Shown: positions 1 through 64,000 of the stretch, in pieces | Layout: each line of letters opens with the position of its first letter | Position numbering within the stretch: position 1 is the stretch's first letter | Assembly (NCBI RefSeq): GCF_900066015.1 | Contig: NZ_LN890656.1 | Location: forward strand, 682,001-746,000 | Origin: Candidatus Promineifilum breve | GTDB taxonomy: Bacteria; Chloroflexota; Anaerolineae; Promineifilales; Promineifilaceae | Length of the DNA: 64,000 nucleotides | Reading direction: 5' to 3' | Notes under the pieces: model-generated | The model's input: the letters and a program-made list of their open reading frames with translations, nothing else | The model's database searches: none | What the model was told of the DNA's origin: nothing | Position numbers and translations under genes: made by a program

Positions 1-302
1 TCGTGGGCGGCGATGGCCATGGCGGCCACGCTGGGCTGCCCGGCCGTGCCCTGCGACAGGCGAACGACATTGGCCCGCGGGTCGAAGTGGTCGGTCATCT
101 GCCCCGGCACCACCTGCATGGGGATTTCGTTCAACGCCGTGCGGTCGAACAACAGATCGCTGACCTGCATCCCGGTCATGCCGCCGCTGTTGCGCACCTT
201 GCTCCACTTGCCGTAGGTGCTGCGCAGATAGAGCTGCACCCCGAAGGAGAGCAGCAGGGTCGGGATCATCACGAAAATGATATAATTGGAATCGAAAAAC
301 AT
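1..302 (-). CDS. YugP-type membrane zinc metallopeptidase, N-terminal part
   Basis: The first 100 residues of a protein that runs off the window start. It begins MFFDSNYIIFVMIPTLLL, a single membrane segment, followed by a stretch resembling YugP/Zn_peptidase_2 proteins (conserved GMTG, VPGQMTDHFDP, VVRLSQG). The last complete residues are AAH, and the next codon begins GA, which fits the HE of the expected HExxH zinc site falling on the window edge. The ATG follows AGGAGA at a suitable distance on the minus strand. Family members are membrane-anchored neutral zinc proteases of unknown substrate. The catalytic half is not visible, so activity cannot be judged. Confidence 0.8.
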   Translation of the reverse strand, partial: MFFDSNYIIFVMIPTLLLSFGVQLYLRSTYGKWSKVRNSGGMTGMQVSDLLFDRTALNEIPMQVVPGQMTDHFDPRANVVRLSQGTAGQPSVAAMAIAAH

Positions 303-326
303 GGCGTATTCTCTCCTATTCTTACG

Positions 327-1181
327 TTAAGCGTTCTTAGGTTCAGCGCCGCGCAGTTGATTGATCGCGTCGCGCAGCTTTTCGGCCGCCGCCCGCGCGG
401 CGGTGTCGAAGTCCATGGCCGACGAGGCATAGAGCACGCTCCGCCCGGCGTTGATGACCGGCCCGGCGATGGGGTCGCCGCCATGGGCCACGGTCGCCGC
501 GCCGTGGGCCACGGTCGCCGCCAGATCGCCGCCCTGCGCGCCGATGCCCGGAATGAGAAAGTTGGCCGCCGGGGCCAGTGCCCGGGCCGCGGCCAATTCT
601 TCGGGCACGGTGGCCCCCACGACGAAACCGCAATGGCCGTCGGCCGCGCCGCTCCAGGTGGGCGCGGCGCGCATCACCTCGGCCGCCAGCCCCACCCCAT
701 GGCGCAAATCGCCCTGAAACAAGGCCGCGCCGGGATTGGAGGTGCGGGCCAGCACGTAGACGGCGCGCTCCGGCCGCCCCGCTATCAATGACCGTACCGC
801 CTCGGCCCCCACGTAGGGGTTGACGGTGATAGCGTCCACGCCCCACTCGTCAAACAGCCCCCGCCCCCAGGCCGCCTGCGTGTGGCCGATGTCGCCGATC
901 TTGGCGTCGAGGATGATGGGGATGTGGTCGGGGATGGCGGCGATAGTGCGCTCCAGGGCGATGACCCCCGCCGCGCCCCATTGCAGATAGAAGCCGAGGT
1001 TGGGCTTATAGGCGCACACCAGATCGGCCGTGGCGTCGATGATGCGCCGGTTGAAGGGCAGGATCGGCTCGTCCCATTTGAGGGCTTCCACCGGCAAGAG
1101 ATCGGGCTGCGGGTCGAGGCCCAGGCACAGCCAGGAGTTGTTGGCCTGCTGCGCCGCGGCCAGCTTTTCCAGATAACGCAT
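327..1181 (-). CDS. pyrF: Orotidine 5'-phosphate decarboxylase (type 2)
   Basis: The 284-residue product matches the longer PyrF subfamily, which decarboxylates OMP to UMP in the last step of pyrimidine synthesis. Visible motifs are the LGLDPQPD substrate loop near residue 21, the catalytic DAKIGDI at about 92-98 (Lys94 with flanking Asp), VNPYVGAEAV, and a C-terminal GRSVLYASS phosphate-binding segment. The start MRYLEKL is chosen because an upstream in-frame ATG would overlap the preceding gene. The gene follows the Dabb gene by only 4 nt, so they are probably cotranscribed. Near the C terminus the words ATVAHGAATVAHG show a small in-frame DNA duplication in an expected loop. Confidence 0.93.
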   Translation of the reverse strand: MRYLEKLAAAQQANNSWLCLGLDPQPDLLPVEALKWDEPILPFNRRIIDATADLVCAYKPNLGFYLQWGAAGVIALERTIAAIPDHIPIILDAKIGDIGHTQAAWGRGLFDEWGVDAITVNPYVGAEAVRSLIAGRPERAVYVLARTSNPGAALFQGDLRHGVGLAAEVMRAAPTWSGAADGHCGFVVGATVPEELAAARALAPAANFLIPGIGAQGGDLAATVAHGAATVAHGGDPIAGPVINAGRSVLYASSAMDFDTAARAAAEKLRDAINQLRGAEPKNA

Positions 1182-1185
1182 CGCC

Positions 1186-1473
1186 TTAACTCTCGTAATC
1201 GACGGCCACGACACTCTCGGCCGCCTCGCCGATGTGGGCTAGCACCGGCAAATGCACCGGATGCTCGCGGTAGACCTGAAAACCGGCGGCGTCATCAAAG
1301 CGGGTGATGAGCGCCAGGTCATAGGAGCGGCCGGAGTGGGTCACGTCGACGCCGACTTCCAGCCCGCGCAGGGTGGGGATACCCGTAGCCAGGCTCTCCA
1401 GCCGCGCCCGCGTGTCGGCCACGCTCGCCGGGCGGTTGTCCTTCAGCTTGAACAAAACGATATGGGTGAACAT
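1186..1473 (-). CDS. Dabb (stress-responsive A/B barrel) domain protein
   Basis: A 95-residue single-domain protein with the typical opening MFTHIVLFKLKD and the pattern LESLATGIPTLRGLEVG, followed by DLALITRFDDAAGFQVYREHPVH. These features define the dimeric alpha-beta barrel (Dabb) family of small cytoplasmic proteins, most without a known reaction. It is the first gene of a likely two-gene unit with pyrF. The start follows GAGAGAAGG. The exact role is unknown and may have nothing to do with pyrimidines. Confidence 0.85.
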   Translation of the reverse strand: MFTHIVLFKLKDNRPASVADTRARLESLATGIPTLRGLEVGVDVTHSGRSYDLALITRFDDAAGFQVYREHPVHLPVLAHIGEAAESVVAVDYES

Positions 1474-1581
1474 CCTTCTCTCCCGCGTCGGCCGCTCGGC
1501 CTCGCGAACCCATGCCGGATTCGGCCGACCATGCGCCGATTATCGCCTAATGTGCTTCTCTGGGCAATGGGGTGCATTTAC

Positions 1582-1616
1582 AGACCTGACAGGTGGGCGG
1601 CCCACCTGTCAGGTCT
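1582..1616. repeat. Perfect 17-bp inverted repeat
   Basis: Arms AGACCTGACAGGTGGGC (1582-1598) and its exact complement (1600-1616) are separated by one base. It lies between the divergently transcribed Dabb gene and HD-domain gene, so it is not a simple terminator. It could be an operator or a dispersed palindrome. Each arm contains the smaller palindrome ACCTGACAGGT. Confidence 0.8.
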
Positions 1617-1733
1617 AGGCGCGGCGCGGGGCACGTACCTATTTCCTATGTTCTAACCCCCGCCAATCTTGGGCAAACCACCCGGCCATCGGTACAATTG
1701 CCGCAACTTGAAGGCAGCAGGCGGCAAAATCCT

Positions 1734-2366
1734 TTGACGAAACCGAATTTTCTCCGGGCGGAGCAATATGTGATCTCGCGACTGTCGCGCGAATTATCCC
1801 CCCACCTGACGTACCATTCGCTCTATCATACGCGTGATGACGTTTTGCCGGCGGCGGCGCGGTTGGGCCGGGCATCGGGGCTGAACGAGGATGAGTATCT
1901 GGCGCTGACCACGGCCGCCCTGTTCCACGACACCGGCTTCATCGACACCTACGAGGATCACGAGGCGGGCAGCATCGCCATCGCCCGCGCCGCGCTGCCC
2001 GATTTCGACTACTCCCCGGCCCAGATCGACCGCATCGCCGACCTCATCGCCGCCACCCGGATGCCACAACGCCCGGCCGACCCCCTCCAGGAGTTATTGT
2101 GCGACGCCGATCTCGATCTGTTGGGGCGCGACGACTTCATGCGCCTCAACCGGGCCTTGCTCAAGGAAGTGCGCCACTATAGCCACCGGCCCGTGCCCGA
2201 CGATACGTGGATGCGCGACCAATTGCGCTTCATCGAGGAACACCGCTTCTTCTCGCCCGCCGCCCGCACCCTACGCGCCGCGGGCGAATCGCACAACCGG
2301 GCGCTGATGCGCGCCGCGCTGGCCTCGACCAACGGCGCGAACCATGCCGCCGGCGGACTGGCCTAG
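1734..2366 (+). CDS. HD-domain phosphohydrolase
   Basis: A 210-residue protein with the metal-dependent HD phosphohydrolase signature: HSLYHTRDDVLPAAARLG, LFHDTGF (the HD pair), HEAGSIAIARAALP and LLCDADLDLLGRDDF. Relatives hydrolyse nucleotides or cyclic nucleotides, but no substrate can be assigned. The TTG at 1734 is preferred because the preceding FLRAEQYVISRL fits the family's N-terminal helix. A GTG at 1770 has a better ribosome site (GGAG six bases upstream) and is a real alternative. A likely promoter has TACAAT near 1693. Confidence 0.8.
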   Translation: MTKPNFLRAEQYVISRLSRELSPHLTYHSLYHTRDDVLPAAARLGRASGLNEDEYLALTTAALFHDTGFIDTYEDHEAGSIAIARAALPDFDYSPAQIDRIADLIAATRMPQRPADPLQELLCDADLDLLGRDDFMRLNRALLKEVRHYSHRPVPDDTWMRDQLRFIEEHRFFSPAARTLRAAGESHNRALMRAALASTNGANHAAGGLA

Positions 2367-2380
2367 CCAACCCCCTCGCG

Positions 2381-3055
2381 TCAGGCCGGCGCGCCCAGCA
2401 GCGTCAGCACGGCCGCAAAATGGCAGGCGCTGGCCCCCAGAATGAACAGATGCCACACGGCATGGGTATAGCGAATTTTGGTCAGGGCGTAGAAGACGAC
2501 CCCCAGCGTATAGAGGCCGCCGCCGACCATCAACAACACCAGGCCGGGGCCGGGGATATTGGCCACCATCTCGCGCCAGGCGACGATACTCATCCAGCCC
2601 ATGCCGACGTAGGCCAGCGTTGTCAGCACCACGAAACGGTCGATGAAGAAAATCTTGTAGACGATGCCGAACACGGCCAAGGCCCACACAATCGTCAGCA
2701 ACGTCAGCCCCAGCGTGCCGCGCATACTGATGAGCACGAACGGCGTATACGTCCCGGCGATGAGCAGATAGATGGCGGCGTGATCGACCTTGCGCAGAAT
2801 CGGCCGCAGGCGCGGCTTCTGCACGCCATGATACAACGTTGACGCCAGAAAGACGGCCAGCAGGCTGACGCCATAGACGGTGAAGCTGAGTATGTGCCAC
2901 TTGGTGCCCTGCATCACGGCCAGCACGACCAGCGTCACCAGCGCGGCCAGACTGAGCGCCGCGCCCACCCCATGCGTCACGCTGTGGGCCAGCTCTTCGC
3001 CCAGCGTGTAATGCTCATTCACCGGCTCACTCATCCGCGCTTTGTCAATTTTCAT
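2381..3055 (-). CDS. trhA: Hemolysin III / PAQR-family membrane protein
   Basis: A 224-residue membrane protein with about seven hydrophobic segments. It carries the hemolysin-III/PAQR residues: Ser and His in ASTLYHGVQ, Asp in DHAAIYLLIAGTYTP, and two His in the last helix region (AVWHLFILGASACHF). Bacterial members such as TrhA have been linked to membrane-energy homeostasis rather than true hemolysis. The start MKIDK is chosen because GGAGG lies just upstream, whereas the earlier in-frame ATG has no such site. It converges with the HD gene, 14 nt apart. Confidence 0.88.
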   Translation of the reverse strand: MKIDKARMSEPVNEHYTLGEELAHSVTHGVGAALSLAALVTLVVLAVMQGTKWHILSFTVYGVSLLAVFLASTLYHGVQKPRLRPILRKVDHAAIYLLIAGTYTPFVLISMRGTLGLTLLTIVWALAVFGIVYKIFFIDRFVVLTTLAYVGMGWMSIVAWREMVANIPGPGLVLLMVGGGLYTLGVVFYALTKIRYTHAVWHLFILGASACHFAAVLTLLGAPA

Positions 3056-3145
3056 CGTTGCCTCCGTCAATTCCCGCGCCTATCGTACCACTGATCGGTT
3101 CATTTGCCTTAAAGGCTAACCTTTCTTAATATAAGGGTGAGACCA

Positions 3146-3174
3146 TTGCCGCTCAGAGTAAAGGCGATTATGCT
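3146..3174 (+). promoter_or_regulatory. Putative sigma70-like promoter of the YbaY-repeat lipoprotein
   Basis: TTGCCG (3146-3151) and TATGCT (3169-3174) are separated by 17 bp, upstream of the GTG at 3246. Both hexamers are imperfect, so this is a moderate-strength prediction. Confidence 0.4.
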
Positions 3175-3245
3175 TCAATGATCGGCCAATCGCCATGATT
3201 CGGCCGCGGGGGTTTGTCCCTTATCATCGCAAGGAGAATGAGGAA

Positions 3246-5021
3246 GTGAGAACAAGAAGATTAGAATTACTGCTCGTCATTTCGACCGCGCTACTGTTGG
3301 CGCTGGTCGCCTGTGGCGCGGCAACCGAAAGCACCACTGACGCGCCGGCCGCCGGCAGCGGGGCCATCATCGGCAGCGTCGTCTATCTGGAACGCTCGGC
3401 CCTCGACCCGACGGCGGTCATCGAGGTCTACCTGATGCAAAACGATACGGTCATCGCCACCCAGACGATTCCCGCCGAGGGACGCCAGGTGCCCATCCCC
3501 TTTGAATTGACCTATGACCCGGCGCTGATCGACCAGACGCAGACCTACCTCGTGGCCGCCCGCATCCTGGTGGGTGGCGCGCCGGTCTTCGCCTCGCAGG
3601 CCGCCGTGCCCGTCATCACCAACGGCGCGCCGACGAACGGCGTGGAAGTGATGGTCGGCCCGGTGATGACCGGCGCGGCCGGCGGCAATCTGACCGGCAC
3701 CGTCACCTATCTGGAGCGCATCGCCCTGACGCCCGATGCCGTCATCCACGTCGAACTACAGGACGTGTCGTCCGGCATCACGTCGGTCATCGCCGCCGTC
3801 GATGTCAACGCCGAGGGGCGGCAAGTGCCCATCCCGTTCGAGCTGGCCTATGATGCGGCGGCCATCGACCCGGCCGGCACCTATTTGCTGAGCGCCAACA
3901 TCACCCAGGGCGGCCAGATCACCTTCGCCGCGCCCACGGGCGTGCCGGTGCTGACCAATGGCGCGCCGACGAGCAACGTGGAGATCGTCGTCAGCAACGC
4001 CGCCGTGTCGCCCATGGCCGGCTCCATTCAGGGCACAGTGACCACCGCCCGCCCGCCGGAAACGCTCGACCCGGCGGCCGTGCTCCAGGTGGAACTGCGC
4101 GAGCCGATGCTGGCCGACGCGCCGGCCGCGGCCACCCTTGAGATCCCGCTGGCCGGCATGGCCTTCCCGTTCTCGTTCGATCTGCCCTATGACCCGGCGA
4201 CCATCGACGCCACGAAGAGCTATGCCGTGGCCGCGCGCATCCTGTCCGGCAACCAACTGCTTTTTGTCTCGCTGGCCCCCGTGCCGGTGCTGACCGGCGG
4301 CGCGCCGGCCAGCCAGATCACTGTGCCCGTGGCCGCCGTGCCCGACCCGGCCGGCGGCGTGCTGCGCTTCACCGTCAGCAGCGACACGCCCATGACCTGG
4401 CCCGCCGATTCGCCGGCCTATCTCAACGTCGAGATCCGCGAGCCGATGCTGGCCGACGCGCCGGCCACGGCCTTCGGCTACATCCCGCTGGCCGGGCTGT
4501 CGCTGCCCGTGGCCTTTGAACTGGGCTACGACGCGGCGGCCATCAATCCCGACCGGCAATACATCTTCGACGCGCGTATCATCGACAACAACGCCCTGAC
4601 CTTCTCATCGGCCGCGGCCACGCCGGTGCTGACCCAGGGCAACCCGACCAACGACGTGACGCTCACGCTGGTGGCCGCGACGATCACCGACGCGCCGCCC
4701 ACCGGGGCCATCACCGGCGTGGTGACTACCGACGCGCCTGTGCCGCTGGACCCGGCGGCTGCGCTCTACGTCGACTTCCGCCAGGCGGGCACGACCGGCG
4801 ACCCCATCGTGACCATCTCGCAGACGCTGGAAGGGGCGCAATTCCCCATCCCGTTCGAGGTGCCGCTGAACGCCGCGACCATTGACCCCAACGTCGATTA
4901 CGTCATCGGCGCGCGCATCCTGCTGGGCGACCAGGTGCTCTACGCCTCGACCGTCGGCGTGCCGGTGGTGACGAAGGGCAACCCGACCACTGATGTGACG
5001 GTGAATATTCCGCCGCAATAA
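3246..5021 (+). CDS. Lipoprotein with five tandem YbaY-like domains
   Basis: A 591-residue lipoprotein. The GTG start is preceded by AAGGAG nine bases upstream. The signal peptide ends in the lipobox LVAC with Cys23. The mature part is five successive units of about 110 residues, each with the pattern G-x-V-(T/V)-Y...LDPxAVIxVxL...PIPFELxYDP..ID...YxVAARI...PV(L/I)TxGxPT. This is the YbaY/YscW-like lipoprotein fold, usually present as one copy. Units 3 and 4 share the words REPMLADAPA and look like a recent duplication. It probably sits at the cell surface, but its function is unknown. Confidence 0.85.
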   Translation: MRTRRLELLLVISTALLLALVACGAATESTTDAPAAGSGAIIGSVVYLERSALDPTAVIEVYLMQNDTVIATQTIPAEGRQVPIPFELTYDPALIDQTQTYLVAARILVGGAPVFASQAAVPVITNGAPTNGVEVMVGPVMTGAAGGNLTGTVTYLERIALTPDAVIHVELQDVSSGITSVIAAVDVNAEGRQVPIPFELAYDAAAIDPAGTYLLSANITQGGQITFAAPTGVPVLTNGAPTSNVEIVVSNAAVSPMAGSIQGTVTTARPPETLDPAAVLQVELREPMLADAPAAATLEIPLAGMAFPFSFDLPYDPATIDATKSYAVAARILSGNQLLFVSLAPVPVLTGGAPASQITVPVAAVPDPAGGVLRFTVSSDTPMTWPADSPAYLNVEIREPMLADAPATAFGYIPLAGLSLPVAFELGYDAAAINPDRQYIFDARIIDNNALTFSSAAATPVLTQGNPTNDVTLTLVAATITDAPPTGAITGVVTTDAPVPLDPAAALYVDFRQAGTTGDPIVTISQTLEGAQFPIPFEVPLNAATIDPNVDYVIGARILLGDQVLYASTVGVPVVTKGNPTTDVTVNIPPQ

Positions 5022-5033
5022 CAGAGAAAAAAA

Positions 5034-5137
5034 GGTGCTAGGTGTTAGGTGCTAGGTGCTAGGGGAAGAATGCTCTTCCCTAGCACCTAGCACCTAGCAC
5101 CTAGCACCTAGCACCTAGCACCTAACACCTAGCACCC
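5034..5137. repeat. Inverted heptamer array (GGTGCTA / TAGCACC)
   Basis: Four or so GGTGCTA-type heptamers read forward, then about nine in the reverse orientation. A short centre (GGGGAAGAATGCTCTTCCC) lets the two sides fold into a long hairpin. It lies directly after the lipoprotein gene and ends two bases before the -35 box of the mazEF promoter. It may act as terminator and insulator. A second array of the same word is at the right end of the window. Confidence 0.9.
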
Positions 5138-5138
5138 A

Positions 5139-5167
5139 TTGACACCACCGAAATCGATGGCTAAAAT
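5139..5167 (+). promoter_or_regulatory. Near-consensus promoter of mazEF
   Basis: TTGACA (5139-5144), a 17-bp spacer and TAAAAT (5162-5167) form one of the best promoters in the window. Predicted transcription starts near 5174, leaving a leader of only about 14 nt before the antitoxin ATG at 5188, where I see no Shine-Dalgarno match. Confidence 0.65.
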
Positions 5168-5187
5168 GATGGCTAAAGTGATGCCTC

Positions 5188-5475
5188 ATGGCCGTCAAAG
5201 AGTTACTCATTCAATTTGAAACCACGCGCACCACGGTCACGTTGCCGGTCGCGCTGGTGGAGCGTACGCAATCGCTGATCGACCGCGGCCTGTTGCCGTC
5301 GCGCAACGCCGCGATTACCGCCGCGCTGGAGTCGCTGCTCGACGCGCTGGAACGGCAGGAGATCGACGCCGCCTTCGCCGCCGTCGCCGATGATGCGAGT
5401 TACCGCGAACTCAATGTGATGATCGACGAGACGTTCAGTGACGCCGGTTGGGAAGCGTTAAACCTCGAACGGTGA
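5188..5475 (+). CDS. MazE-type antitoxin
   Basis: A 95-residue acidic protein. Its N-terminal TTVTLPVALVERTQSLIDRGLLPSRN resembles a ribbon-helix-helix or MazE DNA-binding segment, and its C-terminal tail (ETFSDAGWEALNLER) is typical of a toxin-wrapping tail. The toxin gene follows after 4 nt. The protein would bind its own promoter and neutralise the adjacent MazF. The antitoxin assignment rests partly on this context, since such proteins diverge quickly. Confidence 0.8.
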   Translation: MAVKELLIQFETTRTTVTLPVALVERTQSLIDRGLLPSRNAAITAALESLLDALERQEIDAAFAAVADDASYRELNVMIDETFSDAGWEALNLER

Positions 5476-5479
5476 ACCG

Positions 5480-5818
5480 ATGGTGCGCGGTGACATCTAC
5501 GACGCGCGTCTCAGTCCGGTGGAAGGCTCGGAACAAGCCGGCACACGCCCCGTCGTCATCGTCAGCCGCGACGCGATCAATCACAACAGCCCGGTTATTG
5601 TGGTCATCCCCCTGACCGATGCCGCCAACGTCCGCCGCGTCTACCCCAACAACGTCCCCATCCCATCCGGCGAGGGGGGTCTGACGCTGGACTCGGTCGC
5701 CCTGGCCGGGCAGGTGCGGGCCATCGCCGTGACGCGACTGGTGCGACGGCGCGGAGCGCTCCCGCCGGCCACGATGAGCGCCATCGACCGGGCGCTACGC
5801 ATTACCCTGGATTTGTAG
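5480..5818 (+). CDS. mazF: MazF/PemK-family mRNA interferase toxin
   Basis: A 112-residue toxin with the family opening MVRGDIYDARLSPVEGSEQAGTRP followed by VVIVSRDAIN, the conserved Arg/Gly loop and VIPLTD, ending in DRALRITLDL. MazF proteins cleave single-stranded RNA at short sequence motifs. It is translationally coupled to the antitoxin upstream. Length and motifs are complete, so it is probably functional. Confidence 0.92.
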   Translation: MVRGDIYDARLSPVEGSEQAGTRPVVIVSRDAINHNSPVIVVIPLTDAANVRRVYPNNVPIPSGEGGLTLDSVALAGQVRAIAVTRLVRRRGALPPATMSAIDRALRITLDL

Positions 5819-5824
5819 CCGCGC

Positions 5825-7057
5825 TCAGTTGACCCACTCCCCACCGCGCATCAACGGCTCGGCCACGTCACCCAACAACCCATCCACGTCGATCTCGGCC
5901 GAGCCGATCATGAAATCCAAATGGGTCACGCTGCTGTTGCCGCCCATTTCGGCGAACGCGGCTTCGTCCAGCCCCTCGCAGCCGGCGATGCAGTTCTGAT
6001 AGGCCCGGCCCAGGGCCACGTGGCTGGACGCGTTTTCGTCGTACAGCGTATTGAGGAACAGCAGCCCCGATTGGGCGATGGGCGAGCTATGGGGCACCAG
6101 GGCCACCTCGCCCAGCCGCGCCGCGCCCTCGTCCGTCGCCAGATGCGAGCGCAATAACTCCTCGCCCCGCTCGGCGCTGAAGTCCACCACCTTGCCATCC
6201 TTGAACGTCAGGCTGAAGTTTTCGATGAGATTGCCGCTGTAATTGAGCGGCATGGTCGCCCGCACCGTGCCCTCGACCCGGTCGCGATGGGGCGCGGTGA
6301 AGACCTCTTCCGTCGGCAGGTTGGCGATGTTGCTAAAACCCAGGGCCGTCGGCGCGCCGCCGCCAATCCAGTGGTGATGGGCCGGCAGCCCCACGACCAG
6401 ATCGGTGCCGGGGCCGGTGAAGTGCAGCGCCGTGTACTGCTTCTCGTTCAGAAAGGCCGTGCGCGCCAGCAGTTGGTCGGAGTGGGCCTCCCAGGTAGCC
6501 ACCGGATCGGCCGCGTCAAGGCGCACGGTGCGGAAGATGGCCTGCCACAGGCGCTGCTGCTGCTCGGCCGGCGGCAAATCGGGGAAGACGCGCGCCGCCC
6601 AGCCCGCCGTGGCATAACCGACCACGCACCAGTTCACGGCGTCGGCCGACATCAGCCGCGCCAGGGGCATGGCCGCCATCCCCTCGGCTCGGCGCGTCGT
6701 CGCCACCAGTTCCGGGGCCACGTCTTTCAGCAATTCGGGATCGACGCCGATGATGGACAGGAAAGCCTGGCCGGCCTCGGCGTACTCCAGCCCGGCGTTC
6801 ACCGGCCACTGGCTGACCTCGGCGAATGAGTCGCGCGGGGCGTGGCGATAGCGCTCCAGCACCAGGAGCGGGTCGTTCCAGAGCACTTCGACCAGCCGCG
6901 CCCCGCCCTGATAGGCGTGGGCGGCCACGTGGCGCACCAGCGGCGCGGCCTCCAGCGGCGCGCGCACCATCAAGCGCTGTCCGGCTTGCAGGTTGAGGCC
7001 GACCTTAACGATCAATTCGGCGTAGGCAGCTAATTGGCGGTCAAATTCTGGGGTCAT
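5825..7057 (-). CDS. M29-family aminopeptidase (AmpS/PepS type)
   Basis: A 410-residue cytoplasmic metallo-aminopeptidase of the M29 (thermophilic aminopeptidase) family. Recognisable metal-site segments are NLPTEEVFTAPHRDRVEG, ARLGEVALVPHSSPI, LNTLYDENASSHVALG and THLDFMIGSAEID, supplying the Glu, His, Asp and Tyr residues. Length matches the family. The start MTPEFDRQ is supported by AAAAGGAG upstream; longer in-frame extensions run into a palindromic repeat. It converges on mazF with 6 nt between the stops. Confidence 0.93.
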   Translation of the reverse strand: MTPEFDRQLAAYAELIVKVGLNLQAGQRLMVRAPLEAAPLVRHVAAHAYQGGARLVEVLWNDPLLVLERYRHAPRDSFAEVSQWPVNAGLEYAEAGQAFLSIIGVDPELLKDVAPELVATTRRAEGMAAMPLARLMSADAVNWCVVGYATAGWAARVFPDLPPAEQQQRLWQAIFRTVRLDAADPVATWEAHSDQLLARTAFLNEKQYTALHFTGPGTDLVVGLPAHHHWIGGGAPTALGFSNIANLPTEEVFTAPHRDRVEGTVRATMPLNYSGNLIENFSLTFKDGKVVDFSAERGEELLRSHLATDEGAARLGEVALVPHSSPIAQSGLLFLNTLYDENASSHVALGRAYQNCIAGCEGLDEAAFAEMGGNSSVTHLDFMIGSAEIDVDGLLGDVAEPLMRGGEWVN

Positions 7058-7107
7058 GGGGTTACTCCTTTTCGCGTTTGTTTGCCGGATTATAGGGCTT
7101 AATCGCC

Positions 7108-7220
7108 AGAAACCGAGTTTTTTCTTGAAAACTCGGTTTCTTTCCGGGAATGACGGCCTATCTCCACCAACCAACACCCAACAAGAGAGAAACCGGGTTT
7201 TCAAGAAAAAACCCGGTTTC
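7108..7220. repeat. Paired AAACCGAG/AAACCGGG palindromes, copy 1
   Basis: Two hairpins 46 bp apart: 7108-7141 (arms AGAAACCGAGTTTT and its complement) and 7188-7220 (arms GAAACCGGGTTT and its complement). The same two-hairpin unit occurs at 20501-20585 with a shorter spacer. It sits in the intergenic region between divergent genes and may hold or disrupt their promoters. Confidence 0.85.
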
Positions 7221-7259
7221 GGGCGGCGATGTGTGGTACGATTAGCGGCAAGTGAAACC

Positions 7260-8633
<1,374 letters not shown>

Positions 8634-8636
<3 letters not shown>

Positions 8637-9246
8637 CGCGGAACTTCCAAGTTCCGCCTCTGCCACTTTCACCAGCGCGGAACACGTAACGCGGAACTTC
8701 CAGTTCCGCCTCTGCCACTTTCACCAGCGCGGAACACGTAACGCGGAACTTCCAGTTCCGCCTCTGCCACTTTCTCCTGCGCGGAACACGTAACGCGGAA
8801 CTTCCAGTTCCGCCTCTGTCACTTTCTCCAGCGCGGAACACGTAACGCGGAACTTCCAGTTCCGCCTCTGCCACTTTCACCGGTGCGGAACCCGTAACGC
8901 GGAACTTCCAGTTCCGCCTCTGTCACTTTCACCGGTGCGGAACCCGTAACGCGGAACTTCCAGTTCCGCCTCTGCCACTTTCACCAGCGCGGAACACGTA
9001 ACGCGGAACTTCCAGTTCCGCCTCTGCCACTTTCTCCGGCGCGGAACACGTAACGCGGAACTTCCAGTTCCGCCTCTGCCACTTTCACCGGCGCGGAACA
9101 CGTAACGCGGAACTTCCAGTTCCGCCTCTGCCACTTTCACCGGCGCGGAACACGTAACGCGGAACTTCCAGTTCCGCCGCTGTCACCTTCTCCAGAGCGG
9201 AACTGGAAGTTCCGCCTACACCCAGAGCGGAACTGGAAGTTCCGCC
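8634..9246. repeat. 52-bp minisatellite, 11 units, with inverted hairpin copies at its end
   Basis: Units begin at 8634, 8687, 8739, 8791, 8843, 8895, 8947, 8999, 9051, 9103 and 9155. The period is exactly 52 bp except for a 53-bp first unit. Each unit holds the 19-bp hairpin GCGGAACTTCCAGTTCCGC (one extra A in unit 1), followed by CTCTGCCACTTTC and a variable CACC(A/G)GCGCGG tail. After the last unit come two copies of the complementary hairpin GCGGAACTGGAAGTTCCGC. The array fills the gap after the sulfatase-maturase, including its stop codon. Translated frames across it are periodic and are not genes. Confidence 0.97.
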
Positions 9247-9377
9247 AACGCCATCAGGTCTATATCCCTTTTATATCCCCGGTCTATTGTTCCCCACCCC
9301 GTTCGCTCTACACTGTAAGCATGATCGGCCGCACCTTTTTAACCAAAGGGCGACCGTATAGAAAAGGAGAATGAACC

Positions 9378-9575
9378 ATGGCTTACAGTTACAAGAATTC
9401 CAAAGGCACGACCTACTATCTGCACGCCCGCGACGTGCGGTTGAACAACGACCGGCAGCGGACGATCTACTTCTTCGCCAAGGAACCACGCGACGGCGCG
9501 CTGGAGCGCGTCCCCGCCGGCTGGCAGGTGATGGAAGGGCGCAACGCTCTGCCCGTGCTGAGCAAGGATAAATAG
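9378..9575 (+). CDS. Small conserved-looking protein of unknown function (65 aa)
   Basis: A 65-residue basic protein: MAYSYKNSKGTTYYLHARD, then RTIYFFAKEPRDGAL and VPAGWQVMEGRNALPVL. A strong ribosome site (AAAAGGAGAATGAACC) precedes the ATG. Aromatic residues alternate with polar ones, suggesting a small beta-sheet fold. I have seen similar short proteins in Chloroflexota but cannot name a family or function. The stop is followed at once by a CAGTGGG heptamer array. Confidence 0.7.
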   Translation: MAYSYKNSKGTTYYLHARDVRLNNDRQRTIYFFAKEPRDGALERVPAGWQVMEGRNALPVLSKDK

Positions 9576-9656
9576 TAGACAGTGGGCAGTGGGCAGTGGG
9601 CAGTAACCACTGTCCACTGCCCACTATCCACTATCCACTACTCACTGTCCACTGCT
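9576..9656. repeat. Inverted CAGTGGG/CCCACTG heptamer array
   Basis: Forward CAGTGGG words (9580-9603) face reverse CCACTGC, CCACTAT and CCACTGT words (9607-9656). It separates two convergent genes and also encodes the last residues (AVDSE) and stop of the AMMECR1 gene on the minus strand. Confidence 0.9.
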
Positions 9657-10237
9657 TCAAAAAACGATTCCGTTGTAAACGCATACAACTGGGCCAGCTC
9701 AGGCCAGGCGTTGCCCGGCAAGCCCGCCTTCTGGCACAGCGCCCGCACGAACTCCCTGGCCCCCCAGCCATAGGCCGGGGCCACCTCCGGCAGCAGCAAC
9801 CCCCGCCGCCGCTCGCCCACAATGAGCAGCCCATCCTGCCCCACGGCGATCTCCTCCAGCCGCTCGACCGGCCGGAACGGCGACAGCACCGACACCTCGA
9901 TGAGCAATCCCGGCAACTCCTCGGCCGTCACCGGATTAAAGCGCGGGTCAACCGTGGCCGCTTTGATGGCCGCATCCTGCACGGCGGCATAGAGCGGGTC
10001 TTTGGCCTCGATCTGGCCGATGCAGCCGCGCAACTCCCCTTCCTCGAACGGCGCGCCAGCTTCCGGCCGCTCGCGTAGGGTCACGAAGACGGCCGCCGGT
10101 TCGCGCAATTGGGCGTCCTCCGGTTCATAGGCCAGGCGTTCGCCCGTCGCCACGTGATGGGCAATCGACTCTCTGGCCAAAGTCAGCAGCGCCCGGTGGC
10201 GCGCCGCTTGCGCCTCATCGGCTGAATGGTCGTTCAT
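9638..10237 (-). CDS. amrA: AMMECR1-domain protein (AmmeMemoRadiSam system protein A)
   Basis: A 199-residue AMMECR1-family protein with the hallmark LRGCIG at about residues 69-74. Also visible are FVTLRE and the DPRFNPVTAEELPGLLIEVSVLSP block, with VGQDGLLIV and LLLPEVAPAYGW further on. Bacterial members often accompany a Memo protein and a radical SAM enzyme. Neither partner is adjacent, and the radical SAM protein at 7.3-8.6 kb is of a different type. The gene starts 8 nt after the HAD gene, so they probably share a transcript. The final AVDSE and the stop codon come from repeat DNA. Confidence 0.88.
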   Translation of the reverse strand: MNDHSADEAQAARHRALLTLARESIAHHVATGERLAYEPEDAQLREPAAVFVTLRERPEAGAPFEEGELRGCIGQIEAKDPLYAAVQDAAIKAATVDPRFNPVTAEELPGLLIEVSVLSPFRPVERLEEIAVGQDGLLIVGERRRGLLLPEVAPAYGWGAREFVRALCQKAGLPGNAWPELAQLYAFTTESFFEAVDSE

Positions 10238-10245
10238 GGCGGTTC

Positions 10246-11007
10246 TTACCCTTCCCGGTGAGCGACGGGGCCGCCCCCGGTCTCACCCAATACGGCGGGC
10301 ACTTCGGCCCGCGCTGTGCTCAGCCACGCCCACGGAAAATGACGCAGGTCGGTAATGACCGCGCCGACGCCGGGCAAGGCCGCCAGCGCCGCGTGCTCGG
10401 CCGCCGGGCCAATGGCGACGATGCCGCCAATGCCCGCGCCGTGGGCCGAGGCGATCCCGGCGATGGAATCCTCGACGACGATGCAGCGCGCGGGGACCAG
10501 CCCCAGTTGCTCGGCCGCCTCCAGATAGATACCCGGCGCGGGCTTGCCGGGGTAGAGGCCGCGGTCATGGATAATGTGCTCCGGGGCGAACCAGCGATGC
10601 AGATCGAGTTGCTCGATGAAGAAGGCCACGTTGACCCCCGGCGACGACGTGGCGATGGCCCGCGGGATGGCCGCCGCCGCCAGAAAGTCCAGCAGTTCGA
10701 CCGCGCCCGGCGACAGGCGATACGCGGCCCCGGACGCCAGGGCTAATTGGCGATAGGTGCGCTCCTTTTCCTCCATCAACGGCTGCATCTCTTCCCGGCT
10801 CACGGCGCGGCCGAGGACGTAGGCGAAGATGTCGCGATTAACCCGGCCGTGTACCTCGCGGCGCATCTCCTCGTCGCTCAGCGGCGCGCCGCGCAACCGG
10901 GCCGAAGTGCGCCGCCATGCTTCCTCGTGCAGATGGTTATCCCACAGCAGCACGCCGTTAAAATCGAAGATAACCCCGTCGAACCGTTCCTCAATCATAG
11001 TAATCAT
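10246..11007 (-). CDS. HAD-superfamily hydrolase with DxN motif
   Basis: About 253 residues, resembling the beta-phosphoglucomutase/phosphatase subgroup: VIFDFNGVLLWD, an inserted helical cap, AIATSSPG (motif II), KPAPGIYLEAAEQLG (motif III Lys) and CIVVEDSIAGIASAHGAGI (motif IV). Motif I reads DFN instead of DxD, so the usual general acid/base Asp is Asn. This variant recurs in some HAD groups and may mean altered chemistry. The start is uncertain: ATG at 11007 or 10998. An earlier GTG lies in repeat DNA. Confidence 0.8.
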   Translation of the reverse strand: MITMIEERFDGVIFDFNGVLLWDNHLHEEAWRRTSARLRGAPLSDEEMRREVHGRVNRDIFAYVLGRAVSREEMQPLMEEKERTYRQLALASGAAYRLSPGAVELLDFLAAAAIPRAIATSSPGVNVAFFIEQLDLHRWFAPEHIIHDRGLYPGKPAPGIYLEAAEQLGLVPARCIVVEDSIAGIASAHGAGIGGIVAIGPAAEHAALAALPGVGAVITDLRHFPWAWLSTARAEVPAVLGETGGGPVAHREG

Positions 11008-11012
11008 GTGTG

Positions 11013-11237
11013 AAGAGAATGAATTAGCCACGGATGGACACGGATTTCACGGATTAACACGGATTTCAAGACCGATCATCATCTTCTTTCCGTGTTCATC
11101 CGTGCAATCCGTGTTGAAGAAAATGAATTCAACACGGATGGACACGGATTTCACGGATTAACACGGCTTTCAAGACCGATCATCATCTTCTTTCCGTGTT
11201 CATCCGTGCGATCCGTGCCAATCCGTGGCTAAATCAT
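11013..11237. repeat. Two tandem copies of an inverted CACGGATT-word block
   Basis: A block of about 103 bp (first copy from about 11030, second from about 11133) carries forward words such as GACACGGATTTCACGG, a shared centre AAGACCGATCATCATC, and reverse words such as CCGTGTTCATCCGTG. Each copy can form a long hairpin. It lies between two minus-strand genes. The near-identity of the copies points to recent duplication. Confidence 0.9.
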
Positions 11238-11250
11238 TCTCTTCCATCCC

Positions 11251-13323
11251 TCAAGCCAACACTTCCCACTCGGCCAGCAAGCTCGCCAGTTGCTCGCGGG
11301 CCTCGGCGTCTTCGGCTTCCAGCACCAGGATTTCGCCCTCGTCCTGCGTGGCGCGGGCGGCCTCCAACGCCTCGGTGATCTGCGCCAGCCAATACTCCAC
11401 GTCGGCCAGCGACTCCTCCACCTGGCGGCGGCGGCGCTCGTCCTGGCGGCGGGCGCTGCGGCTCCAGCCTTTGGCAGGCGCGGGCGGCGGTTCGGCCGTC
11501 GCCGGCGCGGCCATCGGTACGGCCGTCGGCTCCGGTTCCAAAGGCGCGTTGTCCGGCTCGGCCGCGCCATTGTCCGGCAACGCCGACCCATCGCGCAGAG
11601 CCATGTACTCCTGGTAGGTCGCCGGATAGACGCGCAGCTCGCCCTCTTCCAGCGCCCAGATCTGCCGCGCCAGCCGGTCGATCAGATAGCGGTCGTGGGA
11701 CACCAGCAGGATCGTGCCGTTGAACTCCTCCAGCACTTCCTGCAACGCCTCCTGCGACGGGATGTCGAGATGGTTGGTCGGCTCATCGAGCAGCAGGAAG
11801 TTGGCCCCCTCCAGCGCCAGCAGGGCCAGCGCCAGCCGCCCGCGCTCGCCGCCGCTCAATTCGCTGACCCGCTTGAACACGTCATCGCCGCGAAACAAAT
11901 ATTGGGCCAGATAGCCGCGGGCCTGCGTCTCGCTCAGGTCGCGCCGCGCCCATAGCTCATCGATGACCCGCGCGGCGTGGTTCAGCCGGTCGTGGGCCTG
12001 CGCGAAGTAGCCCAGGCTCACCCCCTCGCCCAATTCCACCTCGCCGTCCAGCGGTTCCAGTTCGCCCAGGATGACCCGCAACAGGGTGCTCTTGCCGCTG
12101 CCGTTGGGGCCGAGCAACGCCGCCCGCCCGCCGCGCTCCAGCTTCAACTGGTTGACGGCGAACAACGGCCGCGCCGGGTAGCCGATGGTCGCCGCCTTGG
12201 CCCGCAGCACCACCCGCGCCCCGCGCTCCGGCGATTCGAGGCGCATCTTCAGGCGCGGCGGCCGGATGCCCGGCGGGCGAATGGCCCGGATGCGCTCGAT
12301 GGCCTCGTTGATGCTCATCGTCCGCGCCCGCGCCCCCAGCTCCAGCCAGCTCTGCCCGGCGCGGCGGCTCTCGGTGGCCGCCGTCAGCCCCATCTGCTCG
12401 ATGAGGGCCAGGTCGCGGGTCAATTGCCGCAGCCGCCCCTTGGCGATGTCGGTCTGGCCGCCGGCGATGTGGCTCTGGATGAACTCGGCCTCGCGCTCCA
12501 GCCGCTCCTTCTCCTCGTTGTAGAGGCGCTCGGCCCGCTCCCACGCTTCCTGCCGTTGTCGCACGTAGGCGGTATAGTTGCCCCGGTAGCTCTTCAGTTC
12601 GGCCGGGTTCGCGCCGCCGCCGGGGGCCAGCTCCCAGACGCGGTTGACGACGCGATCCAGAAAGTAGCGGTCGTGGCTGACGATGATCAGCGCCCCTTCC
12701 CAGCGGCGCAGCGTGCCCTCCAGCCACTCCACGGCGGCGATGTCGAGGTGGTTGGTCGGCTCGTCGAGGATGAGCAGCGTCGGCCGCTCCAGCAGCAGGC
12801 GGCCCAGCAAGACGCGCGTCTTCTGCCCGCCGCTCAGGTGCAGCAGCGGTGTGTCCCACTGGTCGGCGGCGAAACCCAGCCCCAGCAGCACGCGCTTGAC
12901 GTCGTTCTGGTACTGGTAGCCCCCCTCGCGCTCGAAGTTTTCCTGCAACGTGCCGTAGGCGGCCAGCAGTTCGTCGTCGTACTGGTCGCCCAACGCCGCT
13001 TCCATCGTTGCCATTTCTGCCTCGCGGGCGCGCAGGGCGGCGAAGGCGGTCAGCATTTCCTGATAGACGGTGTTCTCGCGCCCGGCGAAAGTCAGCACGG
13101 CCTCCTGGCGCAGATAGCCCATCGTCAGCCCGGCGGCTATTTCCACTCGGCCGGCCGCCGGCTCCAGCAGCCCGGCCAGGGCCAGCAGCAGCGTCGTCTT
13201 GCCCACGCCGTTCGGCCCCACCAGGCCGATGCGGTCGCGGGCCTCCACGGCCACGGACAGGTCGTGGAACAGGTCGGCCGCGCCAAAGGCATGGCCCAAT
13301 TCGACGGCGCTCAGGATGGGCAT
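11251..13323 (-). CDS. ABC-F subfamily ATPase
   Basis: About 690 residues with two ABC ATPase domains and no membrane segments, the ABC-F layout of ribosome-associated translation or resistance factors. Domain 1 has GPNGVGKTT (about 36-44), LSGGQKTRVLLGRLL and LILDEPTNHLD. Domain 2 has GPNGSGKST, LSGGERGRLALALL and LLLDEPTNHLD. The linker between them is charged and helical, and the C terminus has an Ala/Pro stretch and then a coiled coil (DERRRRQVEESLADVEYWL) as in Uup/YdiF relatives. Start MPILSAVELGH; an ATG four codons upstream is possible. Confidence 0.92.
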   Translation of the reverse strand: MPILSAVELGHAFGAADLFHDLSVAVEARDRIGLVGPNGVGKTTLLLALAGLLEPAAGRVEIAAGLTMGYLRQEAVLTFAGRENTVYQEMLTAFAALRAREAEMATMEAALGDQYDDELLAAYGTLQENFEREGGYQYQNDVKRVLLGLGFAADQWDTPLLHLSGGQKTRVLLGRLLLERPTLLILDEPTNHLDIAAVEWLEGTLRRWEGALIIVSHDRYFLDRVVNRVWELAPGGGANPAELKSYRGNYTAYVRQRQEAWERAERLYNEEKERLEREAEFIQSHIAGGQTDIAKGRLRQLTRDLALIEQMGLTAATESRRAGQSWLELGARARTMSINEAIERIRAIRPPGIRPPRLKMRLESPERGARVVLRAKAATIGYPARPLFAVNQLKLERGGRAALLGPNGSGKSTLLRVILGELEPLDGEVELGEGVSLGYFAQAHDRLNHAARVIDELWARRDLSETQARGYLAQYLFRGDDVFKRVSELSGGERGRLALALLALEGANFLLLDEPTNHLDIPSQEALQEVLEEFNGTILLVSHDRYLIDRLARQIWALEEGELRVYPATYQEYMALRDGSALPDNGAAEPDNAPLEPEPTAVPMAAPATAEPPPAPAKGWSRSARRQDERRRRQVEESLADVEYWLAQITEALEAARATQDEGEILVLEAEDAEAREQLASLLAEWEVLA

Positions 13324-13385
13324 GATGCCATCCATTCTAGCCCAGACGGGCGCAAAGACGAACCGGAAGGGGCTTTTCCAAAGTC

Positions 13386-13433
13386 AAAGAACACAGAGCA
13401 CACGGAGCGCAGACACAGAGAGCGCGGAGGACG
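13386..13433. repeat. CACAGAG-word repeat
   Basis: Short run of the dispersed words ACACAGAGCACACGGAG and ACACAGAGAGCGCGGAG, here in one orientation only, between divergent genes. Confidence 0.7.
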
Positions 13434-13553
13434 ATTATAAATACACACTGAACGTGTAAAGTAGAACGCTTACGCGCGCCGGTAATTTGTTACAATGGAT
13501 GAGAGACTATCAGGCCGCCCCACGCGGCATCATCGACGCGGAATGCCGAACGT

Positions 13554-14888
13554 ATGACGACACCCACGCTGACCGCTTCCGGCGCTGCCCCTCCCGGCGC
13601 CACCGTCCCCACCGCCGCGGCTGCGCCCGGCGACGGCTCCGTGATTGACGGCCGCCGCCCCGCGCAGCCCGACGTCGGCGCGCCGCCCCCGGCCGATCAT
13701 GAGGAACGGGAACAACTGCAAAAGGAGATGCTCGTCACCTCCTCGACCATCATCGCCCTGCTGGGCATGTTGTGGGGGCTGATCTATATGTTCGTCGGCG
13801 CGGCCCAGGCCGGGGCCATCCCCATCGTCTACGCCGCCATCTCCTTCGCCAGCATCGGCTATTTCGCCCTGACCGGCCGCTATCACCTGTTCCGCTTCAG
13901 CCAGTTGCTCATCACCCTCATCTTCCCGGCGCTGCTCATGCTGGTGCTGGGCGGCTTCATCAACTCCAGCGGGGTCATCCTCTGGTCGCTGACCTCGCCG
14001 GTGGGGGCGCTGCTGTTCGATAGCCGGCGCAAGGCGGCCGTGTGGTTCATGGCCTTCGCCGTGCTGGTGGTAGTGGCCGGGCTGGTGGACATCGGCCTGT
14101 TCGGCCCGCTATTGCCCGAGCAGGGGCCGCTTTCGGCCAACCTGATCGGCATCTTCTTCATCCTCAACGCCGTCGGCCCGTCGGTCGTCGTCTTCCTGCT
14201 GCTGTCCTACTTCACCCGCCAGCGCGACCGCGCCCACGACCTGCTGCTGGCCGAGCAGACGAAGAGCGACGCGCTGCTGCTCAACATCCTGCCCAACTCC
14301 ATCGCCCGGCGGCTGAAGGACGGCCCCGACCAGCGCATCGCCGAGTGCTTCGACAACGCCAGCATCCTCTTCGCCGACATCGCCGGGTTTACGCCGTTGT
14401 CGGCCGAGTTGGGCGTGGAGCGCGTGGTGGAACTGCTCAACGATCTGCACAGCGGCTTCGATGCCATCATGGAGCGGCGCGGCCTGGAGAAGATTCGCAC
14501 CATCGGCGACGGCTACATGGTCGCCTCGGGCGTGCCCACGCCGCGCCCCGACCACGCCCACGCCCTGGCCGACGCGGCGCTGGAGATGCTGGCCTTCGCC
14601 CGGCAGCTATCGGCGCGCTACGAGCTGCCCATCCATCTGCGGATCGGCATCAATTCGGGGACGATCATGGCCGGGGTCATCGGCCGCCGCAAGTTCAGCT
14701 ATGACGTCTGGGGTGATTCGGTCAACGTCGCCAGCCGCATGGAGTCCCACGGCCTGTCCGACTGCATCCAACTGGCCGAGCGCACCTACAATATCATCAA
14801 GGATGACTTCATCACCACCCCGCGTGGCACGATTGAGATTAAGGGCAAGGGGGAGATGAAGACTTGGTTTTTGATTGGGCGAAATTAA
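13554..14888 (+). CDS. Membrane class III adenylate/guanylate cyclase
   Basis: A 444-residue protein: a low-complexity Ala/Pro N-terminus, about six membrane segments (roughly residues 60-225), a short helical linker (AEQTKSDALLLNILPNSIARRL), then a class III cyclase domain. Metal-binding Asp residues are in SILFADIAGFTPLS and RTIGDGYMVASG. The substrate-specifying region is KFSYDVWGDSVNVASRMES, whose DVWG Asp favours ATP, so cAMP is the likely product. The linker resembles those of cyclases regulated through the membrane domain. A TACAAT sequence near 13490 may be the -10 box. The stop overlaps the convergent CoA-binding gene by 4 bp. Confidence 0.9.
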   Translation: MTTPTLTASGAAPPGATVPTAAAAPGDGSVIDGRRPAQPDVGAPPPADHEEREQLQKEMLVTSSTIIALLGMLWGLIYMFVGAAQAGAIPIVYAAISFASIGYFALTGRYHLFRFSQLLITLIFPALLMLVLGGFINSSGVILWSLTSPVGALLFDSRRKAAVWFMAFAVLVVVAGLVDIGLFGPLLPEQGPLSANLIGIFFILNAVGPSVVVFLLLSYFTRQRDRAHDLLLAEQTKSDALLLNILPNSIARRLKDGPDQRIAECFDNASILFADIAGFTPLSAELGVERVVELLNDLHSGFDAIMERRGLEKIRTIGDGYMVASGVPTPRPDHAHALADAALEMLAFARQLSARYELPIHLRIGINSGTIMAGVIGRRKFSYDVWGDSVNVASRMESHGLSDCIQLAERTYNIIKDDFITTPRGTIEIKGKGEMKTWFLIGRN

Positions 14889-15304
14889 ATCATCGTACTC
14901 GACCAGCGAATATGCTGCACCCGCATACACTGGTTCATCACCACGTCCAGCCCGGCGGCGCGGGCGCGGGCGGCGGCGGCCTCGTCGCTGATGCCCATCT
15001 GCATCCAGATGGCCTTGGCCCCGGCGGCGATGGCCTCATCCACAATCGGCCCCACCTGCTCGCTGCGGCGGAAGATCTGTACCACGTCGATCGGCTCCGG
15101 CACCTCGGCCAGTGAGGCGTATGCCTTTTGCCCCAACACTTCGCTTATGGTCGGATTCACCGGGATGACCCGATAGCCCTGCGACTGAAGATAGGCCGGG
15201 ACGGTGTGGGCCGGCTTGGTGGCGTCGTTCGACAGCCCCACCGTGGCGATCGTCCGCGCCGTCCGCAAGATTCTTTCGATGGTTTGTTGTTCTTCGTAGC
15301 TCAT
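14885..15304 (-). CDS. CoA-binding (YccU-like) protein
   Basis: A 139-residue single Rossmann domain of the CoA-binding family: ARTIATVGLSNDATKPAHTVPAYLQSQGYRVIPVNP, then PIDVVQIFRRSEQVGPIVDEAIAAGAKAIWMQMGI. It resembles the CoA-ligase N-terminal subdomain and the standalone YccU proteins, which bind CoA but have no settled role. TATAAT (15313-15318 on the minus strand) lies only 8 nt upstream of the ATG and overlaps the stop of the preceding DUF2071 gene. A leaderless transcript is therefore possible. Confidence 0.88.
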   Translation of the reverse strand: MSYEEQQTIERILRTARTIATVGLSNDATKPAHTVPAYLQSQGYRVIPVNPTISEVLGQKAYASLAEVPEPIDVVQIFRRSEQVGPIVDEAIAAGAKAIWMQMGISDEAAAARARAAGLDVVMNQCMRVQHIRWSSTMI

Positions 15305-15312
15305 AGGGCGTA

Positions 15313-15318
15313 ATTATA
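15313..15318 (-). promoter_or_regulatory. -10 element (TATAAT) close to the start of the CoA-binding gene
   Basis: Perfect TATAAT on the minus strand, 8 nt before the ATG at 15304 and containing the stop codon of the DUF2071 gene. No clear -35 hexamer is visible in the coding sequence upstream. Confidence 0.4.
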
Positions 15319-16219
15319 GCCACATCACCCGCTGCGGCGACCACACCACCACATCGATCCGCCGCGCGAAGTGGAGCAGCGCCGGCGGCCCATTTACCGC
15401 CAGCCCCCCAGCGGCCGAAATCGTATTGACCCCAATCATCGCCTCGGCCCGTTGCAGCGGCCAGGGCCAATGATGCACTTCCGTCCGCCATAGCGCCCCA
15501 TCGCCCGCCTGGGCATAGAGGCAGTAGCGCTCGGTCAGAAAGTGCTCCAGTGTCCCCGGTGCGGCGGCATAGACGGGCGACGTGGGCCGGTAATGGGCCG
15601 AGAACGCCGCCCGAACCCCTCTCCTAACCTCTCCCACAGGGAGAGGGACACTCTCCCCCGCCCCTCTCCTAACCTCTCCCACAGGGAGAGGGACACCACT
15701 CTCCCCCGCCCCCCTGCTCCCCTGCCCCCCTGCACCCCCGCGCCCCTTCCGCTCACACCTGTACCCCACCCCCTCCCCCTCCGCCACCACCGACATCGCC
15801 GCCCGATAATACGGCAAATGGAACAACAGCCGCGCCGCCCCTACAGCCAGAGCGTTCGTCGCGTCAAGGCTGAGGAACCACACCCCCGGCCTGCCCCCGG
15901 CGGTCACGTAGACGCGCACGTTCAGTTCGGGGAAGGCCGACACCCACGGCAGATCGGGCAGCGGCCGGCGCATCACCCCGGCCATGCGGAAGGGCACGAT
16001 ACCCAGCCAGGTCGCGCCGTCGAACTCGTCCACCGCCAGGCCGGGCGGCAGGAGCGACTGCACCGCCGCCGCATCCACCGGCCAATGGGCGAAGAGCAAA
16101 TCGCGCCACGATTGCCGCCATGCCCAGCGCCCCTGCGGCAGCGGCCAGGGGCGGTGGGCGGTCTGCTCCAGGGCGGGGTGAGTGCCGGTGTCACGGTGGG
16201 AACCTGAGCGGTTATTCAT
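15314..16219 (-). CDS. DUF2071 (YqjF-like) protein carrying an in-frame repeat insertion
   Basis: About 301 residues. DUF2071 features are LPQGRWAWRQSWRDLLFAHWP, LLPPGLAVDEFDGATWLGIVPF, FPELNVRVYV, GVWFLSLDATN and LPYYRAAM. The C-terminal ERYCLYAQ and EVHHWPWPLQRAEA segments are also typical. Between the two halves sits a Gly/Arg-rich stretch (KGRGGAGGQGSRGAGES, then PLPVGEVRRG twice) encoded by dispersed repeat words and foreign to the fold. The frame is kept. ATG at 16219 is chosen because TATAAT lies 6 nt upstream of it; a longer start would lie upstream of that promoter. Function of the family is unknown. Confidence 0.8.
   Translation of the reverse strand: MNNRSGSHRDTGTHPALEQTAHRPWPLPQGRWAWRQSWRDLLFAHWPVDAAAVQSLLPPGLAVDEFDGATWLGIVPFRMAGVMRRPLPDLPWVSAFPELNVRVYVTAGGRPGVWFLSLDATNALAVGAARLLFHLPYYRAAMSVVAEGEGVGYRCERKGRGGAGGQGSRGAGESGVPLPVGEVRRGAGESVPLPVGEVRRGVRAAFSAHYRPTSPVYAAAPGTLEHFLTERYCLYAQAGDGALWRTEVHHWPWPLQRAEAMIGVNTISAAGGLAVNGPPALLHFARRIDVVVWSPQRVMWL
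15614..15760. repeat. Repeat words inserted within the DUF2071 gene
   Basis: Two copies of CCTCTCCTAACCTCTCCCAC followed by AGGGAGAGGGACA, then CCCCTGCTCCCCTGCCCCCC words. Related words recur at 61.29 kb (reverse) and at several intergenic sites. Here they lie inside a coding frame. Confidence 0.9.
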
Positions 16220-16225
16220 GTTGGG

Positions 16226-16231
16226 ATTATA
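16226..16231 (-). promoter_or_regulatory. -10 element of the DUF2071 gene, possibly leaderless
   Basis: TATAAT on the minus strand ends six bases before the ATG at 16219. Transcription would start at or next to the A of the ATG. Confidence 0.45.
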
Positions 16232-16235
16232 GCGG

Positions 16236-16263
16236 TTGTTCTGCCGCCGCACCTTGCTACAAT
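16236..16263 (+). promoter_or_regulatory. Putative promoter of the dsbB-cytochrome unit
   Basis: TTGTTC (16236-16241), 16-bp spacer, TACAAT (16258-16263), 40 nt upstream of the DsbB ATG. It diverges from the DUF2071 promoter a few bases away. Confidence 0.4.
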
Positions 16264-16303
16264 ACGCTGGTGGATTCTTCTTACTCTCGCGGAGAAACGA
16301 CCG

Positions 16304-16768
16304 ATGAAATTATCCGAATTCCTTGAAGATTATGGCGGCTGGCTGGCCTTCGTCATCGCCCTCATCGCCACGATGGGCAGCCTGTACTACAGCGAGGTCG
16401 CCGGGTTCATCCCCTGCCGCCTGTGCTGGTATCAGCGCATCCTGATGTACCCCCTGACGATCATCACCCTCGTCGGCGCGCTGCGGCGGGATGACTACCT
16501 GCCCGGCTACGTGCTGCCCCTGTCGCTCATCGGCATGGCCGTGTCGGCCTACCACTACCTGATGGAAAAGGGCGTCGTCCCCGCCTCGAACACCTGCGCG
16601 GCCGACGTGCCCTGCTCCATCAGTTATGTCAACTACCTGGGCTTCATCACCATCGCCCTGATGGCCTTCACCGCCTTCACCTTGATCACGCTCATCATGT
16701 TCGGGATGCGCGCTGCCTACCGCCGCGACAATGCCGAGCAGCTGCCCATTCCCGGCGAGGCGTACTAG
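16304..16768 (+). CDS. DsbB/BdbC-type thiol oxidoreductase
   Basis: A 154-residue membrane protein with four hydrophobic helices. The quinone-side pair is PCRLCWYQR (about residues 38-46), and the second pair is in the loop SNTCAADVPCS. This is the DsbB/BdbC pattern: it reoxidises a periplasmic-type DsbA/BdbD thiol oxidase and passes electrons to quinone. No partner thiol oxidase is adjacent. The next gene, a lipoprotein cytochrome c, begins directly after its stop codon. Confidence 0.92.
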   Translation: MKLSEFLEDYGGWLAFVIALIATMGSLYYSEVAGFIPCRLCWYQRILMYPLTIITLVGALRRDDYLPGYVLPLSLIGMAVSAYHYLMEKGVVPASNTCAADVPCSISYVNYLGFITIALMAFTAFTLITLIMFGMRAAYRRDNAEQLPIPGEAY

Positions 16769-17170
16769 ATGCGGCTACTCCTCCTGTGGCTGGTGGGGCT
16801 GGCCGGGCTGTTGGCGGCCTGTGGCGGCGCGCCGGCCGCACCCACGCCCACGCCTGACCCGGCCACGCTGGGCGAGCGCACCTTCGTCCAGTATTGCGTC
16901 CCCTGCCACGGCGCGGCCGGCGAGGGCTTCATCAATGCGCTCGACGCCCCGGCCCTGAATGCCGACGGCGAGAGCCACGCCCTGACCGATGCGGCCATCC
17001 TGGCGGCCATCATCGACGGCGGCGCGGCCAGCGGCGGCAACATGGCCCCCCTGGGCGACGCGCTGAGCGCCGAACAGGAAGCGGCCGTGCTCGAATTCGT
17101 CCACTCCCTCTGGAGCGACGAGCAACGCCTGGCCCACGAGGACGCCGGCGGCCATACGCCTGGACAGTGA
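16769..17170 (+). CDS. Lipoprotein class I cytochrome c
   Basis: A 133-residue protein with a lipobox LLAAC, a Pro/Thr linker and one heme site, CVPCHG. Downstream NMAPLGDALSAEQEAAVLEFVHSLW supplies the axial Met and the C-terminal helix of a class I cytochrome c. The ATG follows the DsbB stop with no gap, so expression is coupled. It is probably a membrane-anchored electron carrier on the outer face of the cytoplasmic membrane. A functional link to disulfide formation is plausible but unproven. Confidence 0.87.
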   Translation: MRLLLLWLVGLAGLLAACGGAPAAPTPTPDPATLGERTFVQYCVPCHGAAGEGFINALDAPALNADGESHALTDAAILAAIIDGGAASGGNMAPLGDALSAEQEAAVLEFVHSLWSDEQRLAHEDAGGHTPGQ

Positions 17171-17250
17171 ACAGTGGATAGTGGGCAGTGGGCAGTAGCC
17201 GGCAAGCCGCAGGCAATCTGTGAAATCTGTGTAATCTGTGGTTTTCTTTC
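17163..17250. repeat. CAGTGG and AATCTGTG word repeats
   Basis: Heptamer words (CAGTGAA, CAGTGGA, TAGTGGG, CAGTGGG) followed by nonamer words (AATCTGTGA, AATCTGTGT, AATCTGTGG). It starts in the cytochrome stop region and runs to the HemW start. Confidence 0.85.
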
Positions 17251-17252
17251 TA

Positions 17253-18479
17253 ATGGACGCTTACGCCCTCTATCTCCACATCCCCTTCTGCCGCCAACGG
17301 TGCAGCTATTGTGATTTCAATACCTACACCACGCTGAGCGACCTCCAGGCCGCGTACGTCGCCGCGCTGGCGGCCGAAATCCGGCAGGTGGGCGCCTCGG
17401 CCGTGGGGGGCAGGCCCGCCGTCCACACCATCTTCTTCGGCGGCGGCACGCCCTCGCTGCTGACCCCGGCCCAACTGGCAACCATCCTGAGCGCGGCCCA
17501 TGCGGCGTTCGCCGTCGATCCGGCGGCCGAGATCACCCTGGAGGCCAACCCCGGCACGGTGGACGTGGCCTATCTGACGGCCATTCGCGCCCTGGGCGTC
17601 AACCGGCTGAGCTTCGGCGTGCAGAGCGCCTTGCCGGGCGAGCTGGCCCTGCTGGGGCGCGCCCACGACTTCGCCGCGGCCGTGGCCGCCGTGGAGGCCG
17701 CCCGCGCCGCCGGCTTCGACAACCTCAACCTTGACCTCATCTACGGCCTGCCGGGGCAGAGTGTGGCCGACTGGCAGCGCACGCTCGACGCCGTCTTGCC
17801 GCTCAACGTCGAACATATTAGCCTCTACTGCCTGACCATTGAGCCGGGCACGCCCATGCAACGCTGGCTCCACAACGGCACGATCCTGGCCCCCGACGCC
17901 GACACGGCCGCCGACCAGTACGAGGCCGCCGGCCGCGCCCTGGCCGCCGCCGGTTTCCAGCATTACGAGATCTCCAACTGGGCGCGGCCGGGGCGCGAAT
18001 GCCGCCACAATCTGGTCTACTGGCGCAACGAACCCTACCTGGGCCTGGGCGCGGGGGCGCATGGCTCGGCCGGCGGCTATCGCTACCACGTCGTGCGCCA
18101 GCCGCGGGCCTACGTGAAGAGAATTAGGAATTACGAATTAGGAATTAGGAATGAAGCGGGCGCTTTCCCCCCTGCTCCCCTGCCCCCCCGCTCCCCTGCT
18201 CTTAACGCCTTCCCCCTCTCCCCCGCCGTAGCCGACTACCACCGCGTCGGCCGCGACGAGGCCATGTCCGACACGGCCATCACTCAGTTGCGCCTGCTGG
18301 ACGAGGGGCTGAGCCTGGGCGCGTTTGCCGGGCGCTTCGGCCAGTCGTTCGATGAGGTCTATGGCGACACGGTGAGCCAGTTGCAAACGTGGGAACTGTT
18401 GCAGCGGCGGGGGGATCGGTTGTTGCTGACTGAGAAGGGGCGGTTTCTGAGTAATCAGGTCTTTTATCGGTTTGTGTAA
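17253..18479 (+). CDS. hemW: HemW-type radical SAM heme chaperone with a repeat-derived insertion
   Basis: A 408-residue protein with the HemW motif: Cys13, Cys17, Cys20 in FCRQRCSYCDFNTY, then FFGGGTPSLL, GVQSALPGELALLGRAH and LIYGLPGQSVADWQRTL. HYEISNWARPGRECRHN and GLGAGAHGS are also conserved. HemW proteins bind heme and deliver it to respiratory enzymes, and were long annotated as oxygen-independent coproporphyrinogen oxidases. At about residues 289-318 there is a foreign stretch (IRNYELGIRNEAGAF, then PPAPLPPRSPAL) made of GAATTAG and CTCCCCTG repeat words, in frame. The start is taken as MDAYALYLHIPF. Confidence 0.92.
   Translation: MDAYALYLHIPFCRQRCSYCDFNTYTTLSDLQAAYVAALAAEIRQVGASAVGGRPAVHTIFFGGGTPSLLTPAQLATILSAAHAAFAVDPAAEITLEANPGTVDVAYLTAIRALGVNRLSFGVQSALPGELALLGRAHDFAAAVAAVEAARAAGFDNLNLDLIYGLPGQSVADWQRTLDAVLPLNVEHISLYCLTIEPGTPMQRWLHNGTILAPDADTAADQYEAAGRALAAAGFQHYEISNWARPGRECRHNLVYWRNEPYLGLGAGAHGSAGGYRYHVVRQPRAYVKRIRNYELGIRNEAGAFPPAPLPPRSPALNAFPLSPAVADYHRVGRDEAMSDTAITQLRLLDEGLSLGAFAGRFGQSFDEVYGDTVSQLQTWELLQRRGDRLLLTEKGRFLSNQVFYRFV
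18116..18206. repeat. Repeat words inserted in hemW
   Basis: GAATTAGGAATTACGAATTA-type heptamers followed by CCCCCTGCTCCCCTGCCCCC words, within the hemW reading frame. The same words are intergenic at 38.4 kb, 40.3 kb and 41.8 kb. Confidence 0.9.
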
Positions 18480-18482
18480 AGT

Positions 18483-18566
18483 GTAGGGGCGGGGGAGCAG
18501 GGGAGCGGGGGAGCAGGGGAGCAGGGGAGAGAAGAGCACCCCTGCCCCCCTGCTCCCCTGCGCTTG
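18483..18566. repeat. Inverted GGGGAGCA / TGCTCCCC array
   Basis: Forward octamers GGGGAGCA are followed by a short centre and reverse words CCCCTGCTCCCCTGC. It can form a strong hairpin after hemW and may terminate it. Confidence 0.85.
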
Positions 18567-18580
18567 AGAAGGGAATCTAA

Positions 18581-19162
18581 ATGGAACAAAACCTAACCGT
18601 AGCCATACAAGCCGGCGGCAAGAGCAGCCGCATGGGCACGGACAAATCGTTTGTGCTGTACAACGGCCGGCCGCTGATCGAGGTCGTGCGCGAGGCCGTG
18701 GCCGGGCTGGGCGACGAACTCATCCTCATCACCAACAAGCCCGACGCCTACGCCCATCTGGGCCTGCCCATGTTCGCCGACCTGTACCCCGACACCGGGC
18801 CGCTGGGCGGCATCTACACCGCCCTCCACCACGCCGCCCACCCCCACGTGCTGACCGTGGCCTGCGATATGCCCTGGCTCAACCGGCCGCTGCTGGCCTA
18901 CATGGCCGGGCTACGCCAGACGGCCGACGTCATCGTGCCCCGCTGGGACAAGTTCCCCGAGCCGCTCCACGCCATCTATAGCCAGGGCTGCCTGGAACCC
19001 ATCCGCGAGAAGCTCGACGCGCAGGTGTTCAAGATCACCGCCTTCTATGGCCGGGTCAGCATCCGTTTCGTGGAGCGGGCCGAGATTGAACAGTACGATC
19101 CCGACGGGCGGTCGTTCGTCAATGTCAATACGCCGGATGAGTTGAGCGCGCTGGTGGGGTAA
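18581..19162 (+). CDS. mobA: Molybdenum cofactor guanylyltransferase
   Basis: A 193-residue nucleotidyltransferase. IQAGGKSSRMGTDKSFV is the GTP-binding loop with its Lys, followed by DLYPDTGPLGGIYTAL, VACDMPWLNRPLL, DVIVPRWDKFPEPLHAIYS and NVNTPDEL. MobA attaches GMP to molybdopterin to give the dinucleotide cofactor of DMSO-reductase-family enzymes. No such enzyme is in this window. A ribosome site GAAGGGA precedes the ATG. Confidence 0.93.
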   Translation: MEQNLTVAIQAGGKSSRMGTDKSFVLYNGRPLIEVVREAVAGLGDELILITNKPDAYAHLGLPMFADLYPDTGPLGGIYTALHHAAHPHVLTVACDMPWLNRPLLAYMAGLRQTADVIVPRWDKFPEPLHAIYSQGCLEPIREKLDAQVFKITAFYGRVSIRFVERAEIEQYDPDGRSFVNVNTPDELSALVG

Positions 19163-19184
19163 TGGGCGGGTTTCTCCGAGGTTT

Positions 19185-19268
19185 GTAGTCAGCAACTTTA
19201 GTTGCGTTCCCCGCGCGGACTCCTGTCCGCCGACGGCGCTGAAGAACGCAACTGAAGTTGCTGACTAC
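19185..19268. repeat. Inverted repeat with nested small hairpins
   Basis: Outer arms of 25 bp (19185-19209 and 19244-19268) match except at one position. Each arm holds a small hairpin: GCAACTTTAGTTGC and GCAACTGAAGTTGC. The centre has another, GCGGACTCCTGTCCGC. It lies between the convergent mobA and Asp-box genes. Confidence 0.9.
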
Positions 19269-19305
19269 GAACATCAGAATCCTGGTGGAAGAGAGTAGAA
19301 AACGA

Positions 19306-20406
19306 TCAACGGATCAACGGCACATACTGCCGCCCGCCGGGGGCCAACGTCAGATCCCACACCCCGGAAATCGACGTGCCGGCCAGGATGGTGTTGGGCC
19401 GGGCGGGATGGAAGGCCAGGGCGCTGATCGTCTCCGCCCCGCTCAACCCCTCGGCATAGGGCGACCAGGTGCGGCCGCCGTCCTCGCTGCGGAAGATGCC
19501 GTCGCTATTGAAGACGTAAGCCGCCAGCCCATCGTCGGGGCTGATGACCGGCGCGCCGACCGCGCCATAGGCGGTTGTCTCGAAGGTGATGCCCGTTTGC
19601 GAGGCGACCCACGTTCGGCCGCCGTCGGCGCTGCGGAAAAGGCCCGCGCCGCGCAGACTGGCGAACAGTTCGCCGGTCAGCGGGTTGACCGACACCTCGC
19701 GGGCGTTGTAGGGCGGGCCGGGCAGGTCGCCGTTGGCCGCCGCCCAACTGCCGCCGCCGTTGGCGCTGCGAAAGATGCCCAGCGCCCCGACGGCGACGTA
19801 GACGACGTCGGGATCGCTCGGGTCGGCGGCCAGATCATAGTAGAAAGTGGCCCCGGCCGGCGGCAGTCCAACGGCATGCAATTTCCAATTGCCGTTGCGC
19901 AGCATGCCATACACGCCCCCGGGTGTCAGGGCCAGCGCCCGCGTGGCCGTCTTTTGCAGGGCGATGACAGTGGCGCCGCCGTCCAGCCCACCGCCCACCG
20001 CCGACGCCCACGTCGCGCCGCCGTCGCTGCTGCGCCAGATGCCGCCGCCTTGCAGCGCCACCAGCAGCGTATCGGCCGCGTCTTCCTCGCCCGGCCACAA
20101 CAGCAGGGCCTTGACCCCGGTAAAAGCGGGCAGCGCGGGCAGTCCGGCGGCGCTGGCCGACCACGTGTCGCCGCCGTCGGCGCTGCGGAAGACCAGCGCG
20201 GCGGCGTCGGTCGTCAGTAGCGAACCGGCATAGAGAATTTCGGGCCGGGTGGGATGGGGGGTAATGACACTGACGTAAGGCTGCGGGCCGGGGTCGTCAG
20301 TCAGACGGCCCAGGCGCGACCACTCAAATAACCCCGCCCCGACCGCCTGCGTCAACACGATGAACAGTAGCGCCAATAAGGCGCCCGTCAACGGTAGATT
20401 CCTCAC
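19306..20406 (-). CDS. Secreted Asp-box (BNR) repeat protein
   Basis: A 366-residue protein with an N-terminal signal or anchor segment (LPLTGALLALLFIVLTQAVG). It has five Asp-box motifs of the form S-x-D/N-G-G-x-(T/S)-W: SADGGDTW, SSDGGATW, SANGGGSW, SADGGRTW and SEDGGRTW. These predict a beta-propeller like YCF48/BNR proteins, without sialidase catalytic residues that I can see. The chain ends GGRQYVPLIR, a short hydrophobic-basic tail. Function unknown, probably extracytoplasmic. Confidence 0.8.
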   Translation of the reverse strand: MRNLPLTGALLALLFIVLTQAVGAGLFEWSRLGRLTDDPGPQPYVSVITPHPTRPEILYAGSLLTTDAAALVFRSADGGDTWSASAAGLPALPAFTGVKALLLWPGEEDAADTLLVALQGGGIWRSSDGGATWASAVGGGLDGGATVIALQKTATRALALTPGGVYGMLRNGNWKLHAVGLPPAGATFYYDLAADPSDPDVVYVAVGALGIFRSANGGGSWAAANGDLPGPPYNAREVSVNPLTGELFASLRGAGLFRSADGGRTWVASQTGITFETTAYGAVGAPVISPDDGLAAYVFNSDGIFRSEDGGRTWSPYAEGLSGAETISALAFHPARPNTILAGTSISGVWDLTLAPGGRQYVPLIR

Positions 20407-20500
20407 TTCCCTCTTCTCCCGGCTGGAAGCACTCTGCCAGCCGTTACCATTATAATTCAGATACGCCGCCGGTTGCCAATGTCAAAGTGCCTATTCTAAA

Positions 20501-20585
20501 GAAACCGAGTTTTTCCTGAAAACTCGGTTTCTAGCCTCGTGGGCGCAATAAAAGAAACCGGGTTTTCAAGAAAAAACTCGGTTTC
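20501..20585. repeat. Paired AAACCGAG/AAACCGGG palindromes, copy 2
   Basis: Hairpins at 20501-20532 and 20554-20585, matching the pair at 7.1-7.2 kb in sequence and order, with a 21-bp spacer instead of 46 bp. It lies between two minus-strand genes. The stem of the second hairpin here mixes the GGG and GAG forms. Confidence 0.9.
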
Positions 20586-20595
20586 GCGTGGGGCG

Positions 20596-21390
20596 CTAAT
20601 CCCAAATCTTCCACGGCGCGCCCCGCTCCCAGAGGCGCTCCAGGTCGTTGGCGTCCTTCAGCGTGTCCATCGACTGCCAGAAGCCATGATGGCGGTACAT
20701 CATCAACTGGTCGGCGGCGATCATCTCCTGCAAGACGCCCGTCTCCAGAGCCACGCCGTCGCCGCCCCGCATCCATTCCAGCGCCGAGCGCTCGAAGACC
20801 ATGAAGCCGGCGTTGATCCAGTAGGGCAGTTCCGGGTATTGCACGTATTCGCTGACCCGGCCGTCGTCGGCGGCGACCATCGTGCCGTACTGGTAATGCT
20901 TCGGCCGCACGGCGGTGATGGTCACCGGCTTGCCGTGGGCGCGATGGAAGGCCATGAGCGCGTCGAGATCGACGTTACCGACGCCGTCGCCGTAGGTCAC
21001 GCAGAAGCGGTCGGCGGTCAGATAATCGGCCACGCGGGCGATGCGGCCGGCCTTGTCGGTGCGCAGGCCGGTATCGACCAGCGACACCTGCCACGCCGGG
21101 TGCTCCTCCGGCCCGCGAAAATCGATCTCGGCCGAGCGGTCGCCCAGCGTGACGGTGAAGTCGCGGGTCATGGCCTCGTAGTCGAGGAAGTAGCGCTTCA
21201 GTTGCCCGGCCTCGTAGCCCAGCGGCAGGACGAACTTGCGAAAGCCGTAGGCGCTGTAGATGCGCATGACGTGCCAGATGATCGGCCGCCCGCCGATCTC
21301 GACCAGTTCTTTCTTGGTCAGCGTGCCGCCGCGCATCCGCGTGCCCTCGCCGCCGCAGAAGATGATTACGGGGATGTTTTCGTTGTTCAT
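20596..21390 (-). CDS. Glucose-1-phosphate cytidylyltransferase (RfbF-like)
   Basis: A 264-residue sugar nucleotidyltransferase: VIIFCGGEGTRM, LVEIGGRPIIWHVMRIYSAYG, FCVTYGDGVGNVDL, PELPYWINAGFMVFERSAL, and the ending HGFWQSMDTLKDANDLERLW then APWKIW. These match RfbF, which makes CDP-glucose for deoxysugar synthesis. The usual KPM segment after the glycine loop reads LTKKELVEI, a mild deviation. No CDP-glucose dehydratase is next to it. The start is MNNENIP; the in-frame GTG upstream lies in repeat DNA. Confidence 0.86.
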   Translation of the reverse strand: MNNENIPVIIFCGGEGTRMRGGTLTKKELVEIGGRPIIWHVMRIYSAYGFRKFVLPLGYEAGQLKRYFLDYEAMTRDFTVTLGDRSAEIDFRGPEEHPAWQVSLVDTGLRTDKAGRIARVADYLTADRFCVTYGDGVGNVDLDALMAFHRAHGKPVTITAVRPKHYQYGTMVAADDGRVSEYVQYPELPYWINAGFMVFERSALEWMRGGDGVALETGVLQEMIAADQLMMYRHHGFWQSMDTLKDANDLERLWERGAPWKIWD

Positions 21391-21403
21391 AAGGCTTTTA
21401 AGA

Positions 21404-21530
21404 GAATCCACAGATTACACAGATTTCACAGATAAGAAAAGTGGTCAGTGGTCAGTGGTCAGTTTTCAGACTGCCCACTGACCACGCTCTTCAATCTGTG
21501 CCATCTGTGTAATCTGTGGATTCTCCTTTC
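21404..21530. repeat. Nested inverted repeat (ATTCCACAGATT arms outside, CAGTGGT arms inside)
   Basis: Outer arms carry nonamer words (CACAGATTA, CACAGATTT) facing their complements. Inside lie GTGGTCAGTGGTCAG words facing CTGCCCACTGACCAC. The left outer arm abuts the cytidylyltransferase start and the right arm encodes the mtnA C terminus on the minus strand. Confidence 0.92.
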
Positions 21531-22591
21531 TCACTCCAATCAATCGCCCGCGCCCGCGCCACGGCCGCGCGCAGGTGTTGGACGAAGGGCGGGTAGACGA
21601 TGCCCGCCTCGGTGACGATGCCGGTCACGTAGCGGTGGGGCGTCACGTCGAAGGCCGGGTTGCGGGCGGTGATGCCCGCCGGGGCGATGGCCTGCCCGCC
21701 GACGCGCAGTACCTCGTCCATGTCGCGCTCCTCGATGGGGATCAGGTCGCCGGTCGCCAGATCGAGGTCGATAGTGCTGGTGGGCACGACGGGATAGAAG
21801 GGCACGCCGTTCTCGCGGGCCAGCACGCCCAACTGGTAGGTGCCGATCTTGTTAGCCACGTCGCCATTGGCCGCCGTGCGGTCGCTGCCCACCAGGACCA
21901 GGTTCACCTGCCCGGCGCGCATGAAGTGGCCGGCGGCGTTGTCGGCGATCAGGTCGAAGGGGATGCCGCGCTGCTGCAACTCCCAGGCCGTCAGCCGCGC
22001 CCCTTGCAGCCGCGGCCGCGTCTCATCGACCAGGACGTGCAGCCGCTTGCCCTGCTCGTGGGCGGCGAAGATGACCCCCAGCGCCGTGCCCCAATCGACC
22101 GTGGCCAGCGCGCCGGTGTTGCAATGGTGCAGCACGGTATCGCCGTCGCCGATGAGTTCCGCGCCGTGGAACCCCATGCGCCGGTTGAGGGCCACGTCCT
22201 CGTCGGCCAGCCGTTGGGCGGCGGCCAGGAGCGCCTCGCGCACTTCCTCGACCGTCTCCAGTTCCTCATCGGCGGCCACGCGCAGCAGCCGGCGCACACC
22301 CCAGGCCAGATTGACGGCCGTCGGCCGCGCCGCCTCCAGCGTTTGCCCGGCCGCCTCCAGATCGCGCAGCAGGGCCAGCCGGTCGGCGGCCCGGCTCTGG
22401 CGCGCCGACAACGCCATGCCGAAGCCGGCCGCCGCGCCGATGGCCGGCGCGCCGCGCACGACCATGTCGCCGATGGCCGCGGCCACGGCCTCCACCGTCT
22501 CGTATTCCGGCACGACCAGCTCGAACGGCAGCAGCCGCTGGTCGATCATCTTCATCACATCGCGCTCATAATCCCAAAAAACGGTACGCAT
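21491..22591 (-). CDS. mtnA: S-methyl-5-thioribose-1-phosphate isomerase
   Basis: A 366-residue member of the eIF2B-related isomerases, converting methylthioribose-1-phosphate to methylthioribulose-1-phosphate in methionine salvage. Seen: [37 protein letters not shown] (catalytic Cys), [18 protein letters not shown], and [20 protein letters not shown] (catalytic Asp). [20 protein letters not shown] also matches. The last ten residues, [10 protein letters not shown], are a translation of the CACAGATT repeat array and were acquired with it. No other methionine-salvage gene is adjacent. Confidence 0.95.
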
Positions 22592-22675
22592 AAGCTCTCC
22601 AACGAGTCATTTTAGGCAATTGTAATGGATGGGGAGAGAGGGGCAAGAAGGTTGTCAATTGACTGGCATTATTTT

Positions 22676-22792
22676 TTAGGGAATTACACAGAGTACACGG
22701 AGAGATGACACAGAGAGCACAGAGAGAAGATTGAGATTTTCTCTGGAAATCTCTGTGAAACTCTGTGACTCCTCTGTGTCCTCTGTGTTCCT
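22676..22792. repeat. Inverted ACACAGAG / CTCTGTGT word array
   Basis: Forward words (ACACAGAGTACACGGAG, ACACAGAGAGCACAGAG) followed by reverse words (CTCTGTGAAACTCTGTG, CTCTGTGTCCTCTGTG). A long imperfect hairpin between divergent genes. Confidence 0.9.
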
Positions 22793-22861
22793 TATTCTTT
22801 TTTGTTATACTCCTCCAACCTAAATTCTCCCCCGCGCAAGACACCTCGGACGGAAACCCCC

Positions 22862-24859
22862 ATGCACGATGATTATGCCCTGTTCGCGACGATTACGATG
22901 GCGGTGCTGCTGGCCTTTGTCGGCGGCTTCATCGCCCGCAAGCTGAAGCTGCCCACCCTGGTCGGCTACCTCGTGGCCGGGCTGGCCATCAGCCCCTTCA
23001 CCCCCGGCTTCAGCGGCGACACCAACGCCGCCTCCCAACTGGCCGAGATGGGCGTCATCTTTATGATGTTCGGCGTCGGCCTCCACTTCTCGCTCAAGGA
23101 TTTGTGGAACGTGCGCCGCATTGCCATCCCCGGGGCCATCCTGCAAACGACGCTCTCCACGCTGCTGGGGCTGGCCGTCAGCCAACTGTGGGGCTGGACG
23201 TTCGAGGCCGGGCTGGTGCTGGGGTTGGCGATCTCGGTCGCCAGCACCGTCGTCCTGCTGCGCGGGCTGGCCGACAACGGCCTGGTCAGCACCGCCCACG
23301 GCAAGGTCGCCATCGGCTGGCTGGTGTTCGAGGATTTGGCGACCATCGCCATCCTGGTGCTCATGCCGGTGCTGGTCAGCGAAGGCGGCGGCAACCCGCT
23401 GCTCAGCGTCGGCTGGGCGCTGCTGAAGACGGCCGTCTTCGTCGCCCTCATGCTGCTGGTGGGCACGCGGCTGCTGTCGTGGCTGCTGACCCAGATCGCC
23501 TACACGCGCTCGCGGGAGCTATTCATCCTGGCCGTGGTGGCCGTGGCGTTGGGCGTGTCCTTCCTGGCCTATGAGTTTTTCGGCGTGTCGCTGGCGTTGG
23601 GCGCGTTTCTGGCCGGCGTCGTCGTCAGCGAGTCCGACGTCCACCATCAGGTGGGGGCCGAGGTGGTGCCCTTCCGCGATTTCTTCGCCGTGCTGTTCTT
23701 CGTCTCCGTCGGCATGCTGGTCAATCCGGCCGTGGTCTTCGCCAATCTGGACAAGGTCATCGTGCTGGCCCTGCTGGTCATCGTCGGCAAGGCGCTGATT
23801 ACGGTGCTATTGGGGCTGGTGCTGCCCTCCTCGGCGCGCACCATGCTCGTCGTCGCCGCCGGTCTCAGTCAGGTGGGCGAATTCACCTTCATCGTCGGCT
23901 CGACCGGCGTCTACCTGGGCCTGCTGGATAACGACCAGTATGGTCTCATCCTGGCCGCGGCGGTCATCTCGATCATCTTCAACCCGGTCATGTTCGGCCT
24001 CATCCAGCCCGTGGAAAAAGCGCTGCGGCGGCTGCCGGCCCTCTGGCGGCGGCTGGAGCGCGGCGGGCCGACGCCGGAAGCGTTCCACGAGACGATGGCC
24101 GACCACGTGGTCATCGTCGGCTACGGCCGCGTGGGCCGCCACATCGGCAGCGTGCTGCAACGGCTGGGGCTGCCCTTCCTCGTCGTGGAGCAGGACATGC
24201 CCCTGGCCGTCGAATTGCAGGGCGAGGGCATCAACACCATGTTCGGCGACGCGGCCAACTCCGAGATATTGCACCACGTCTCGCTCGATAGCGCGCGGGC
24301 GCTGGTGGTCACCGTGCCCAACGAGACCACGACCGAACTCATCGTCGGCGCGGCCCGGCTCCTCTCGGCCGACACGCCCATCATCGCCCGCGCCCAGACC
24401 GAAGACCGGCTCGACGATCTCGTCCGGCTGGGGGCGACCCACGTCATCAACCCCGAACTGGAAGGCGGGCTGGAGATCTTGCGCTACACTCTGCTCACGC
24501 TTGATTACTCCTCGTCCCAAATCCAGCAATTCATCGACACCATCCGCAGCGACACCTACACCGGCATCTGGCCCGGCGACCGCGGCTACCCGGTGCTGGA
24601 TCAACTGCTTATGTCAACCCGCGGCATCGAGATCGCCTGGCAACCGCTGGCGGCGGGCAGTCCGCTCGTCGGCCAAACGCTGGCCGAGGCCAACATCCGC
24701 TCACGGGTGGGGGCGTCGCTGGTGGCCCTGGTCCGCGACGGCGAGGTGATGGCCAATCCCGCATCCGACGCGGCTTTCGCCGCCGGCGACCTGCTGGGCT
24801 TCATCGGCGATACGCATGAGCTGGTGGCGGCGCGGGGGTTGGTAGAAGGGTCGTCTTGA
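22862..24859 (+). CDS. CPA2-family cation/proton antiporter with RCK domain (KefB/YbaL-like)
   Basis: A 665-residue protein. Residues 1 to about 390 are a 12-helix antiporter domain with GFIARKLKLPTLVGYLVAG, VASTVVLLRGL and GWLVFEDLATIAILVLMPV. They are followed by a TrkA-N/RCK Rossmann domain (DHVVIVGYGRVGRHIGSVL, FGDAANSEILHHVSLDSARALVV) and a TrkA-C domain near the end (IEIAWQPLAAGSPLVGQTLAEANIR). This layout matches YbaL/KefB proteins, which exchange K+ or Na+ for protons under nucleotide control. The start MHDDYALFA is preferred over an ATG 20 codons upstream. Confidence 0.92.
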   Translation: MHDDYALFATITMAVLLAFVGGFIARKLKLPTLVGYLVAGLAISPFTPGFSGDTNAASQLAEMGVIFMMFGVGLHFSLKDLWNVRRIAIPGAILQTTLSTLLGLAVSQLWGWTFEAGLVLGLAISVASTVVLLRGLADNGLVSTAHGKVAIGWLVFEDLATIAILVLMPVLVSEGGGNPLLSVGWALLKTAVFVALMLLVGTRLLSWLLTQIAYTRSRELFILAVVAVALGVSFLAYEFFGVSLALGAFLAGVVVSESDVHHQVGAEVVPFRDFFAVLFFVSVGMLVNPAVVFANLDKVIVLALLVIVGKALITVLLGLVLPSSARTMLVVAAGLSQVGEFTFIVGSTGVYLGLLDNDQYGLILAAAVISIIFNPVMFGLIQPVEKALRRLPALWRRLERGGPTPEAFHETMADHVVIVGYGRVGRHIGSVLQRLGLPFLVVEQDMPLAVELQGEGINTMFGDAANSEILHHVSLDSARALVVTVPNETTTELIVGAARLLSADTPIIARAQTEDRLDDLVRLGATHVINPELEGGLEILRYTLLTLDYSSSQIQQFIDTIRSDTYTGIWPGDRGYPVLDQLLMSTRGIEIAWQPLAAGSPLVGQTLAEANIRSRVGASLVALVRDGEVMANPASDAAFAAGDLLGFIGDTHELVAARGLVEGSS

Positions 24860-24860
24860 T

Positions 24861-25262
24861 GTAGGGCGGGATGGTATCCCGCCTCTTCTTCCGCCAGGCT
24901 ACATGCCCTCTCGCCTCTTCCTCTCTGGGCGGGATACCATCCCGCCCTACAAATCTGGGCGGGATACTTGATGTTCAACATATAAATGGACATATTCACC
25001 CGATGGATGAATCCATCGGCTGGTACACAAACCCGCGTTGAAACGCGTTGCCGGCGCATCTTCAACCGGCTTCAGCCGGGTTTTGTGTGTCAGCGGCGGG
25101 TTGATGCGTTTTGACAAATTAAAACGGATACCCGACAACGCCGCCCCGGGCTAAAGCCGCGGGGCTAGTGAACAACGGCCCGTGAACTGGCCTCAAGCAT
25201 CGCGCGCCCCCTCTTAAGCCGGCCTCGGCCGGCGCCGTGGGCCTTTAGGCTCGGGCGGCCCA
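24861..25262. repeat. Hairpin island 1
   Basis: A 547-bp gap with no gene but a chain of short hairpins. Two 19-bp elements (GGCGGGATGGTATCCCGCC at 24865-24883 and its complement at 24928-24946) are themselves arms of a larger inverted repeat, 24861-24950. Then come CCGATGGAT-GA-ATCCATCGG (25000-25019), CGCGTT-GA-AACGCG (25034-25047), AACCGGCT-TC-AGCCGGGTT (25064-25082), GGCT-AA-AGCC within 25144-25164, and GCCGGCC-TC-GGCCGGC (25218-25233). Stems differ; most loops are two or three bases. I see nothing else in the gap up to the next gene. Confidence 0.85.
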
Positions 25263-25406
25263 GTGGAACGCACCATACCCGGAACAAATAATCAAAACGC
25301 ATGAACCCGCACCTTGCGGCCAATTGCCCATTGGCCTATGATTTAGGGGATAATGGCAACAGTCGGCCAGACTGTTTCAGCACAACATAACTTTTGGGGG
25401 AATCTC

Positions 25407-27944
25407 ATGACATCCAACGACGGGAATCGGGACAACGCATCGACCATTTCGCCCTGGCTGGCGAGCCTGATGCTACGGCGCGGCGGGGCCACCCTGCCGC
25501 GTTTTGCGGTCTATTACCAACGATTGAGCGGGTTGTCGCGCGGCATGCGGCGGCGGCTGCGGCGCAAGCTGGCCGTCACCGTCACCGGCGCGGCGCTGCT
25601 GCTGGCCCTCAGCGGCGGGGCCACGTGGGCCCAACCGGACGCGCCCGAGGCGACGATCACCGTCGTCAACGGCCAGGTGGCGGTCAACGCCAACGGCCAA
25701 TGCTCGCTCATCGAGGCCATCCAGAACGCCGATAGCAAGACCAACGGGCATCCGAATAACGATTGCGCGACGGGCAACCCCAATGGGGCGGATACGATCA
25801 ATTTGCCGGCGAATGGATTGTTTACCCTCAACAATGTGCACCACTTCGACGACATCGGCGACATCGGCCTGCCGTGGATTAGCACGACGGTGACGATCAA
25901 TGGCAATGGTTCGACCATTCAGCGCAATAGCACCGCGCCCAAATTCCGTATTATGGCCGTGGGCAATAATGGCAATCTGACGCTCAATAACGCTACGATT
26001 AGTGGTGGTTATATCTCTACGGGCGATTCTTATTCAGAATCTTTAGGACGTGCTTATGGCGGTGGGGGAATACTTAACCAAGGTCAGTTAATTGTATATG
26101 GTAGTACCATCAAAGATAACTATGTGCGGGATGGTGAATACGGTGCCGACGGAGGAGGAATCCATAACATCGGCACTTTATCCGTTATCAACAGCACGGT
26201 TCAGTATAATGAGTTATACAGTCATGATGAAGGCTCACTCGGTGCAGGGATTAGTAATGAAGGCGACCTGACTATTTCAGGAAGCAATGTTCTTTACAAT
26301 TACGCGTATGGGTGGATAGATGCTTATGGTGCCGGCGTTTTTAGTGGTTTTAATAGTAATTTGACTGTACAAGAAAGTCTGGTTAGCGGTAATACCGCAA
26401 TTGGTGAGTACTCACATGGTGGTGGCATATTTGCTGGGGGAATCTTAACGATAAAAGATAGTACCATTAAAAGTAATTATTCACGGAGTCAATATCCTTC
26501 GGGCGGTGGCGTCGAGGGTTGGGGGAACTCGGTTATTTCTGGAAGTGCATTTTTCGAGAATGAAGTGTATTCATTTTACTGCGATTATTACCAGACTGAC
26601 GGTTGCCACTCTTCCGGCGGAGGAATCACAAACCGTGGGACGATGACTTTAATCAACAGTACGGTTAGCAAAAACCAGACGCATCGGTACGGCGGCGGGA
26701 TTGGAAACTACAGCGACTTAACCATAGTCAATACAACGATATCGGAAAATACCGGTGGGGGTGTTCTTGCTACTTGTTGGTCACAAGATTCAATTACGCG
26801 CCTTCAACGGACAATCGTCTCGGGTAATCTTGGTGATGAAGTTGCCCTCTATACTATGAGGGATTGCTCTATGACTATCACCGCCAACAAACACAATGTC
26901 TTTGGCCGCAACAACAGCCCAGGGTTAGCAGGCTTCAGCCCAGGCCCTACTGATATTGTGCCATCCGGTGCGCTTAGGAGCATAATCGAAACTTTAGACA
27001 GTAATGGCGGCATAACACCGACCCACGCCCTGCCATCGGGCAGCCCCGCCCTCGACCGCGCCCCCAACGCCGATTGCACCGCCGCCCCGGTCAACGGCCT
27101 CGACCAGCGCGGCCAGCCCCGCAACCAGAACGGCAGCGGCGCGGCCGGCAGCAACGAGTGCGACGCCGGGGCCTTCGAACGCGCAGGCGGCGGCGGCGGC
27201 TCAGACCCCGGCTTCTACGCCTCCATCACCGGCTCCGGCAGCATCGACGGCGTGGCCTTCACCCCGGCCGACGTGCTCAAGTTCGACCCCAACGCCGGCT
27301 GGTCGATGTTCTTCGACGGCTCCGACGTGGGCATCACCAAGAACGTCGCGGCCTTCGAGTTGCAGGACGATGGCAGCCTGCTGCTGGCCCTGGGCGCCAA
27401 GCAGGCCGTGGGCACGCTGGGCACGGTTACGCCCCAGGACGTGCTGCGCTTCGTCCCGTCTTCGATTGGCGACAACACCAGCGGCACGTTCTCGCTGTGG
27501 GTCGATGGCTCCACCGTCGGCCTGGCCGCCGCGGGCGAGAAGATCGACGCCCTGGGCCTGACCGCCGACGGCCGCATCGCCATCGGCGTCACCGGGGCCT
27601 TGTCCGTTCCCGGCTCCGGCGGCGCCACGCTCAAGGCCCAGGACGAGGACGCGGTGGGCTTCAACCGCGCCACCGCCGCCTGGACCAACTTCTTCGACGG
27701 CACGCCCATCCCCGGCCTCAAGGGGGAGGACGTCAACGCCCTGTGGGTCAATCCGTCCACCGGCGAGTTGTACATCACCATCATCGGCGCGTTCAACGTG
27801 GCCGGCGTGGCCGGCGACGGCCGCGACATCCTGAAGCTGACGCCCGACAACGGCGCGACCGGCGGCTACACGGCGGCGCTGGTCTATGACGGCTCGACGC
27901 AGGGGCTGGCGACCAACATCGACGCGCTGGAGATGATCCCGTAA
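25407..27944 (+). CDS. Secreted right-handed beta-helix protein with a C-terminal FDGSDVG-repeat module
   Basis: A 845-residue protein. A long basic N-terminus (MRRRLRRKLAVTVTG) leads to a signal segment ending ATWAQ. Then comes a CSLIEAIQNAD motif typical of surface beta-helix proteins, and a Gly/Asn-rich helix with repeats such as GGGILNQGQL, GGGIHNIGTL, AGISNEGDL and GGGITNRGTM up to about residue 520. A segment with SPALDRAP and GAFER is the usual end of such helices. The last 240 residues form four units with FDGSDVGI-like words, shared with the sulfatase at 61.5 kb. DNA for the helix part is about 45-50% GC, against about 70% on both sides. The start follows GGGGGAATCTC. Probably a surface or adhesin-like protein. 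Confidence 0.82.
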   Translation: MTSNDGNRDNASTISPWLASLMLRRGGATLPRFAVYYQRLSGLSRGMRRRLRRKLAVTVTGAALLLALSGGATWAQPDAPEATITVVNGQVAVNANGQCSLIEAIQNADSKTNGHPNNDCATGNPNGADTINLPANGLFTLNNVHHFDDIGDIGLPWISTTVTINGNGSTIQRNSTAPKFRIMAVGNNGNLTLNNATISGGYISTGDSYSESLGRAYGGGGILNQGQLIVYGSTIKDNYVRDGEYGADGGGIHNIGTLSVINSTVQYNELYSHDEGSLGAGISNEGDLTISGSNVLYNYAYGWIDAYGAGVFSGFNSNLTVQESLVSGNTAIGEYSHGGGIFAGGILTIKDSTIKSNYSRSQYPSGGGVEGWGNSVISGSAFFENEVYSFYCDYYQTDGCHSSGGGITNRGTMTLINSTVSKNQTHRYGGGIGNYSDLTIVNTTISENTGGGVLATCWSQDSITRLQRTIVSGNLGDEVALYTMRDCSMTITANKHNVFGRNNSPGLAGFSPGPTDIVPSGALRSIIETLDSNGGITPTHALPSGSPALDRAPNADCTAAPVNGLDQRGQPRNQNGSGAAGSNECDAGAFERAGGGGGSDPGFYASITGSGSIDGVAFTPADVLKFDPNAGWSMFFDGSDVGITKNVAAFELQDDGSLLLALGAKQAVGTLGTVTPQDVLRFVPSSIGDNTSGTFSLWVDGSTVGLAAAGEKIDALGLTADGRIAIGVTGALSVPGSGGATLKAQDEDAVGFNRATAAWTNFFDGTPIPGLKGEDVNALWVNPSTGELYITIIGAFNVAGVAGDGRDILKLTPDNGATGGYTAALVYDGSTQGLATNIDALEMIP

Positions 27945-27949
27945 GAGAT

Positions 27950-28090
27950 AGAACGCGGATGACGCGGATTGGCGCGGATTGACACGGATCAGAAGCTATC
28001 TGATCCGCGAAAATCCGCGTTGATCCGTGTCATCCGCGTTCGATTCTTTCTTATCCGCGTTCATCCGCTAAATCCGTTTAATCCGCGTTC
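27950..28090. repeat. GCGGATT-word inverted array
   Basis: Forward words (GATGACGCGGATTGGCGCGG) then reverse words (GATCCGCG, ATCCGTGTCATCCGCG, AATCCGCG). Centre AGAAGCTATCT. It follows the beta-helix gene and precedes the next secreted-protein gene. Confidence 0.9.
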
Positions 28091-28188
28091 CATTCTTAGG
28101 GTATAATGGCCTGGCGCGGCCCGTCCGGCGAAGTGATTGCCGCGCAATTACCATCAGCGCACCTCTTTACCTTGAACAAGGATAGACT

Positions 28189-29091
28189 ATGCGAAAAATG
28201 TTTTCCCTCGCCGCGCTTCTCGGCCTGTGCGCCGCCGCCCTCGTCCTCGGCCGTCTGACGCGCATTGCCGCCGACGAGACCGACGCCCACGCCGACCTGC
28301 CCGCCGTCTTCCGGCCGGAGAACACGCCGACGCCCAGCGCCACCCCCACCCTGCCCCCCACCGCCACGCCCCAGCCGACCGCCACCGACGGCCCGCCGCC
28401 CACCCCGCCCCACACGGCCACGCCCGCCCCGTCGCCCACGCCCGGCTTCGGCCCCAACCTGCTGGTCAACGGCAGCTTCGAGGACGGCTGGACCGACCTG
28501 CCGCCGGTCGATGGCTCGCTCATCAATCAGGCGCCGCACGGCTGGGAACTCACCTGGCTGGAGAAGGGTCAGGAGGTGTGGGACCTGCGCACCATCCACC
28601 CCGACGACCCGCAGGTGGGCATCGTCTCCGGCGTGGCCGAGATGATCCACAAGCTCAACCACCAGTTGCCGCCCCACGAACAACTCGGCGGGCCGAACGC
28701 GCTCATCCTGGAAGGCGGCGCGGTCTACAAGATGTTCCATCGCGGCGCGGCCTTCGGCAGCCAGCTCTATCAGGCCGTCAGCCTGCCCGCCGGCACCTAT
28801 CGCCTGACCGTGCCGGTGCAACTCCACTGGCACGAGAACCTCGATCCCAATGACCCGACGTGGGACACCTTCACCGCCGAATCGGGCGTGTGGGTGGTCA
28901 ATGGGGCCACGCGGCTGGGCGGCTGGGCCACCGCCCGCGACATGGGCGACCGGCGCTGGTTCTACCACGTGGTCGAGTTTACCCTGCCGGCGCCGACCGA
29001 AGTAGGGGTGTTGATCCGCGTCAAGAGCATCTACCGCAGCCCGAAGGATTTCTTCGTCGATGCGGTGTGGTTGGAGAAGATTGGGGGATAA
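28189..29091 (+). CDS. Secreted protein with Pro/Thr linker and a carbohydrate-binding-like domain
   Basis: A 300-residue protein with a signal segment (MRKMFSLAALLGLCAAALVLG), then a Thr/Pro linker of about 55 residues (TPTPSATPTLPPTATPQPT). A beta-rich domain begins NLLVNGSFEDGWTDLP, the usual opening of galactose-binding-like folds. It contains TYRLTVPVQLHWHENL and ends VKSIYRSPKDFFVDAVWLEKI. I cannot assign a ligand. The family resembles uncharacterised Chloroflexota surface proteins. A ribosome site CAAGGATAG precedes the ATG, and GGTATAATGG upstream near 28100 may be the -10. Confidence 0.72.
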   Translation: MRKMFSLAALLGLCAAALVLGRLTRIAADETDAHADLPAVFRPENTPTPSATPTLPPTATPQPTATDGPPPTPPHTATPAPSPTPGFGPNLLVNGSFEDGWTDLPPVDGSLINQAPHGWELTWLEKGQEVWDLRTIHPDDPQVGIVSGVAEMIHKLNHQLPPHEQLGGPNALILEGGAVYKMFHRGAAFGSQLYQAVSLPAGTYRLTVPVQLHWHENLDPNDPTWDTFTAESGVWVVNGATRLGGWATARDMGDRRWFYHVVEFTLPAPTEVGVLIRVKSIYRSPKDFFVDAVWLEKIGG

Positions 29092-29092
29092 A

Positions 29093-29165
29093 AGAAGAAT
29101 GGCTACGGATTTAGACGGACAAAACGGATAATAAATCCGTTTTATCCGTCTAAATCCGTAGCCAA
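29093..29165. repeat. GGCTACGGATTTAGACGG inverted array
   Basis: Forward GGCTACGGATTTAGACGG faces reverse CCGTCTAAATCCGTAGCC, with a short centre. A clean hairpin between convergent genes, and a plausible bidirectional terminator. Confidence 0.9.
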
Positions 29166-29171
29166 TTCTTA

Positions 29172-30176
29172 TTACTTCTGCGGTTCGGCCGCCGCCAGCC
29201 GCTTCTCCAGATCGCGCAGATCGTGGCGCAGCGCGGCCAGCTCGGGGAAATCGGGCTGCTGCTTCAGGTCGGCCCGCAATAGCTCCAGGCCATCCTTGAA
29301 CTTCACCATGTCGGCGAACACTTCCTCGGCCTTCTCGATCTCGCCGTTGCCTTCCAGCGCCCGGCCCAGGTAGTAGTAAGCCTGCAACTCATAGGTCACG
29401 TCGGGCAGGCCCAGGCGGGTGGCGGCGGCCAACGCTTCGGCCGCGTCGCGCGCCTCGCCCAGCCGGTAGAGGGCCAATCCCTGATGGTAGTGATAGAGGG
29501 CGTGTTTGGGCGACAGGTCGATGGCCTTGCTATAAGCCTCGGCCGCGCGCTCATACTGGCTGCCGGCCAGATAGAGCTGGCCCAGCGTGTTGTGCACCGG
29601 GTGGGCGTCGGGGCGCAGTTCCAGGGCCTTCAGCGCGTCGCGCTCGGCCTGGCCGAACTGCAAGGCCGACAGGTAGATGAGGGCGCGCAACTGGTACGAC
29701 TCCCAGAAGCCCGGCCGGGCATCGATGGCCTTATCGACCAGGTCGAGGGCCAGTTCCGGCCGGCCGCGGCTGAAACTGCGGCGGGCCATGCGATAGGAAA
29801 AGGGCACGGTCAGGGCGCGCTGGGCGGCCAGCAGCAGCAGGCTCAGGCTGACCCCGGTGATGGCATAGAGCGCCTGGCCATAGATGAGGCCGAAGGCGAT
29901 GCCCAGGATGGCCGGCGCGGCCAGCAACAGCGAAAACACCCGCTCGCCGGGCGTGATGCGCAACGAGCGCTGGTACCAGATGAGATAGACCAGCAAACCA
30001 ACGGCGACGAGAGCCGACACCAGCACGTCGAAGCGGCCGGGGGCGATGAGCCAGATGATCAACCCGGCCAGCCAGATGACGACGGCGATGATCACCGGCC
30101 AAATGAGGCTGGCCCGCAGTTCGCTGCGTTCGGGGCGTTGGCCCGTCCGTGTCCCAACGGATTTCGCTTTACTCAT
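29172..30176 (-). CDS. Membrane protein with TPR repeats
   Basis: A 334-residue protein. After a basic N-terminus (MSKAKSVGTRTGQRPERSE) come four membrane segments: IWPVIIAVVIWLAGLIIWL, a second pair near VLVSALVAVGLLVYLI and AAPAILGIAFGLIYGQ, and LSLLLLAAQRAL. They are followed by about five tetratricopeptide repeats, for example ALKALELRPDAHPVHNTLGQ and AYSKAIDLSPKHALYHYHQG. It is probably a cytoplasmic-facing scaffold with unknown partners. TATAAT on the minus strand at 30211-30216 is a likely -10 box, with a normal leader. Confidence 0.85.
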   Translation of the reverse strand: MSKAKSVGTRTGQRPERSELRASLIWPVIIAVVIWLAGLIIWLIAPGRFDVLVSALVAVGLLVYLIWYQRSLRITPGERVFSLLLAAPAILGIAFGLIYGQALYAITGVSLSLLLLAAQRALTVPFSYRMARRSFSRGRPELALDLVDKAIDARPGFWESYQLRALIYLSALQFGQAERDALKALELRPDAHPVHNTLGQLYLAGSQYERAAEAYSKAIDLSPKHALYHYHQGLALYRLGEARDAAEALAAATRLGLPDVTYELQAYYYLGRALEGNGEIEKAEEVFADMVKFKDGLELLRADLKQQPDFPELAALRHDLRDLEKRLAAAEPQK

Positions 30177-30245
30177 AATCGCCTCGCCTACTCGCCCAAA
30201 GCATTCCAGAATTATAGCCATTTCATGGGCTGATTGGAAGTACAG

Positions 30246-30275
30246 TTAGAACATCCGCTTCACTCAAGCTATAAT
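30246..30275 (+). promoter_or_regulatory. Putative promoter of the restriction-modification pair
   Basis: TTAGAA (30246-30251), 18-bp spacer, TATAAT (30270-30275), 13 nt before the endonuclease ATG. The leader would be very short and has no clear ribosome site. Confidence 0.5.
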
Positions 30276-30288
30276 CCTTGGTAAGCCT

Positions 30289-31068
30289 ATGAATAAACAC
30301 GAATTCCTCCAAAGACTCCAAGTCGAAATGGACTCTTTTAATCGTGCGGTCTCCACAGCTCAGGGTGACTGGGTCGTAAAAGGATTCATAGACGTTGCCC
30401 GGAATATTTACACGATTTCGACTGATACCAAAGTGGTTTCAAAAGTGATGGAATTATTGTTGTTTCCTGAGTTGGTGCGCTTTGCACAAGAAAACAACCT
30501 AAAACTCCATCTGGCCGAACAACAGAATTTCTACCCTGACGTCACCTTTATAGACGAGGAAAACCATCTTTTCGCGGTAGATCTAAAAAGCACTTATCGC
30601 GTAAATAGTGTCAGAACGAACGGGATGACCTTAGGGGCTTTTACTGGTTACTTTCGAACCAGAGGAAGCAAGAAAAATTGTTCGTTTCCCTATGAGGACT
30701 ATACAGGTCACTTCGTACTTGGCGTAATCTATTCCCCAGTGTATGGTGTAGACGAACGACGAAGATACTCTTTAGATGACCTCGAACTAATATCATCCGT
30801 TATTACGGACTTCCAATTCTACGCTCAAGAAAAATTTCGTATTGCATCCGATCGGCCAGGCAGCGGAAACACCAAGAATATAGGCTCCGTGTTGGGCATA
30901 CAAGATCTTATCGCGGGAACAGGGCCATTTAATGAGCTAGGCGAGGAAATATTCAACGACTACTGGATGTATTTCCTCACCGCTGACATGGCAAGAGCAG
31001 CGGAGCTACCTAATAGGCCATACACTAATCTTCAGACCTATAGAATCTACAAAGGAGTTGGAAAATGA
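30289..31068 (+). CDS. EcoRV-family type II restriction endonuclease
   Basis: A 259-residue protein (EcoRV itself has 245) that aligns along its length with EcoRV. Matching segments are STDTKVVSKVMELL (EcoRV SDTKVLSTIFEL), AEQQNFYPDVTF (PKQQNHYPDFTL), FAVDLKSTY (IAIDIKTTY) and MTLGAFTGYFR (FTLGGYTSFIR). The SDRPGSGNTKNIGSV segment matches GDLAGSGNTTNIGSI. The catalytic set is thus Asp84, Asp98 and Lys100, and the recognition loop GSGNTKN is kept at 191-197, so the target may be GATATC. It overlaps the methylase by 4 bp. GC is about 47%, well below its neighbours, suggesting transfer. Confidence 0.93.
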   Translation: MNKHEFLQRLQVEMDSFNRAVSTAQGDWVVKGFIDVARNIYTISTDTKVVSKVMELLLFPELVRFAQENNLKLHLAEQQNFYPDVTFIDEENHLFAVDLKSTYRVNSVRTNGMTLGAFTGYFRTRGSKKNCSFPYEDYTGHFVLGVIYSPVYGVDERRRYSLDDLELISSVITDFQFYAQEKFRIASDRPGSGNTKNIGSVLGIQDLIAGTGPFNELGEEIFNDYWMYFLTADMARAAELPNRPYTNLQTYRIYKGVGK

Positions 31069-32003
31069 AGCTTCCAGCCCTACCCCGCAAAGTAATTATC
31101 CCACCTATAAAATGTCAGGGCATCAAGACAAAGCTGGTGCCCTTCATTATGAGTAATATCGTTTGGGACGGAAAGGGGAGATGGATTGAACCGTTTCTAG
31201 GATCAGGTGTAGTTCTATTCAACGTCAACCCTCAAAACGCACTCATCTGCGATACGAATCCACACATCATTTCCTTCTACAAGAGTGTCTATGACGGCTG
31301 GATCACACCCGGGCTTGTACGCAAACATCTGGAACACGAGGGCAAACTTCTATTGGAAGAATGCCGTAAAGGCCACGACAGCCATTACTACACAGTAAGG
31401 GAGCGGTTCAATAAAGCATCTGACCCACTTGACTTCTTGTTTCTCAGCCGCTCTTGTTTCAATGGCATGATCAGGTTCAATAGTCGAGGGCAATTCAACG
31501 TTCCTTTCTGTCGTAAGCCGGATCGGTTTAGACCGGCCTATGTCACGAAAATTGTCAATCAAGTAGAATCCATACAAAAGATCATGCGGAACAAAGAATG
31601 GGAGTTTCGAGTCGCGGATTGGAAGAATACAGTAGCGGAGGCGACTCGGGCTGACTTTGTCTACCTTGACCCACCCTATATTGGCCGGCATACAGACTAC
31701 TTTAGCCAGTGGACAGATCGTGACGCTGAAGAATTAGCCACAATGGCCCATTCGTTACCATGCGGATTTGCTCTCTCGATGTGGCAGGAAAATCGGTATA
31801 GGATAAATGACCATATTGCCGAGTGCTGGGATGACAACGTTATTCGGACTGCAGCCCATTTTTACCACGTCGGCCCAACCGAAGCGTTACGAAATTCGGT
31901 TATCGAAGCCCTGGTCATTAAAAAAGGGTATGAAAGCCCACTTGCAAAAAACGGCGCGACTCTGGAAACCAAACTCTCCCAGTTAGCGATTCCCTTCGCC
32001 TGA
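31065..32003 (+). CDS. D12-class adenine-N6 DNA methyltransferase of the EcoRV-like system
   Basis: A 312-residue Dam/D12-type methylase. IKCQGIKTKLVPFI and the SAM loop PFLGSGVVLFN (43 onward), then the catalytic DFVYLDPPYIGRHTDY with DPPY at 202-205. CFNGMIRFNSRGQFNVPF is a conserved D12 segment between them. M.EcoRV belongs to this class, so it most likely methylates the same site as the adjacent endonuclease. Start and endonuclease stop overlap as ATGA, so translation is coupled. Low GC as for its partner. Confidence 0.93.
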   Translation: MKLPALPRKVIIPPIKCQGIKTKLVPFIMSNIVWDGKGRWIEPFLGSGVVLFNVNPQNALICDTNPHIISFYKSVYDGWITPGLVRKHLEHEGKLLLEECRKGHDSHYYTVRERFNKASDPLDFLFLSRSCFNGMIRFNSRGQFNVPFCRKPDRFRPAYVTKIVNQVESIQKIMRNKEWEFRVADWKNTVAEATRADFVYLDPPYIGRHTDYFSQWTDRDAEELATMAHSLPCGFALSMWQENRYRINDHIAECWDDNVIRTAAHFYHVGPTEALRNSVIEALVIKKGYESPLAKNGATLETKLSQLAIPFA

Positions 32004-32045
32004 CCTCACAAAAGAAATATCAACTACTAAGGGTATAAACGACTA

Positions 32046-33305
32046 ATGACGCAACCCACAATTCCCGGCTTTCGCGAAGTGCCCCGCACCGGCGTGATCT
32101 ACGTCATGCACCGGGCCACGGAGCTAGGCTTTAGCTATGACTCACCCGACTGGGCCAATCTGGGCCAGGGCGCGCCGGAGACCGGCCCGCTGCCCGGGTC
32201 GCCGCCGCGGGTCAATACCGTCACCATCGACCCGCGCCGCCACGAATATGGCCCCATCACCGGCCAGGTGGCCCTGCGCCGCAAGGTGGCCGACCTCTAC
32301 AACCTGATTTATCGCCAGGGCAAGCGCAGCCAGTACACCTGGGAGAATGTCAGCATCTCCGGCGGCGGCCGCGTGGCCCTGGCCCGCATCGCCGCCGCCC
32401 TGGGCAATATCAACATGGGCCACTTCCTGCCCGATTACACCGCCTACGAGGAACTGCTCAGCATCTTCAAGGCGTTTATCCCCATCCCCATCCTGCTCGA
32501 TCCCGACCTGGGCTATCAGGCCCCACTGGACATGATCAAGCGCGAGATTCAGGGGCGCGGGCTGAAGGCGTTACTGGTCAGTAATCCGGCCAATCCGACG
32601 GGGCAACTGGTGGACGGCGAGCGGTTGGCGCAGTGGGTGCAACTGGCGCGCAATTATCGCTGCTCGCTGATCCTCGATGAGTTCTATTCCCACTACATCT
32701 ATAATGGCAACGCCCCCGGCGAGCCGCCCAAGATGATCTCGGCCGCCGCCCACGTGGAAGACGTGGATCGCGACCCGGTGATCATCGTCGATGGGCTGAC
32801 CAAGAACTGGCGCTATCCCGGCTGGCGCATCAGTTGGACGCTCGGCCCCAAGGAGGTCATCCACGCCATCGCCAGCGCGGGGTCGTTCCTCGACGGCGGG
32901 GCCAACAACCCGTTCCAGGCCGAAGTGCTGGGGCTGTTGGAGCCGGAATGCGTGATGCAGGAGACGGCGGCCATCCAGACCGCCTTCCGCGCCAAGCGCG
33001 ACTACATGCTCAACCGCCTCTACAAGATGGGCATCCTGGTCGAGGTGGAGCCGGCGGGCACGTTCTACGTTTGGGCCAATCTGTCGCAACTGCCGCCGCC
33101 GCTCAATGACGGCATCCAGTTCTTCGAGGCCGGGCTGGAGGAGAAGGTCATCACCGTGCCGGGCGTGTTCTTCGACGTGAACCCGGAGAAGCGCCGCACC
33201 TATGCCCGCTATCGCAACTACAGCCGCATCAGCTTTGGGCCGGAGATGGAGGTCGTCGTGCGGGGGCTGGATGCGATTGAGCGGGTGATTGAGAAGCACA
33301 GATAA
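32046..33305 (+). CDS. PLP-dependent class I/II aminotransferase
   Basis: A 419-residue fold-type I aminotransferase. SGGGRVALARIAAAL binds the cofactor phosphate; VSNPANPTGQLVDG and LILDEFYSHYIYNG carry the conserved Asn and Asp. GLTKNWRYPGWRISW carries the Schiff-base Lys253, and NYSRISFG contains the carboxylate-binding Arg. It resembles aspartate/aromatic-type enzymes, but the substrate is not clear. GC returns to the local high value here, which marks the right edge of the restriction island. Confidence 0.88.
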   Translation: MTQPTIPGFREVPRTGVIYVMHRATELGFSYDSPDWANLGQGAPETGPLPGSPPRVNTVTIDPRRHEYGPITGQVALRRKVADLYNLIYRQGKRSQYTWENVSISGGGRVALARIAAALGNINMGHFLPDYTAYEELLSIFKAFIPIPILLDPDLGYQAPLDMIKREIQGRGLKALLVSNPANPTGQLVDGERLAQWVQLARNYRCSLILDEFYSHYIYNGNAPGEPPKMISAAAHVEDVDRDPVIIVDGLTKNWRYPGWRISWTLGPKEVIHAIASAGSFLDGGANNPFQAEVLGLLEPECVMQETAAIQTAFRAKRDYMLNRLYKMGILVEVEPAGTFYVWANLSQLPPPLNDGIQFFEAGLEEKVITVPGVFFDVNPEKRRTYARYRNYSRISFGPEMEVVVRGLDAIERVIEKHR

Positions 33306-33383
33306 GAATGGCTACGGATTTAAACGGACGGAACGGATATTACAAAAATATCCGTTTCGTCCGTCATAATCCGTAGCCAACTC
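33305..33383. repeat. GGCTACGGATTTAAACGG inverted array
   Basis: GGCTACGGATTTAAACGGAC facing complementary words that end ATCCGTAGCC, centred on ATTACAAAAATATCC. It lies between convergent genes, as at 29.1 kb. Confidence 0.9.
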
Positions 33384-33388
33384 TTCTC

Positions 33389-34624
33389 TTATCCGCAGCC
33401 ACCCCCACCAGGCCCGCGCTTCACTTCCAGGACAATCCGCGGCGTGAACGCAATCGACTCGGCCGCCGTGGCGTTGGGCGCGGCGAAGGAATGGGCCGCG
33501 CCGACGGCCGCCGGGAAGGCAAAGGCCGGCCGGTCATCGGCCGCCCCGTCGATGGCATTGGCCGCCACGAACTCCTCGCCGGCAAACGTCCGAATCCAGT
33601 TGTTCAGCCCCCCTTCCAGGATATAGGCGCTGCGTACGCTCTCGGCCCGCAGGTATTGCCACGCCTCGGTCGCCGCCGCCTCGTCGTTACCCACCACCAC
33701 CACAACCGTGTTGGCCGGGGCGGCGTGGAGGTCTTCCAGCATTCCCGGCAGCGTTGCCAGGGGCGCGTGGCGGGCGTCCTGCAAATGGAACAGGTTGAAA
33801 TCGGCCTCGGAGCGCACGTCGAGGATGATCGTCTGCAGCGTGTCGTCGGTCATGGTCAGGGCCAGCTCGGCGGGGTGGATCTGCACCTCGCGGTTGGTCA
33901 GGCGGGCCGTCTCCGTGGCCTCGATGCGCGCCCACTTCTGCTCCGTCGTCGGCTGGCCGATGAAGGCCGTCAGCAGGGCCATGCCCAGCAGCCCGCCCCC
34001 GGCATAGAGGCGCCACTTCGGCTCCTTGCTCAGATCGCGCCCGCCGAAAATCTTCTCCAGTTGCTCGGCCCCCCAGAACATGAACAGGGCCATGAGCACG
34101 ATCAGCACCACGACCACGCCATAGGGCAGCCCCAACCATTCGGGAATGGTGAAACGGCCCATGTAGGACGAGTACCAGAACTCCTCATAGAAGCCGACCG
34201 TCTCGCCGAAGGCGAAGATGCCGAACATCACGCCCAGCACGAAGATCAGGCCGTCGATCTTGCCCACGGCCGCCGCCACCAGCGACGTGCCCGGGCAGAA
34301 GCCGCCGATGATAAAGCCCACGCCCATGATCAGCCCGCCGACGATGCCCGGCCACAGATAGGTCTCGTTGACGTAGACCAGACTGTAATCGAGCAGCCCC
34401 ACGGCCGAGGTGAAGAAGATGAGCACCATCGCCGTAACGATGGCCCCGAACATGACCTTGAGCACGGTCATGTCCTTGAAGTAGAACTGCGCCGCCAGCA
34501 GCGGCGAATTGGCGAAGCCCGAAATCTCCAGGGCAAAGCCGAAGGCGATGCCGATCAGCAGATAGATGACGTATTGGCCCCAATGGCCCATGATCTCGGC
34601 CAGTGGCAACGGGAACGGCGCCAT
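33389..34624 (-). CDS. YeeE/YedE sulfur transporter fused to a Cys-less rhodanese domain
   Basis: A 411-residue protein. The first 230 residues are a multi-helix YeeE/YedE (TsuA-like) domain with ISGFANSPLLAAQFYFKD and the signature GGFCPGTSLVAAAVGKIDG, whose Cys lies in the substrate path of thiosulfate carriers. The next 100 residues have a rhodanese outline (IILDVRSEADFNLFHLQDARHAPLATLPG), but the position of the sulfur-carrying Cys reads VVVVVGNDEAAATEAW. It is therefore probably not a sulfurtransferase. The chain ends GPGGGGCG, placing one Cys at the very C terminus. ATG follows GGGAGAAAG. It probably imports a sulfur compound for the block upstream. Confidence 0.88.
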   Translation of the reverse strand: MAPFPLPLAEIMGHWGQYVIYLLIGIAFGFALEISGFANSPLLAAQFYFKDMTVLKVMFGAIVTAMVLIFFTSAVGLLDYSLVYVNETYLWPGIVGGLIMGVGFIIGGFCPGTSLVAAAVGKIDGLIFVLGVMFGIFAFGETVGFYEEFWYSSYMGRFTIPEWLGLPYGVVVVLIVLMALFMFWGAEQLEKIFGGRDLSKEPKWRLYAGGGLLGMALLTAFIGQPTTEQKWARIEATETARLTNREVQIHPAELALTMTDDTLQTIILDVRSEADFNLFHLQDARHAPLATLPGMLEDLHAAPANTVVVVVGNDEAAATEAWQYLRAESVRSAYILEGGLNNWIRTFAGEEFVAANAIDGAADDRPAFAFPAAVGAAHSFAAPNATAAESIAFTPRIVLEVKRGPGGGGCG

Positions 34625-34642
34625 AATCTTTCTCCCGGAAGA

Positions 34643-34729
34643 GGAACCACAGATTTCACAGATTACACAGATTGAAGAACGACTTCTTTAAATCTGTGAA
34701 ATCTGTGTAATCTGTGGTTTCTTCCTCTC
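34643..34729. repeat. CACAGATTT / AAATCTGTG inverted array
   Basis: Forward CACAGATTTCACAGATTACA, centre TTGAAGAACGACTTCTTT, reverse AAATCTGTGAAATCTGTGTA. It lies between the two transporter genes of the same operon and could modulate readthrough. Confidence 0.9.
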
Positions 34730-35302
34730 TTAATTCCAAAGTTTCCTGACGAAGTAGGCCACGGCATAGCCCCCGGCGAAGACGGCGAACATGAACGCCC
34801 AACTGCCCACGGACAGCACCGCCCCGCCCGATAGCGCCTGGCCGCTGGTGCAGCCGCGGGCCATGCGCGCGCCATAGCCCATGATGGCCCCGCCCAGAAA
34901 AGCGAACAGCCAACGCACCCGCACCGGCGTGTGCGGGCCGCGCATCGTCTCGAAGCGGGAGCGGCCGAACACCCGCCCCGACAGCGCCCCGCCGATGAAC
35001 AGCCCGAAGAACACGAACACGACCCAGCTATCAAACGGGTTCGTCTCGCCGCCGGCCATGCTGGTCAGGTAGGCGGTGCGGTCAACGTGGCCGGAGGCGA
35101 AGAGGTCTTCCAGCCACACCACCAGCCGGTTCATGCCGCCCGACGCGCCCAGGCCGTTGCCGGTCAGGAAAAAGGTGGCGAAGAGCACCAGCCCCAGGAT
35201 CATGCCGCCCAGATAGGGGTGGGCATAGGGGCGGGCGACGGGGCGAACGGCCGTCTGCTCCGCCCGCGCCTCGTCCAGTTGTGGTGTCGCGATCGTTGTC
35301 AT
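34730..35302 (-). CDS. YeeE/YedE-family transporter, second protein
   Basis: A 190-residue membrane protein with about four helices and the YeeE/YedE hallmark GYGARMARGCTSGQALSGGAVLS, including the conserved Cys. LGGMILGLVLFATFFLTGNGLGASGG precedes it. Split transporters of this family are often two adjacent genes, so this and the next gene may form one thiosulfate or sulfide-type carrier. A ribosome site TTGGAG precedes the ATG. The last residues, VRKLWN, precede repeat DNA. Confidence 0.87.
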   Translation of the reverse strand: MTTIATPQLDEARAEQTAVRPVARPYAHPYLGGMILGLVLFATFFLTGNGLGASGGMNRLVVWLEDLFASGHVDRTAYLTSMAGGETNPFDSWVVFVFFGLFIGGALSGRVFGRSRFETMRGPHTPVRVRWLFAFLGGAIMGYGARMARGCTSGQALSGGAVLSVGSWAFMFAVFAGGYAVAYFVRKLWN

Positions 35303-35315
35303 AGTTGCTCCAAGA

Positions 35316-35600
35316 ATAAGATTTAGCTACGGATTTGGACGGATGGGACGGATTAAGAACGGATTTGTTGTTTATATCCGTATCATCCGTCTTAATCCGT
35401 AGCCAGTTCTTCACTGAGAAAGAATTGGCTACGGATTTGGACGGATGGGACGGATTAAGACCCGTTTTTATCCGTATCATCCGTCTCAATCCGTAGCCAA
35501 CTCTTCACTGATAAAGATTTAGCCACGGATTTGGACGGATGAGACGGATTAAGAACGGATTTTTCTTAAATCCGTATCATCCGTCCTAATCCGTAGCCAA
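35316..35600. repeat. Three tandem GGCTACGGATTTGGACGG inverted arrays
   Basis: Three successive hairpin blocks, each beginning (A/G)GC(T/C)ACGGATTTGGACGG and ending CCGT(C/A)..AATCCGTAGCC, with different centres. The last runs into the end of the seven-heme gene. It is inside the presumed operon. Confidence 0.92.
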
Positions 35601-38342
35601 TTCCTCATTCGTAATTCCTAATTCGTAATTCGTAATTTCCACGTCTTCCCAGCCCAACATCATCGCCCTAATCCCCGCCGTCGGCGTCGGGCCGGTGGTG
35701 GTCAGATAGACGTGGAGGATGATGAACGCCGCGAAGCTCCAGGCCACCAGCGAATGCAGCGGCCCCAGCCACGGCAGCCCGCCCACGGCGGCCACCGGCC
35801 CCGGAAAACGCTGTGCCGCCCACATGAGCGCCCCGGTAATAATCTGCGCCGGCAGCAGCACGTTGAGCACCATCACGTAGGTGATCTGCTGCAACGGGTT
35901 CAGCTTGCGGTCGCGCGTCTTCTCGTGCGGGTGGGGTTCGTCGCGGAAGATGCCGCGCAGGTAGTAGAGCGCCTGATCGAACGCCTCGTCGAAAAAGCCG
36001 CGCGGCCGGGGGATGAACTGCCTGATCTCGCCGCCGACCAGATGGTAGAACAGCGACAGCGCGGCGTTGATGACCAGCAACAGGGCCAGCACGTTGTGCA
36101 CCTGCACCACGTAGGCGAAGCTGAATATGCCGAACAGATCGGGCTTGTGGATGATCAACCCGGTGAACAGCAGCAGCAAGATGGCCGCCGTCTGGAGCCA
36201 ATGCCACAGCCGCTCGTAGAGGTCGTACATATAGACCTGCTGCGTCTCGGCCGTCGCTTCGGCCGCGTCCGCGTCCTGGGCGCGCCGCCGCGCCGCCAGC
36301 ACGCGCAGCCCGCCGTGGACGATGACGCCCAACGCCACGCCGCCGACCATCAGCGCCCCCAAAATGTCCACCCAGCGCGCCGCGTTGTGGCCCAACACGT
36401 AGAGACCGGCGTCGGCCGTGCGGGGCGTGAATTGCAGCGCGCCAGCCTCGCCGGCCGTCACTTCGCCCGGCCAACTGACCGGCCCGCCGGCGCTCAGCGT
36501 GGGCATTACCCCGCCCGGCGTGCGGTCGGACAGGGCCAACGACGCCGCCAGCCGCGACTCACCGCCGTGGCAGGCACGGCAATCGCGCGTGGCCCATTCG
36601 CCGCGGGCCGTGTTGTGGCTGATGCCGTAGGGCTGCACTTCGGCCTGGATGCGCGGCGCGTCCAGCCCGGCGGCCGACAACCGCCCGCCCACCGCCGCCG
36701 CCTGGGCCTCGGTACTGATTTCCAATTCGCTATACGAAAGTGCGCCGTCGCCGTCGGCATCAAAGGCGGCCACGATGGCCGGGGCGTAGGCGTCGCCGTC
36801 GAAGTAGGCCGCCCGCAAGAGGCGCAGCGGCACCGGCCGCGGCGGGTCGCCGTAGACCCAGTACCAACTGCTGATCAGATTGTACGGAGCCAGTTCAGTC
36901 GTGCCGTCGGCGTTGCTGCGCGGCAGCAGCGCCGGCTCGTAGCCGCTGATCAGCGCCGTGGGGCCGAAGGCTTGGCCGTCGAGGCCGCGATAGGCGCGCA
37001 CCGGCTGGCCGTCGGCCGTCAGCACCGTCCAGTCGATCGATTGCAGCGCCGGGGCATAGAGGCGCGGCGTGTGGCACGTCTCGCAGGCCAGGGCCTCCGT
37101 GTGGCGCTCCTTGTAGGGCAGCCAGTCGTGGCTGCCGTCGATGCTGTGGCACGATTCGCAGCGGCGCATGGAGCCGTCGAAGCCGGGGGCCAGTTGCCCC
37201 TGGGCGCTCTGCCCCTTGGCGAACTGGTGCAGCGGCCGGTAGATGTATTCGCCCAAATCGAGGCGGCGCGGGTCAAAGGTCAGATGTTCCGGGGCCTCGC
37301 CGCTGGTCGGCTGATAGTAGACGGGGTTGTTGAGCGAGTAATGGCAATCGGTGCAATCGACCACGCGCTCCAGGTGGATGTCCCACGACCGGCTGAGGGC
37401 GCTCTTGCCGGCCAGATTCAGCCCGCTCTGGTTGATGCGCTGCGGCGACATGATCTGGCCGGTGGTCAATGTCGTCCAGTCGCCGAAGGCCGTCGCGTCC
37501 AGCGTCAACGGCTCGGCCGCCGTGTGCACCACGCCGTGGCAACTGCCGCAATTGGCCGCCGTGGGGTCGCTCACGGTGACGAATTCGGGGCGGAGATTGC
37601 CCGCCGCATCAAACGCCGCCGTGTTATAGACCCATCTCCCCTGCTCCCCTGCCCCCCCGCTCCCCTGCGCCTCCACAATCCCCGTCTGCGCCAACGTCGC
37701 CGTCACCGCGTCGCCAAAGCGCCCCTCGGCCAGGGCCGCCACGCGGGCAGCGTTGTCGGCCGCCGGCAGGTGGCAGACGAAGCAGTTCAACTCGGCCGTG
37801 CCCGATGTCGCCCAGGCCCACGGCTGGGCCTCGCCGGTGGCCGGGTCGATCACCGTCCCATCGACGGCCAATGACGACTCGGCCAGGGCATCGCCGGCGC
37901 GGCTGGTGGTGGCCGGGCCGCCGCCGGCATGGCGCGCGCCGAACAGGCTCACCCATTCCGGCGTGGTCAGGTCAACCACCGCGTCCCCCTCCGGCGAGAG
38001 GTAGCGGTAGGTGATGGGATCCCAGCGGCCGAACAGCCCCGCGCCGCCCGTCGCGCCATAGGTCGATAGCCCGACGTCGCTATGGAAGTTGTTGGCGGCG
38101 ATGAAGGCCGTGTCGTGGCAGCCGCCGCAGGTGGTCATGGTCGAGACCGGCGCGCCGCTGTCCAGCACGTTGTCCCCGGCGGCGTCGAGCAGCGGGAAGA
38201 CAGGGTGGATAGGCGCGGCGGCGGGCGTGTCGGTGGCCGTTTCGGCCGGCGGCTCCGTCTGCGCCGCCACGCGGCCGAACAGCAGAAGCGCCGCCGCTAC
38301 CAGCAAAAGGAGAGTAATGAGAGACCTATATTTGGCGCTCAT
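35586..38342 (-). CDS. Seven-heme cytochrome c fused to a cytochrome b561-like domain
   Basis: A 918-residue protein. A signal segment is followed by a large extracytoplasmic part with seven CxxCH sites: CGGCH, CFVCH, CGSCH, CTDCH, CESCH, CETCH and CRACH. Between the sixth and seventh is an EF-hand-like loop, DADGDGALSYSELE. From about residue 640 there is a membrane anchor and then a four-helix cytochrome b domain (YERLWHWLQTAAILLLLFTGLIIH, VQVHNVLALLLVINA, LHSLVAWSFAAFIILHVY) with paired His. This could pass electrons between quinones and the octaheme protein. Repeat words are inserted at the residues AQGSGGAGEQG, and the last residues (ITNYELGITNEELATD) are also repeat-encoded. Confidence 0.85.
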   Translation of the reverse strand: MSAKYRSLITLLLLVAAALLLFGRVAAQTEPPAETATDTPAAAPIHPVFPLLDAAGDNVLDSGAPVSTMTTCGGCHDTAFIAANNFHSDVGLSTYGATGGAGLFGRWDPITYRYLSPEGDAVVDLTTPEWVSLFGARHAGGGPATTSRAGDALAESSLAVDGTVIDPATGEAQPWAWATSGTAELNCFVCHLPAADNAARVAALAEGRFGDAVTATLAQTGIVEAQGSGGAGEQGRWVYNTAAFDAAGNLRPEFVTVSDPTAANCGSCHGVVHTAAEPLTLDATAFGDWTTLTTGQIMSPQRINQSGLNLAGKSALSRSWDIHLERVVDCTDCHYSLNNPVYYQPTSGEAPEHLTFDPRRLDLGEYIYRPLHQFAKGQSAQGQLAPGFDGSMRRCESCHSIDGSHDWLPYKERHTEALACETCHTPRLYAPALQSIDWTVLTADGQPVRAYRGLDGQAFGPTALISGYEPALLPRSNADGTTELAPYNLISSWYWVYGDPPRPVPLRLLRAAYFDGDAYAPAIVAAFDADGDGALSYSELEISTEAQAAAVGGRLSAAGLDAPRIQAEVQPYGISHNTARGEWATRDCRACHGGESRLAASLALSDRTPGGVMPTLSAGGPVSWPGEVTAGEAGALQFTPRTADAGLYVLGHNAARWVDILGALMVGGVALGVIVHGGLRVLAARRRAQDADAAEATAETQQVYMYDLYERLWHWLQTAAILLLLFTGLIIHKPDLFGIFSFAYVVQVHNVLALLLVINAALSLFYHLVGGEIRQFIPRPRGFFDEAFDQALYYLRGIFRDEPHPHEKTRDRKLNPLQQITYVMVLNVLLPAQIITGALMWAAQRFPGPVAAVGGLPWLGPLHSLVAWSFAAFIILHVYLTTTGPTPTAGIRAMMLGWEDVEITNYELGITNEELATD
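37630..37680. repeat. CTCCCCTG words inserted in the seven-heme gene
   Basis: CTCCCCTGCTCCCCTGCCCC-type words in frame inside the coding sequence, between the second and third heme sites. The insertion keeps the reading frame. Confidence 0.85.
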
Positions 38343-38450
38343 AGTAATCAGTGGGTAGTGGGTAGTGGACAGTGGTCAGTGGTCAGTGGTCGGTTGGGTT
38401 AATTCGTAATTCGTAATTCCTAATTCCTAATTCCTAATTCTCAATCCGTC
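38343..38450. repeat. CAGTGG and GTAATTCC heptamer arrays
   Basis: GGTAGTGGACAGTGGTCAGTGG-like heptamers (38350-38392) and then TCGTAATTCCTAATTCCTAA words. The latter encode the RIEN end and stop of the octaheme gene on the minus strand. Confidence 0.9.
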
Positions 38451-39861
38451 CCCCCCACGTCATCGGATCCCCGTTATACCCCAGCGCCGCCCAATCCATG
38501 CGCCCGCTCGCGCCGTGGCAATCGGTGCATTGCAGCGCCTCTTCCTTGGGCTGCACCATGTGGCTCAGCGACCAGTACATCACCGTCGGCGCGAAGCCGT
38601 ATTCGCCACTGAAGGCCAGGCCGGAGTTCGGCTCGTTCAGCCGGAAGGCCGACTCCCAGTCGTAGGTGTCCCAGAAGCCGCCCTCGCCGGCGGTCATGGG
38701 CACCAGCAGGTATTGGTTCACCACGTCAAACGGCTGGCGGGCGGAGTGCACCTTGAACGGCCAGATTTTGGCGTCGGCGTCGGCGATGCTGCCCTGCGGC
38801 GTGTTCAGGCTGGTCACCTGCGTGGGGTCGATAATGTCGCCCAGCAGATAGCGGTCGGCCGCGCCGTTCCACCAGACGTAGGCCGGCTGGAATTCGTGCT
38901 CATAGACGAAATTGCCCTTGATCTTCAGGTAGACGTGGGGGTCTTCGGGCAAATCCTGCCCGGCCGTCGACCAGTCCCAATCCATCTTGGTGGCGTGGCG
39001 CAGCGCGCCCTCGGGGATGTGGCAAGTCTGGCAGGCCACGGCGTCGGTGTGGGCGTTCAGACGGGCATCGCTGTGCAAATCGGCGGCGTGGCAATTGGTG
39101 CAGGCCAGATCGTCCTTGGCCTGCGGGCTGACGGAGAGGATGTGGCCGGGAATCTGATGATCCTCGGTCACGTGGCAATCGACGCACTGGAAGCCCAACC
39201 GGCCCATGTGGACATCGACGCCCTCGTCGGGATAGTAGAGGCTCTCGTCCAGGTCGCCGTGCTTCACGGCGTTGCCGCCGCCGCCGTTGAAGTGGCAACT
39301 GCCGCAGTTCTGCCGCGTCGGCCGGCGCACGCTGCCCGCCGCGGCCGCCAGATCGATCCCCTCGACCGGGTTGCCCGCCTTGCCCTTGGCATATAGCGCC
39401 GTATCGGCATGGCAGGCCAGACAATCGACGGCCGTCTGCTGCTGGAAATCGAAGGAGGCGTCCGCCCAGCCATACCCGGCGTGGCACGACGTGCAGCCGG
39501 TCCAGTTGCCCTGGATGCCGATACAGAAATTGTTGATCTGATTCTTCTTGCCGACGGTCACCAGCGAGTCGCGGCCGGGCAATTGCACGGGTTGGCTCTC
39601 CCACGTCCAATGGGTCGTGGACATCATCTCCGTGGCCGCCGTTTCGTGGCATTCCAGGCAGGCAGCGGTCACGTCCGGCCCGGTGGCATAGGGGCCGGGC
39701 ATCAGCGCGGTGTGATCCGTATGGGCCGGAGTCGGTTGCACACCGGCCCACGGATCGGTGTTCGTTTCGTCCCCCGACGATGCGAACAGAAGGACGGGGA
39801 TCGCGATGATCAGGATCGTCACCAGTAGTCCGACGACCCAGATAAAACGAAACTCCTTCAT
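38434..39861 (-). CDS. Octaheme tetrathionate-reductase-family cytochrome c
   Basis: A 475-residue protein with an N-terminal membrane anchor and eight CxxCH sites: CLECH, CTSCH, CLACH, CGSCH, CVDCH, CTNCH, CQTCH and CTDCH. The segment NNFCIGIQGNWTGCTSCHAGYGW surrounds the active-site heme in the Shewanella octaheme tetrathionate reductase (OTR), and overall length agrees. OTR enzymes reduce tetrathionate, nitrite and hydroxylamine in vitro, so the natural substrate is open. Its neighbours (YeeE/YedE carriers, rhodanese outline) favour a sulfur oxyanion. It lies 41 nt downstream of the ArsR gene. Confidence 0.9.
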   Translation of the reverse strand: MKEFRFIWVVGLLVTILIIAIPVLLFASSGDETNTDPWAGVQPTPAHTDHTALMPGPYATGPDVTAACLECHETAATEMMSTTHWTWESQPVQLPGRDSLVTVGKKNQINNFCIGIQGNWTGCTSCHAGYGWADASFDFQQQTAVDCLACHADTALYAKGKAGNPVEGIDLAAAAGSVRRPTRQNCGSCHFNGGGGNAVKHGDLDESLYYPDEGVDVHMGRLGFQCVDCHVTEDHQIPGHILSVSPQAKDDLACTNCHAADLHSDARLNAHTDAVACQTCHIPEGALRHATKMDWDWSTAGQDLPEDPHVYLKIKGNFVYEHEFQPAYVWWNGAADRYLLGDIIDPTQVTSLNTPQGSIADADAKIWPFKVHSARQPFDVVNQYLLVPMTAGEGGFWDTYDWESAFRLNEPNSGLAFSGEYGFAPTVMYWSLSHMVQPKEEALQCTDCHGASGRMDWAALGYNGDPMTWGGRIEN

Positions 39862-39902
39862 GGTGGCTCCATTCCAGAGGTGGCGGGACCGCGGCCGGCC
39901 CC

Positions 39903-40235
39903 TTAATTTTCCATGTTGACAAGCCCCGACTGTCGGGCAAGCGAATCGCGAAGGATGTGGCGCATGGTGTCGAGCACCTCAATGACCCGCGGTTCGGCAA
40001 GGTAGTAAATGACCGTCGCCCCTTCGCGCTGGGCCACCACCAGGTGGCGGTCGCGCAACATTTGCAGATGACGGGACACGGTCGGTTGGGGCATGGCGAG
40101 ATCGGCGGCCAATTGGCTCACATGGCGCGGCCGTTCGTAGAGCGCATAGAGGATGTTCAGCCGTTTTGGGTCGCCCAGCGCCTGGCAAACACTGGCGTGG
40201 AGGAGAGTGAGTTCATCGATCGACGGCCGTTCCAT
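39903..40235 (-). CDS. ArsR-family transcriptional regulator
   Basis: A 110-residue winged-helix protein: VCQALGDPKRLNILYALYERPRHVSQLAADLAMPQPTVSRHLQML, then REGATVIYYLAEPRVIEVLDTM. This is the SmtB/ArsR fold in the BigR/SqrR-like group, which sense reactive sulfur through two cysteines. Only one Cys (Cys17) is present here, so sensing must differ or involve a partner. It is the first gene of the sulfur block and has an operator-like site just upstream, implying autoregulation. Confidence 0.88.
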   Translation of the reverse strand: MERPSIDELTLLHASVCQALGDPKRLNILYALYERPRHVSQLAADLAMPQPTVSRHLQMLRDRHLVVAQREGATVIYYLAEPRVIEVLDTMRHILRDSLARQSGLVNMEN

Positions 40236-40248
40236 ATGCGTGCCCCAT

Positions 40249-40270
40249 GTATTCGGATAAGTGAATACAT
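40249..40270. promoter_or_regulatory. Candidate ArsR/SqrR-type operator
   Basis: Inverted repeat TGTATTC-N8-GAATACA, 14 nt upstream of the regulator ATG. It contains exactly ATTC-N8-GAAT, the arrangement reported for SqrR/BigR-class sites. Its position suits repression of the whole minus-strand block. Confidence 0.6.
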
Positions 40271-40342
40271 AGGTACTTTACGCGGGATTGGCCTACGGCT
40301 TTAGTAATGAATGTCATGGATATGGGGTGACGAATGTCATGT

Positions 40343-40378
40343 TTGGGGGGCAGGGGAGCAGGGGTGCAGGGGTGAGAA
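40343..40378. repeat. GGGGAGCA-type words next to the insertion sequence
   Basis: GGGGCAGGGGAGCAGGGGTG words in one orientation. The complementary CTCCCCTG words resume at 41785, so the insertion sequence has probably split a single inverted repeat hairpin. Confidence 0.75.
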
Positions 40379-40387
40379 GAAACTTTG

Positions 40388-41779
40388 CGCCCTTTGGGTA
40401 GTGTCCGCAATTGTGTGTAACCAGAAATCAACTACAGTATAGCCATTGCGACGGTCGGAGGTTACACGATGACAAAGCAGAAGAAAAGCCAATCACCGCA
40501 GGAGTATATGCCATCGGCGGAGACAGTGCAGGCCGAACTGGGCAAGGTGCAGTCGATGGACGATTTTTTCGGCAAGGAAGGGGTCTTTGCCCGGCTCTTC
40601 GCCTCGACGCTGGAACAGATGCTGGAGGGCGAACTGAGCGAACACCTGGGCTACGAGCCGTATGAAGCCGCCGGCCGTAACTCCGGCAACAACCGCAACG
40701 GGCATTATACCAAGAAGGTGCGCACGTCGACCGGCCAGACGAGCATCCAGGTACCACGCGACCGCAACGGCGCGTTCGAGCCGCAGGTGTTGGCCAAATA
40801 TGCCGGCAACACCAACGAATTGGAGGAGAAGGTGCTGGCCATGTACGCCCGCGGGCTGTCGACCCGCGACATCGCCGGGACGCTGGCCGAGCTGTATGGG
40901 GTAGACATCTCGGCGACGACCATCAGCACCATCACCGAGAAGGTGTGGCCGCTGGTGGAGGCGTGGCAGAGCCGGCCGTTGGCGCGCATTTACCCCATCG
41001 TCTACCTGGATGCCATCCATATCAAGCTGCGGCGGGAGGGCCGCGTGGCCAACACGGCTGTCTACAACGTTCTGGGCGTGGATATGGAGGGCCACCGGGA
41101 CATTCTGGGGCATTGGCTGGGCGACGGCGGCGAAGGGGCCAACTTCTGGCTGAGCGTCCTGACCGACCTGCAAAACCGGGGCGTAGCCGACATCTTCCTG
41201 GCCTGTATCGATGGGCTGAACGGTTTCAGCGAGGCCATCCGGGCCGTTTTCCCGCAGACCCAGGTGCAGCGCTGCGTCATCCACCAGATTCGCAGCAGCC
41301 TGAAATACGTCTCCTGGACCGACCACAAGGCGTTCGTCGCCGACCTCAAGCGCGTCTATCGCGCGGCCACACGGGACGAGGCCCAGTTGAACCTGGAGCA
41401 GCTAGGCCAGCGCTGGGGGACAAAGTACCCCATGGCCATTCGTTCCTGGCAGACCAACTGGCCGGAGGTCTCGACCTTCTTCGACTATCCGGCTGAGATT
41501 AGGCGCATCATCTACACCACCAACAGCGTGGAGAGTTACCATCGCCAGTTGCGCAAGGTAATGAAGACCAAGGCCGCCTTCCCCACCCCCGAGGCGGCCC
41601 GTAAGCTGCTGTACCTGGCCACGCAACGAGTCACCCGTGGCTGGACAGCCCCCATCCGCGATTGGGCCAAGATCCTCAACCAACTGGCCATTCGGTTTGA
41701 AGGACGGTTTGAGCTATGATGGCCTGGCCATCACCAAATGGTGTTTACACACAATTTAGGACAGACCCGCCCTTTGGGT
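40388..41779. mobile_element. IS256-family insertion sequence with flanking 12-bp direct repeats
   Basis: Terminal inverted repeats of about 22 bp, left TGTCCGCAATTGTGTGTAAC and right (complement) TGTCCTAAATTGTGTGTAAA. The 12-bp direct repeat CGCCCTTTGGGT lies at both outer edges (40388-40399 and 41768-41779), longer than the usual 8-9 bp, perhaps by chance extension. Element body about 1.37 kb with one transposase gene. It seems to have landed inside a repeat array. Confidence 0.85.
40469..41719 (+). CDS. IS256-family (Mutator-type) transposase
   Basis: A 416-residue intact transposase: FARLFASTLEQMLEGELSEHLGYE, RNGHYTKKVRTSTG and the DDE residues in VYLDAIHIKLR (Asp), FLACIDGLNGF (Asp) and TTNSVESYHRQLRK (Glu). 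CVIHQIRSSLKYVSW is the conserved C/H segment. No frameshift is seen and both ends are present, so the element could be mobile. Confidence 0.97.
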   Translation: MTKQKKSQSPQEYMPSAETVQAELGKVQSMDDFFGKEGVFARLFASTLEQMLEGELSEHLGYEPYEAAGRNSGNNRNGHYTKKVRTSTGQTSIQVPRDRNGAFEPQVLAKYAGNTNELEEKVLAMYARGLSTRDIAGTLAELYGVDISATTISTITEKVWPLVEAWQSRPLARIYPIVYLDAIHIKLRREGRVANTAVYNVLGVDMEGHRDILGHWLGDGGEGANFWLSVLTDLQNRGVADIFLACIDGLNGFSEAIRAVFPQTQVQRCVIHQIRSSLKYVSWTDHKAFVADLKRVYRAATRDEAQLNLEQLGQRWGTKYPMAIRSWQTNWPEVSTFFDYPAEIRRIIYTTNSVESYHRQLRKVMKTKAAFPTPEAARKLLYLATQRVTRGWTAPIRDWAKILNQLAIRFEGRFEL

Positions 41780-41784
41780 TTTTC

Positions 41785-41873
41785 TTTCTCCCCTGCTCCC
41801 CTGCTCCCCTTCTCCCCTGCTCCCCTGCGTCCCCGCCCCCCTGCTCCCCTGCGTCCCCGCCCCCCTGCTAATC
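41785..41873. repeat. CTCCCCTG octamer array
   Basis: CTCCCCTG words, some changed to CGTCCCCGCC, running to the stop of the DUF3124 gene. Confidence 0.9.
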
Positions 41874-42470
41874 TATCTGACTAACCACCCGCCCCACACT
41901 AATAAACGACACCCCCTGATTGCCCGTCGCATTGAGCATCAGCGCCTCGACCACCGGCTCATAGACGGCCTCCTCGGCCACCCACTCGACGATGAAGTTG
42001 GTGCCCACGCCCCGGCCGCGCTCGGCTTCCACGACAAACTCGGCCGAAGCCAGCGGCCCCAGTTGGCGCGGCGCGTCCAGATGCTCGCGCACCAGTTGGC
42101 CGTCGGCCCCGTAGTAGCGCACCGAGTTCAGGATGATGGCGCTATCGGGGTCGGTGTTGTGGACGGCCAGCGTCACCGTCATGTCGATCACCCGCCCGCC
42201 GCCGGTGAAGGGCACCTCGGAATAGGCCGGGACGTAGATCGTCTGGCCGGAGACGATGTCTAGATCCTGCATGACGACGGGGGTATCGGCCGCCGCGGCC
42301 GCCGGAGTGTTGGGGTTGCCGGTGGGGTCGGTGGCGCAGGCGGCCAATAGGACGGCGGCCATCAGGATAATGGCGAAATGGGCCATCGAGACGATGGCGA
42401 TCCGGGGCTTTAGGATATTGGCGATCCGGGCCATCGAGACGATGGCGATCCGGTTGTTGCGGTTGTTCAT
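41868..42470 (-). CDS. DUF3124-family lipoprotein
   Basis: A 200-residue lipoprotein. The signal region ends LLAACAT. The body has the DUF3124 pattern: VSGQTIYVPAYSEV, MTVTLAVHNTDPDSAIILNSVRYYGADGQLVREHL, LGPLASAEFVVEAER, GTNFIVEWVAEEAVYEPVVEALM and NQGVSFISVGRVV. The N-terminus contains a duplicated stretch (RIAIVSMARI and RIAIVSMAHF), and the true start could be an internal ATG. Function unknown; probably surface-exposed. Confidence 0.85.
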   Translation of the reverse strand: MNNRNNRIAIVSMARIANILKPRIAIVSMAHFAIILMAAVLLAACATDPTGNPNTPAAAAADTPVVMQDLDIVSGQTIYVPAYSEVPFTGGGRVIDMTVTLAVHNTDPDSAIILNSVRYYGADGQLVREHLDAPRQLGPLASAEFVVEAERGRGVGTNFIVEWVAEEAVYEPVVEALMLNATGNQGVSFISVGRVVSQID

Positions 42471-42531
42471 GTCTTTCCTCCACCCATAGGATAAACGGCT
42501 TGACGAACATACGCCAACCGGACACTTGTAG

Positions 42532-42900
42532 GGCGGGATGGTATCCCGCCCCGCCGGAGGAACATGGATTCACACGTAGGGGTCAGGCAACCGGGATAGG
42601 CGTCGCCGCGAAACAGGCAGACCTCTCTCCCGGTTGCCTGACCCTTCTTCGTTCTTTGTTCGTAGTCAGGCGCTTTAGCGCCGTTCTTCGCTCTCCAAAA
42701 CACCACTAAAGTGGTTTACTACGAACCAAGAGGGGCGAGGCGGCGGCGAGACAAGTCTATTTGTTTCCAGCTACCCCTATCGCCGCCGCCTCGCCCCTAC
42801 GCCGTCTTGATTTATTGATTTTGAACAACTTCACATTCGTCTCATCGGCGGAACTGGAAGTTCCGCCTACGCCCCGCCCGGGCGGGATGCCATCCCGCCC
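42532..42900. repeat. Hairpin island 2
   Basis: Six hairpins in 370 bp: GGCGGGAT-GGT-ATCCCGCC (42532-42550); 17-bp arms GGGTCAGGCAACCGGGA and complement (42580-42644); a cruciform with outer arms GTTCGTAGT (42658-42726) enclosing GGCGCT-TT-AGCGCC and CCACT-AA-AGTGG; 19-bp arms AGGGGCGAGGCGGCGGCGA (42731-42798); GCGGAACT-GGA-AGTTCCGC (42848-42866); GGCGGGAT-GCC-ATCCCGCC (42881-42899). No coding sequence is supported in the 42471-43024 gap. Confidence 0.9.
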
Positions 42901-42923
42901 ACCAATGTCGGACAATCTACCTA

Positions 42924-42964
42924 TTGACAACAACACCAGCAGGAATCTATACTAATACGTATTA
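42924..42964 (+). promoter_or_regulatory. lacI-type gene promoter and operator
   Basis: TTGACA (42924-42929), 18-bp spacer, TATACT (42948-42953). Overlapping the end of the -10 and the start site is the 12-bp perfect palindrome TAATACGTATTA (42953-42964) with a central CG, as in LacI/GalR-family operators. Autoregulation by the gene at 43025 is likely. Confidence 0.6.
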
Positions 42965-43024
42965 CTAATTCCATTTAGTCCCTTAACTGCCGTTGTTGCG
43001 CGTTCCCTGAAGGAAGTCTGTCCG

Positions 43025-44083
43025 ATGGCCGAGGAAAGCAAAAACGCCCGCCGTCCGTCCATGAGCGACGTCGCCCGTCTGGCCGGCGTGTCGCAGACGA
43101 CCGTCTCGTTCATCCTCAACGACACCCCCGGCAGCAGCATCTCCCCCGACACCCGCGACCGCGTCCTGGCCGCCGTGCGCGAACTGGACTACCGGCCCAA
43201 CGTCAGCGCCCGCAATCTGCGCACCCAATCGACCCATCTCATCGGCTACGGCTTCGATGACCCCAGCGGCGTCACCTCCCACCCCGTGCTGGATCGCTTC
43301 CTCTATTCGGCCATCCTCAGCCTGGAGGCCGCCGGCTATCACCTGCTGACCTTCGTCACCGGCAGCCGCACCGATACGGCCGAATATCAGGAGCTATACC
43401 GCCGCGGCCAGGTGGCCGGCTTCGTCGTCGCCAACACCAACGACGACGACCCGCGCATCGCCTGTCTTATGGAAGAGGGCATCCCCTTCGCCGCTTTCGG
43501 CCGGGCCAACGACGCCTGGGATTTCCCGTGGGTCGACGTGGACGGCATCGACGGCATGACCCAGGTCGTCGCTCACCTGACGGCCGCCGGCCACCGCCGC
43601 GTGGGCCTCATCACCTGGCCCGAAGGCTCCAAGGCCGGCTCCCACCGCGAGCTGGGCTACGCCGCCGGGCTGGCCGCGGCCGGTCTCGCTCCCGACCCGG
43701 CCTGGGTCGTGCGCGGCGAGAATCTGGTGGAGACGGGCATCGCGGGCATGAACGCCCTGCTGCAATTGCCCGCCGAGCGCCGCCCCACGGCCGTGGCCTG
43801 CGTCAGCGACCAGATCGCCGTGGGGGCCGGCCACGCCGCCGCCGCCGCCGGGCTGGTCGTCGGCCGCGACGTGGCCCTGACCGGCTACGACGACAGCGCC
43901 CTGGCCCCTTTCCTCCAGCCGCCGCTGACCTCCATTCGCCAGCCGATCACCGACGTGGGGCGGGCGATTGTGCGCCTGCTGCTGGGCGAATTGCGCGGGC
44001 AGCCGGAAACGCCGCGGGGGGTGCTGCTGAAGCCGCGGTTGGTGGTGAGGGAATCGAGCGGGAAAACGAAGGATGAAGGATGA
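43025..44083 (+). CDS. LacI-family transcriptional regulator
   Basis: A 352-residue regulator. Helix-turn-helix SMSDVARLAGVSQTTVSFILN at the N-terminus with the hinge YRPNVSARNLRTQSTHLIGY. The periplasmic-binding-like domain has GFVVANTNDDDPRI, LTAAGHRRVGLITWP and VACVSDQIAVGAGHAAAAAGL, then GRDVALTGYDDSALAPFLQPPLTSIRQP. It precedes the phosphorylase and transport genes and is likely to control them in response to a disaccharide. The final residues, KTKDEG, lie in a GAAGGAT heptamer array. Confidence 0.93.
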   Translation: MAEESKNARRPSMSDVARLAGVSQTTVSFILNDTPGSSISPDTRDRVLAAVRELDYRPNVSARNLRTQSTHLIGYGFDDPSGVTSHPVLDRFLYSAILSLEAAGYHLLTFVTGSRTDTAEYQELYRRGQVAGFVVANTNDDDPRIACLMEEGIPFAAFGRANDAWDFPWVDVDGIDGMTQVVAHLTAAGHRRVGLITWPEGSKAGSHRELGYAAGLAAAGLAPDPAWVVRGENLVETGIAGMNALLQLPAERRPTAVACVSDQIAVGAGHAAAAAGLVVGRDVALTGYDDSALAPFLQPPLTSIRQPITDVGRAIVRLLLGELRGQPETPRGVLLKPRLVVRESSGKTKDEG

Positions 44084-44238
44084 AGGATGAATTATGAAGG
44101 AAGAGAGCAGAGGGCTACTGACTTATGGGGATGGAAGGACGATTGCGATTGCGATTGCGACGTACTGCCCACTGCCCACTGCCCACTGCCCACTGCCCAC
44201 TGCCCACTGCCCACTGCCCACTGCCCACTAACTACTAA
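44060..44238. repeat. GAAGGAT and CTGCCCA heptamer arrays
   Basis: AAGGATGAAGGATGAAGGAT (44068-44095 region) includes the regulator stop codon. A run of about nine CTGCCCA heptamers from 44164 to 44229 follows, ending a few bases before the phosphorylase ATG. The array occupies the site where an internal promoter or ribosome site would be. Confidence 0.93.
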
Positions 44239-44241
44239 ATT

Positions 44242-47139
44242 ATGAGCACACTCCACGCGATCATCTTCGACCTCGACGGCGTCATCACCGACACGGCCGA
44301 ATACCACTACCACGCCTGGCAGCGGCTGGCCGATGAGGAAGGGCTGACCTTCGACCGCGAGGCCAATGAGCGCTGCCGCGGCGTCACCCGGCGCGATTCG
44401 CTCATGGTCGTGCTGGGCGGGCGGCCGGAGAGCGAAGAGCGGCTACAGGACATGATGGCCCGCAAGCAGAGCTACTACGAGGCCCTGCTCGACCAGATCG
44501 GCCCGGCCGACCTGCTGCCGGGCGTGGCCGATCTGCTCGACCAGTTGGACGCCGCCGCCATCCCCTACGCCATCGCCTCGGCCAGCAAGAACGCCCCGGC
44601 CGTCTGTGCCCGCCTGGGCATCGCCGACCGCCTCGGCATGTTGGCCGACGGCTACAGCGTGGAGCGCCAGAAGCCCTACCCCGACCTGTTCCGCTTCGCC
44701 GCCGCCGGGCTGGGCGTGCCCGCCGCGCGCTGCCTGGTCGTCGAGGACGCCGCCGCCGGCGTCGAGGCGGCGCTGGCGGCGGGCATGGCCGCGCTGGCAT
44801 TAGGCCCGGCCGAGCGCTTCGCCGACCTGCCCGACGGCGCGCGCGTCACCCGCCGCGACGACCTCGATGGCGTGGCCCTCGACGATCTGCGCGCCGCGGC
44901 CGAATTCGACCCCGGTTGGTTCGTCGTCCAGGACGGCTTCGACCCCACGACGCAGCACCACATGGAAACGGTCTTCACGTTGGGTAACGGCTGGTTCGCC
45001 GCCCGCGGCTCGTTCGAGGAAGGCTACCCCGGCGAATCGGCGGCCACCTTCGCCCACGGCCTGTGGGACGACATGCCCATCTCCTTCACCGAACTGGTCA
45101 ACCTGCCCCACTGGCTGCACCTGACCATCAGCATCGACGGCGACGAGTTCCGGCTCGATCGCGGTGAGGTGGTCGATTTCCGCCGCCACACCGATTTGCG
45201 GCGCGGCCTGCTGTGTCGCGATGTGACCTGGCGCGCCCCCAACGGCAAGGTCATCGACCTGCATTTCGAGCGCTTCCACGCCTACCACCGCGAGCGCGTG
45301 GGCGCTATTCGCCTGCTGGCGACGGCCGTCTCCCACCCCTGCGCCATCGCCATCCGCGCCGGCCTCGACGGCCACGTCGCCAATGAGAATTTGCTCCATT
45401 GGCGGCTGGGCGAGCAGGGCAAGGGGCCGAACGGGGCGGTCTGGCTGCGCGCCCGCACCCGCCACACCGGCCACGAGCTGGCCGTGGCCGCCTCGCTGTC
45501 GGCCGAGCTATCGGCCGGCCATGCCCCCGCGCCGGCGGCCGACGGCTGCCCCGGCTTTCCCGCCCTGGCCCTGGCCGCCGACCTGGCCCCCGGTCAGACC
45601 TTGCAAGTCGATAAGCTGGTGGCCTTCGCCGCCGGGCGCGACCGGCCGACGGCCGCCGGCGACGACTGGCATCTGTTCGAGAACGCCCTGGGCGACCTGA
45701 ATAACCTGACCTACGACCGGCTGCGCGACGACCACGCCGCCGCCTGGGGGCGCGTCTGGCAGCGCGGCGACGTGGTCATCGAAGGCGACGACGAGGCCCA
45801 ACTGGCCCTGCGCTTCAACCTGTTCCAGCTATTGGTGGCCGCCCCCCAGCACGACGAACGGGTCAGCATCGGGGCCAAGACGCTCAGCGGCTACGGCTAT
45901 CGCGGCCACGTCTTCTGGGACACGGAGATCTTCATCCTGCCCTACCTGATCTACACCAACCCGCGCCTGGCGCGCAACATGCTCCTGTATCGCTACCACG
46001 GCCTGCCCGGCGCGCGGCGCAAGGCCCAGGGCAACGGCTATAGCGGGGCGCAATTCCCGTGGGAGAGCGCCGAGACGGGCGACGAGGTGACGCCGCGCTG
46101 GGTGCCCCATTTCAGCGACCCGACGCGACTGGTGCGCATCTGGACCGGCGACATCCAGATCCACATCACCGCCGACGTGGCCTACGCCGTCATGCAATAC
46201 TGGCGCGTCACCGGCGACGACGACTTTATGCGCGACTACGGCGCGGAGATGATCCTCGACGGGGCGCGCTTCTGGGCCGCCCGCGCCGAGCCGGAGACCG
46301 ACGAGAACGGGGCCACGACCTACGCCATCCGCGACGTCATCGGCCCCGACGAATATCACGAGCACGTCGATAACAACGCCTTCACCAATTTCATGGCCCG
46401 CTGGCATCTGCTGACCGCGCTGGAGGTGTTCGACTGGCTGCAAACCACCCACCCGGCGGCGGCCGTCGATCTGGCCGACCGGCTGCAACTGGCGGCCGAC
46501 ACCCCCGCCCACTGGAAAAATGTAGCCGGGGGTATACGCTTTCTCCATAACCCGGATACAGGTCTCATCGATCAGTTCGAGGGATTCTTCGACCGTGAGC
46601 CGGTCGACCCGGAACTGTTCCGAACGGCCGACCGCTCCTTGCAGGTCATCTTCGGCATCGAGGGCGCCAACGAGCGCCAGGTGCTGAAGCAGGCGGACGT
46701 GATCATGCTGCTGTGTCTGTTCCGCGACGCATTCGACCGGCGGGCGTGGCAAACCAACTGGGACGCCTACATGCCCATCACCGACCACCGCTTCGGCTCC
46801 TCGCTGGGGCCGTCGTTCCACGCCTGGGCCGCCTGCGAGATGGATCGGCCCGAAGAGGCTTACGCCCACTTCATGCTGGCCGCCCGCGCCGACCTGCGCA
46901 ACCCGCGCGGCAACGCCGGCGACGGCATCCACGCCGCCTCGACCGGCGGCGTGTGGCAGGCGGCCGTCTTCGGCTTTGCCGGGCTGCGCCATGCGGCCGA
47001 GGGCCACAGCGTCCGGCCGCGCCTGCCCCGCCATTGGCGGCGGCTGGCCTTCACCTATGCTTATCACGACACGATTTACTCCGTGGACATTGCGCGCGGA
47101 GAAGGAGGTGAGTATCGCGTCAGACACGAACCACAATAA
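44242..47139 (+). CDS. Beta-phosphoglucomutase / GH65 disaccharide phosphorylase fusion
   Basis: A 965-residue fusion. Residues 1 to about 230 are a HAD beta-phosphoglucomutase: [62 protein letters not shown]. From about 240 it is a glycoside hydrolase family 65 protein: [33 protein letters not shown], and the catalytic acid region [20 protein letters not shown]65 enzymes phosphorolyse alpha-linked disaccharides (maltose, trehalose, kojibiose, nigerose) to beta-glucose-1-phosphate, which the mutase turns into glucose-6-phosphate. One chain thus does both steps. Which disaccharide is used is not decided by sequence. No ribosome site precedes the ATG. Confidence 0.93.
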
Positions 47140-47143
47140 AAAA

Positions 47144-47181
47144 GCCGCGTAACCGGCCGGTCAAAGCAACGATTACGCGGC
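47144..47181 (+). terminator. Hairpin after the phosphorylase gene
   Basis: Arms GCCGCGTAA (47144-47152) and TTACGCGGC (47173-47181), with a loop that holds CCGGCCGG. It begins 4 nt after the stop codon. There is no T-tract, so it may be a processing site or weak terminator. Confidence 0.5.
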
Positions 47182-47299
47182 ACCCGATAGACGGTACAGC
47201 CGTCAGCACGGCGCGCGTCAGGGCGGAAGAATGTTATCACATATACAGTTCTCCCGCCGCGCCGCCGACACACAACTTATGCAAGTTAGGGAGAAGAAC

Positions 47300-48682
47300 A
47301 TGTCCAAGAAGTGGTTTACATTGCTCACATTGTTGATCGTGGCCTTCCTGCTCGTCGCCTGCGGCGGCGGCGCCACGGAGACCCCGGCGGCCACCGAGGC
47401 GGCCGAGACGCTGCCCGAAACCGATACCGAAGAGGTCGCCCCGACTGAAGAGATGGCCGAGCCGACCGAGGAAATGGCCGAAGCCACCGAAGCCCCGGCC
47501 GAGGAAGCCACCGAAGCCCCGGCCGAGACGACCGGCGAAGTCACCGATTTGACGTTGATGGGCTGGTCAAGCTCCGACGCCGAGAACGTCCGCTTGCAGG
47601 AGATGGTCGACACCTTCAACGCCGCCAATCCTGACCTGAACGTGACCCTCAGCCAGGTGCCGGACTATGACACGGCGCTGCAAACGGCCATCGCCGGCGG
47701 CTCGCCGCCCGACGTCTTCTACATCGACAGCTTCCGGCTGCCCGACTACGTGGAAGCCGGCGCGCTGCAACCCATCGGCGACCAGATGGATGCCGCCGAT
47801 GACTTCTACCCCAGCCTGCGCCAGGCGTTCACCATCGACGACACCTTCTGGTGCCCGCCCAAGGACTTCAGCACCCTGGGCTTGCAGTACAACACCGATA
47901 TGTTCGACGCCGCCGGGCTGGAATATCCCAACGCCGACTGGACGTGGGATGATCTGCGCGCCGCGGCCGAAGCCCTGACCGACACCGACGCCGGCGTCTA
48001 CGGCATGACCCTCAGCGCCGACTTCGCCCGCATGATCGCCTTCCTCTACCAGGCGGGCGGCAGCGTGACCAATGACGACTTCAGCGCCATGACGCTGGAC
48101 ACCCCCGAAGCGCTGGAAGCGGCCGAGTTCTACATCGGCCTGGTAACCGACGGCTTTGCCGCCCAACCGTCCGACCTGGATAGCGGCTGGCCGGGCGAGG
48201 CCTTCGGCAAGGGGCAGGCAGCCATGGCCATCGAAGGTAACTGGATCGCGCCGTTCCTGAACGACCAGTTCCCCGACCTGAATTGGGGTCTGACGGAGAT
48301 GCCGGCCGGGCCGGGCGGCGACGCGACCATGGCCTTCACCGTTTGCTACGGTGTGGCCGCCGACGCGCCCAACCCCGAGGCGTCCATCCGTCTGGCGAAC
48401 TGGCTGACCGGGGCCGAGGGCATGGCCCAGTGGACCGGCCTGGGGCTGGCGATGCCCACCCGCGCCAGTCTGAGCGACGGCTGGCTGGAAGCGTTCCCCG
48501 ACCTGCAACCGTTCCTGGCCGGGGCCGACTATGCCCGCCCGTGGCAATTCCGGCCCGGCTTCCAGGACGTGCTCGACACCATCAACGCCGGCCTGCAAAT
48601 CGCCTTCACCGGTGGCTCCACCGCCGACTCCGTTCTCAGCGAGGCGCAGGAAGTCGGTAACGAAGTGCTTGGTAGTCAGTAA
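47300..48682 (+). CDS. Sugar ABC transporter substrate-binding lipoprotein
   Basis: A 460-residue lipoprotein of the extracellular solute-binding family 1. Lipobox LLVACGGG, then an acidic Thr/Pro/Glu linker of about 60 residues. The binding domain has [48 protein letters not shown] and [13 protein letters not shown]. It feeds the two permeases downstream. The start MSKKWFTLL follows AGGGAGAAG. No ATP-binding subunit gene is adjacent, so a shared MsmK-type ATPase elsewhere is likely. Confidence 0.9.
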
Positions 48683-48690
48683 AACATAGC

Positions 48691-48781
48691 CCTGGCAAGT
48701 TGACGGGCGTGCCGTCAACTTGTCAGGGGCGGGTTCCAGGAAATTAACAAGGTATTTGTTAATGCCCTGGAACCCGCTTTT
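48691..48781 (+). terminator. Two hairpins between the binding-protein gene and the permeases
   Basis: First stem 48691-48727, 16 bp with one G-U pair. Second stem 48730-48777 (GCGGGTTCCAGG arms with an inner ATTAACAA/TTGTTAAT stem), followed by TTTT. Such structures commonly lower transcription into permease genes and stabilise the binding-protein mRNA. Confidence 0.7.
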
Positions 48782-48821
48782 GAGCGAAATGTGATTCGCT
48801 CTAGCACAGGAGGAAATCATC

Positions 48822-49862
48822 ATGGCGGCCATGTCTGGTATCAAAGGTGAGGATCGCGAACGGGCTGTTGCCGGCTGGCTGTTCATGAGTCCGACGCTCA
48901 TCATCTTCACCATCTTCATCATCATCCCTATTTTCTTTGCCGTCTACATCAGCCTGACCGACTGGAACGGCATCAGCCCGCCCGGCGACGCCACGTTCAT
49001 CGGCGGCCAGAATTACCGCTCGATCCTGTTGGAGGGCGGCATCCGGCAGAGCGACTTCTTCAAGGCCCTGAAGAACACCACCTACTTTGCCCTGGGCGTG
49101 GTGCCGGCGCAGACGATCATCTCCCTCATGCTGGCCGTCATCGTCAATCAGGCCTGGCTGCGCTTCAAGGGCTTCTTCCGCACCACCTATTACTTCCCGT
49201 CGATCACCTCGTCCATCGCCATCAGCCTGATGTTCCTGTTCTTCTATCAGCGTAGCGGCTTGATCAATCAGGTCCTCTCGGCCATGACCTTTGGCGCCTG
49301 GGAGCCTATCGCCTGGATGTCCGACCCGCGCGGCCTGATCCACATCCTGCTGGGGGCGGTCGGCGTCACCATCCAGACCGCGCCGGAGTGGGTGCAGAGC
49401 GAGGTGCTGGGCCTGACCATCTGGGACTGGATCAGCGGCCCCAGCGTGGCCCTGATGGCGATCATGATCATGAACACCTGGACGACCATCGGCACGATGA
49501 TGGTCATCTTCCTGGCCGCGCTGCAGGGCGTGCCCGGCTTCGTTTATGAGGCGGCGCAGATCGACGGCGCGTCGGCCTGGCGGCAGTTCCGCAGCATCAC
49601 CGTGCCCCTCTTGCGGCCGACGTTGTTTTTCGTCATCACCCTGGGCCTCATCGGCACCTATCAGGTGTTTGACCAGATCTACGTGATGAGCAGCGGCGGC
49701 CCGGCCAAGACGACGCTGACCGTGGCCTACCTCGTCTATCGCAACGGCTTCACCAACAGCGACATGGGCCTGGCCGCGGCCATCGCCGTGCTGCTGTTCA
49801 TCATCATCTTCAGCCTGACCATGATCCAGCGCCGCATCACCGGCAGCGAGGGTGATCTCTAG
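48822..49862 (+). CDS. Sugar ABC transporter permease 1 (MalF-like)
   Basis: A 346-residue inner-membrane protein with about six to eight helices and the permease EAA loop [24 protein letters not shown] that docks the ATPase. It starts after GGAGGAAATCATC. Large central loop ([13 protein letters not shown] to VQSEVLGL) may face the binding protein. It is first of the two-permease pair. Confidence 0.93.
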
Positions 49863-49872
49863 GAGGAGCACC

Positions 49873-50751
49873 ATGACGACCACCGTAACCGAAACACCCG
49901 TCCCGTTGGCCGCGGGCGAACGACCCTGGTCGCGCCCGCTGAAGGCGCTCATCTCCTATGGCATCCTCTTCCTGCTGGCGGCGATGTTCATCTATCCCTT
50001 CCTGCTGGCGATCAGCACCAGCTTCAAGACGCTGCCGGAGATCAACGCCAACCCGGTCGGCCTCATCCCCCAGACGTTCACGCTGGAGGGGTATCAACGC
50101 TTGTTCACCTTCGACGTCGGCCGCTGGACGATCAACAGCGCTTTCGTGGCCGCCGCCATCACCCTGGGCAATGTGCTGTTTGCCAGCCTGGCCGGCTACG
50201 CCCTGGCGCGCATCCCCTTCCCCGGCAGCCGCCTCACCTTTCTGGCGATTCTGGGCACGATGATGATCCCCGGCATCGTCCTGATCATCCCCATGTTCAT
50301 TGTGTTGAAGACGCTGGGCATGATCAACAGCTACTCCGGCCTGATCGTGCCCAAGCTGACGGCCGCCTTCGGCATCTTTTTGATGAAGCAGTTCTTCGAA
50401 TCGGTGCCCAAAGAGCTGGAAGAAGCGGCGCGCATGGACGGCGCGACGGCTTTCCAGACCTTCTTCCGCGTGGTGCTGCCCACGGCCCGCCCGGCGCTGG
50501 TGGCGCTGATCATTTTCAGCTTCCAGGGCGCCTGGAACGACTTCATGCACCCGTTGATCGTGGTGACGACGGCCGAAAACCTGTGGACGCTGCCGCTGGG
50601 GCTGGCCCTGCTGCGCGGCGGCATGGGCCAGAACTTGCTGTGGAATTCGCTGCTGGCCGGGTCGATGCTGACCACCGTTCCGATGGCGATTATCTTTTTT
50701 ATCTTTCAGCGGTATTTTATTGAGGGGATCAGCTATAGCGGTATAAAGTAG
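49873..50751 (+). CDS. Sugar ABC transporter permease 2 (MalG-like)
   Basis: A 292-residue permease with six helices and the EAA loop [23 protein letters not shown]. The N-terminal [19 protein letters not shown] and C-terminal [20 protein letters not shown] match MalG-class proteins. AGGAGGAGCACC precedes the ATG, 10 nt after the stop of permease 1. Together with the upstream protein it should form the channel of a disaccharide importer. Confidence 0.94.
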
Positions 50752-50902
50752 GGTGATCTTCCAGATCACCCTCAGGGTTGAACTGGAAGTTCAACCTACG
50801 TAGGGGTGATCTTCCAGATCACCCCCCAGAGTTGAACTGGAAGTTCAACCTACGTAGGGGTGATCTTCCAGATCACCCCCCCAGTTGAACTGGAAGTTCA
50901 AC
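50752..50902. repeat. Three 54-bp units each with two different 19-bp hairpins
   Basis: GGTGATCT-TCC-AGATCACC at 50752, 50805 and 50859 alternates with GTTGAACT-GGA-AGTTCAAC at 50777, 50831 and 50884. Spacers carry CTACGTAGGG. The last CCTACGTG supplies the GTG start of the following gene. Confidence 0.95.
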
Positions 50903-50906
50903 CTAC

Positions 50907-51530
50907 GTGAAACCTTTCGCCATTCTTACGTTCGCCACCCGCCGCGCCTGGGACGAGTGGATCTCGGTCATCCTGATCAGCGCCCTGTGGCTGGTGGCCC
51001 AGGTGCTCATCCTGCCCGGCCCGCCGGCCACGGCGGCCGTGTTCGCCATGGCCCGCCACACCTATGACGGCCGCTACTGGAACGCGGGCAACGTCTGGTC
51101 TGAGTTCAAGGCGCTCTTCATCCCGGCCTGGAAATGGGCGCTGCCCAACGTGTTCGTCATCGGGCTGGCCCTCTATAACCTGTCCACGTTCTGGCGCGTG
51201 CCCGGCGCGGCCTGGGGCGGGCTGCGCGTGGTGTGGCTGGTGGGGCTGGTGGTCTGGCTGGGGCTGAATTTGTTCTATTGGCCGTTCTATCTGGCGGCCG
51301 AGGATCGCTCGCTGCGCAATACCTACGCCAATGTGGGCCGCTTCTGGCTGCTGCACCCGGCGACGGCGTTGGTGCTGTTCGTCGTCTGCCTGGTGATAGG
51401 TGTGATCGCCCTGCCCTTCGCCTTGCCCATTGTGCTGGGGGTGGTGTTCTGGATCGCGCTGGTGGCCGAGACGGCTGTGCGTCGTAGTTTGGAAGAGTTG
51501 GCTACGGATTCTCACGGACAAAACAGATAA
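50907..51530 (+). CDS. YesL-like (DUF624) membrane protein
   Basis: A 207-residue membrane protein with about five helices: FAILTFATRRAWDEWISVILISALWLVAQ, LPGPPATAAVFAMARHTYDG, and a C-terminal pair. The GPPATAA motif and N-terminal pattern are those of YesL/DUF624 proteins, which usually lie beside carbohydrate ABC transporters, as here. The GTG start lies in the last bases of a repeat unit and lacks a ribosome site. The final ELATDSHGQNR is encoded by another repeat. Function unknown. Confidence 0.82.
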   Translation: MKPFAILTFATRRAWDEWISVILISALWLVAQVLILPGPPATAAVFAMARHTYDGRYWNAGNVWSEFKALFIPAWKWALPNVFVIGLALYNLSTFWRVPGAAWGGLRVVWLVGLVVWLGLNLFYWPFYLAAEDRSLRNTYANVGRFWLLHPATALVLFVVCLVIGVIALPFALPIVLGVVFWIALVAETAVRRSLEELATDSHGQNR

Positions 51531-51605
51531 GAATTGGCTACTGATTCTCACGGACAAAACGGATAATAAATCCGTTTCTTCCGTCTAAATCAGTAGCCAA
51601 TTCTT
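51500..51605. repeat. GGCTACGGATTCTCACGG inverted array
   Basis: Two forward words GGCTAC(G/T)GATTCTCACGG, then reverse ATCCGTTTCTTCCGTCTAAA and CAGTAGCC. It overlaps the end of the YesL-like gene. Confidence 0.9.
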
Positions 51606-51607
51606 CC

Positions 51608-52249
51608 TTATGGATAGCTACCCGGGATGAGGGATAGCGGGTCGATATTGCCCCCCACCCGCTTGTCAAACACATTCAAATGCGTGTGATAGCCGCAATC
51701 CCGCCCGGCGCACAGGTTGCCGGCCCAGTCCAGCGTGTAGCCGATATTGCTCTCCGTGCCGATGGGCTGCCCGGCGCGTACCTTGTCGCCCACCACCAAT
51801 GAGTAGCGGCCGTGCAGATAGAGCACGATGAAGTTGTCGTTCTCGATCTGGATGTAGGTGTTGCCCCACTGGTCATAGCCGGTGCTGGTCACAATGCCGT
51901 TGATGATCGACTTGATCGTCGCCCCGTTGCCGGCGGCGATGTCGATCGCCAGATGGCCGTAGGATTGACCGTGGACGCCCTGGGTCAGGAAGTAGTTGTC
52001 ATAGGGCACGGCGATCTCCAGATGATAGGCCGGGTCGCTCTCCGGGCCGCCGGGCGGGGGCGTGATGGCCGGCACATCGCCCGGCAAGGGGGTCATATTC
52101 GCCACCGGCGTGCCCAATTCGTTCTTGGGGGCCAGTTCCGGCGTGCCCTCGCCCGCCCAGCCGCGCACGATGTTGGCCGCGAACAGCAGCAACAACGCCG
52201 CGCCTACCAATGTCATCGCATCGATCCGAATTCGCATCGTATCATCCAT
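51608..52249 (-). CDS. M23-family peptidase
   Basis: A 213-residue protein with one N-terminal membrane or signal segment (MTLVGAALLLLFAANIV), a short Pro linker and a LytM/M23 domain. The domain shows GHLAIDIAAGNGATIKSIINGIV (metal His and Asp), IVLYLHGRYSLVVGDKVRAGQPIG and DCGYHTHLNVF (HxH). Such proteins cut peptide crosslinks of cell walls. Start ATG at 52249 is used; an alternative ATG is four codons inside. TATAAT on the minus strand near 52284 is the likely -10. Confidence 0.85.
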   Translation of the reverse strand: MDDTMRIRIDAMTLVGAALLLLFAANIVRGWAGEGTPELAPKNELGTPVANMTPLPGDVPAITPPPGGPESDPAYHLEIAVPYDNYFLTQGVHGQSYGHLAIDIAAGNGATIKSIINGIVTSTGYDQWGNTYIQIENDNFIVLYLHGRYSLVVGDKVRAGQPIGTESNIGYTLDWAGNLCAGRDCGYHTHLNVFDKRVGGNIDPLSLIPGSYP

Positions 52250-52344
52250 GCCGGCCGGAGGTCGATTCGGCCGCAAATTCCCTTATTATAGAACATCTGT
52301 GCGAATGCGCAATCGCTAATAATACTCGTTTACTCGCGCCTTTC

Positions 52345-52480
52345 AGAAGGGACACAGAGATCACGGAGGGTCACAGAGGGCACGGAGACGATCCCAATGC
52401 TTATCTCTGTGAATCTCTGTGAAGCTCTGTGTCCCTCTGTGTCCCTCTGTGTCCCTCTGTGTCCTCTGTGTAATCTGCCA
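52345..52480. repeat. ACAGAG / CTCTGTG word array
   Basis: GGACACAGAGATCACGGAGG forward, then CTCTGTGAATCTCTGTGAAG and GTCCCTCTGTGTCCCTCTGT words. The 302-bp gap 52277-52578 holds the M23 gene promoter, this array and the next gene's ribosome site. Confidence 0.9.
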
Positions 52481-52578
52481 ACTACCGCCCCCTGATATGC
52501 TTGTGCCCCTGTCCCTACTCGGCTAAAATTCGATCAACTACTTTCCGCGTCCTTTTCCCAATTATCCAGGAGTCAGCC

Positions 52579-52941
52579 ATGTTGCGACGCACTCACCAAT
52601 ACACCGACAGCATCGACCTGCTGCGCTCGAAAGGCCTGAAGCGCATGGCCGATGTCTACACCCGCGACGGCGAACGCATCGGGGGCACGCTGCGCTTTAT
52701 CCACCGCCCGGTCGAAGACGTCAACCCCGATTTGCGCCTCTACCGATCCTATCTGATCGTGCAGAGCATCTTGCTGGGCGGCCCGGCCTACATCCCCACC
52801 GTCTACGTGGCCGATTACAACCCGGCCACCAACCGGGTCGATCTGTCGGCCAACTTCGACACGCTGGAAGACGAGACCTGGAACCGCGAGCCGGACTTCG
52901 CCGCCCGCGGCCTGGGCGTCTACGAAGAACTACCTGAGTAA
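52579..52941 (+). CDS. Hypothetical protein, 120 aa
   Basis: A 120-residue soluble, slightly acidic protein: MLRRTHQYTDSIDLLRSKG, RMADVYTRDGERIGGTLRFIHRP, YRSYLIVQSILLGGPAYIPTVYV and FDTLEDETWNREPDF. I do not recognise a family. The GERIGGTLRFI stretch looks like a small beta-barrel (PRC-like) pattern, which is a guess. CAGGAGTCAGCC before the ATG is a good ribosome site, and codon use matches the neighbours, so it is a real gene. Confidence 0.7.
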   Translation: MLRRTHQYTDSIDLLRSKGLKRMADVYTRDGERIGGTLRFIHRPVEDVNPDLRLYRSYLIVQSILLGGPAYIPTVYVADYNPATNRVDLSANFDTLEDETWNREPDFAARGLGVYEELPE

Positions 52942-52944
52942 GAA

Positions 52945-53095
52945 AGAGAATCCACAGATTTCACAGATTTCACAGATTTAAGGTAGTGAACAGTGGACAG
53001 TGGGGAGTGGACAGTGGGGAGTGGACAGTGGGCAGTCTGCCCACTGTCCACTCCTTCCAAATCTGTGGAATCTGTGAAATCTGTGGATTCTCTTC
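52945..53095. repeat. Nested inverted repeat (CACAGATTT outside, CAGTGGGGAGTGGA inside)
   Basis: GAATCCACAGATTTCACAGA on the left and TCTGTGAAATCTGTGGATTC on the right. Inside, GAACAGTGGACAGTGGGGAG faces CTGCCCACTGTCCACTC. Same plan as 21404-21530. It ends 13 nt before the next ATG. Confidence 0.93.
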
Positions 53096-53108
53096 ACGAG
53101 GTCTTACC

Positions 53109-53990
53109 ATGAAGATAGGCTTACAACTCCCCTGGTTCAACTGGCCCGGCGGCGACGCGGTTATCGGCCCCCGGCTGGCCGAGATCGGCCGCGCCGCCGA
53201 CGAGGCCGGCTTCGCCAGCATCTGGGTCATGGATCACTTCTACCAGATGGAAATGGCCGGCGGGCCGGACGAGCCGATGCTGGAGGGGTATAGCGCCCTC
53301 AGCTATCTAGCCGCGGTCACTACCCGGCCGCGGCTGGGCACGCTGGTCACCGGCGTCATCTACCGCCACCCCGGCTTGCTGATCAAGGCCGCGACCACCC
53401 TCGACGTATTGTCCGGCGGCCGGGCCTACCTCGGTCTGGGCGCGGGCTGGTATGAGCGCGAGGCGCGCGGCCTGGGCTTTCCCTTCCCGCCCACCAAAGA
53501 GCGCTTCGCCATGCTGGAGGAGATGCTACAACTGGCCCACCACATGTGGGCCGGGCGGCGCGAGCCGTTCACCTCGGCCCACTACCAGTTGGCCGAGCCA
53601 ATCGTCAACCCCATGCCCCTCAGCCGGCCCCACCCGCCGATTATGATCGGCGGCATGGGCGAGCGCAAGACGCTGCGGCTGGTGGCCCAATACGCCGACG
53701 CCTGCAACCTGTTCGCCCGCGCCGGCGTCGACACGCTGCGGCAGAAGCTCGACGTGCTGCGCGCCCATTGCGACGACCTGGGCCGCGACTACGACGCCAT
53801 CGAAAAGACGACCCTCGACTCGGTTAACCTGGCCCCCGGCGCTCAGACGGCGGCCGACGTCATCGCCAAATGCCGCGAGCTGGCCGCGCTGGGCGTCAGC
53901 CACGCCATCTTCAACATGCCCAATGCCCAGGACATCGCCCCGCTGGAGACGTTCGGCCGGGAGATCATCCCCGCCGTCGCCGAGTTCTAA
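53109..53990 (+). CDS. LLM-class F420-dependent oxidoreductase
   Basis: A 293-residue TIM-barrel flavin/F420 protein of the luciferase-like family: MKIGLQLPWFNWPGGD, FASIWVMDHFYQM, LGTLVTGVIYRHPGLLIKAATTLDVLSGGRAYLGLGAGW, PPIMIGGMGERKTLRLVAQYAD, and CRELAALGVSHAIFN. The LGLGAGWYERE motif and LVTG segment fit F420-dependent members. The substrate is unknown. Start MKIGLQLPW is typical. Confidence 0.9.
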   Translation: MKIGLQLPWFNWPGGDAVIGPRLAEIGRAADEAGFASIWVMDHFYQMEMAGGPDEPMLEGYSALSYLAAVTTRPRLGTLVTGVIYRHPGLLIKAATTLDVLSGGRAYLGLGAGWYEREARGLGFPFPPTKERFAMLEEMLQLAHHMWAGRREPFTSAHYQLAEPIVNPMPLSRPHPPIMIGGMGERKTLRLVAQYADACNLFARAGVDTLRQKLDVLRAHCDDLGRDYDAIEKTTLDSVNLAPGAQTAADVIAKCRELAALGVSHAIFNMPNAQDIAPLETFGREIIPAVAEF

Positions 53991-53999
53991 GAAGGAATG

Positions 54000-54095
54000 A
54001 TTTAACCACGGATTGACACGGATTTAACGGATGAAGACGGATTTTTCTTGATCCGTGAAAATCCGTGGAATCCGTGAAAATCCGTGGTTAAATCA
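54000..54095. repeat. CACGGATTTAACGG inverted array
   Basis: TTTAACCACGGATTGACACG facing CCGTGAAAATCCGTGGTTAA, with a centre GGATTTTTCTTGATCC. It lies between convergent genes, and the right arm includes the VOC gene stop. Confidence 0.9.
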
Positions 54096-54686
54096 TTTTT
54101 CTTTGCCATAAGGATCGCGCGGCCCGCGGTCGGCCGACAGCGAGCGCGTTCCCCGTTCCGTCAAGACCTCGATCGCATCGGCCACGTGGACATCGCTGAT
54201 GTGGTGATCGCCCCGCGCCGTGCGCAACAGGTGGGCCTCCAGCAGCACCTCGGCATGGCTCGATCCCGCCGGCGGCTCGAACTTGTAGTTCGCCAGCTCG
54301 ATGAGAAAGCCCAACGGATCGCGGAAGTAGAACGAGTACATAAAGCCCCGGTCGACCTCGCCGCTGTGGCTGATGCCGCGCTCGTCCAGCCGCTCCCGAA
54401 TCTGGGTATAGACCGCCCGCGACACGGTGAAGGCGATGTGGTGTACCGCGCCGATGACCTCCGGCGTCGGCCGATCGCGCGGCTTGCGATCCTCACGGGT
54501 GAAAACGGTGATCAGGCGGCCGTCGCCGGGGTCGAAGTAAAGGTGATTGTCATCCGGCACATCCAGATTGGGCTGCTCAAAGACGAACGGCATCCCCAGC
54601 ACCCCTTCCCAGAAATCAATCGACGTCTGCCGGTCGGCGCCGATCAGGGTGATGTGGTGGACGCCCTGCGTTTGCAATTTTTTCAT
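54093..54686 (-). CDS. VOC-family (glyoxalase/ring-cleaving dioxygenase-like) protein
   Basis: A 197-residue protein with two vicinal-oxygen-chelate motifs: GVHHITLIGADRQTSIDFWEGVLGMPFVF and AVHHIAFTVSRAVYTQIRERLDERG, with His residues and YSFYFRDPLGFLIELANYKF (Glu) as metal ligands. It resembles the smaller dioxygenase-like VOC enzymes, with no substrate clue nearby. TATAAT upstream and AAGGAGTGACCG before the ATG make a complete expression signal. Confidence 0.87.
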   Translation of the reverse strand: MKKLQTQGVHHITLIGADRQTSIDFWEGVLGMPFVFEQPNLDVPDDNHLYFDPGDGRLITVFTREDRKPRDRPTPEVIGAVHHIAFTVSRAVYTQIRERLDERGISHSGEVDRGFMYSFYFRDPLGFLIELANYKFEPPAGSSHAEVLLEAHLLRTARGDHHISDVHVADAIEVLTERGTRSLSADRGPRDPYGKEK

Positions 54687-54754
54687 CGGTCACTCCTTGG
54701 TATGAGATGCGCTTTATTATAGGGGAAAGGTCTGTTTTTTCTGAGTTGGAAGAT

Positions 54755-54895
54755 AACACGGAGAGCACAGAGGAACACAGAGTTACACAGAGAGAAAGCA
54801 TATCCCTCTGCCCGGCTCTGTGGCCCTCTTTGTTTCTCTGTGACCTCTGTGTAACATCTTATTGGAAGGATGACACAGAGAGCACCAAGGAGAAT
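54755..54895. repeat. ACACGGAGAGCACAGAGG / CTCTGTG array
   Basis: Forward ACACGGAGAGCACAGAGGAA and ACACAGAGAG words, then reverse CTCTGTGGCC and CTCTGTGACCTCTGTG. It lies upstream of the first histidine kinase. Confidence 0.88.
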
Positions 54896-54909
54896 ACGAC
54901 ATTTGGCCC

Positions 54910-54938
54910 TTGGTTCGCCCCCCCGCGTCGTTTACAAT
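54910..54938 (+). promoter_or_regulatory. Putative promoter of histidine kinase 1
   Basis: TTGGTT (54910-54915), 17-bp spacer, TACAAT (54933-54938). The leader contains an inverted repeat AATCAGA-N12-TCTGATT. Confidence 0.45.
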
Positions 54939-54975
54939 ACCCCCTAATCAGACCTGTTGCTCCATCTGATTCCCT

Positions 54976-56766
54976 ATGCAAACCGGCGTACTGACTCCCG
55001 ATACCTTATTCTTCCGCGTCTTCCACGACAGCCCGGTGGGCATGGTCATCACGACCGTCACCGAAGGGCGCTACGTCGAGGTCAATGCCGCCTATGCCCG
55101 CCTCCTGGGTTACACCGTGGCCGAGCTAAACGATCAGTCGCTGGCCCTCATGGGGCTGGAACACGAGGAAGAGCGCAACATGGTGCTGGAGGTCTTGCGC
55201 CGCGTGGGCAAGCTGGGCAACGTGCCCCTGACGCTGCGCACCCGCGCCGAGGAGCCGCGCACCTGCATCGCCTCGGTCCAGGTGGAAGAGATCGACGGCC
55301 AACCTTATTTGCTCTTCATCGTCCAGGACATCACCGAACAGGAACAGGCACAGGCCGCCTTGCGTTCGTCGGAACAGCGCTTTCGTCTCTTTTTCCAAAG
55401 CGTGCCCCTGCCCCTGCTGGTCATCGACGACGCCGGCGGGGCCATCCTCGACGTCAACGCCGCCGCCTGCCTGACCTATGGCTACGAGCGCGACGAGTTT
55501 CTGACTCTGAAATGGGCCGATTTGCCGGCGGCGAGCGCCAAGCCCGTCCCGCCGCGCCCCGGCGGCAACGGCCAGGCCCCCACCCAGCCGGCCGCCGGTC
55601 AGCCGACCGCCACCCGCCACCGGCTGAAAGACGGCGGCATCATCGACGTCGATCTGCTGACCTACTCCTTCCTGCTCGACGACCGGCCGGCCACGCTGAC
55701 CATCGTCGAGGACGTGACCGAGCAGCGGGCCAACGAGACGAACCTGCGCCACAGCGAGGAGCGACTGCGCATCATCGCCGAGGTCGCCACCGATGCCATC
55801 TGGGAGCGGGACATGGCGACCGATGAGGTCATCTGGAGTTCCGGTCTGGCGTCGATGTTCGGCTACACCAACAGCGCCGACGAGAACCACAACGACTGGT
55901 GGATCAACCACGTCCATCCCGACGACCGGCCGGCCATCAACGCGGCGGTCGAGGCCGCCCTCGCTTCCGACGCGGCCCATTGGGCGGGCGAGTATCGCTT
56001 TCGGCGGGCCGACGGCCGCTATGCCAACGTCCTCGACCGCGCCTTCATCATCCGCGACAGCGACGGCCGGCCGGTGCGCTTCATCGGGGCCATGGTCGAC
56101 ATCACCGAGCAGTTCCATCTGGCCGAGGCCGCGGCCCAGGCGGCGCTGGAGGAGCGGCAACGGCTGGCCCGCGACCTCCACGACTCCGTGTCCCAATCCC
56201 TCTACAGCATCAGTCTCATGGCCGAAGCCGCCCGCCGCCGGGCCGACTCCGACGACCAGGCGCTGGTGCCGGAGTTCATCCACCGCCTCGGCGAGCTATC
56301 GCAACAGGCGCTGCGCCAATTGCGGCTGCTGGTCTATGAATTACGGCCGGGGGTGCTGGCCCAGGAAGGGCTGGCCGGCGCGCTCCGCCACCGGTTGGAG
56401 GCCGTGGAGCGCCGCGCCGGACTACAGGCGCGCCTCATCGACGAGAGCACCGCCCGCGTGCCGCTGCCGCTGAAGGGCAAGGTCTTCCACGTGGCCCAGG
56501 AAGTGTTGAACCACTCGCTGAAATTCGCCGCGGCCCACGCCGTCCTGGTCAATCTGCGGACGACCGAGGCCGAGATCCACATGCAATTCCGCGACGACGG
56601 CACGAGCGACGACCGCCACACACCCGAGGCCCAGGACAGTCTGGAGGTGATCCGCCGCCACGTGGCCGAACTCGGCGGCGAGCTGACGCCGGCGACCACG
56701 GCCAACGGGGCCGTGCTGAGCATCCGCATCCCCATGACCGGGGAATCGGCCGCCGACCCATCCTGA
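54976..56766 (+). CDS. PAS sensor histidine kinase 1 (degenerate ATPase domain)
   Basis: A 596-residue soluble sensor kinase. PAS domains begin near residues 8 (FHDSPVGMVITTVTEGRYVEV), 133 (FRLFFQSVPLPLLVIDD) and 256 (LRIIAEVATDAIWERDMAT, with PAC block). The dimerisation/phosphoacceptor helix is of HisKA_3 type: ERQRLARDLHDSVSQSLYSISLMAEA. The ATPase domain keeps an N-box-like QEVLNHSLKF but has FRDDGTSDDRHTPEAQDSL where the G1/G2 boxes (DxGxG, GLGL) should be. ATP binding may therefore be lost or altered. It is a paralogue of the next gene, with no membrane segment. Confidence 0.86.
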   Translation: MQTGVLTPDTLFFRVFHDSPVGMVITTVTEGRYVEVNAAYARLLGYTVAELNDQSLALMGLEHEEERNMVLEVLRRVGKLGNVPLTLRTRAEEPRTCIASVQVEEIDGQPYLLFIVQDITEQEQAQAALRSSEQRFRLFFQSVPLPLLVIDDAGGAILDVNAAACLTYGYERDEFLTLKWADLPAASAKPVPPRPGGNGQAPTQPAAGQPTATRHRLKDGGIIDVDLLTYSFLLDDRPATLTIVEDVTEQRANETNLRHSEERLRIIAEVATDAIWERDMATDEVIWSSGLASMFGYTNSADENHNDWWINHVHPDDRPAINAAVEAALASDAAHWAGEYRFRRADGRYANVLDRAFIIRDSDGRPVRFIGAMVDITEQFHLAEAAAQAALEERQRLARDLHDSVSQSLYSISLMAEAARRRADSDDQALVPEFIHRLGELSQQALRQLRLLVYELRPGVLAQEGLAGALRHRLEAVERRAGLQARLIDESTARVPLPLKGKVFHVAQEVLNHSLKFAAAHAVLVNLRTTEAEIHMQFRDDGTSDDRHTPEAQDSLEVIRRHVAELGGELTPATTANGAVLSIRIPMTGESAADPS

Positions 56767-56793
56767 CAGATCTACAACCCATAAAACTCTCCT

Positions 56794-56821
56794 TTGAATA
56801 TGAATTTCAAGGCGTTATAAT
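56794..56821 (+). promoter_or_regulatory. Putative promoter of histidine kinase 2
   Basis: TTGAAT (56794-56799), 16-bp spacer, TATAAT (56816-56821), 22 nt before the TTG start. It gives kinase 2 expression separate from kinase 1. Confidence 0.5.
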
Positions 56822-56842
56822 CTTGCCCCACAGGATATAACG

Positions 56843-58600
56843 TTGACGAACCCACCCGATCCGTTCGCCTCCGGCACCTTTTTCGCCCACATCTTCCACG
56901 CCTCCCCGGTGGCGATGATTGTCACCACGCCGGATGATGATCGTTATGTCGATGTAAATGACGCCTACGCCGCGCTGGTCGGCATCCCCCGCCTGGCGTT
57001 GCGCGGGCAGCGCAACGTCCACCTGCTCCAGCCGGAAGGGGCCACGGCGACCGGCGCCCGGCAACTGGTCGAGGAACCGCTGTGCCTGCGCGCCGCCGAT
57101 GGCCGGCTCCACGACGTGGTCGCCTCCACCCAATTCGAGGAATGGGACGGCCGCCCCTATCGCATCACCCTGGTGCAGGACCTGACCGACTACAATCGCA
57201 CCGGGGCCGCCCTGCGCTCTTCCGAGGCCCGCTTTCGCCTCTTCTTCGACAGCATCCCCTTGCCGATTTTCGTCTTCGACCTGGAGACGTGGCGCATCCT
57301 CGACGTCAACCCCATCGCCGTCGAACTCTACGGCTACAGCCGCGATGAACTGTTGACGATGACCATGCTCGACATTCGCCCGCCGGAGACGGTGGCGAGC
57401 TACATCGCCACGATTCGCGCCCTGCCGGCCGATAGCCGCTTTGTAGACGTGTGGCGCCACCGCAAAAAGGACGGCGGGTTGATGGACATGGAACTCATCA
57501 GCTACGCCTTCGATCTGGACGGCCGCGCCGTGCGCCTCCACATCCTGCGCGACGTGAGCGAGAAGCTGGCCCTGCAGGAAGCGCTGCGCCGGAACCAGGA
57601 GCGGCTCAAAATCGTCGCCGACGTGACCACCGACGTGATCTGGGAGTACGACATGGCCCGGGGCGCGGTGGACACGGTGGGGCTGTTCGAGCTGTTCGGC
57701 TATGCCGGCGATTCGTCGCGCCCCTGGGAGTGGTGGTTCGAGCAGGTTCATCCCGACGAGCGCGACGCGGTGGAGAAAGCCACCCGGGATGCGCTGGCCG
57801 GCGACCGCACCATTTTCAGCACCCAATACCGGTTCCTCCACGCTGCCGGCCACTACATCTACGTCTACAACCGCATCCACATCGTGCGCGACGCGGACGG
57901 CGTGGCCCGGCGCATGATCGGCGTCACCATCGACGTGAGCCGTCAGGTGGCCATGCAGGAAGCGGCCACCCTGGCTAAGCTGGAGGAGCGCCGCCGCCTG
58001 GCCCGCGACCTCCACGACGCCGTGACCCAATCGCTCTATAGCCTGTCGCTGATGGCCGAGGTCGCCCGCCGCCACGCCACGGCCGGCGACAACCGGGCGG
58101 CCAATGAGTACGTCGGCCGCCTGGGCGAGTTGGCGCTGCAATCGCTGAAGGAGATGCGGCTGCTGGTCTACGAGTTGCGCCCCTCGGCCCTGGAGCAGGA
58201 GGGGCTGACCGGGGCGCTGCAAATCCGCCTGGACGCGGTGGAGCTACGCTCCGGCATCCAGGCCCGCCTGATGGACGAATTGCGCCACCCCTTGCCGCCG
58301 GACATACAGAGAGAATTTTTCCTCATCGCCGAGGAGGCGCTCAATAACGCCCTCAAACACGCGGCGGCTTCGTCGGTGTGGGTGCGTCTGGGTTCCGATG
58401 CCCATTCGGCCCGGCTGGAGATCAGCGACGACGGCCAGGGCTTCGACCCGGCCGCGGCCCGCTCGTCCGGTGGGCTGGGGCTGATCAGTATGCGCGAGCG
58501 AATCGAGAAGTTGGGCGGGCAGTTCAGCCTGACCACGGCCCCCGGCCAGGGAACAACCATCTGCGTCGGGCTGGAATATGGACGAGGAGACAATGAGTAA
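56843..58600 (+). CDS. PAS sensor histidine kinase 2 (NarX-type, intact)
   Basis: A 585-residue paralogue of the previous gene with the same order: PAS units near residue 14 (FHASPVAMIVTTPDDDRYVDV), 130 (FRLFFDSIPLPIFVFDLE) and 250, then HisKA_3 (ERRRLARDLHDAVTQSLYSLSLMAEV). The ATPase domain is complete: EEALNNALKHA, SDDGQGFDP, GGLGLISMRERIEKLGG. The NarL-type partner gene starts within its last codons. TTG start with AGGA upstream. The input signal is unknown; no heme or flavin motif is obvious. Confidence 0.9.
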   Translation: MTNPPDPFASGTFFAHIFHASPVAMIVTTPDDDRYVDVNDAYAALVGIPRLALRGQRNVHLLQPEGATATGARQLVEEPLCLRAADGRLHDVVASTQFEEWDGRPYRITLVQDLTDYNRTGAALRSSEARFRLFFDSIPLPIFVFDLETWRILDVNPIAVELYGYSRDELLTMTMLDIRPPETVASYIATIRALPADSRFVDVWRHRKKDGGLMDMELISYAFDLDGRAVRLHILRDVSEKLALQEALRRNQERLKIVADVTTDVIWEYDMARGAVDTVGLFELFGYAGDSSRPWEWWFEQVHPDERDAVEKATRDALAGDRTIFSTQYRFLHAAGHYIYVYNRIHIVRDADGVARRMIGVTIDVSRQVAMQEAATLAKLEERRRLARDLHDAVTQSLYSLSLMAEVARRHATAGDNRAANEYVGRLGELALQSLKEMRLLVYELRPSALEQEGLTGALQIRLDAVELRSGIQARLMDELRHPLPPDIQREFFLIAEEALNNALKHAAASSVWVRLGSDAHSARLEISDDGQGFDPAAARSSGGLGLISMRERIEKLGGQFSLTTAPGQGTTICVGLEYGRGDNE

Positions 58601-59261
58601 CCCCATTCGCATTTTAATCTGTGACGACCACGCCGTGGTGCGCGAAGGGCTGCGCGCCCTGATCAGCACTGAAACAGACATGGAAGTCGTGGCCGAGGCG
58701 GCCGACGGCGAGCAGGCCATCGCCGCCTATCGCGCCGTCGTGCCCGACGTGGCCCTGGTCGATATGGTGATGCCGCGCGTCGATGGTCTGGAGACGATTC
58801 GCACCATCAAGGGCGAATTTGCCCAGGCGCGCATCCTGGTGTTGACCTCCTTCGCCGAGGACGACATGGTCTTTCCGGCCATCAAGGCCGGCGCGTTGGG
58901 CTATTTGCTGAAGGATTCCTCGCCGGAGGAGCTGCTGCGGGCCATCCGCGACGTCAATCGCGGCGAGGCCTCGCTCCACCCCAGCATCGCCCGGCGGCTG
59001 ATCCAGGAGCTGAGCCAGCCGACGACCCTGCCGCCCACGCCCGAACCATTGACCGAGCGCGAGGTGGAGGTGCTCAAGCTGGTGGCCCGCGGCTACTCCA
59101 ACGAGGACATCGCCGACGCGCTGGTGGTCAGCGAACGCACCGCCCGCGGCCACGTCAGCAGCATCCTCAGCAAGCTGCATCTGGCCAATCGCACCCAGGC
59201 CGCGCTCTACGCCCTGCGCGAGGGGCTGGCGACGCTCAACGACGACGGCGACGCCGACTAG
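58593..59261 (+). CDS. NarL/FixJ-family response regulator
   Basis: A 222-residue regulator. Receiver domain with acidic pair Asp11/Asp12 (ICDDHAVVREGL), phosphoacceptor Asp57 (VALVDMVMPRVDG) and YLLKDSS Lys. It is followed by the LuxR-type DNA-binding domain (LTEREVEVLKLVARGYSNEDIADALVVSERTARGHVSSILSKL). It overlaps the kinase 2 stop by 8 bp and has GAGGAGACA as ribosome site, so translation is coupled. It is presumably phosphorylated by kinase 2. Confidence 0.94.
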   Translation: MSNPIRILICDDHAVVREGLRALISTETDMEVVAEAADGEQAIAAYRAVVPDVALVDMVMPRVDGLETIRTIKGEFAQARILVLTSFAEDDMVFPAIKAGALGYLLKDSSPEELLRAIRDVNRGEASLHPSIARRLIQELSQPTTLPPTPEPLTEREVEVLKLVARGYSNEDIADALVVSERTARGHVSSILSKLHLANRTQAALYALREGLATLNDDGDAD

Positions 59262-59414
59262 CCGGCGGCCGTCTGATCGGCGGCCCATCTAGCCCGTTTT
59301 CTTCCGGCGCGCCGCCCAATCGACCGATGACAGGTCATTACGCCGGAGTGAGAGGGGCAAAATCTCCATACCTGTTTTTCTGGTCGCGGTTACACTCCAC
59401 TCTGGAATGTGCCC

Positions 59415-59804
59415 ATGACAAGCGGAAAAGATAGCACGGTCGCGCTGTTAGCCACCAGTTCAGATACCCTGGCCGCCGGGATGTCGGCGCTGCTGCTCTC
59501 TATCCCGCCCATTCGCCAGGTGGAGATGCGCGAAGATCTAGGGACATTGGTGGCCCAACTGGATGGGCAGAACCCGGCCCTGATCGTCATCGATTCCGTG
59601 CTCATCGACCTGACCTCCAGCGGGCAGATCGACGCCCTCCGCCAACGCGCCCCCCATTCGCTGCTGGTCTATCTGACCGAAGACATGAGCGAATTTCGGC
59701 GCCTGGAGACGGCCACGGCCGATACGGTGGTAATGAAGGGCACCGACCCGGCGCAACTGGCCCAGCGGTTGGAGCAGCTACTCCGCGAGCACGTCACCAC
59801 CTGA
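59415..59804 (+). CDS. Receiver-like protein without DNA-binding domain
   Basis: A 129-residue protein with the beta-alpha outline of a response-regulator receiver: VALLATSSDTLAAGMSALL, PALIVIDSVLIDL (Asp at the phosphoacceptor position), SLLVYLTED, DTVVMKGTDPAQLAQRLEQLL (Lys). The acidic pair expected after beta-1 is missing, so phosphorylation is doubtful. Its end overlaps the convergent esterase by 27 bp. A GTG two codons upstream is a possible start. Placement after the two-component genes suggests a link to them. Confidence 0.6.
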   Translation: MTSGKDSTVALLATSSDTLAAGMSALLLSIPPIRQVEMREDLGTLVAQLDGQNPALIVIDSVLIDLTSSGQIDALRQRAPHSLLVYLTEDMSEFRRLETATADTVVMKGTDPAQLAQRLEQLLREHVTT

Positions 59805-60455
59805 CGGCGCGGCCCCGCTTCCCAGCGCCCCGGCCAGTAGTTGCGCCGCCGCCGCGATTTCATCCTCATTGATCGTGTGCCCCAGCCGCGGATAGATGCG
59901 TTGATCGACCCGCGCCCCCAGACCGCCCAGCACCGCCGCCGTCTCCTCCACCCGCGCCAGGGGGATGTGGGGATCCACGTCGCTGCACCCCAGGAAGACC
60001 GGCATCCCATCGAACCCGCCGCCGTAGTCGCGCGGCGTGCCCGGCGGGCCGATTAGCCCACCGCTGAACAGCAGCAGGCCGCCATAGCGCCGGGCGTGGC
60101 GGGCCATGTACTCGGCCGCCAGACAGGCCCCCTGCGAAAAGCCGCCGAAGAACAGCCGCCGTTCGGGGATGCCCGCCGCCGCCGCCCGCGCCGCCGTCTC
60201 AGCCACGGCCCGCAGCGCCGCCGACAGGTACGGCTCGTTGTCGCCCAGCGGGGCCAGAAAGCTGTAGGGATACCACGTGTTGCCCGCCGCCTGGGGGGCC
60301 AGAAAGGCCAGCCCCGGTTGGGCCAGATAATGGGCCAGGTCGAGGATGCTCGCCGCCGTGGCCCCGCGGCCGTGCAGCAGGATGAGCGCGCCCTTGGCCT
60401 CGGCCAGTGGCGCGCCGGCCGCCTGTATGGTAGTCCCGTGCGAAACGTCGTTCAT
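59778..60455 (-). CDS. Phospholipase/carboxylesterase-family hydrolase
   Basis: A 225-residue alpha/beta hydrolase: GALILLHGRGATAASILDLA (oxyanion), LFFGGFSQGACLAAEY (nucleophile Ser in GFSQG), VFLGCSDVDPHIPLARV (acid Asp) and RLGHTINEDEIAAA (His). It matches the bacterial carboxylesterase (YpfH/YtpA-like) group. Substrate unknown. TATAAA about 11 nt upstream of the ATG suggests a very short leader. Confidence 0.88.
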   Translation of the reverse strand: MNDVSHGTTIQAAGAPLAEAKGALILLHGRGATAASILDLAHYLAQPGLAFLAPQAAGNTWYPYSFLAPLGDNEPYLSAALRAVAETAARAAAAGIPERRLFFGGFSQGACLAAEYMARHARRYGGLLLFSGGLIGPPGTPRDYGGGFDGMPVFLGCSDVDPHIPLARVEETAAVLGGLGARVDQRIYPRLGHTINEDEIAAAAQLLAGALGSGAAPSGGDVLAE

Positions 60456-60471
60456 AGTGAACGTACTTTAT

Positions 60472-60645
60472 AACACAGAGTTCACAGAGGGACACAGAGT
60501 GACACAGAGAGCCGGAGAGGGACACAGAGAGTACAGAGGAAAATACTACTCATCGCTCGGTGCTAAGCGTGTCCCTCTCTGTTTCTCCGTGCCCCTCCGT
60601 GTCCTCTGTGTCTCTCCGTGCCCTCTGTGTCCCTTCTTTCCCCTT
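60472..60645. repeat. ACACAGAG / CTCTGTG array
   Basis: Forward ACACAGAGTTCACAGAGGGA and related words, centre AATACTACTCATCGCTC, reverse CTCTCTGTTTCTCCGTGCCC and CTCTGTGTCTCTCCGTGCC. It lies between two minus-strand genes. Confidence 0.92.
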
Positions 60646-61132
60646 AATTGGCAAACCGCTGCCGCTGCGTGAACCGATACCCACGAAACCCCGTCTGGGC
60701 CAGGACGAAGCTGCCCAACGCCAGCCCGGCGGCAATCAGCAGATAGCCCACCAGAATACGCGCCAGGAACGCCTCGGGCGCGACCAGCGGCGTGTGCGTC
60801 CCCACCCAGCCCAGGGCCAGCCCGCCGACTTTGGGCGTGGAGGCGTAGAGCGGGGCCATCACCAGATTGTTGGCCACGGCCATGCCGCCGAAGAACGGCG
60901 CGCGCGGCAGACGGCCGCCCAGGCGACGCATGACGAACGCGGCCAGGGCCATATCGAGCAGCGGCACGGGGATGGTGCTGATGAGCGTGCCGAAGGCGAA
61001 GGCCAGGGCCAGCGTGCCCGCCGGCAGGTCGGATTCGGTCAGTTCGCGCCGCATCGTGCGGGCCTGCTCTTTGGCCTGGGCCACGCGCCGGGTCACCATT
61101 TGCTTCAGTTGTGTGCTGTTCATCGCGTTCAT
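60644..61132 (-). CDS. DUF2062-like small membrane protein
   Basis: A 162-residue protein with an amphipathic basic N-terminus (KQMVTRRVAQAKEQARTMRREL). Two or three helices follow: GTLALAFAFGTLISTIPVPLLDMALAAFVMRRLGG and NNLVMAPLYASTP, then ILVGYLLIAAGLALGSFVLAQTG. The pattern of AFGTLISTIPVP with a later NxxMAP resembles DUF2062. Function unknown. GGGGAAAAGACG before the ATG is weakly Shine-Dalgarno-like. Confidence 0.65.
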   Translation of the reverse strand: MNAMNSTQLKQMVTRRVAQAKEQARTMRRELTESDLPAGTLALAFAFGTLISTIPVPLLDMALAAFVMRRLGGRLPRAPFFGGMAVANNLVMAPLYASTPKVGGLALGWVGTHTPLVAPEAFLARILVGYLLIAAGLALGSFVLAQTGFRGYRFTQRQRFAN

Positions 61133-61284
61133 CGTCTTTTCCCCTGGGGCCGCTGATTTGCCTGTGTGCGCCCTTACAATGGGTAAACGACGCGCCGCGA
61201 TTGGTTGTTCCCCGGATTTAGCGGCCGTGGGGTGGGCATGGTGCGGGCGTAGGCTGCGCGTAGGCGAAGGGGGCAGGGTTCTGG

Positions 61285-61325
61285 TCCTTCTCCCCTTGGG
61301 AGAGGTTAGGAGAGGGTTCCGCAGT
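61285..61325. repeat. CCTTCTCCCCTTGGGAGAGG repeat in the pre-sulfatase gap
   Basis: A short imperfect hairpin followed by TTAGGAGAGGGTTC, the reverse of the words inserted in the DUF2071 gene. The rest of the 61133-61523 gap has no gene; the sulfatase ribosome site GGAGGG ends it. Confidence 0.7.
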
Positions 61326-61523
61326 CATATTGCCGGCATCGCTCTCATCATGACATTCCTCCCGATTCCACATGATATTCATCACTAGCGCCTTCCCCCT
61401 CGCCCGGCTATGCTAGGGTTGAGCCAACTATGCGGAGCCGCACCCTTTCCTTTATCATCATTGTAAGAGTAGTGTCGTAACCTATTTGTAATTCGTACTA
61501 TGTAGCCCCTGGGAGGGATTGCC

Positions 61524-63638
61524 ATGTTAGCATCCGTCTGTCTTGCCCTTCTCCTCATCCTCGGCGTAGGTCTGTTGCTCTATGCCGGGTCGGGCCGGGC
61601 CGCGGCCCAGACCAACCGCCCCAATATCGTCATCATCACCTCCGACGACCAGGACGTCGACTCCCTGCCGGTGATGCGCCATATGCTGAGCTACCCGCGC
61701 GGGTCGTGGGTCAATTTCAGCAACGCCTTCTCCGGCAATAGCGTCTGCACCCCGTCGCGGGCCACCCTGCTGACCGGCCAGTATTCCCATACCAACGGCG
61801 TCCTGGGCAATAACTGGGGGGCGGAGTTCAACGACTACAACGCCCTGCCCGTCTGGCTCCACGATGCCGGCTACCGCACAGCGGTCATCGGCAAATATTT
61901 GCACGAACACATGGAAAACCCGCCCGGCTGGGACCAGTTCGCCATTATCGAGGGGTCAGTGGACACCCACACCGCGATGGGCGTGGACTTTATCAACCAG
62001 GACGACGGGCCGTTCTTCCTGTGGCTGGCCTATCGGCAACCCCACGTTCCGGCCAGCCCGCCCGACCGCTATCTGAACACCGAGGTCTACGTGGCCCCCG
62101 ACCGGCCCAATTTCAACGAGGCCGACGTCTCCGACAAATCGGCCCACATTCGCAGCCGGCCGCTCATCGGCGCCGCCCACATCGCCGAGATGCGCGCCGA
62201 ACGCATCCGTTCCCAGCGCTCCCTGCTGGCTATCGATGACGGCATCAAAACTATCATCGATACCCTGTATGCCGCCGGCGATCTGGATAACACGTTGATC
62301 ATCTTCCAGGCCGACAACGGCTTCCAATGGGGCGCGCACCGCGACTACAACAAGCTCTGCCCCTATGAGGAGTGCAGCCGCGTGGCCCTGTTCATCCGCT
62401 ACCCCGGCAACAGCGGCAACCGCACCGAAACCCATTATGTGTCTGACGTCGATCTGGCCTCGACCATCCTCGATTACGTCGACGTGGCCCCCGGCCTGCC
62501 CCAGGACGGCGACAGCCTCATCCCGCTCATCGCCAACCCGTCGGCGCCGTGGAGCGACGCCGTGCTCATCGAACGGCCGCCGGGTCGCGTGGGCTACTAC
62601 GCCATTCGCGTGCCGAACTGGACCTACATCGAATACCACACCGGCGAGAAAGAACTCTATGACATGGTCGCCGACCCGTACCAACTGGAAAACAAGGCCG
62701 GCCGCCCCGCCTATGCCGCCATCCAGAACCAGTTGAAAGACGAGTTGGCGGCGCTGAAGGAAGGCGACGATCCGCCGCCGGGGACGGCCACGCCGACGCC
62801 CACCCCCACGGCCACCGCGACGGCCACCCCATCGCCCACGCCGACACCCACCGCCACCCCGCCCGTCGGCGCGGCCTTCGAGACGATCTACATCAGTTCG
62901 TCGGGCACCGTCACCATCGGCGCCACGACCTACGCCGACGAAGACATCCTGGCCTACGACGCGGACACGGCCGCCTGGTCGCAACTGTTCGACGGCTCCG
63001 ACATCGGTCTCGGCCCGGTCGACTTGGACGCCTTCCAATGGCGCGAGAACGGCACGCTGCTGCTGAGCCTCGACGCGCCGCTGACGCTGGCCGGGGCAGG
63101 CGCGGTCGATGATTCCGACGTGCTGCTCTTCACGCCCACCAGCCTCGGCCCCACCACGGCCGGCAGCTTCGCCCTCTACATCGACGGCTCCGACGTGGGG
63201 CTGACGACGGCCGCCGAAGATATTGACGCCATCGCCCTGCCGGGCAACGGCGACCTGCTGCTCAGCGTCGGCGGCAACGCATCCGTCAACGGCCTGACGG
63301 CGCGGGATGAAGATTTGCTGCGCCTGTCCCCCTCGCAGACCGGCGAGACCACGCTGGGGTCATGGACGCTCTATTTCGACGGCTCCGACGTGGGTCTGAG
63401 CCGCTCAATCGAGGACGTGACCGGCGTCTACGTCGATCAGGCGACGGGCCGGCTCTATCTGACCACCCTGGGCAATTTCGACGTGCCCGGCCTCAGCGGC
63501 CGGCGCGGCGACGTGTTCACCTGCGACCCGACGGCGCTGGGGGCCACGACGCAATGCACCTTCGGCTCGGCCCCCGTCTGGCGCAGCAGCGAGGCCGCGG
63601 GCAGCTATATCCCGATTGATGGCTTGGACGTGGATTAG
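61524..63638 (+). CDS. Secreted Cys-type sulfatase with Pro/Thr linker and FDGSDVG-repeat module
   Basis: A 704-residue protein with a signal segment (LALLLILGVGLLLYAGSG) ending near AAAQ. The sulfatase domain runs NRPNIVIITSDDQD (metal Asp), SGNSVCTPSRATLLTGQ (CTPSR, Cys75 is the residue turned into formylglycine), GKYLHEHMENPPGWDQF and ADNGFQWGAHRDYNKLCPYEECSRVALFIRYPG. Then come a Thr/Pro linker (TPTPTPTATATATPSPTPTP) and four units of about 60 residues with LFDGSDIGL, IDGSDVGL and FDGSDVGL, like the tail of the beta-helix protein. It would need a maturase such as that at 7.3 kb. Substrate not predictable; relatives cut sulfate esters of polysaccharides. Confidence 0.9.
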   Translation: MLASVCLALLLILGVGLLLYAGSGRAAAQTNRPNIVIITSDDQDVDSLPVMRHMLSYPRGSWVNFSNAFSGNSVCTPSRATLLTGQYSHTNGVLGNNWGAEFNDYNALPVWLHDAGYRTAVIGKYLHEHMENPPGWDQFAIIEGSVDTHTAMGVDFINQDDGPFFLWLAYRQPHVPASPPDRYLNTEVYVAPDRPNFNEADVSDKSAHIRSRPLIGAAHIAEMRAERIRSQRSLLAIDDGIKTIIDTLYAAGDLDNTLIIFQADNGFQWGAHRDYNKLCPYEECSRVALFIRYPGNSGNRTETHYVSDVDLASTILDYVDVAPGLPQDGDSLIPLIANPSAPWSDAVLIERPPGRVGYYAIRVPNWTYIEYHTGEKELYDMVADPYQLENKAGRPAYAAIQNQLKDELAALKEGDDPPPGTATPTPTPTATATATPSPTPTPTATPPVGAAFETIYISSSGTVTIGATTYADEDILAYDADTAAWSQLFDGSDIGLGPVDLDAFQWRENGTLLLSLDAPLTLAGAGAVDDSDVLLFTPTSLGPTTAGSFALYIDGSDVGLTTAAEDIDAIALPGNGDLLLSVGGNASVNGLTARDEDLLRLSPSQTGETTLGSWTLYFDGSDVGLSRSIEDVTGVYVDQATGRLYLTTLGNFDVPGLSGRRGDVFTCDPTALGATTQCTFGSAPVWRSSEAAGSYIPIDGLDVD

Positions 63639-63639
63639 G

Positions 63640-63768
63640 GGCTAGGTGCTAGGTGCTAGGTGCTAGGTGCTAGGTGCTAGGGGCTAGGTGCTAGGGGCTA
63701 GGTGCTAGGTGCTAGGGGCTAGGGCGGAACCCTCTGCCCTAGAACCTAGCCCCTAGCCCCTAGAACCT
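63640..63768. repeat. GGTGCTA / GGGGCTA heptamer array
   Basis: Heptamers GGTGCTA and GGGGCTA forward (63641-63723), centre GCGGAACCCTCTGCCC, then reverse CTAGAAC and CTAGCCC. Same word family as 5034-5137. The right part encodes the end (SRG) of the next minus-strand gene. Confidence 0.92.
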
Positions 63769-64000
63769 ACTATGGCGCCGCCGACGATGAGCAGGGCCGC
63801 CACGACCAGCACCCACGACGGCTCGGCCAGCCCCACGGCCACCAGCAGCGCCGTGGACAGCAGCGGCGCGGCATAGGCGATGGTTCCCAGCGTCTGGATG
63901 TTGCCGCGCTTGACGCCGTAGTCCCAGGTGTAGAACGCCGCCCCCACCGGCCCCAGCCCCAACCCAATCACCGCCGCCCAGGCCCAACCCACCGGCCACA
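63753..64000 (-). CDS. EamA/DMT-family transporter, C-terminal part
   Basis: The last 82 residues of a protein that continues beyond the window. GWAWAAVIGLGLGPVGAAFYTWDYGVKRGNIQTLGTIAYAAPLLSTALLVAVGLAEPSW and two hydrophobic segments match the final EamA (drug/metabolite exporter) half. The end VGSRG and the stop codon lie in heptamer repeat DNA. Substrate unknown. Confidence 0.82.
   Translation of the reverse strand, partial: WPVGWAWAAVIGLGLGPVGAAFYTWDYGVKRGNIQTLGTIAYAAPLLSTALLVAVGLAEPSWVLVVAALLIVGGAIVGSRG

Follow-up and report, generated by a model that had tools for sequence, protein, structure and literature searches.

The window analysed is a stretch of 64,000 nucleotides from Candidatus Promineifilum breve, whose genome comprises 5.03 Mb in three contigs. 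Five genes follow one another on the minus strand, as described in an earlier note on this DNA; all five reading frames are open, their coordinates are correct and the assigned families score above curated cut-offs. HB7 designates the fusion of a heptaheme protein with a cytochrome b, YeeC the C-terminal half of YeeE, and YeeN the N-terminal half of YeeE with a rhodanese domain. Labels with L denote loci and labels with G denote genomes. The genes and features are listed with their window coordinates and strand.

40248..40269, no strand: candidate operator of the ArsR type, palindrome TGTATTCacttatcCGAATACA, some 13 nt ahead of the ArsR start, conserved upstream of ArsR
39903..40235, minus strand: ArsR/SmtB-family regulator (ArsR), 110 aa, one conserved Cys (C17); NF033788, 81.6 bits
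38434..39861, minus strand: octaheme tetrathionate reductase family cytochrome (OTR), 475 aa, N-terminal membrane anchor, eight CXXCH motifs; TIGR04315
39523..39525, minus strand: codon of OTR Cys113 (= Cys64 of 1SP3); UGA at this position in L037 and L038
39262..39264, minus strand: codon of OTR Lys200 (= Lys153 of 1SP3, ligand of catalytic heme 2), from the 1SP3 alignment
35586..38342, minus strand: HB7, 918 aa, with an OTR-fold heptaheme part (residues ~43-657) and an FdnI/PhsC-type cytochrome b (~701-916), assigned by model, Foldseek, VIA and hhalign
34730..35302, minus strand: YeeC, PmpA-like, 190 aa, Cys151 = TsuA Cys293; PF04143 positions 158-309
33389..34624, minus strand: YeeN, PmpB-like (Cys110), with an extracytoplasmic pseudo-rhodanese and a C-terminal GGGCG tail, 411 aa; PF04143, PF00581
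34295..34297, minus strand: codon of YeeN Cys110 (TsuA Cys91 equivalent); UGA in four distinct homologues
33395..33397, minus strand: codon of YeeN tail Cys410 (GGGCG); five distinct homologues have UGA here and a SECIS-like hairpin after it

Two intergenic gaps of the operon hold palindromic repeats, with three tandem hairpins between HB7 and YeeC, so that one transcript is not certain. The repeats are dispersed and fall into the CACAGATTACACAGATTTCACAGATT and CTACGGATTnnGACGGATGATACGGAT families (window 34625-34729, 35303-35585, 17215, 21404-21523 and 52948-53090). A Mutator-family transposase gene lies about 200 bases upstream of the operator (window 40469-41719, plus strand).

OTR exceeded the family cut-off in 57 of the 298 genomes of the class. 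The order OTR-HB7-YeeC-YeeN, on the same strand, was found at 43 of the 52 class-A OTR loci, in most cases preceded by ArsR; eight others are interrupted by contig ends and one (L054) is rearranged. The earlier note had named a lack of conserved gene order in related genomes as one thing that would refute its reading; such order is present, far above chance. Chance and contamination are ruled out as its source, because the 43 loci span many families and two single-contig genomes (G027, G213). In the same-genus genome G281 the module is located on a contig of 7021 bases. A full-length YeeE-rhodanese gene was present in 49 of 296 class genomes, each of which (49/49) also has OTR. When species genomes were scanned with the HB7 alignment, 345 loci were obtained. 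Nearly all of the best 80 bear a Chloroflexota or Anaerolineae MAG label, including Ca. Desulfolinea nitratireducens, and the gene order is the same in most of them. Among 400 sampled genomes of the phylum, HB7 was restricted to this class, and no HB7 relatives were found in viral contigs. No further gene family was a consistent neighbour among the loci compared. The five genes are a conserved unit.

In L054 (genome G260) the genes stand in the order YeeC-YeeN-OTR, and HB7 does not adjoin them. Genes of the suf system occur within 8 kb of some Anaerolineae modules; their placement is inconsistent, and they were therefore not counted in the module.

OTR belongs to the family after which it is named, with 546 bits against TIGR04315 (curated cut-off 375) and 508 bits over 418 residues against 1SP3. 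The earlier note had counted eight CXXCH motifs in the octaheme protein and seven in the heptaheme protein; both counts are right, and all motifs are invariant in the alignments. K200 and C113 are likewise invariant in an alignment of 24 OTRs of two types (A3). K200 aligns with Lys153 of 1SP3 and, by analogy, is predicted to ligate heme 2. Judged from its sequence, the N-terminus is a hydrophobic anchor. Anaerolineae also have a second, divergent type of OTR, whose gene is followed by a separate cytochrome b gene.

The AF2 model of HB7 has a pLDDT of 82, and its best Foldseek match is 1sp3, followed by 1kqf_C (FdnI) and HyaC. Residues 43-657 align with 1SP3 over 339 residues at 4.4 A (VIA-align 2 Z 13.6). 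Residues 701-916 align with FdnI (1kqf_C) over 192 residues at 3.1 A with Z 13.8, a value that is less telling alone, as helical bundles score high, and with which Pfam and NCBIfam agree. Profile comparison with OTR (hhalign) gave a probability of 98%. Hemes 1-7 of HB7 pair with OTR hemes 1, 3, 4, 5, 6, 7 and 8, the first two pairings being the least certain. In the full profile alignment HB7 has no counterpart of OTR heme 2, Lys153 or Cys64, and it scores 23.6 bits where the OTR cut-off is 375. HB7 thus has an OTR-like fold, and a catalytic OTR was rejected as its identity. By alignment and model, its heptaheme domain is an OTR-fold paralogue that has lost the catalytic heme 2, the Lys and the Cys. 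The earlier note had overlooked this paralogy, as well as the operator, the pseudo-rhodanese and the Cys/Sec tail at the C-terminus of YeeN. Outside its motifs the heptaheme part has exactly seven invariant His residues (H46, H87, H323, H372, H405, H414, H576), which fits seven bis-His hemes. An EF-hand-like loop, DADGDGALSYSEL, is conserved in the family within the OTR-like domain (HB7 residues ~520-545, window ~36705-36785) and may be a Ca site.

The cytochrome b part of HB7 is of the FdnI/HyaC/PhsC type, with 92 bits against PF01292 (cut-off 30.1), invariant His residues (H714, H732, H749, H863, H877) and a matching fold; it remains below the cut-off for the PhsC thiosulfate reductase cytochrome b (NF011582, 130 vs 204 bits). 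The membrane partner facing the quinone that the earlier note had proposed is borne out, OTR being paired with a quinone-type cytochrome b. That note had also described OTR as a stand-alone soluble enzyme, which holds for Shewanella; a cytochrome b adjoins it in Paracoccus and Photobacterium, as published for an Ignavibacterium with cytochrome b561 (PMC7509429). Three partner arrangements were encountered: OTR with HB7; OTR beside a separate cytochrome b, as in Paracoccus, Photobacterium, the Ignavibacterium and other Anaerolineae; and, in L091, a single protein that joins OTR, a second multiheme part and a NapC domain. They support an exchange of electrons between OTR and quinone, and we consider it very probable that the module has such an exchange. 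The L091 protein (5742-10151) comprises 1469 aa with 22 CXXCH motifs, its third part being a NapC/NirT domain. In L174 (Paracoccus ferrooxidans pFER4), a suf operon that includes two cysteine desulfurases lies immediately before OTR and a cytochrome b lacking annotation.

The two YeeE genes match PF04143 with 83 and 60 bits (cut-off 27), and the rhodanese domain matches PF00581 with 45 bits (cut-off 22.2). YeeC covers positions 158-309 of the family profile and 231-326 of TsuA, YeeN positions 11-210 and 6-118, respectively. As they match opposite halves, the two genes encode two halves of one carrier, and not two YeeE/YedE carriers as first supposed; the sulfur-compound carrier as such stands, as a member of the thiosulfate/sulfane-sulfur transport family. 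Each half holds one conserved Cys, as in the split PmpA/PmpB form: C151 in YeeC, with a conserved RGCTSGQ motif, and C110 in YeeN. The corresponding TsuA residues, Cys293 and Cys91, are indispensable for transport (PMC11582611). Both halves stay below the cut-off of the curated TsuA family (NF052577, 19 and 36.6 vs 400 bits). The Foldseek matches listed for the YeeE half concern only the rhodanese domain, so that the link of this half to TsuA is drawn from its sequence.

In the YeeE-rhodanese alignment (A5), C110, G408, G409, C410 and G411 of YeeN are invariant, and GGCG ends nearly every homologue. The rhodanese domain is not an active one, as the active-site loop (VMSNDE/VVGNDE) has no Cys. 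Over 53 sequences the mean number of K+R per loop is 0, 2.3, 0.1, 0.9, 1.1 (with 3.3 acidic residues) and 3.2, an alternation that matches a topology of six helices whose two termini lie outside. By these charges the rhodanese domain and the tail should face the OTR side.

Frames were read through UGA in approximately 140 loci. In the YeeE-rhodanese genes UGA is confined to two positions, C110 (in four distinct loci) and the tail Cys (in five), the tail being of the Cys type in 92 frames. About 16 nt beyond the UGA of the tail comes a G+C-rich hairpin of 6-7 bp with a short loop. In OTR, UGA replaces C113 in the divergent L037 and L038 (INNF-U-IS), the only non-heme position so replaced in the divergent OTRs, and the OTR of these two loci is likely a selenoprotein. 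A UGA at a heme Cys of the L012 OTR was set aside; it lies on a short contig and may be a sequencing error. Both tRNA-Sec and SelB were found in G151, G241, G160 and G199. G200 has tRNA-Sec and a SelB fragment, and G124 has SelB at a contig start but no clear tRNA-Sec. The Cys-type genome G107 has no clear tRNA-Sec or SelB. Given the UGA, the hairpin and the Sec machinery in the genomes tested (that of L146 excepted), the tails of these homologues are predicted selenoprotein tails. Cys/Sec exchange usually marks nucleophilic or redox-active positions. The confinement of UGA to Cys110, the tail Cys and Cys64 of the divergent OTRs thus points to thiol/selenol chemistry at these sites. Sec members of both families were listed earlier, without this tail or mechanism (PMC13188914).

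ArsR scores about 82 bits against HTH_metalloreg (NF033788, cut-off 55) and stays below the cut-offs of BigR (41 vs 155) and TsoR (63 vs 115). One Cys is conserved in every ArsR homologue listed. A dithiol regulator of the BigR/SoxR type was rejected on the single Cys and the BigR score, and the sulfur-type regulator of the earlier note is not established. Of 64 loci, 52 carry the palindrome TATTCGnnTAnnCGAATA ahead of ArsR with no more than two mismatches (0.1 expected from shuffles), mostly at a distance of 27-60 nt. In the genome of the window it is the sole match besides two sites with three mismatches; this near-uniqueness suggests that ArsR is a local autoregulator acting at a candidate operator.

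The Anaerolineae operon appears to wire an outside-facing octaheme enzyme to the quinone pool and to a split sulfur-import channel, an arrangement common to many filamentous and sediment members. On balance we lean towards reading the five genes as a membrane-bound respiratory and sulfur-handling module, in which S-S bonds would be reduced outside the membrane with electrons from menaquinol and the product imported. The cytochrome b part of HB7 would trade electrons with the menaquinone pool, and its outside-facing heptaheme part, devoid of the catalytic heme, would pass them to the membrane-anchored OTR. There, the Lys-ligated heme 2 beside a reactive Cys would reduce an S-S compound, most likely tetrathionate to thiosulfate. 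YeeC and YeeN may pair as one channel through which the product, thiosulfate or sulfane sulfur, enters the cell, and ArsR would bind the upstream palindrome and so repress the operon to which it belongs. The GGCG tail of the outside-facing pseudo-rhodanese could serve as a flexible, swinging arm, shuttling sulfur between OTR and the channel Cys; that such a Cys/Sec-tipped arm hands sulfur over directly, with quinol-driven S-S cleavage and import physically coupled in one complex, would be a novel type of sulfur relay outside the membrane, and we regard it as rather doubtful.

A sulfur substrate for the module is probable, and the reductive direction only slightly less so. Tetrathionate specifically, as proposed in the earlier note, is tentatively retained as the leading candidate; it is a candidate only, as Shewanella OTR also takes nitrite and hydroxylamine (PMC4484225). 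These gradings, and that for the exchange with quinone, are judgements and were not computed.

It is unlikely that the module runs in the oxidative direction, with thiosulfate, sulfide or persulfide oxidised, the electrons passed to quinone and the tail presenting the substrate. The GGCG tail is indeed SoxY-like, and cytochromes b of the FdnI/HyaC type act as quinone reductases. OTR, however, is a known reductase, the thiosulfate/tetrathionate couple lies high relative to menaquinone, and no Sox, Dsr or Hdr genes were found as conserved neighbours of the module, even if YeeE-like SoxT proteins do function in sulfur oxidation (PMC11582611).

A nitrogen module, in which OTR would reduce nitrite or hydroxylamine with quinol electrons for ammonification or detoxification and the YeeE pair would only supply sulfur, is about equally unlikely. 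The sulfur carrier is a fixed partner (co-occurrence 49/49), the thiol/selenol positions in OTR and the carrier fit sulfur chemistry, and no nitrogen genes were found as conserved neighbours of the module. These points stand against the reduction of both nitrogen compounds by the Shewanella enzyme in vitro (PMC4484225) and the counting of OTR among DNRA genes (PMC11879220). Highly unlikely is a role in stress or sensing, in which OTR and HB7 would detoxify reactive sulfur (polysulfide, S-sulfo-thiols) without energy gain and the YeeE pair would signal to ArsR, as the YeeE protein SoxT1B signals to the repressor SoxR (PMC11582611): a dedicated local operator-like palindrome is present, but ArsR has no second Cys of the SoxR/BigR type and a dedicated quinone-linked conduit suggests respiratory flux.

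The preferred reading of menaquinol-linked S-S reduction gives OTR, whose physiological role has been described as cryptic (PMC11024163), a concrete and testable role through a conserved operon with a dedicated quinone-type partner, a sulfur channel and a regulator in a widespread, mostly uncultured class. If true, filamentous Chloroflexota of wastewater and sediments would join the organisms that respire or scavenge polythionates. OTR genes in Anaerolineae were reported previously (PMC7887784, PMC8359478), so that the claim of a module unrecognised in the phylum does not extend to OTR itself; in the mainly open-access literature no report was found of an OTR-like heptaheme-cytochrome b fusion, a tailed pseudo-rhodanese YeeE half or the five-gene module.

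Compared with known systems, YeeN has a C-terminal Gly-rich Cys tail that is like that of SoxY in appearance only: YeeN has no SoxY domain by Pfam and is not a SoxY protein, its tail sits on a membrane protein, and this tail ends in GGCG, not GGCGG. With TsuA/YeeE and the split PmpA/PmpB (PMC11582611, PMC11073785) the carrier shares the same two conserved Cys, one per half; here the halves are longer, and the N-terminal one bears the outside-facing pseudo-rhodanese and GGCG tail. A PF01292-type cytochrome b adjoins OTR here as in Ignavibacteriae Ch128a (PMC7509429), Paracoccus and Photobacterium, where it is a small separate gene, whereas in the present operon a fusion joins it to an OTR-fold domain with seven hemes, and the YeeE halves follow. 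Like HB7, the electron conduit MmcA of Methanosarcina is a seven-heme OTR relative reported to have lost the catalytic heme 2 and its Lys (PMC11024163). MmcA is encoded with Rnf, while HB7 is fused to cytochrome b and adjoins an OTR with an intact active site; HB7 would be, after MmcA, a second OTR relative that has become purely a conduit for electrons. The OTR of Shewanella oneidensis (1SP3, SO4144; TIGR04315) belongs to the same family as the OTR described here, which retains the eight hemes and the equivalents of Lys153 and Cys64. The Shewanella enzyme is soluble and thought to be fed via CymA and STC (PMC4484225), whereas the present one has an N-terminal hydrophobic anchor and shares its operon with a sulfur carrier and a partner of the quinone type.
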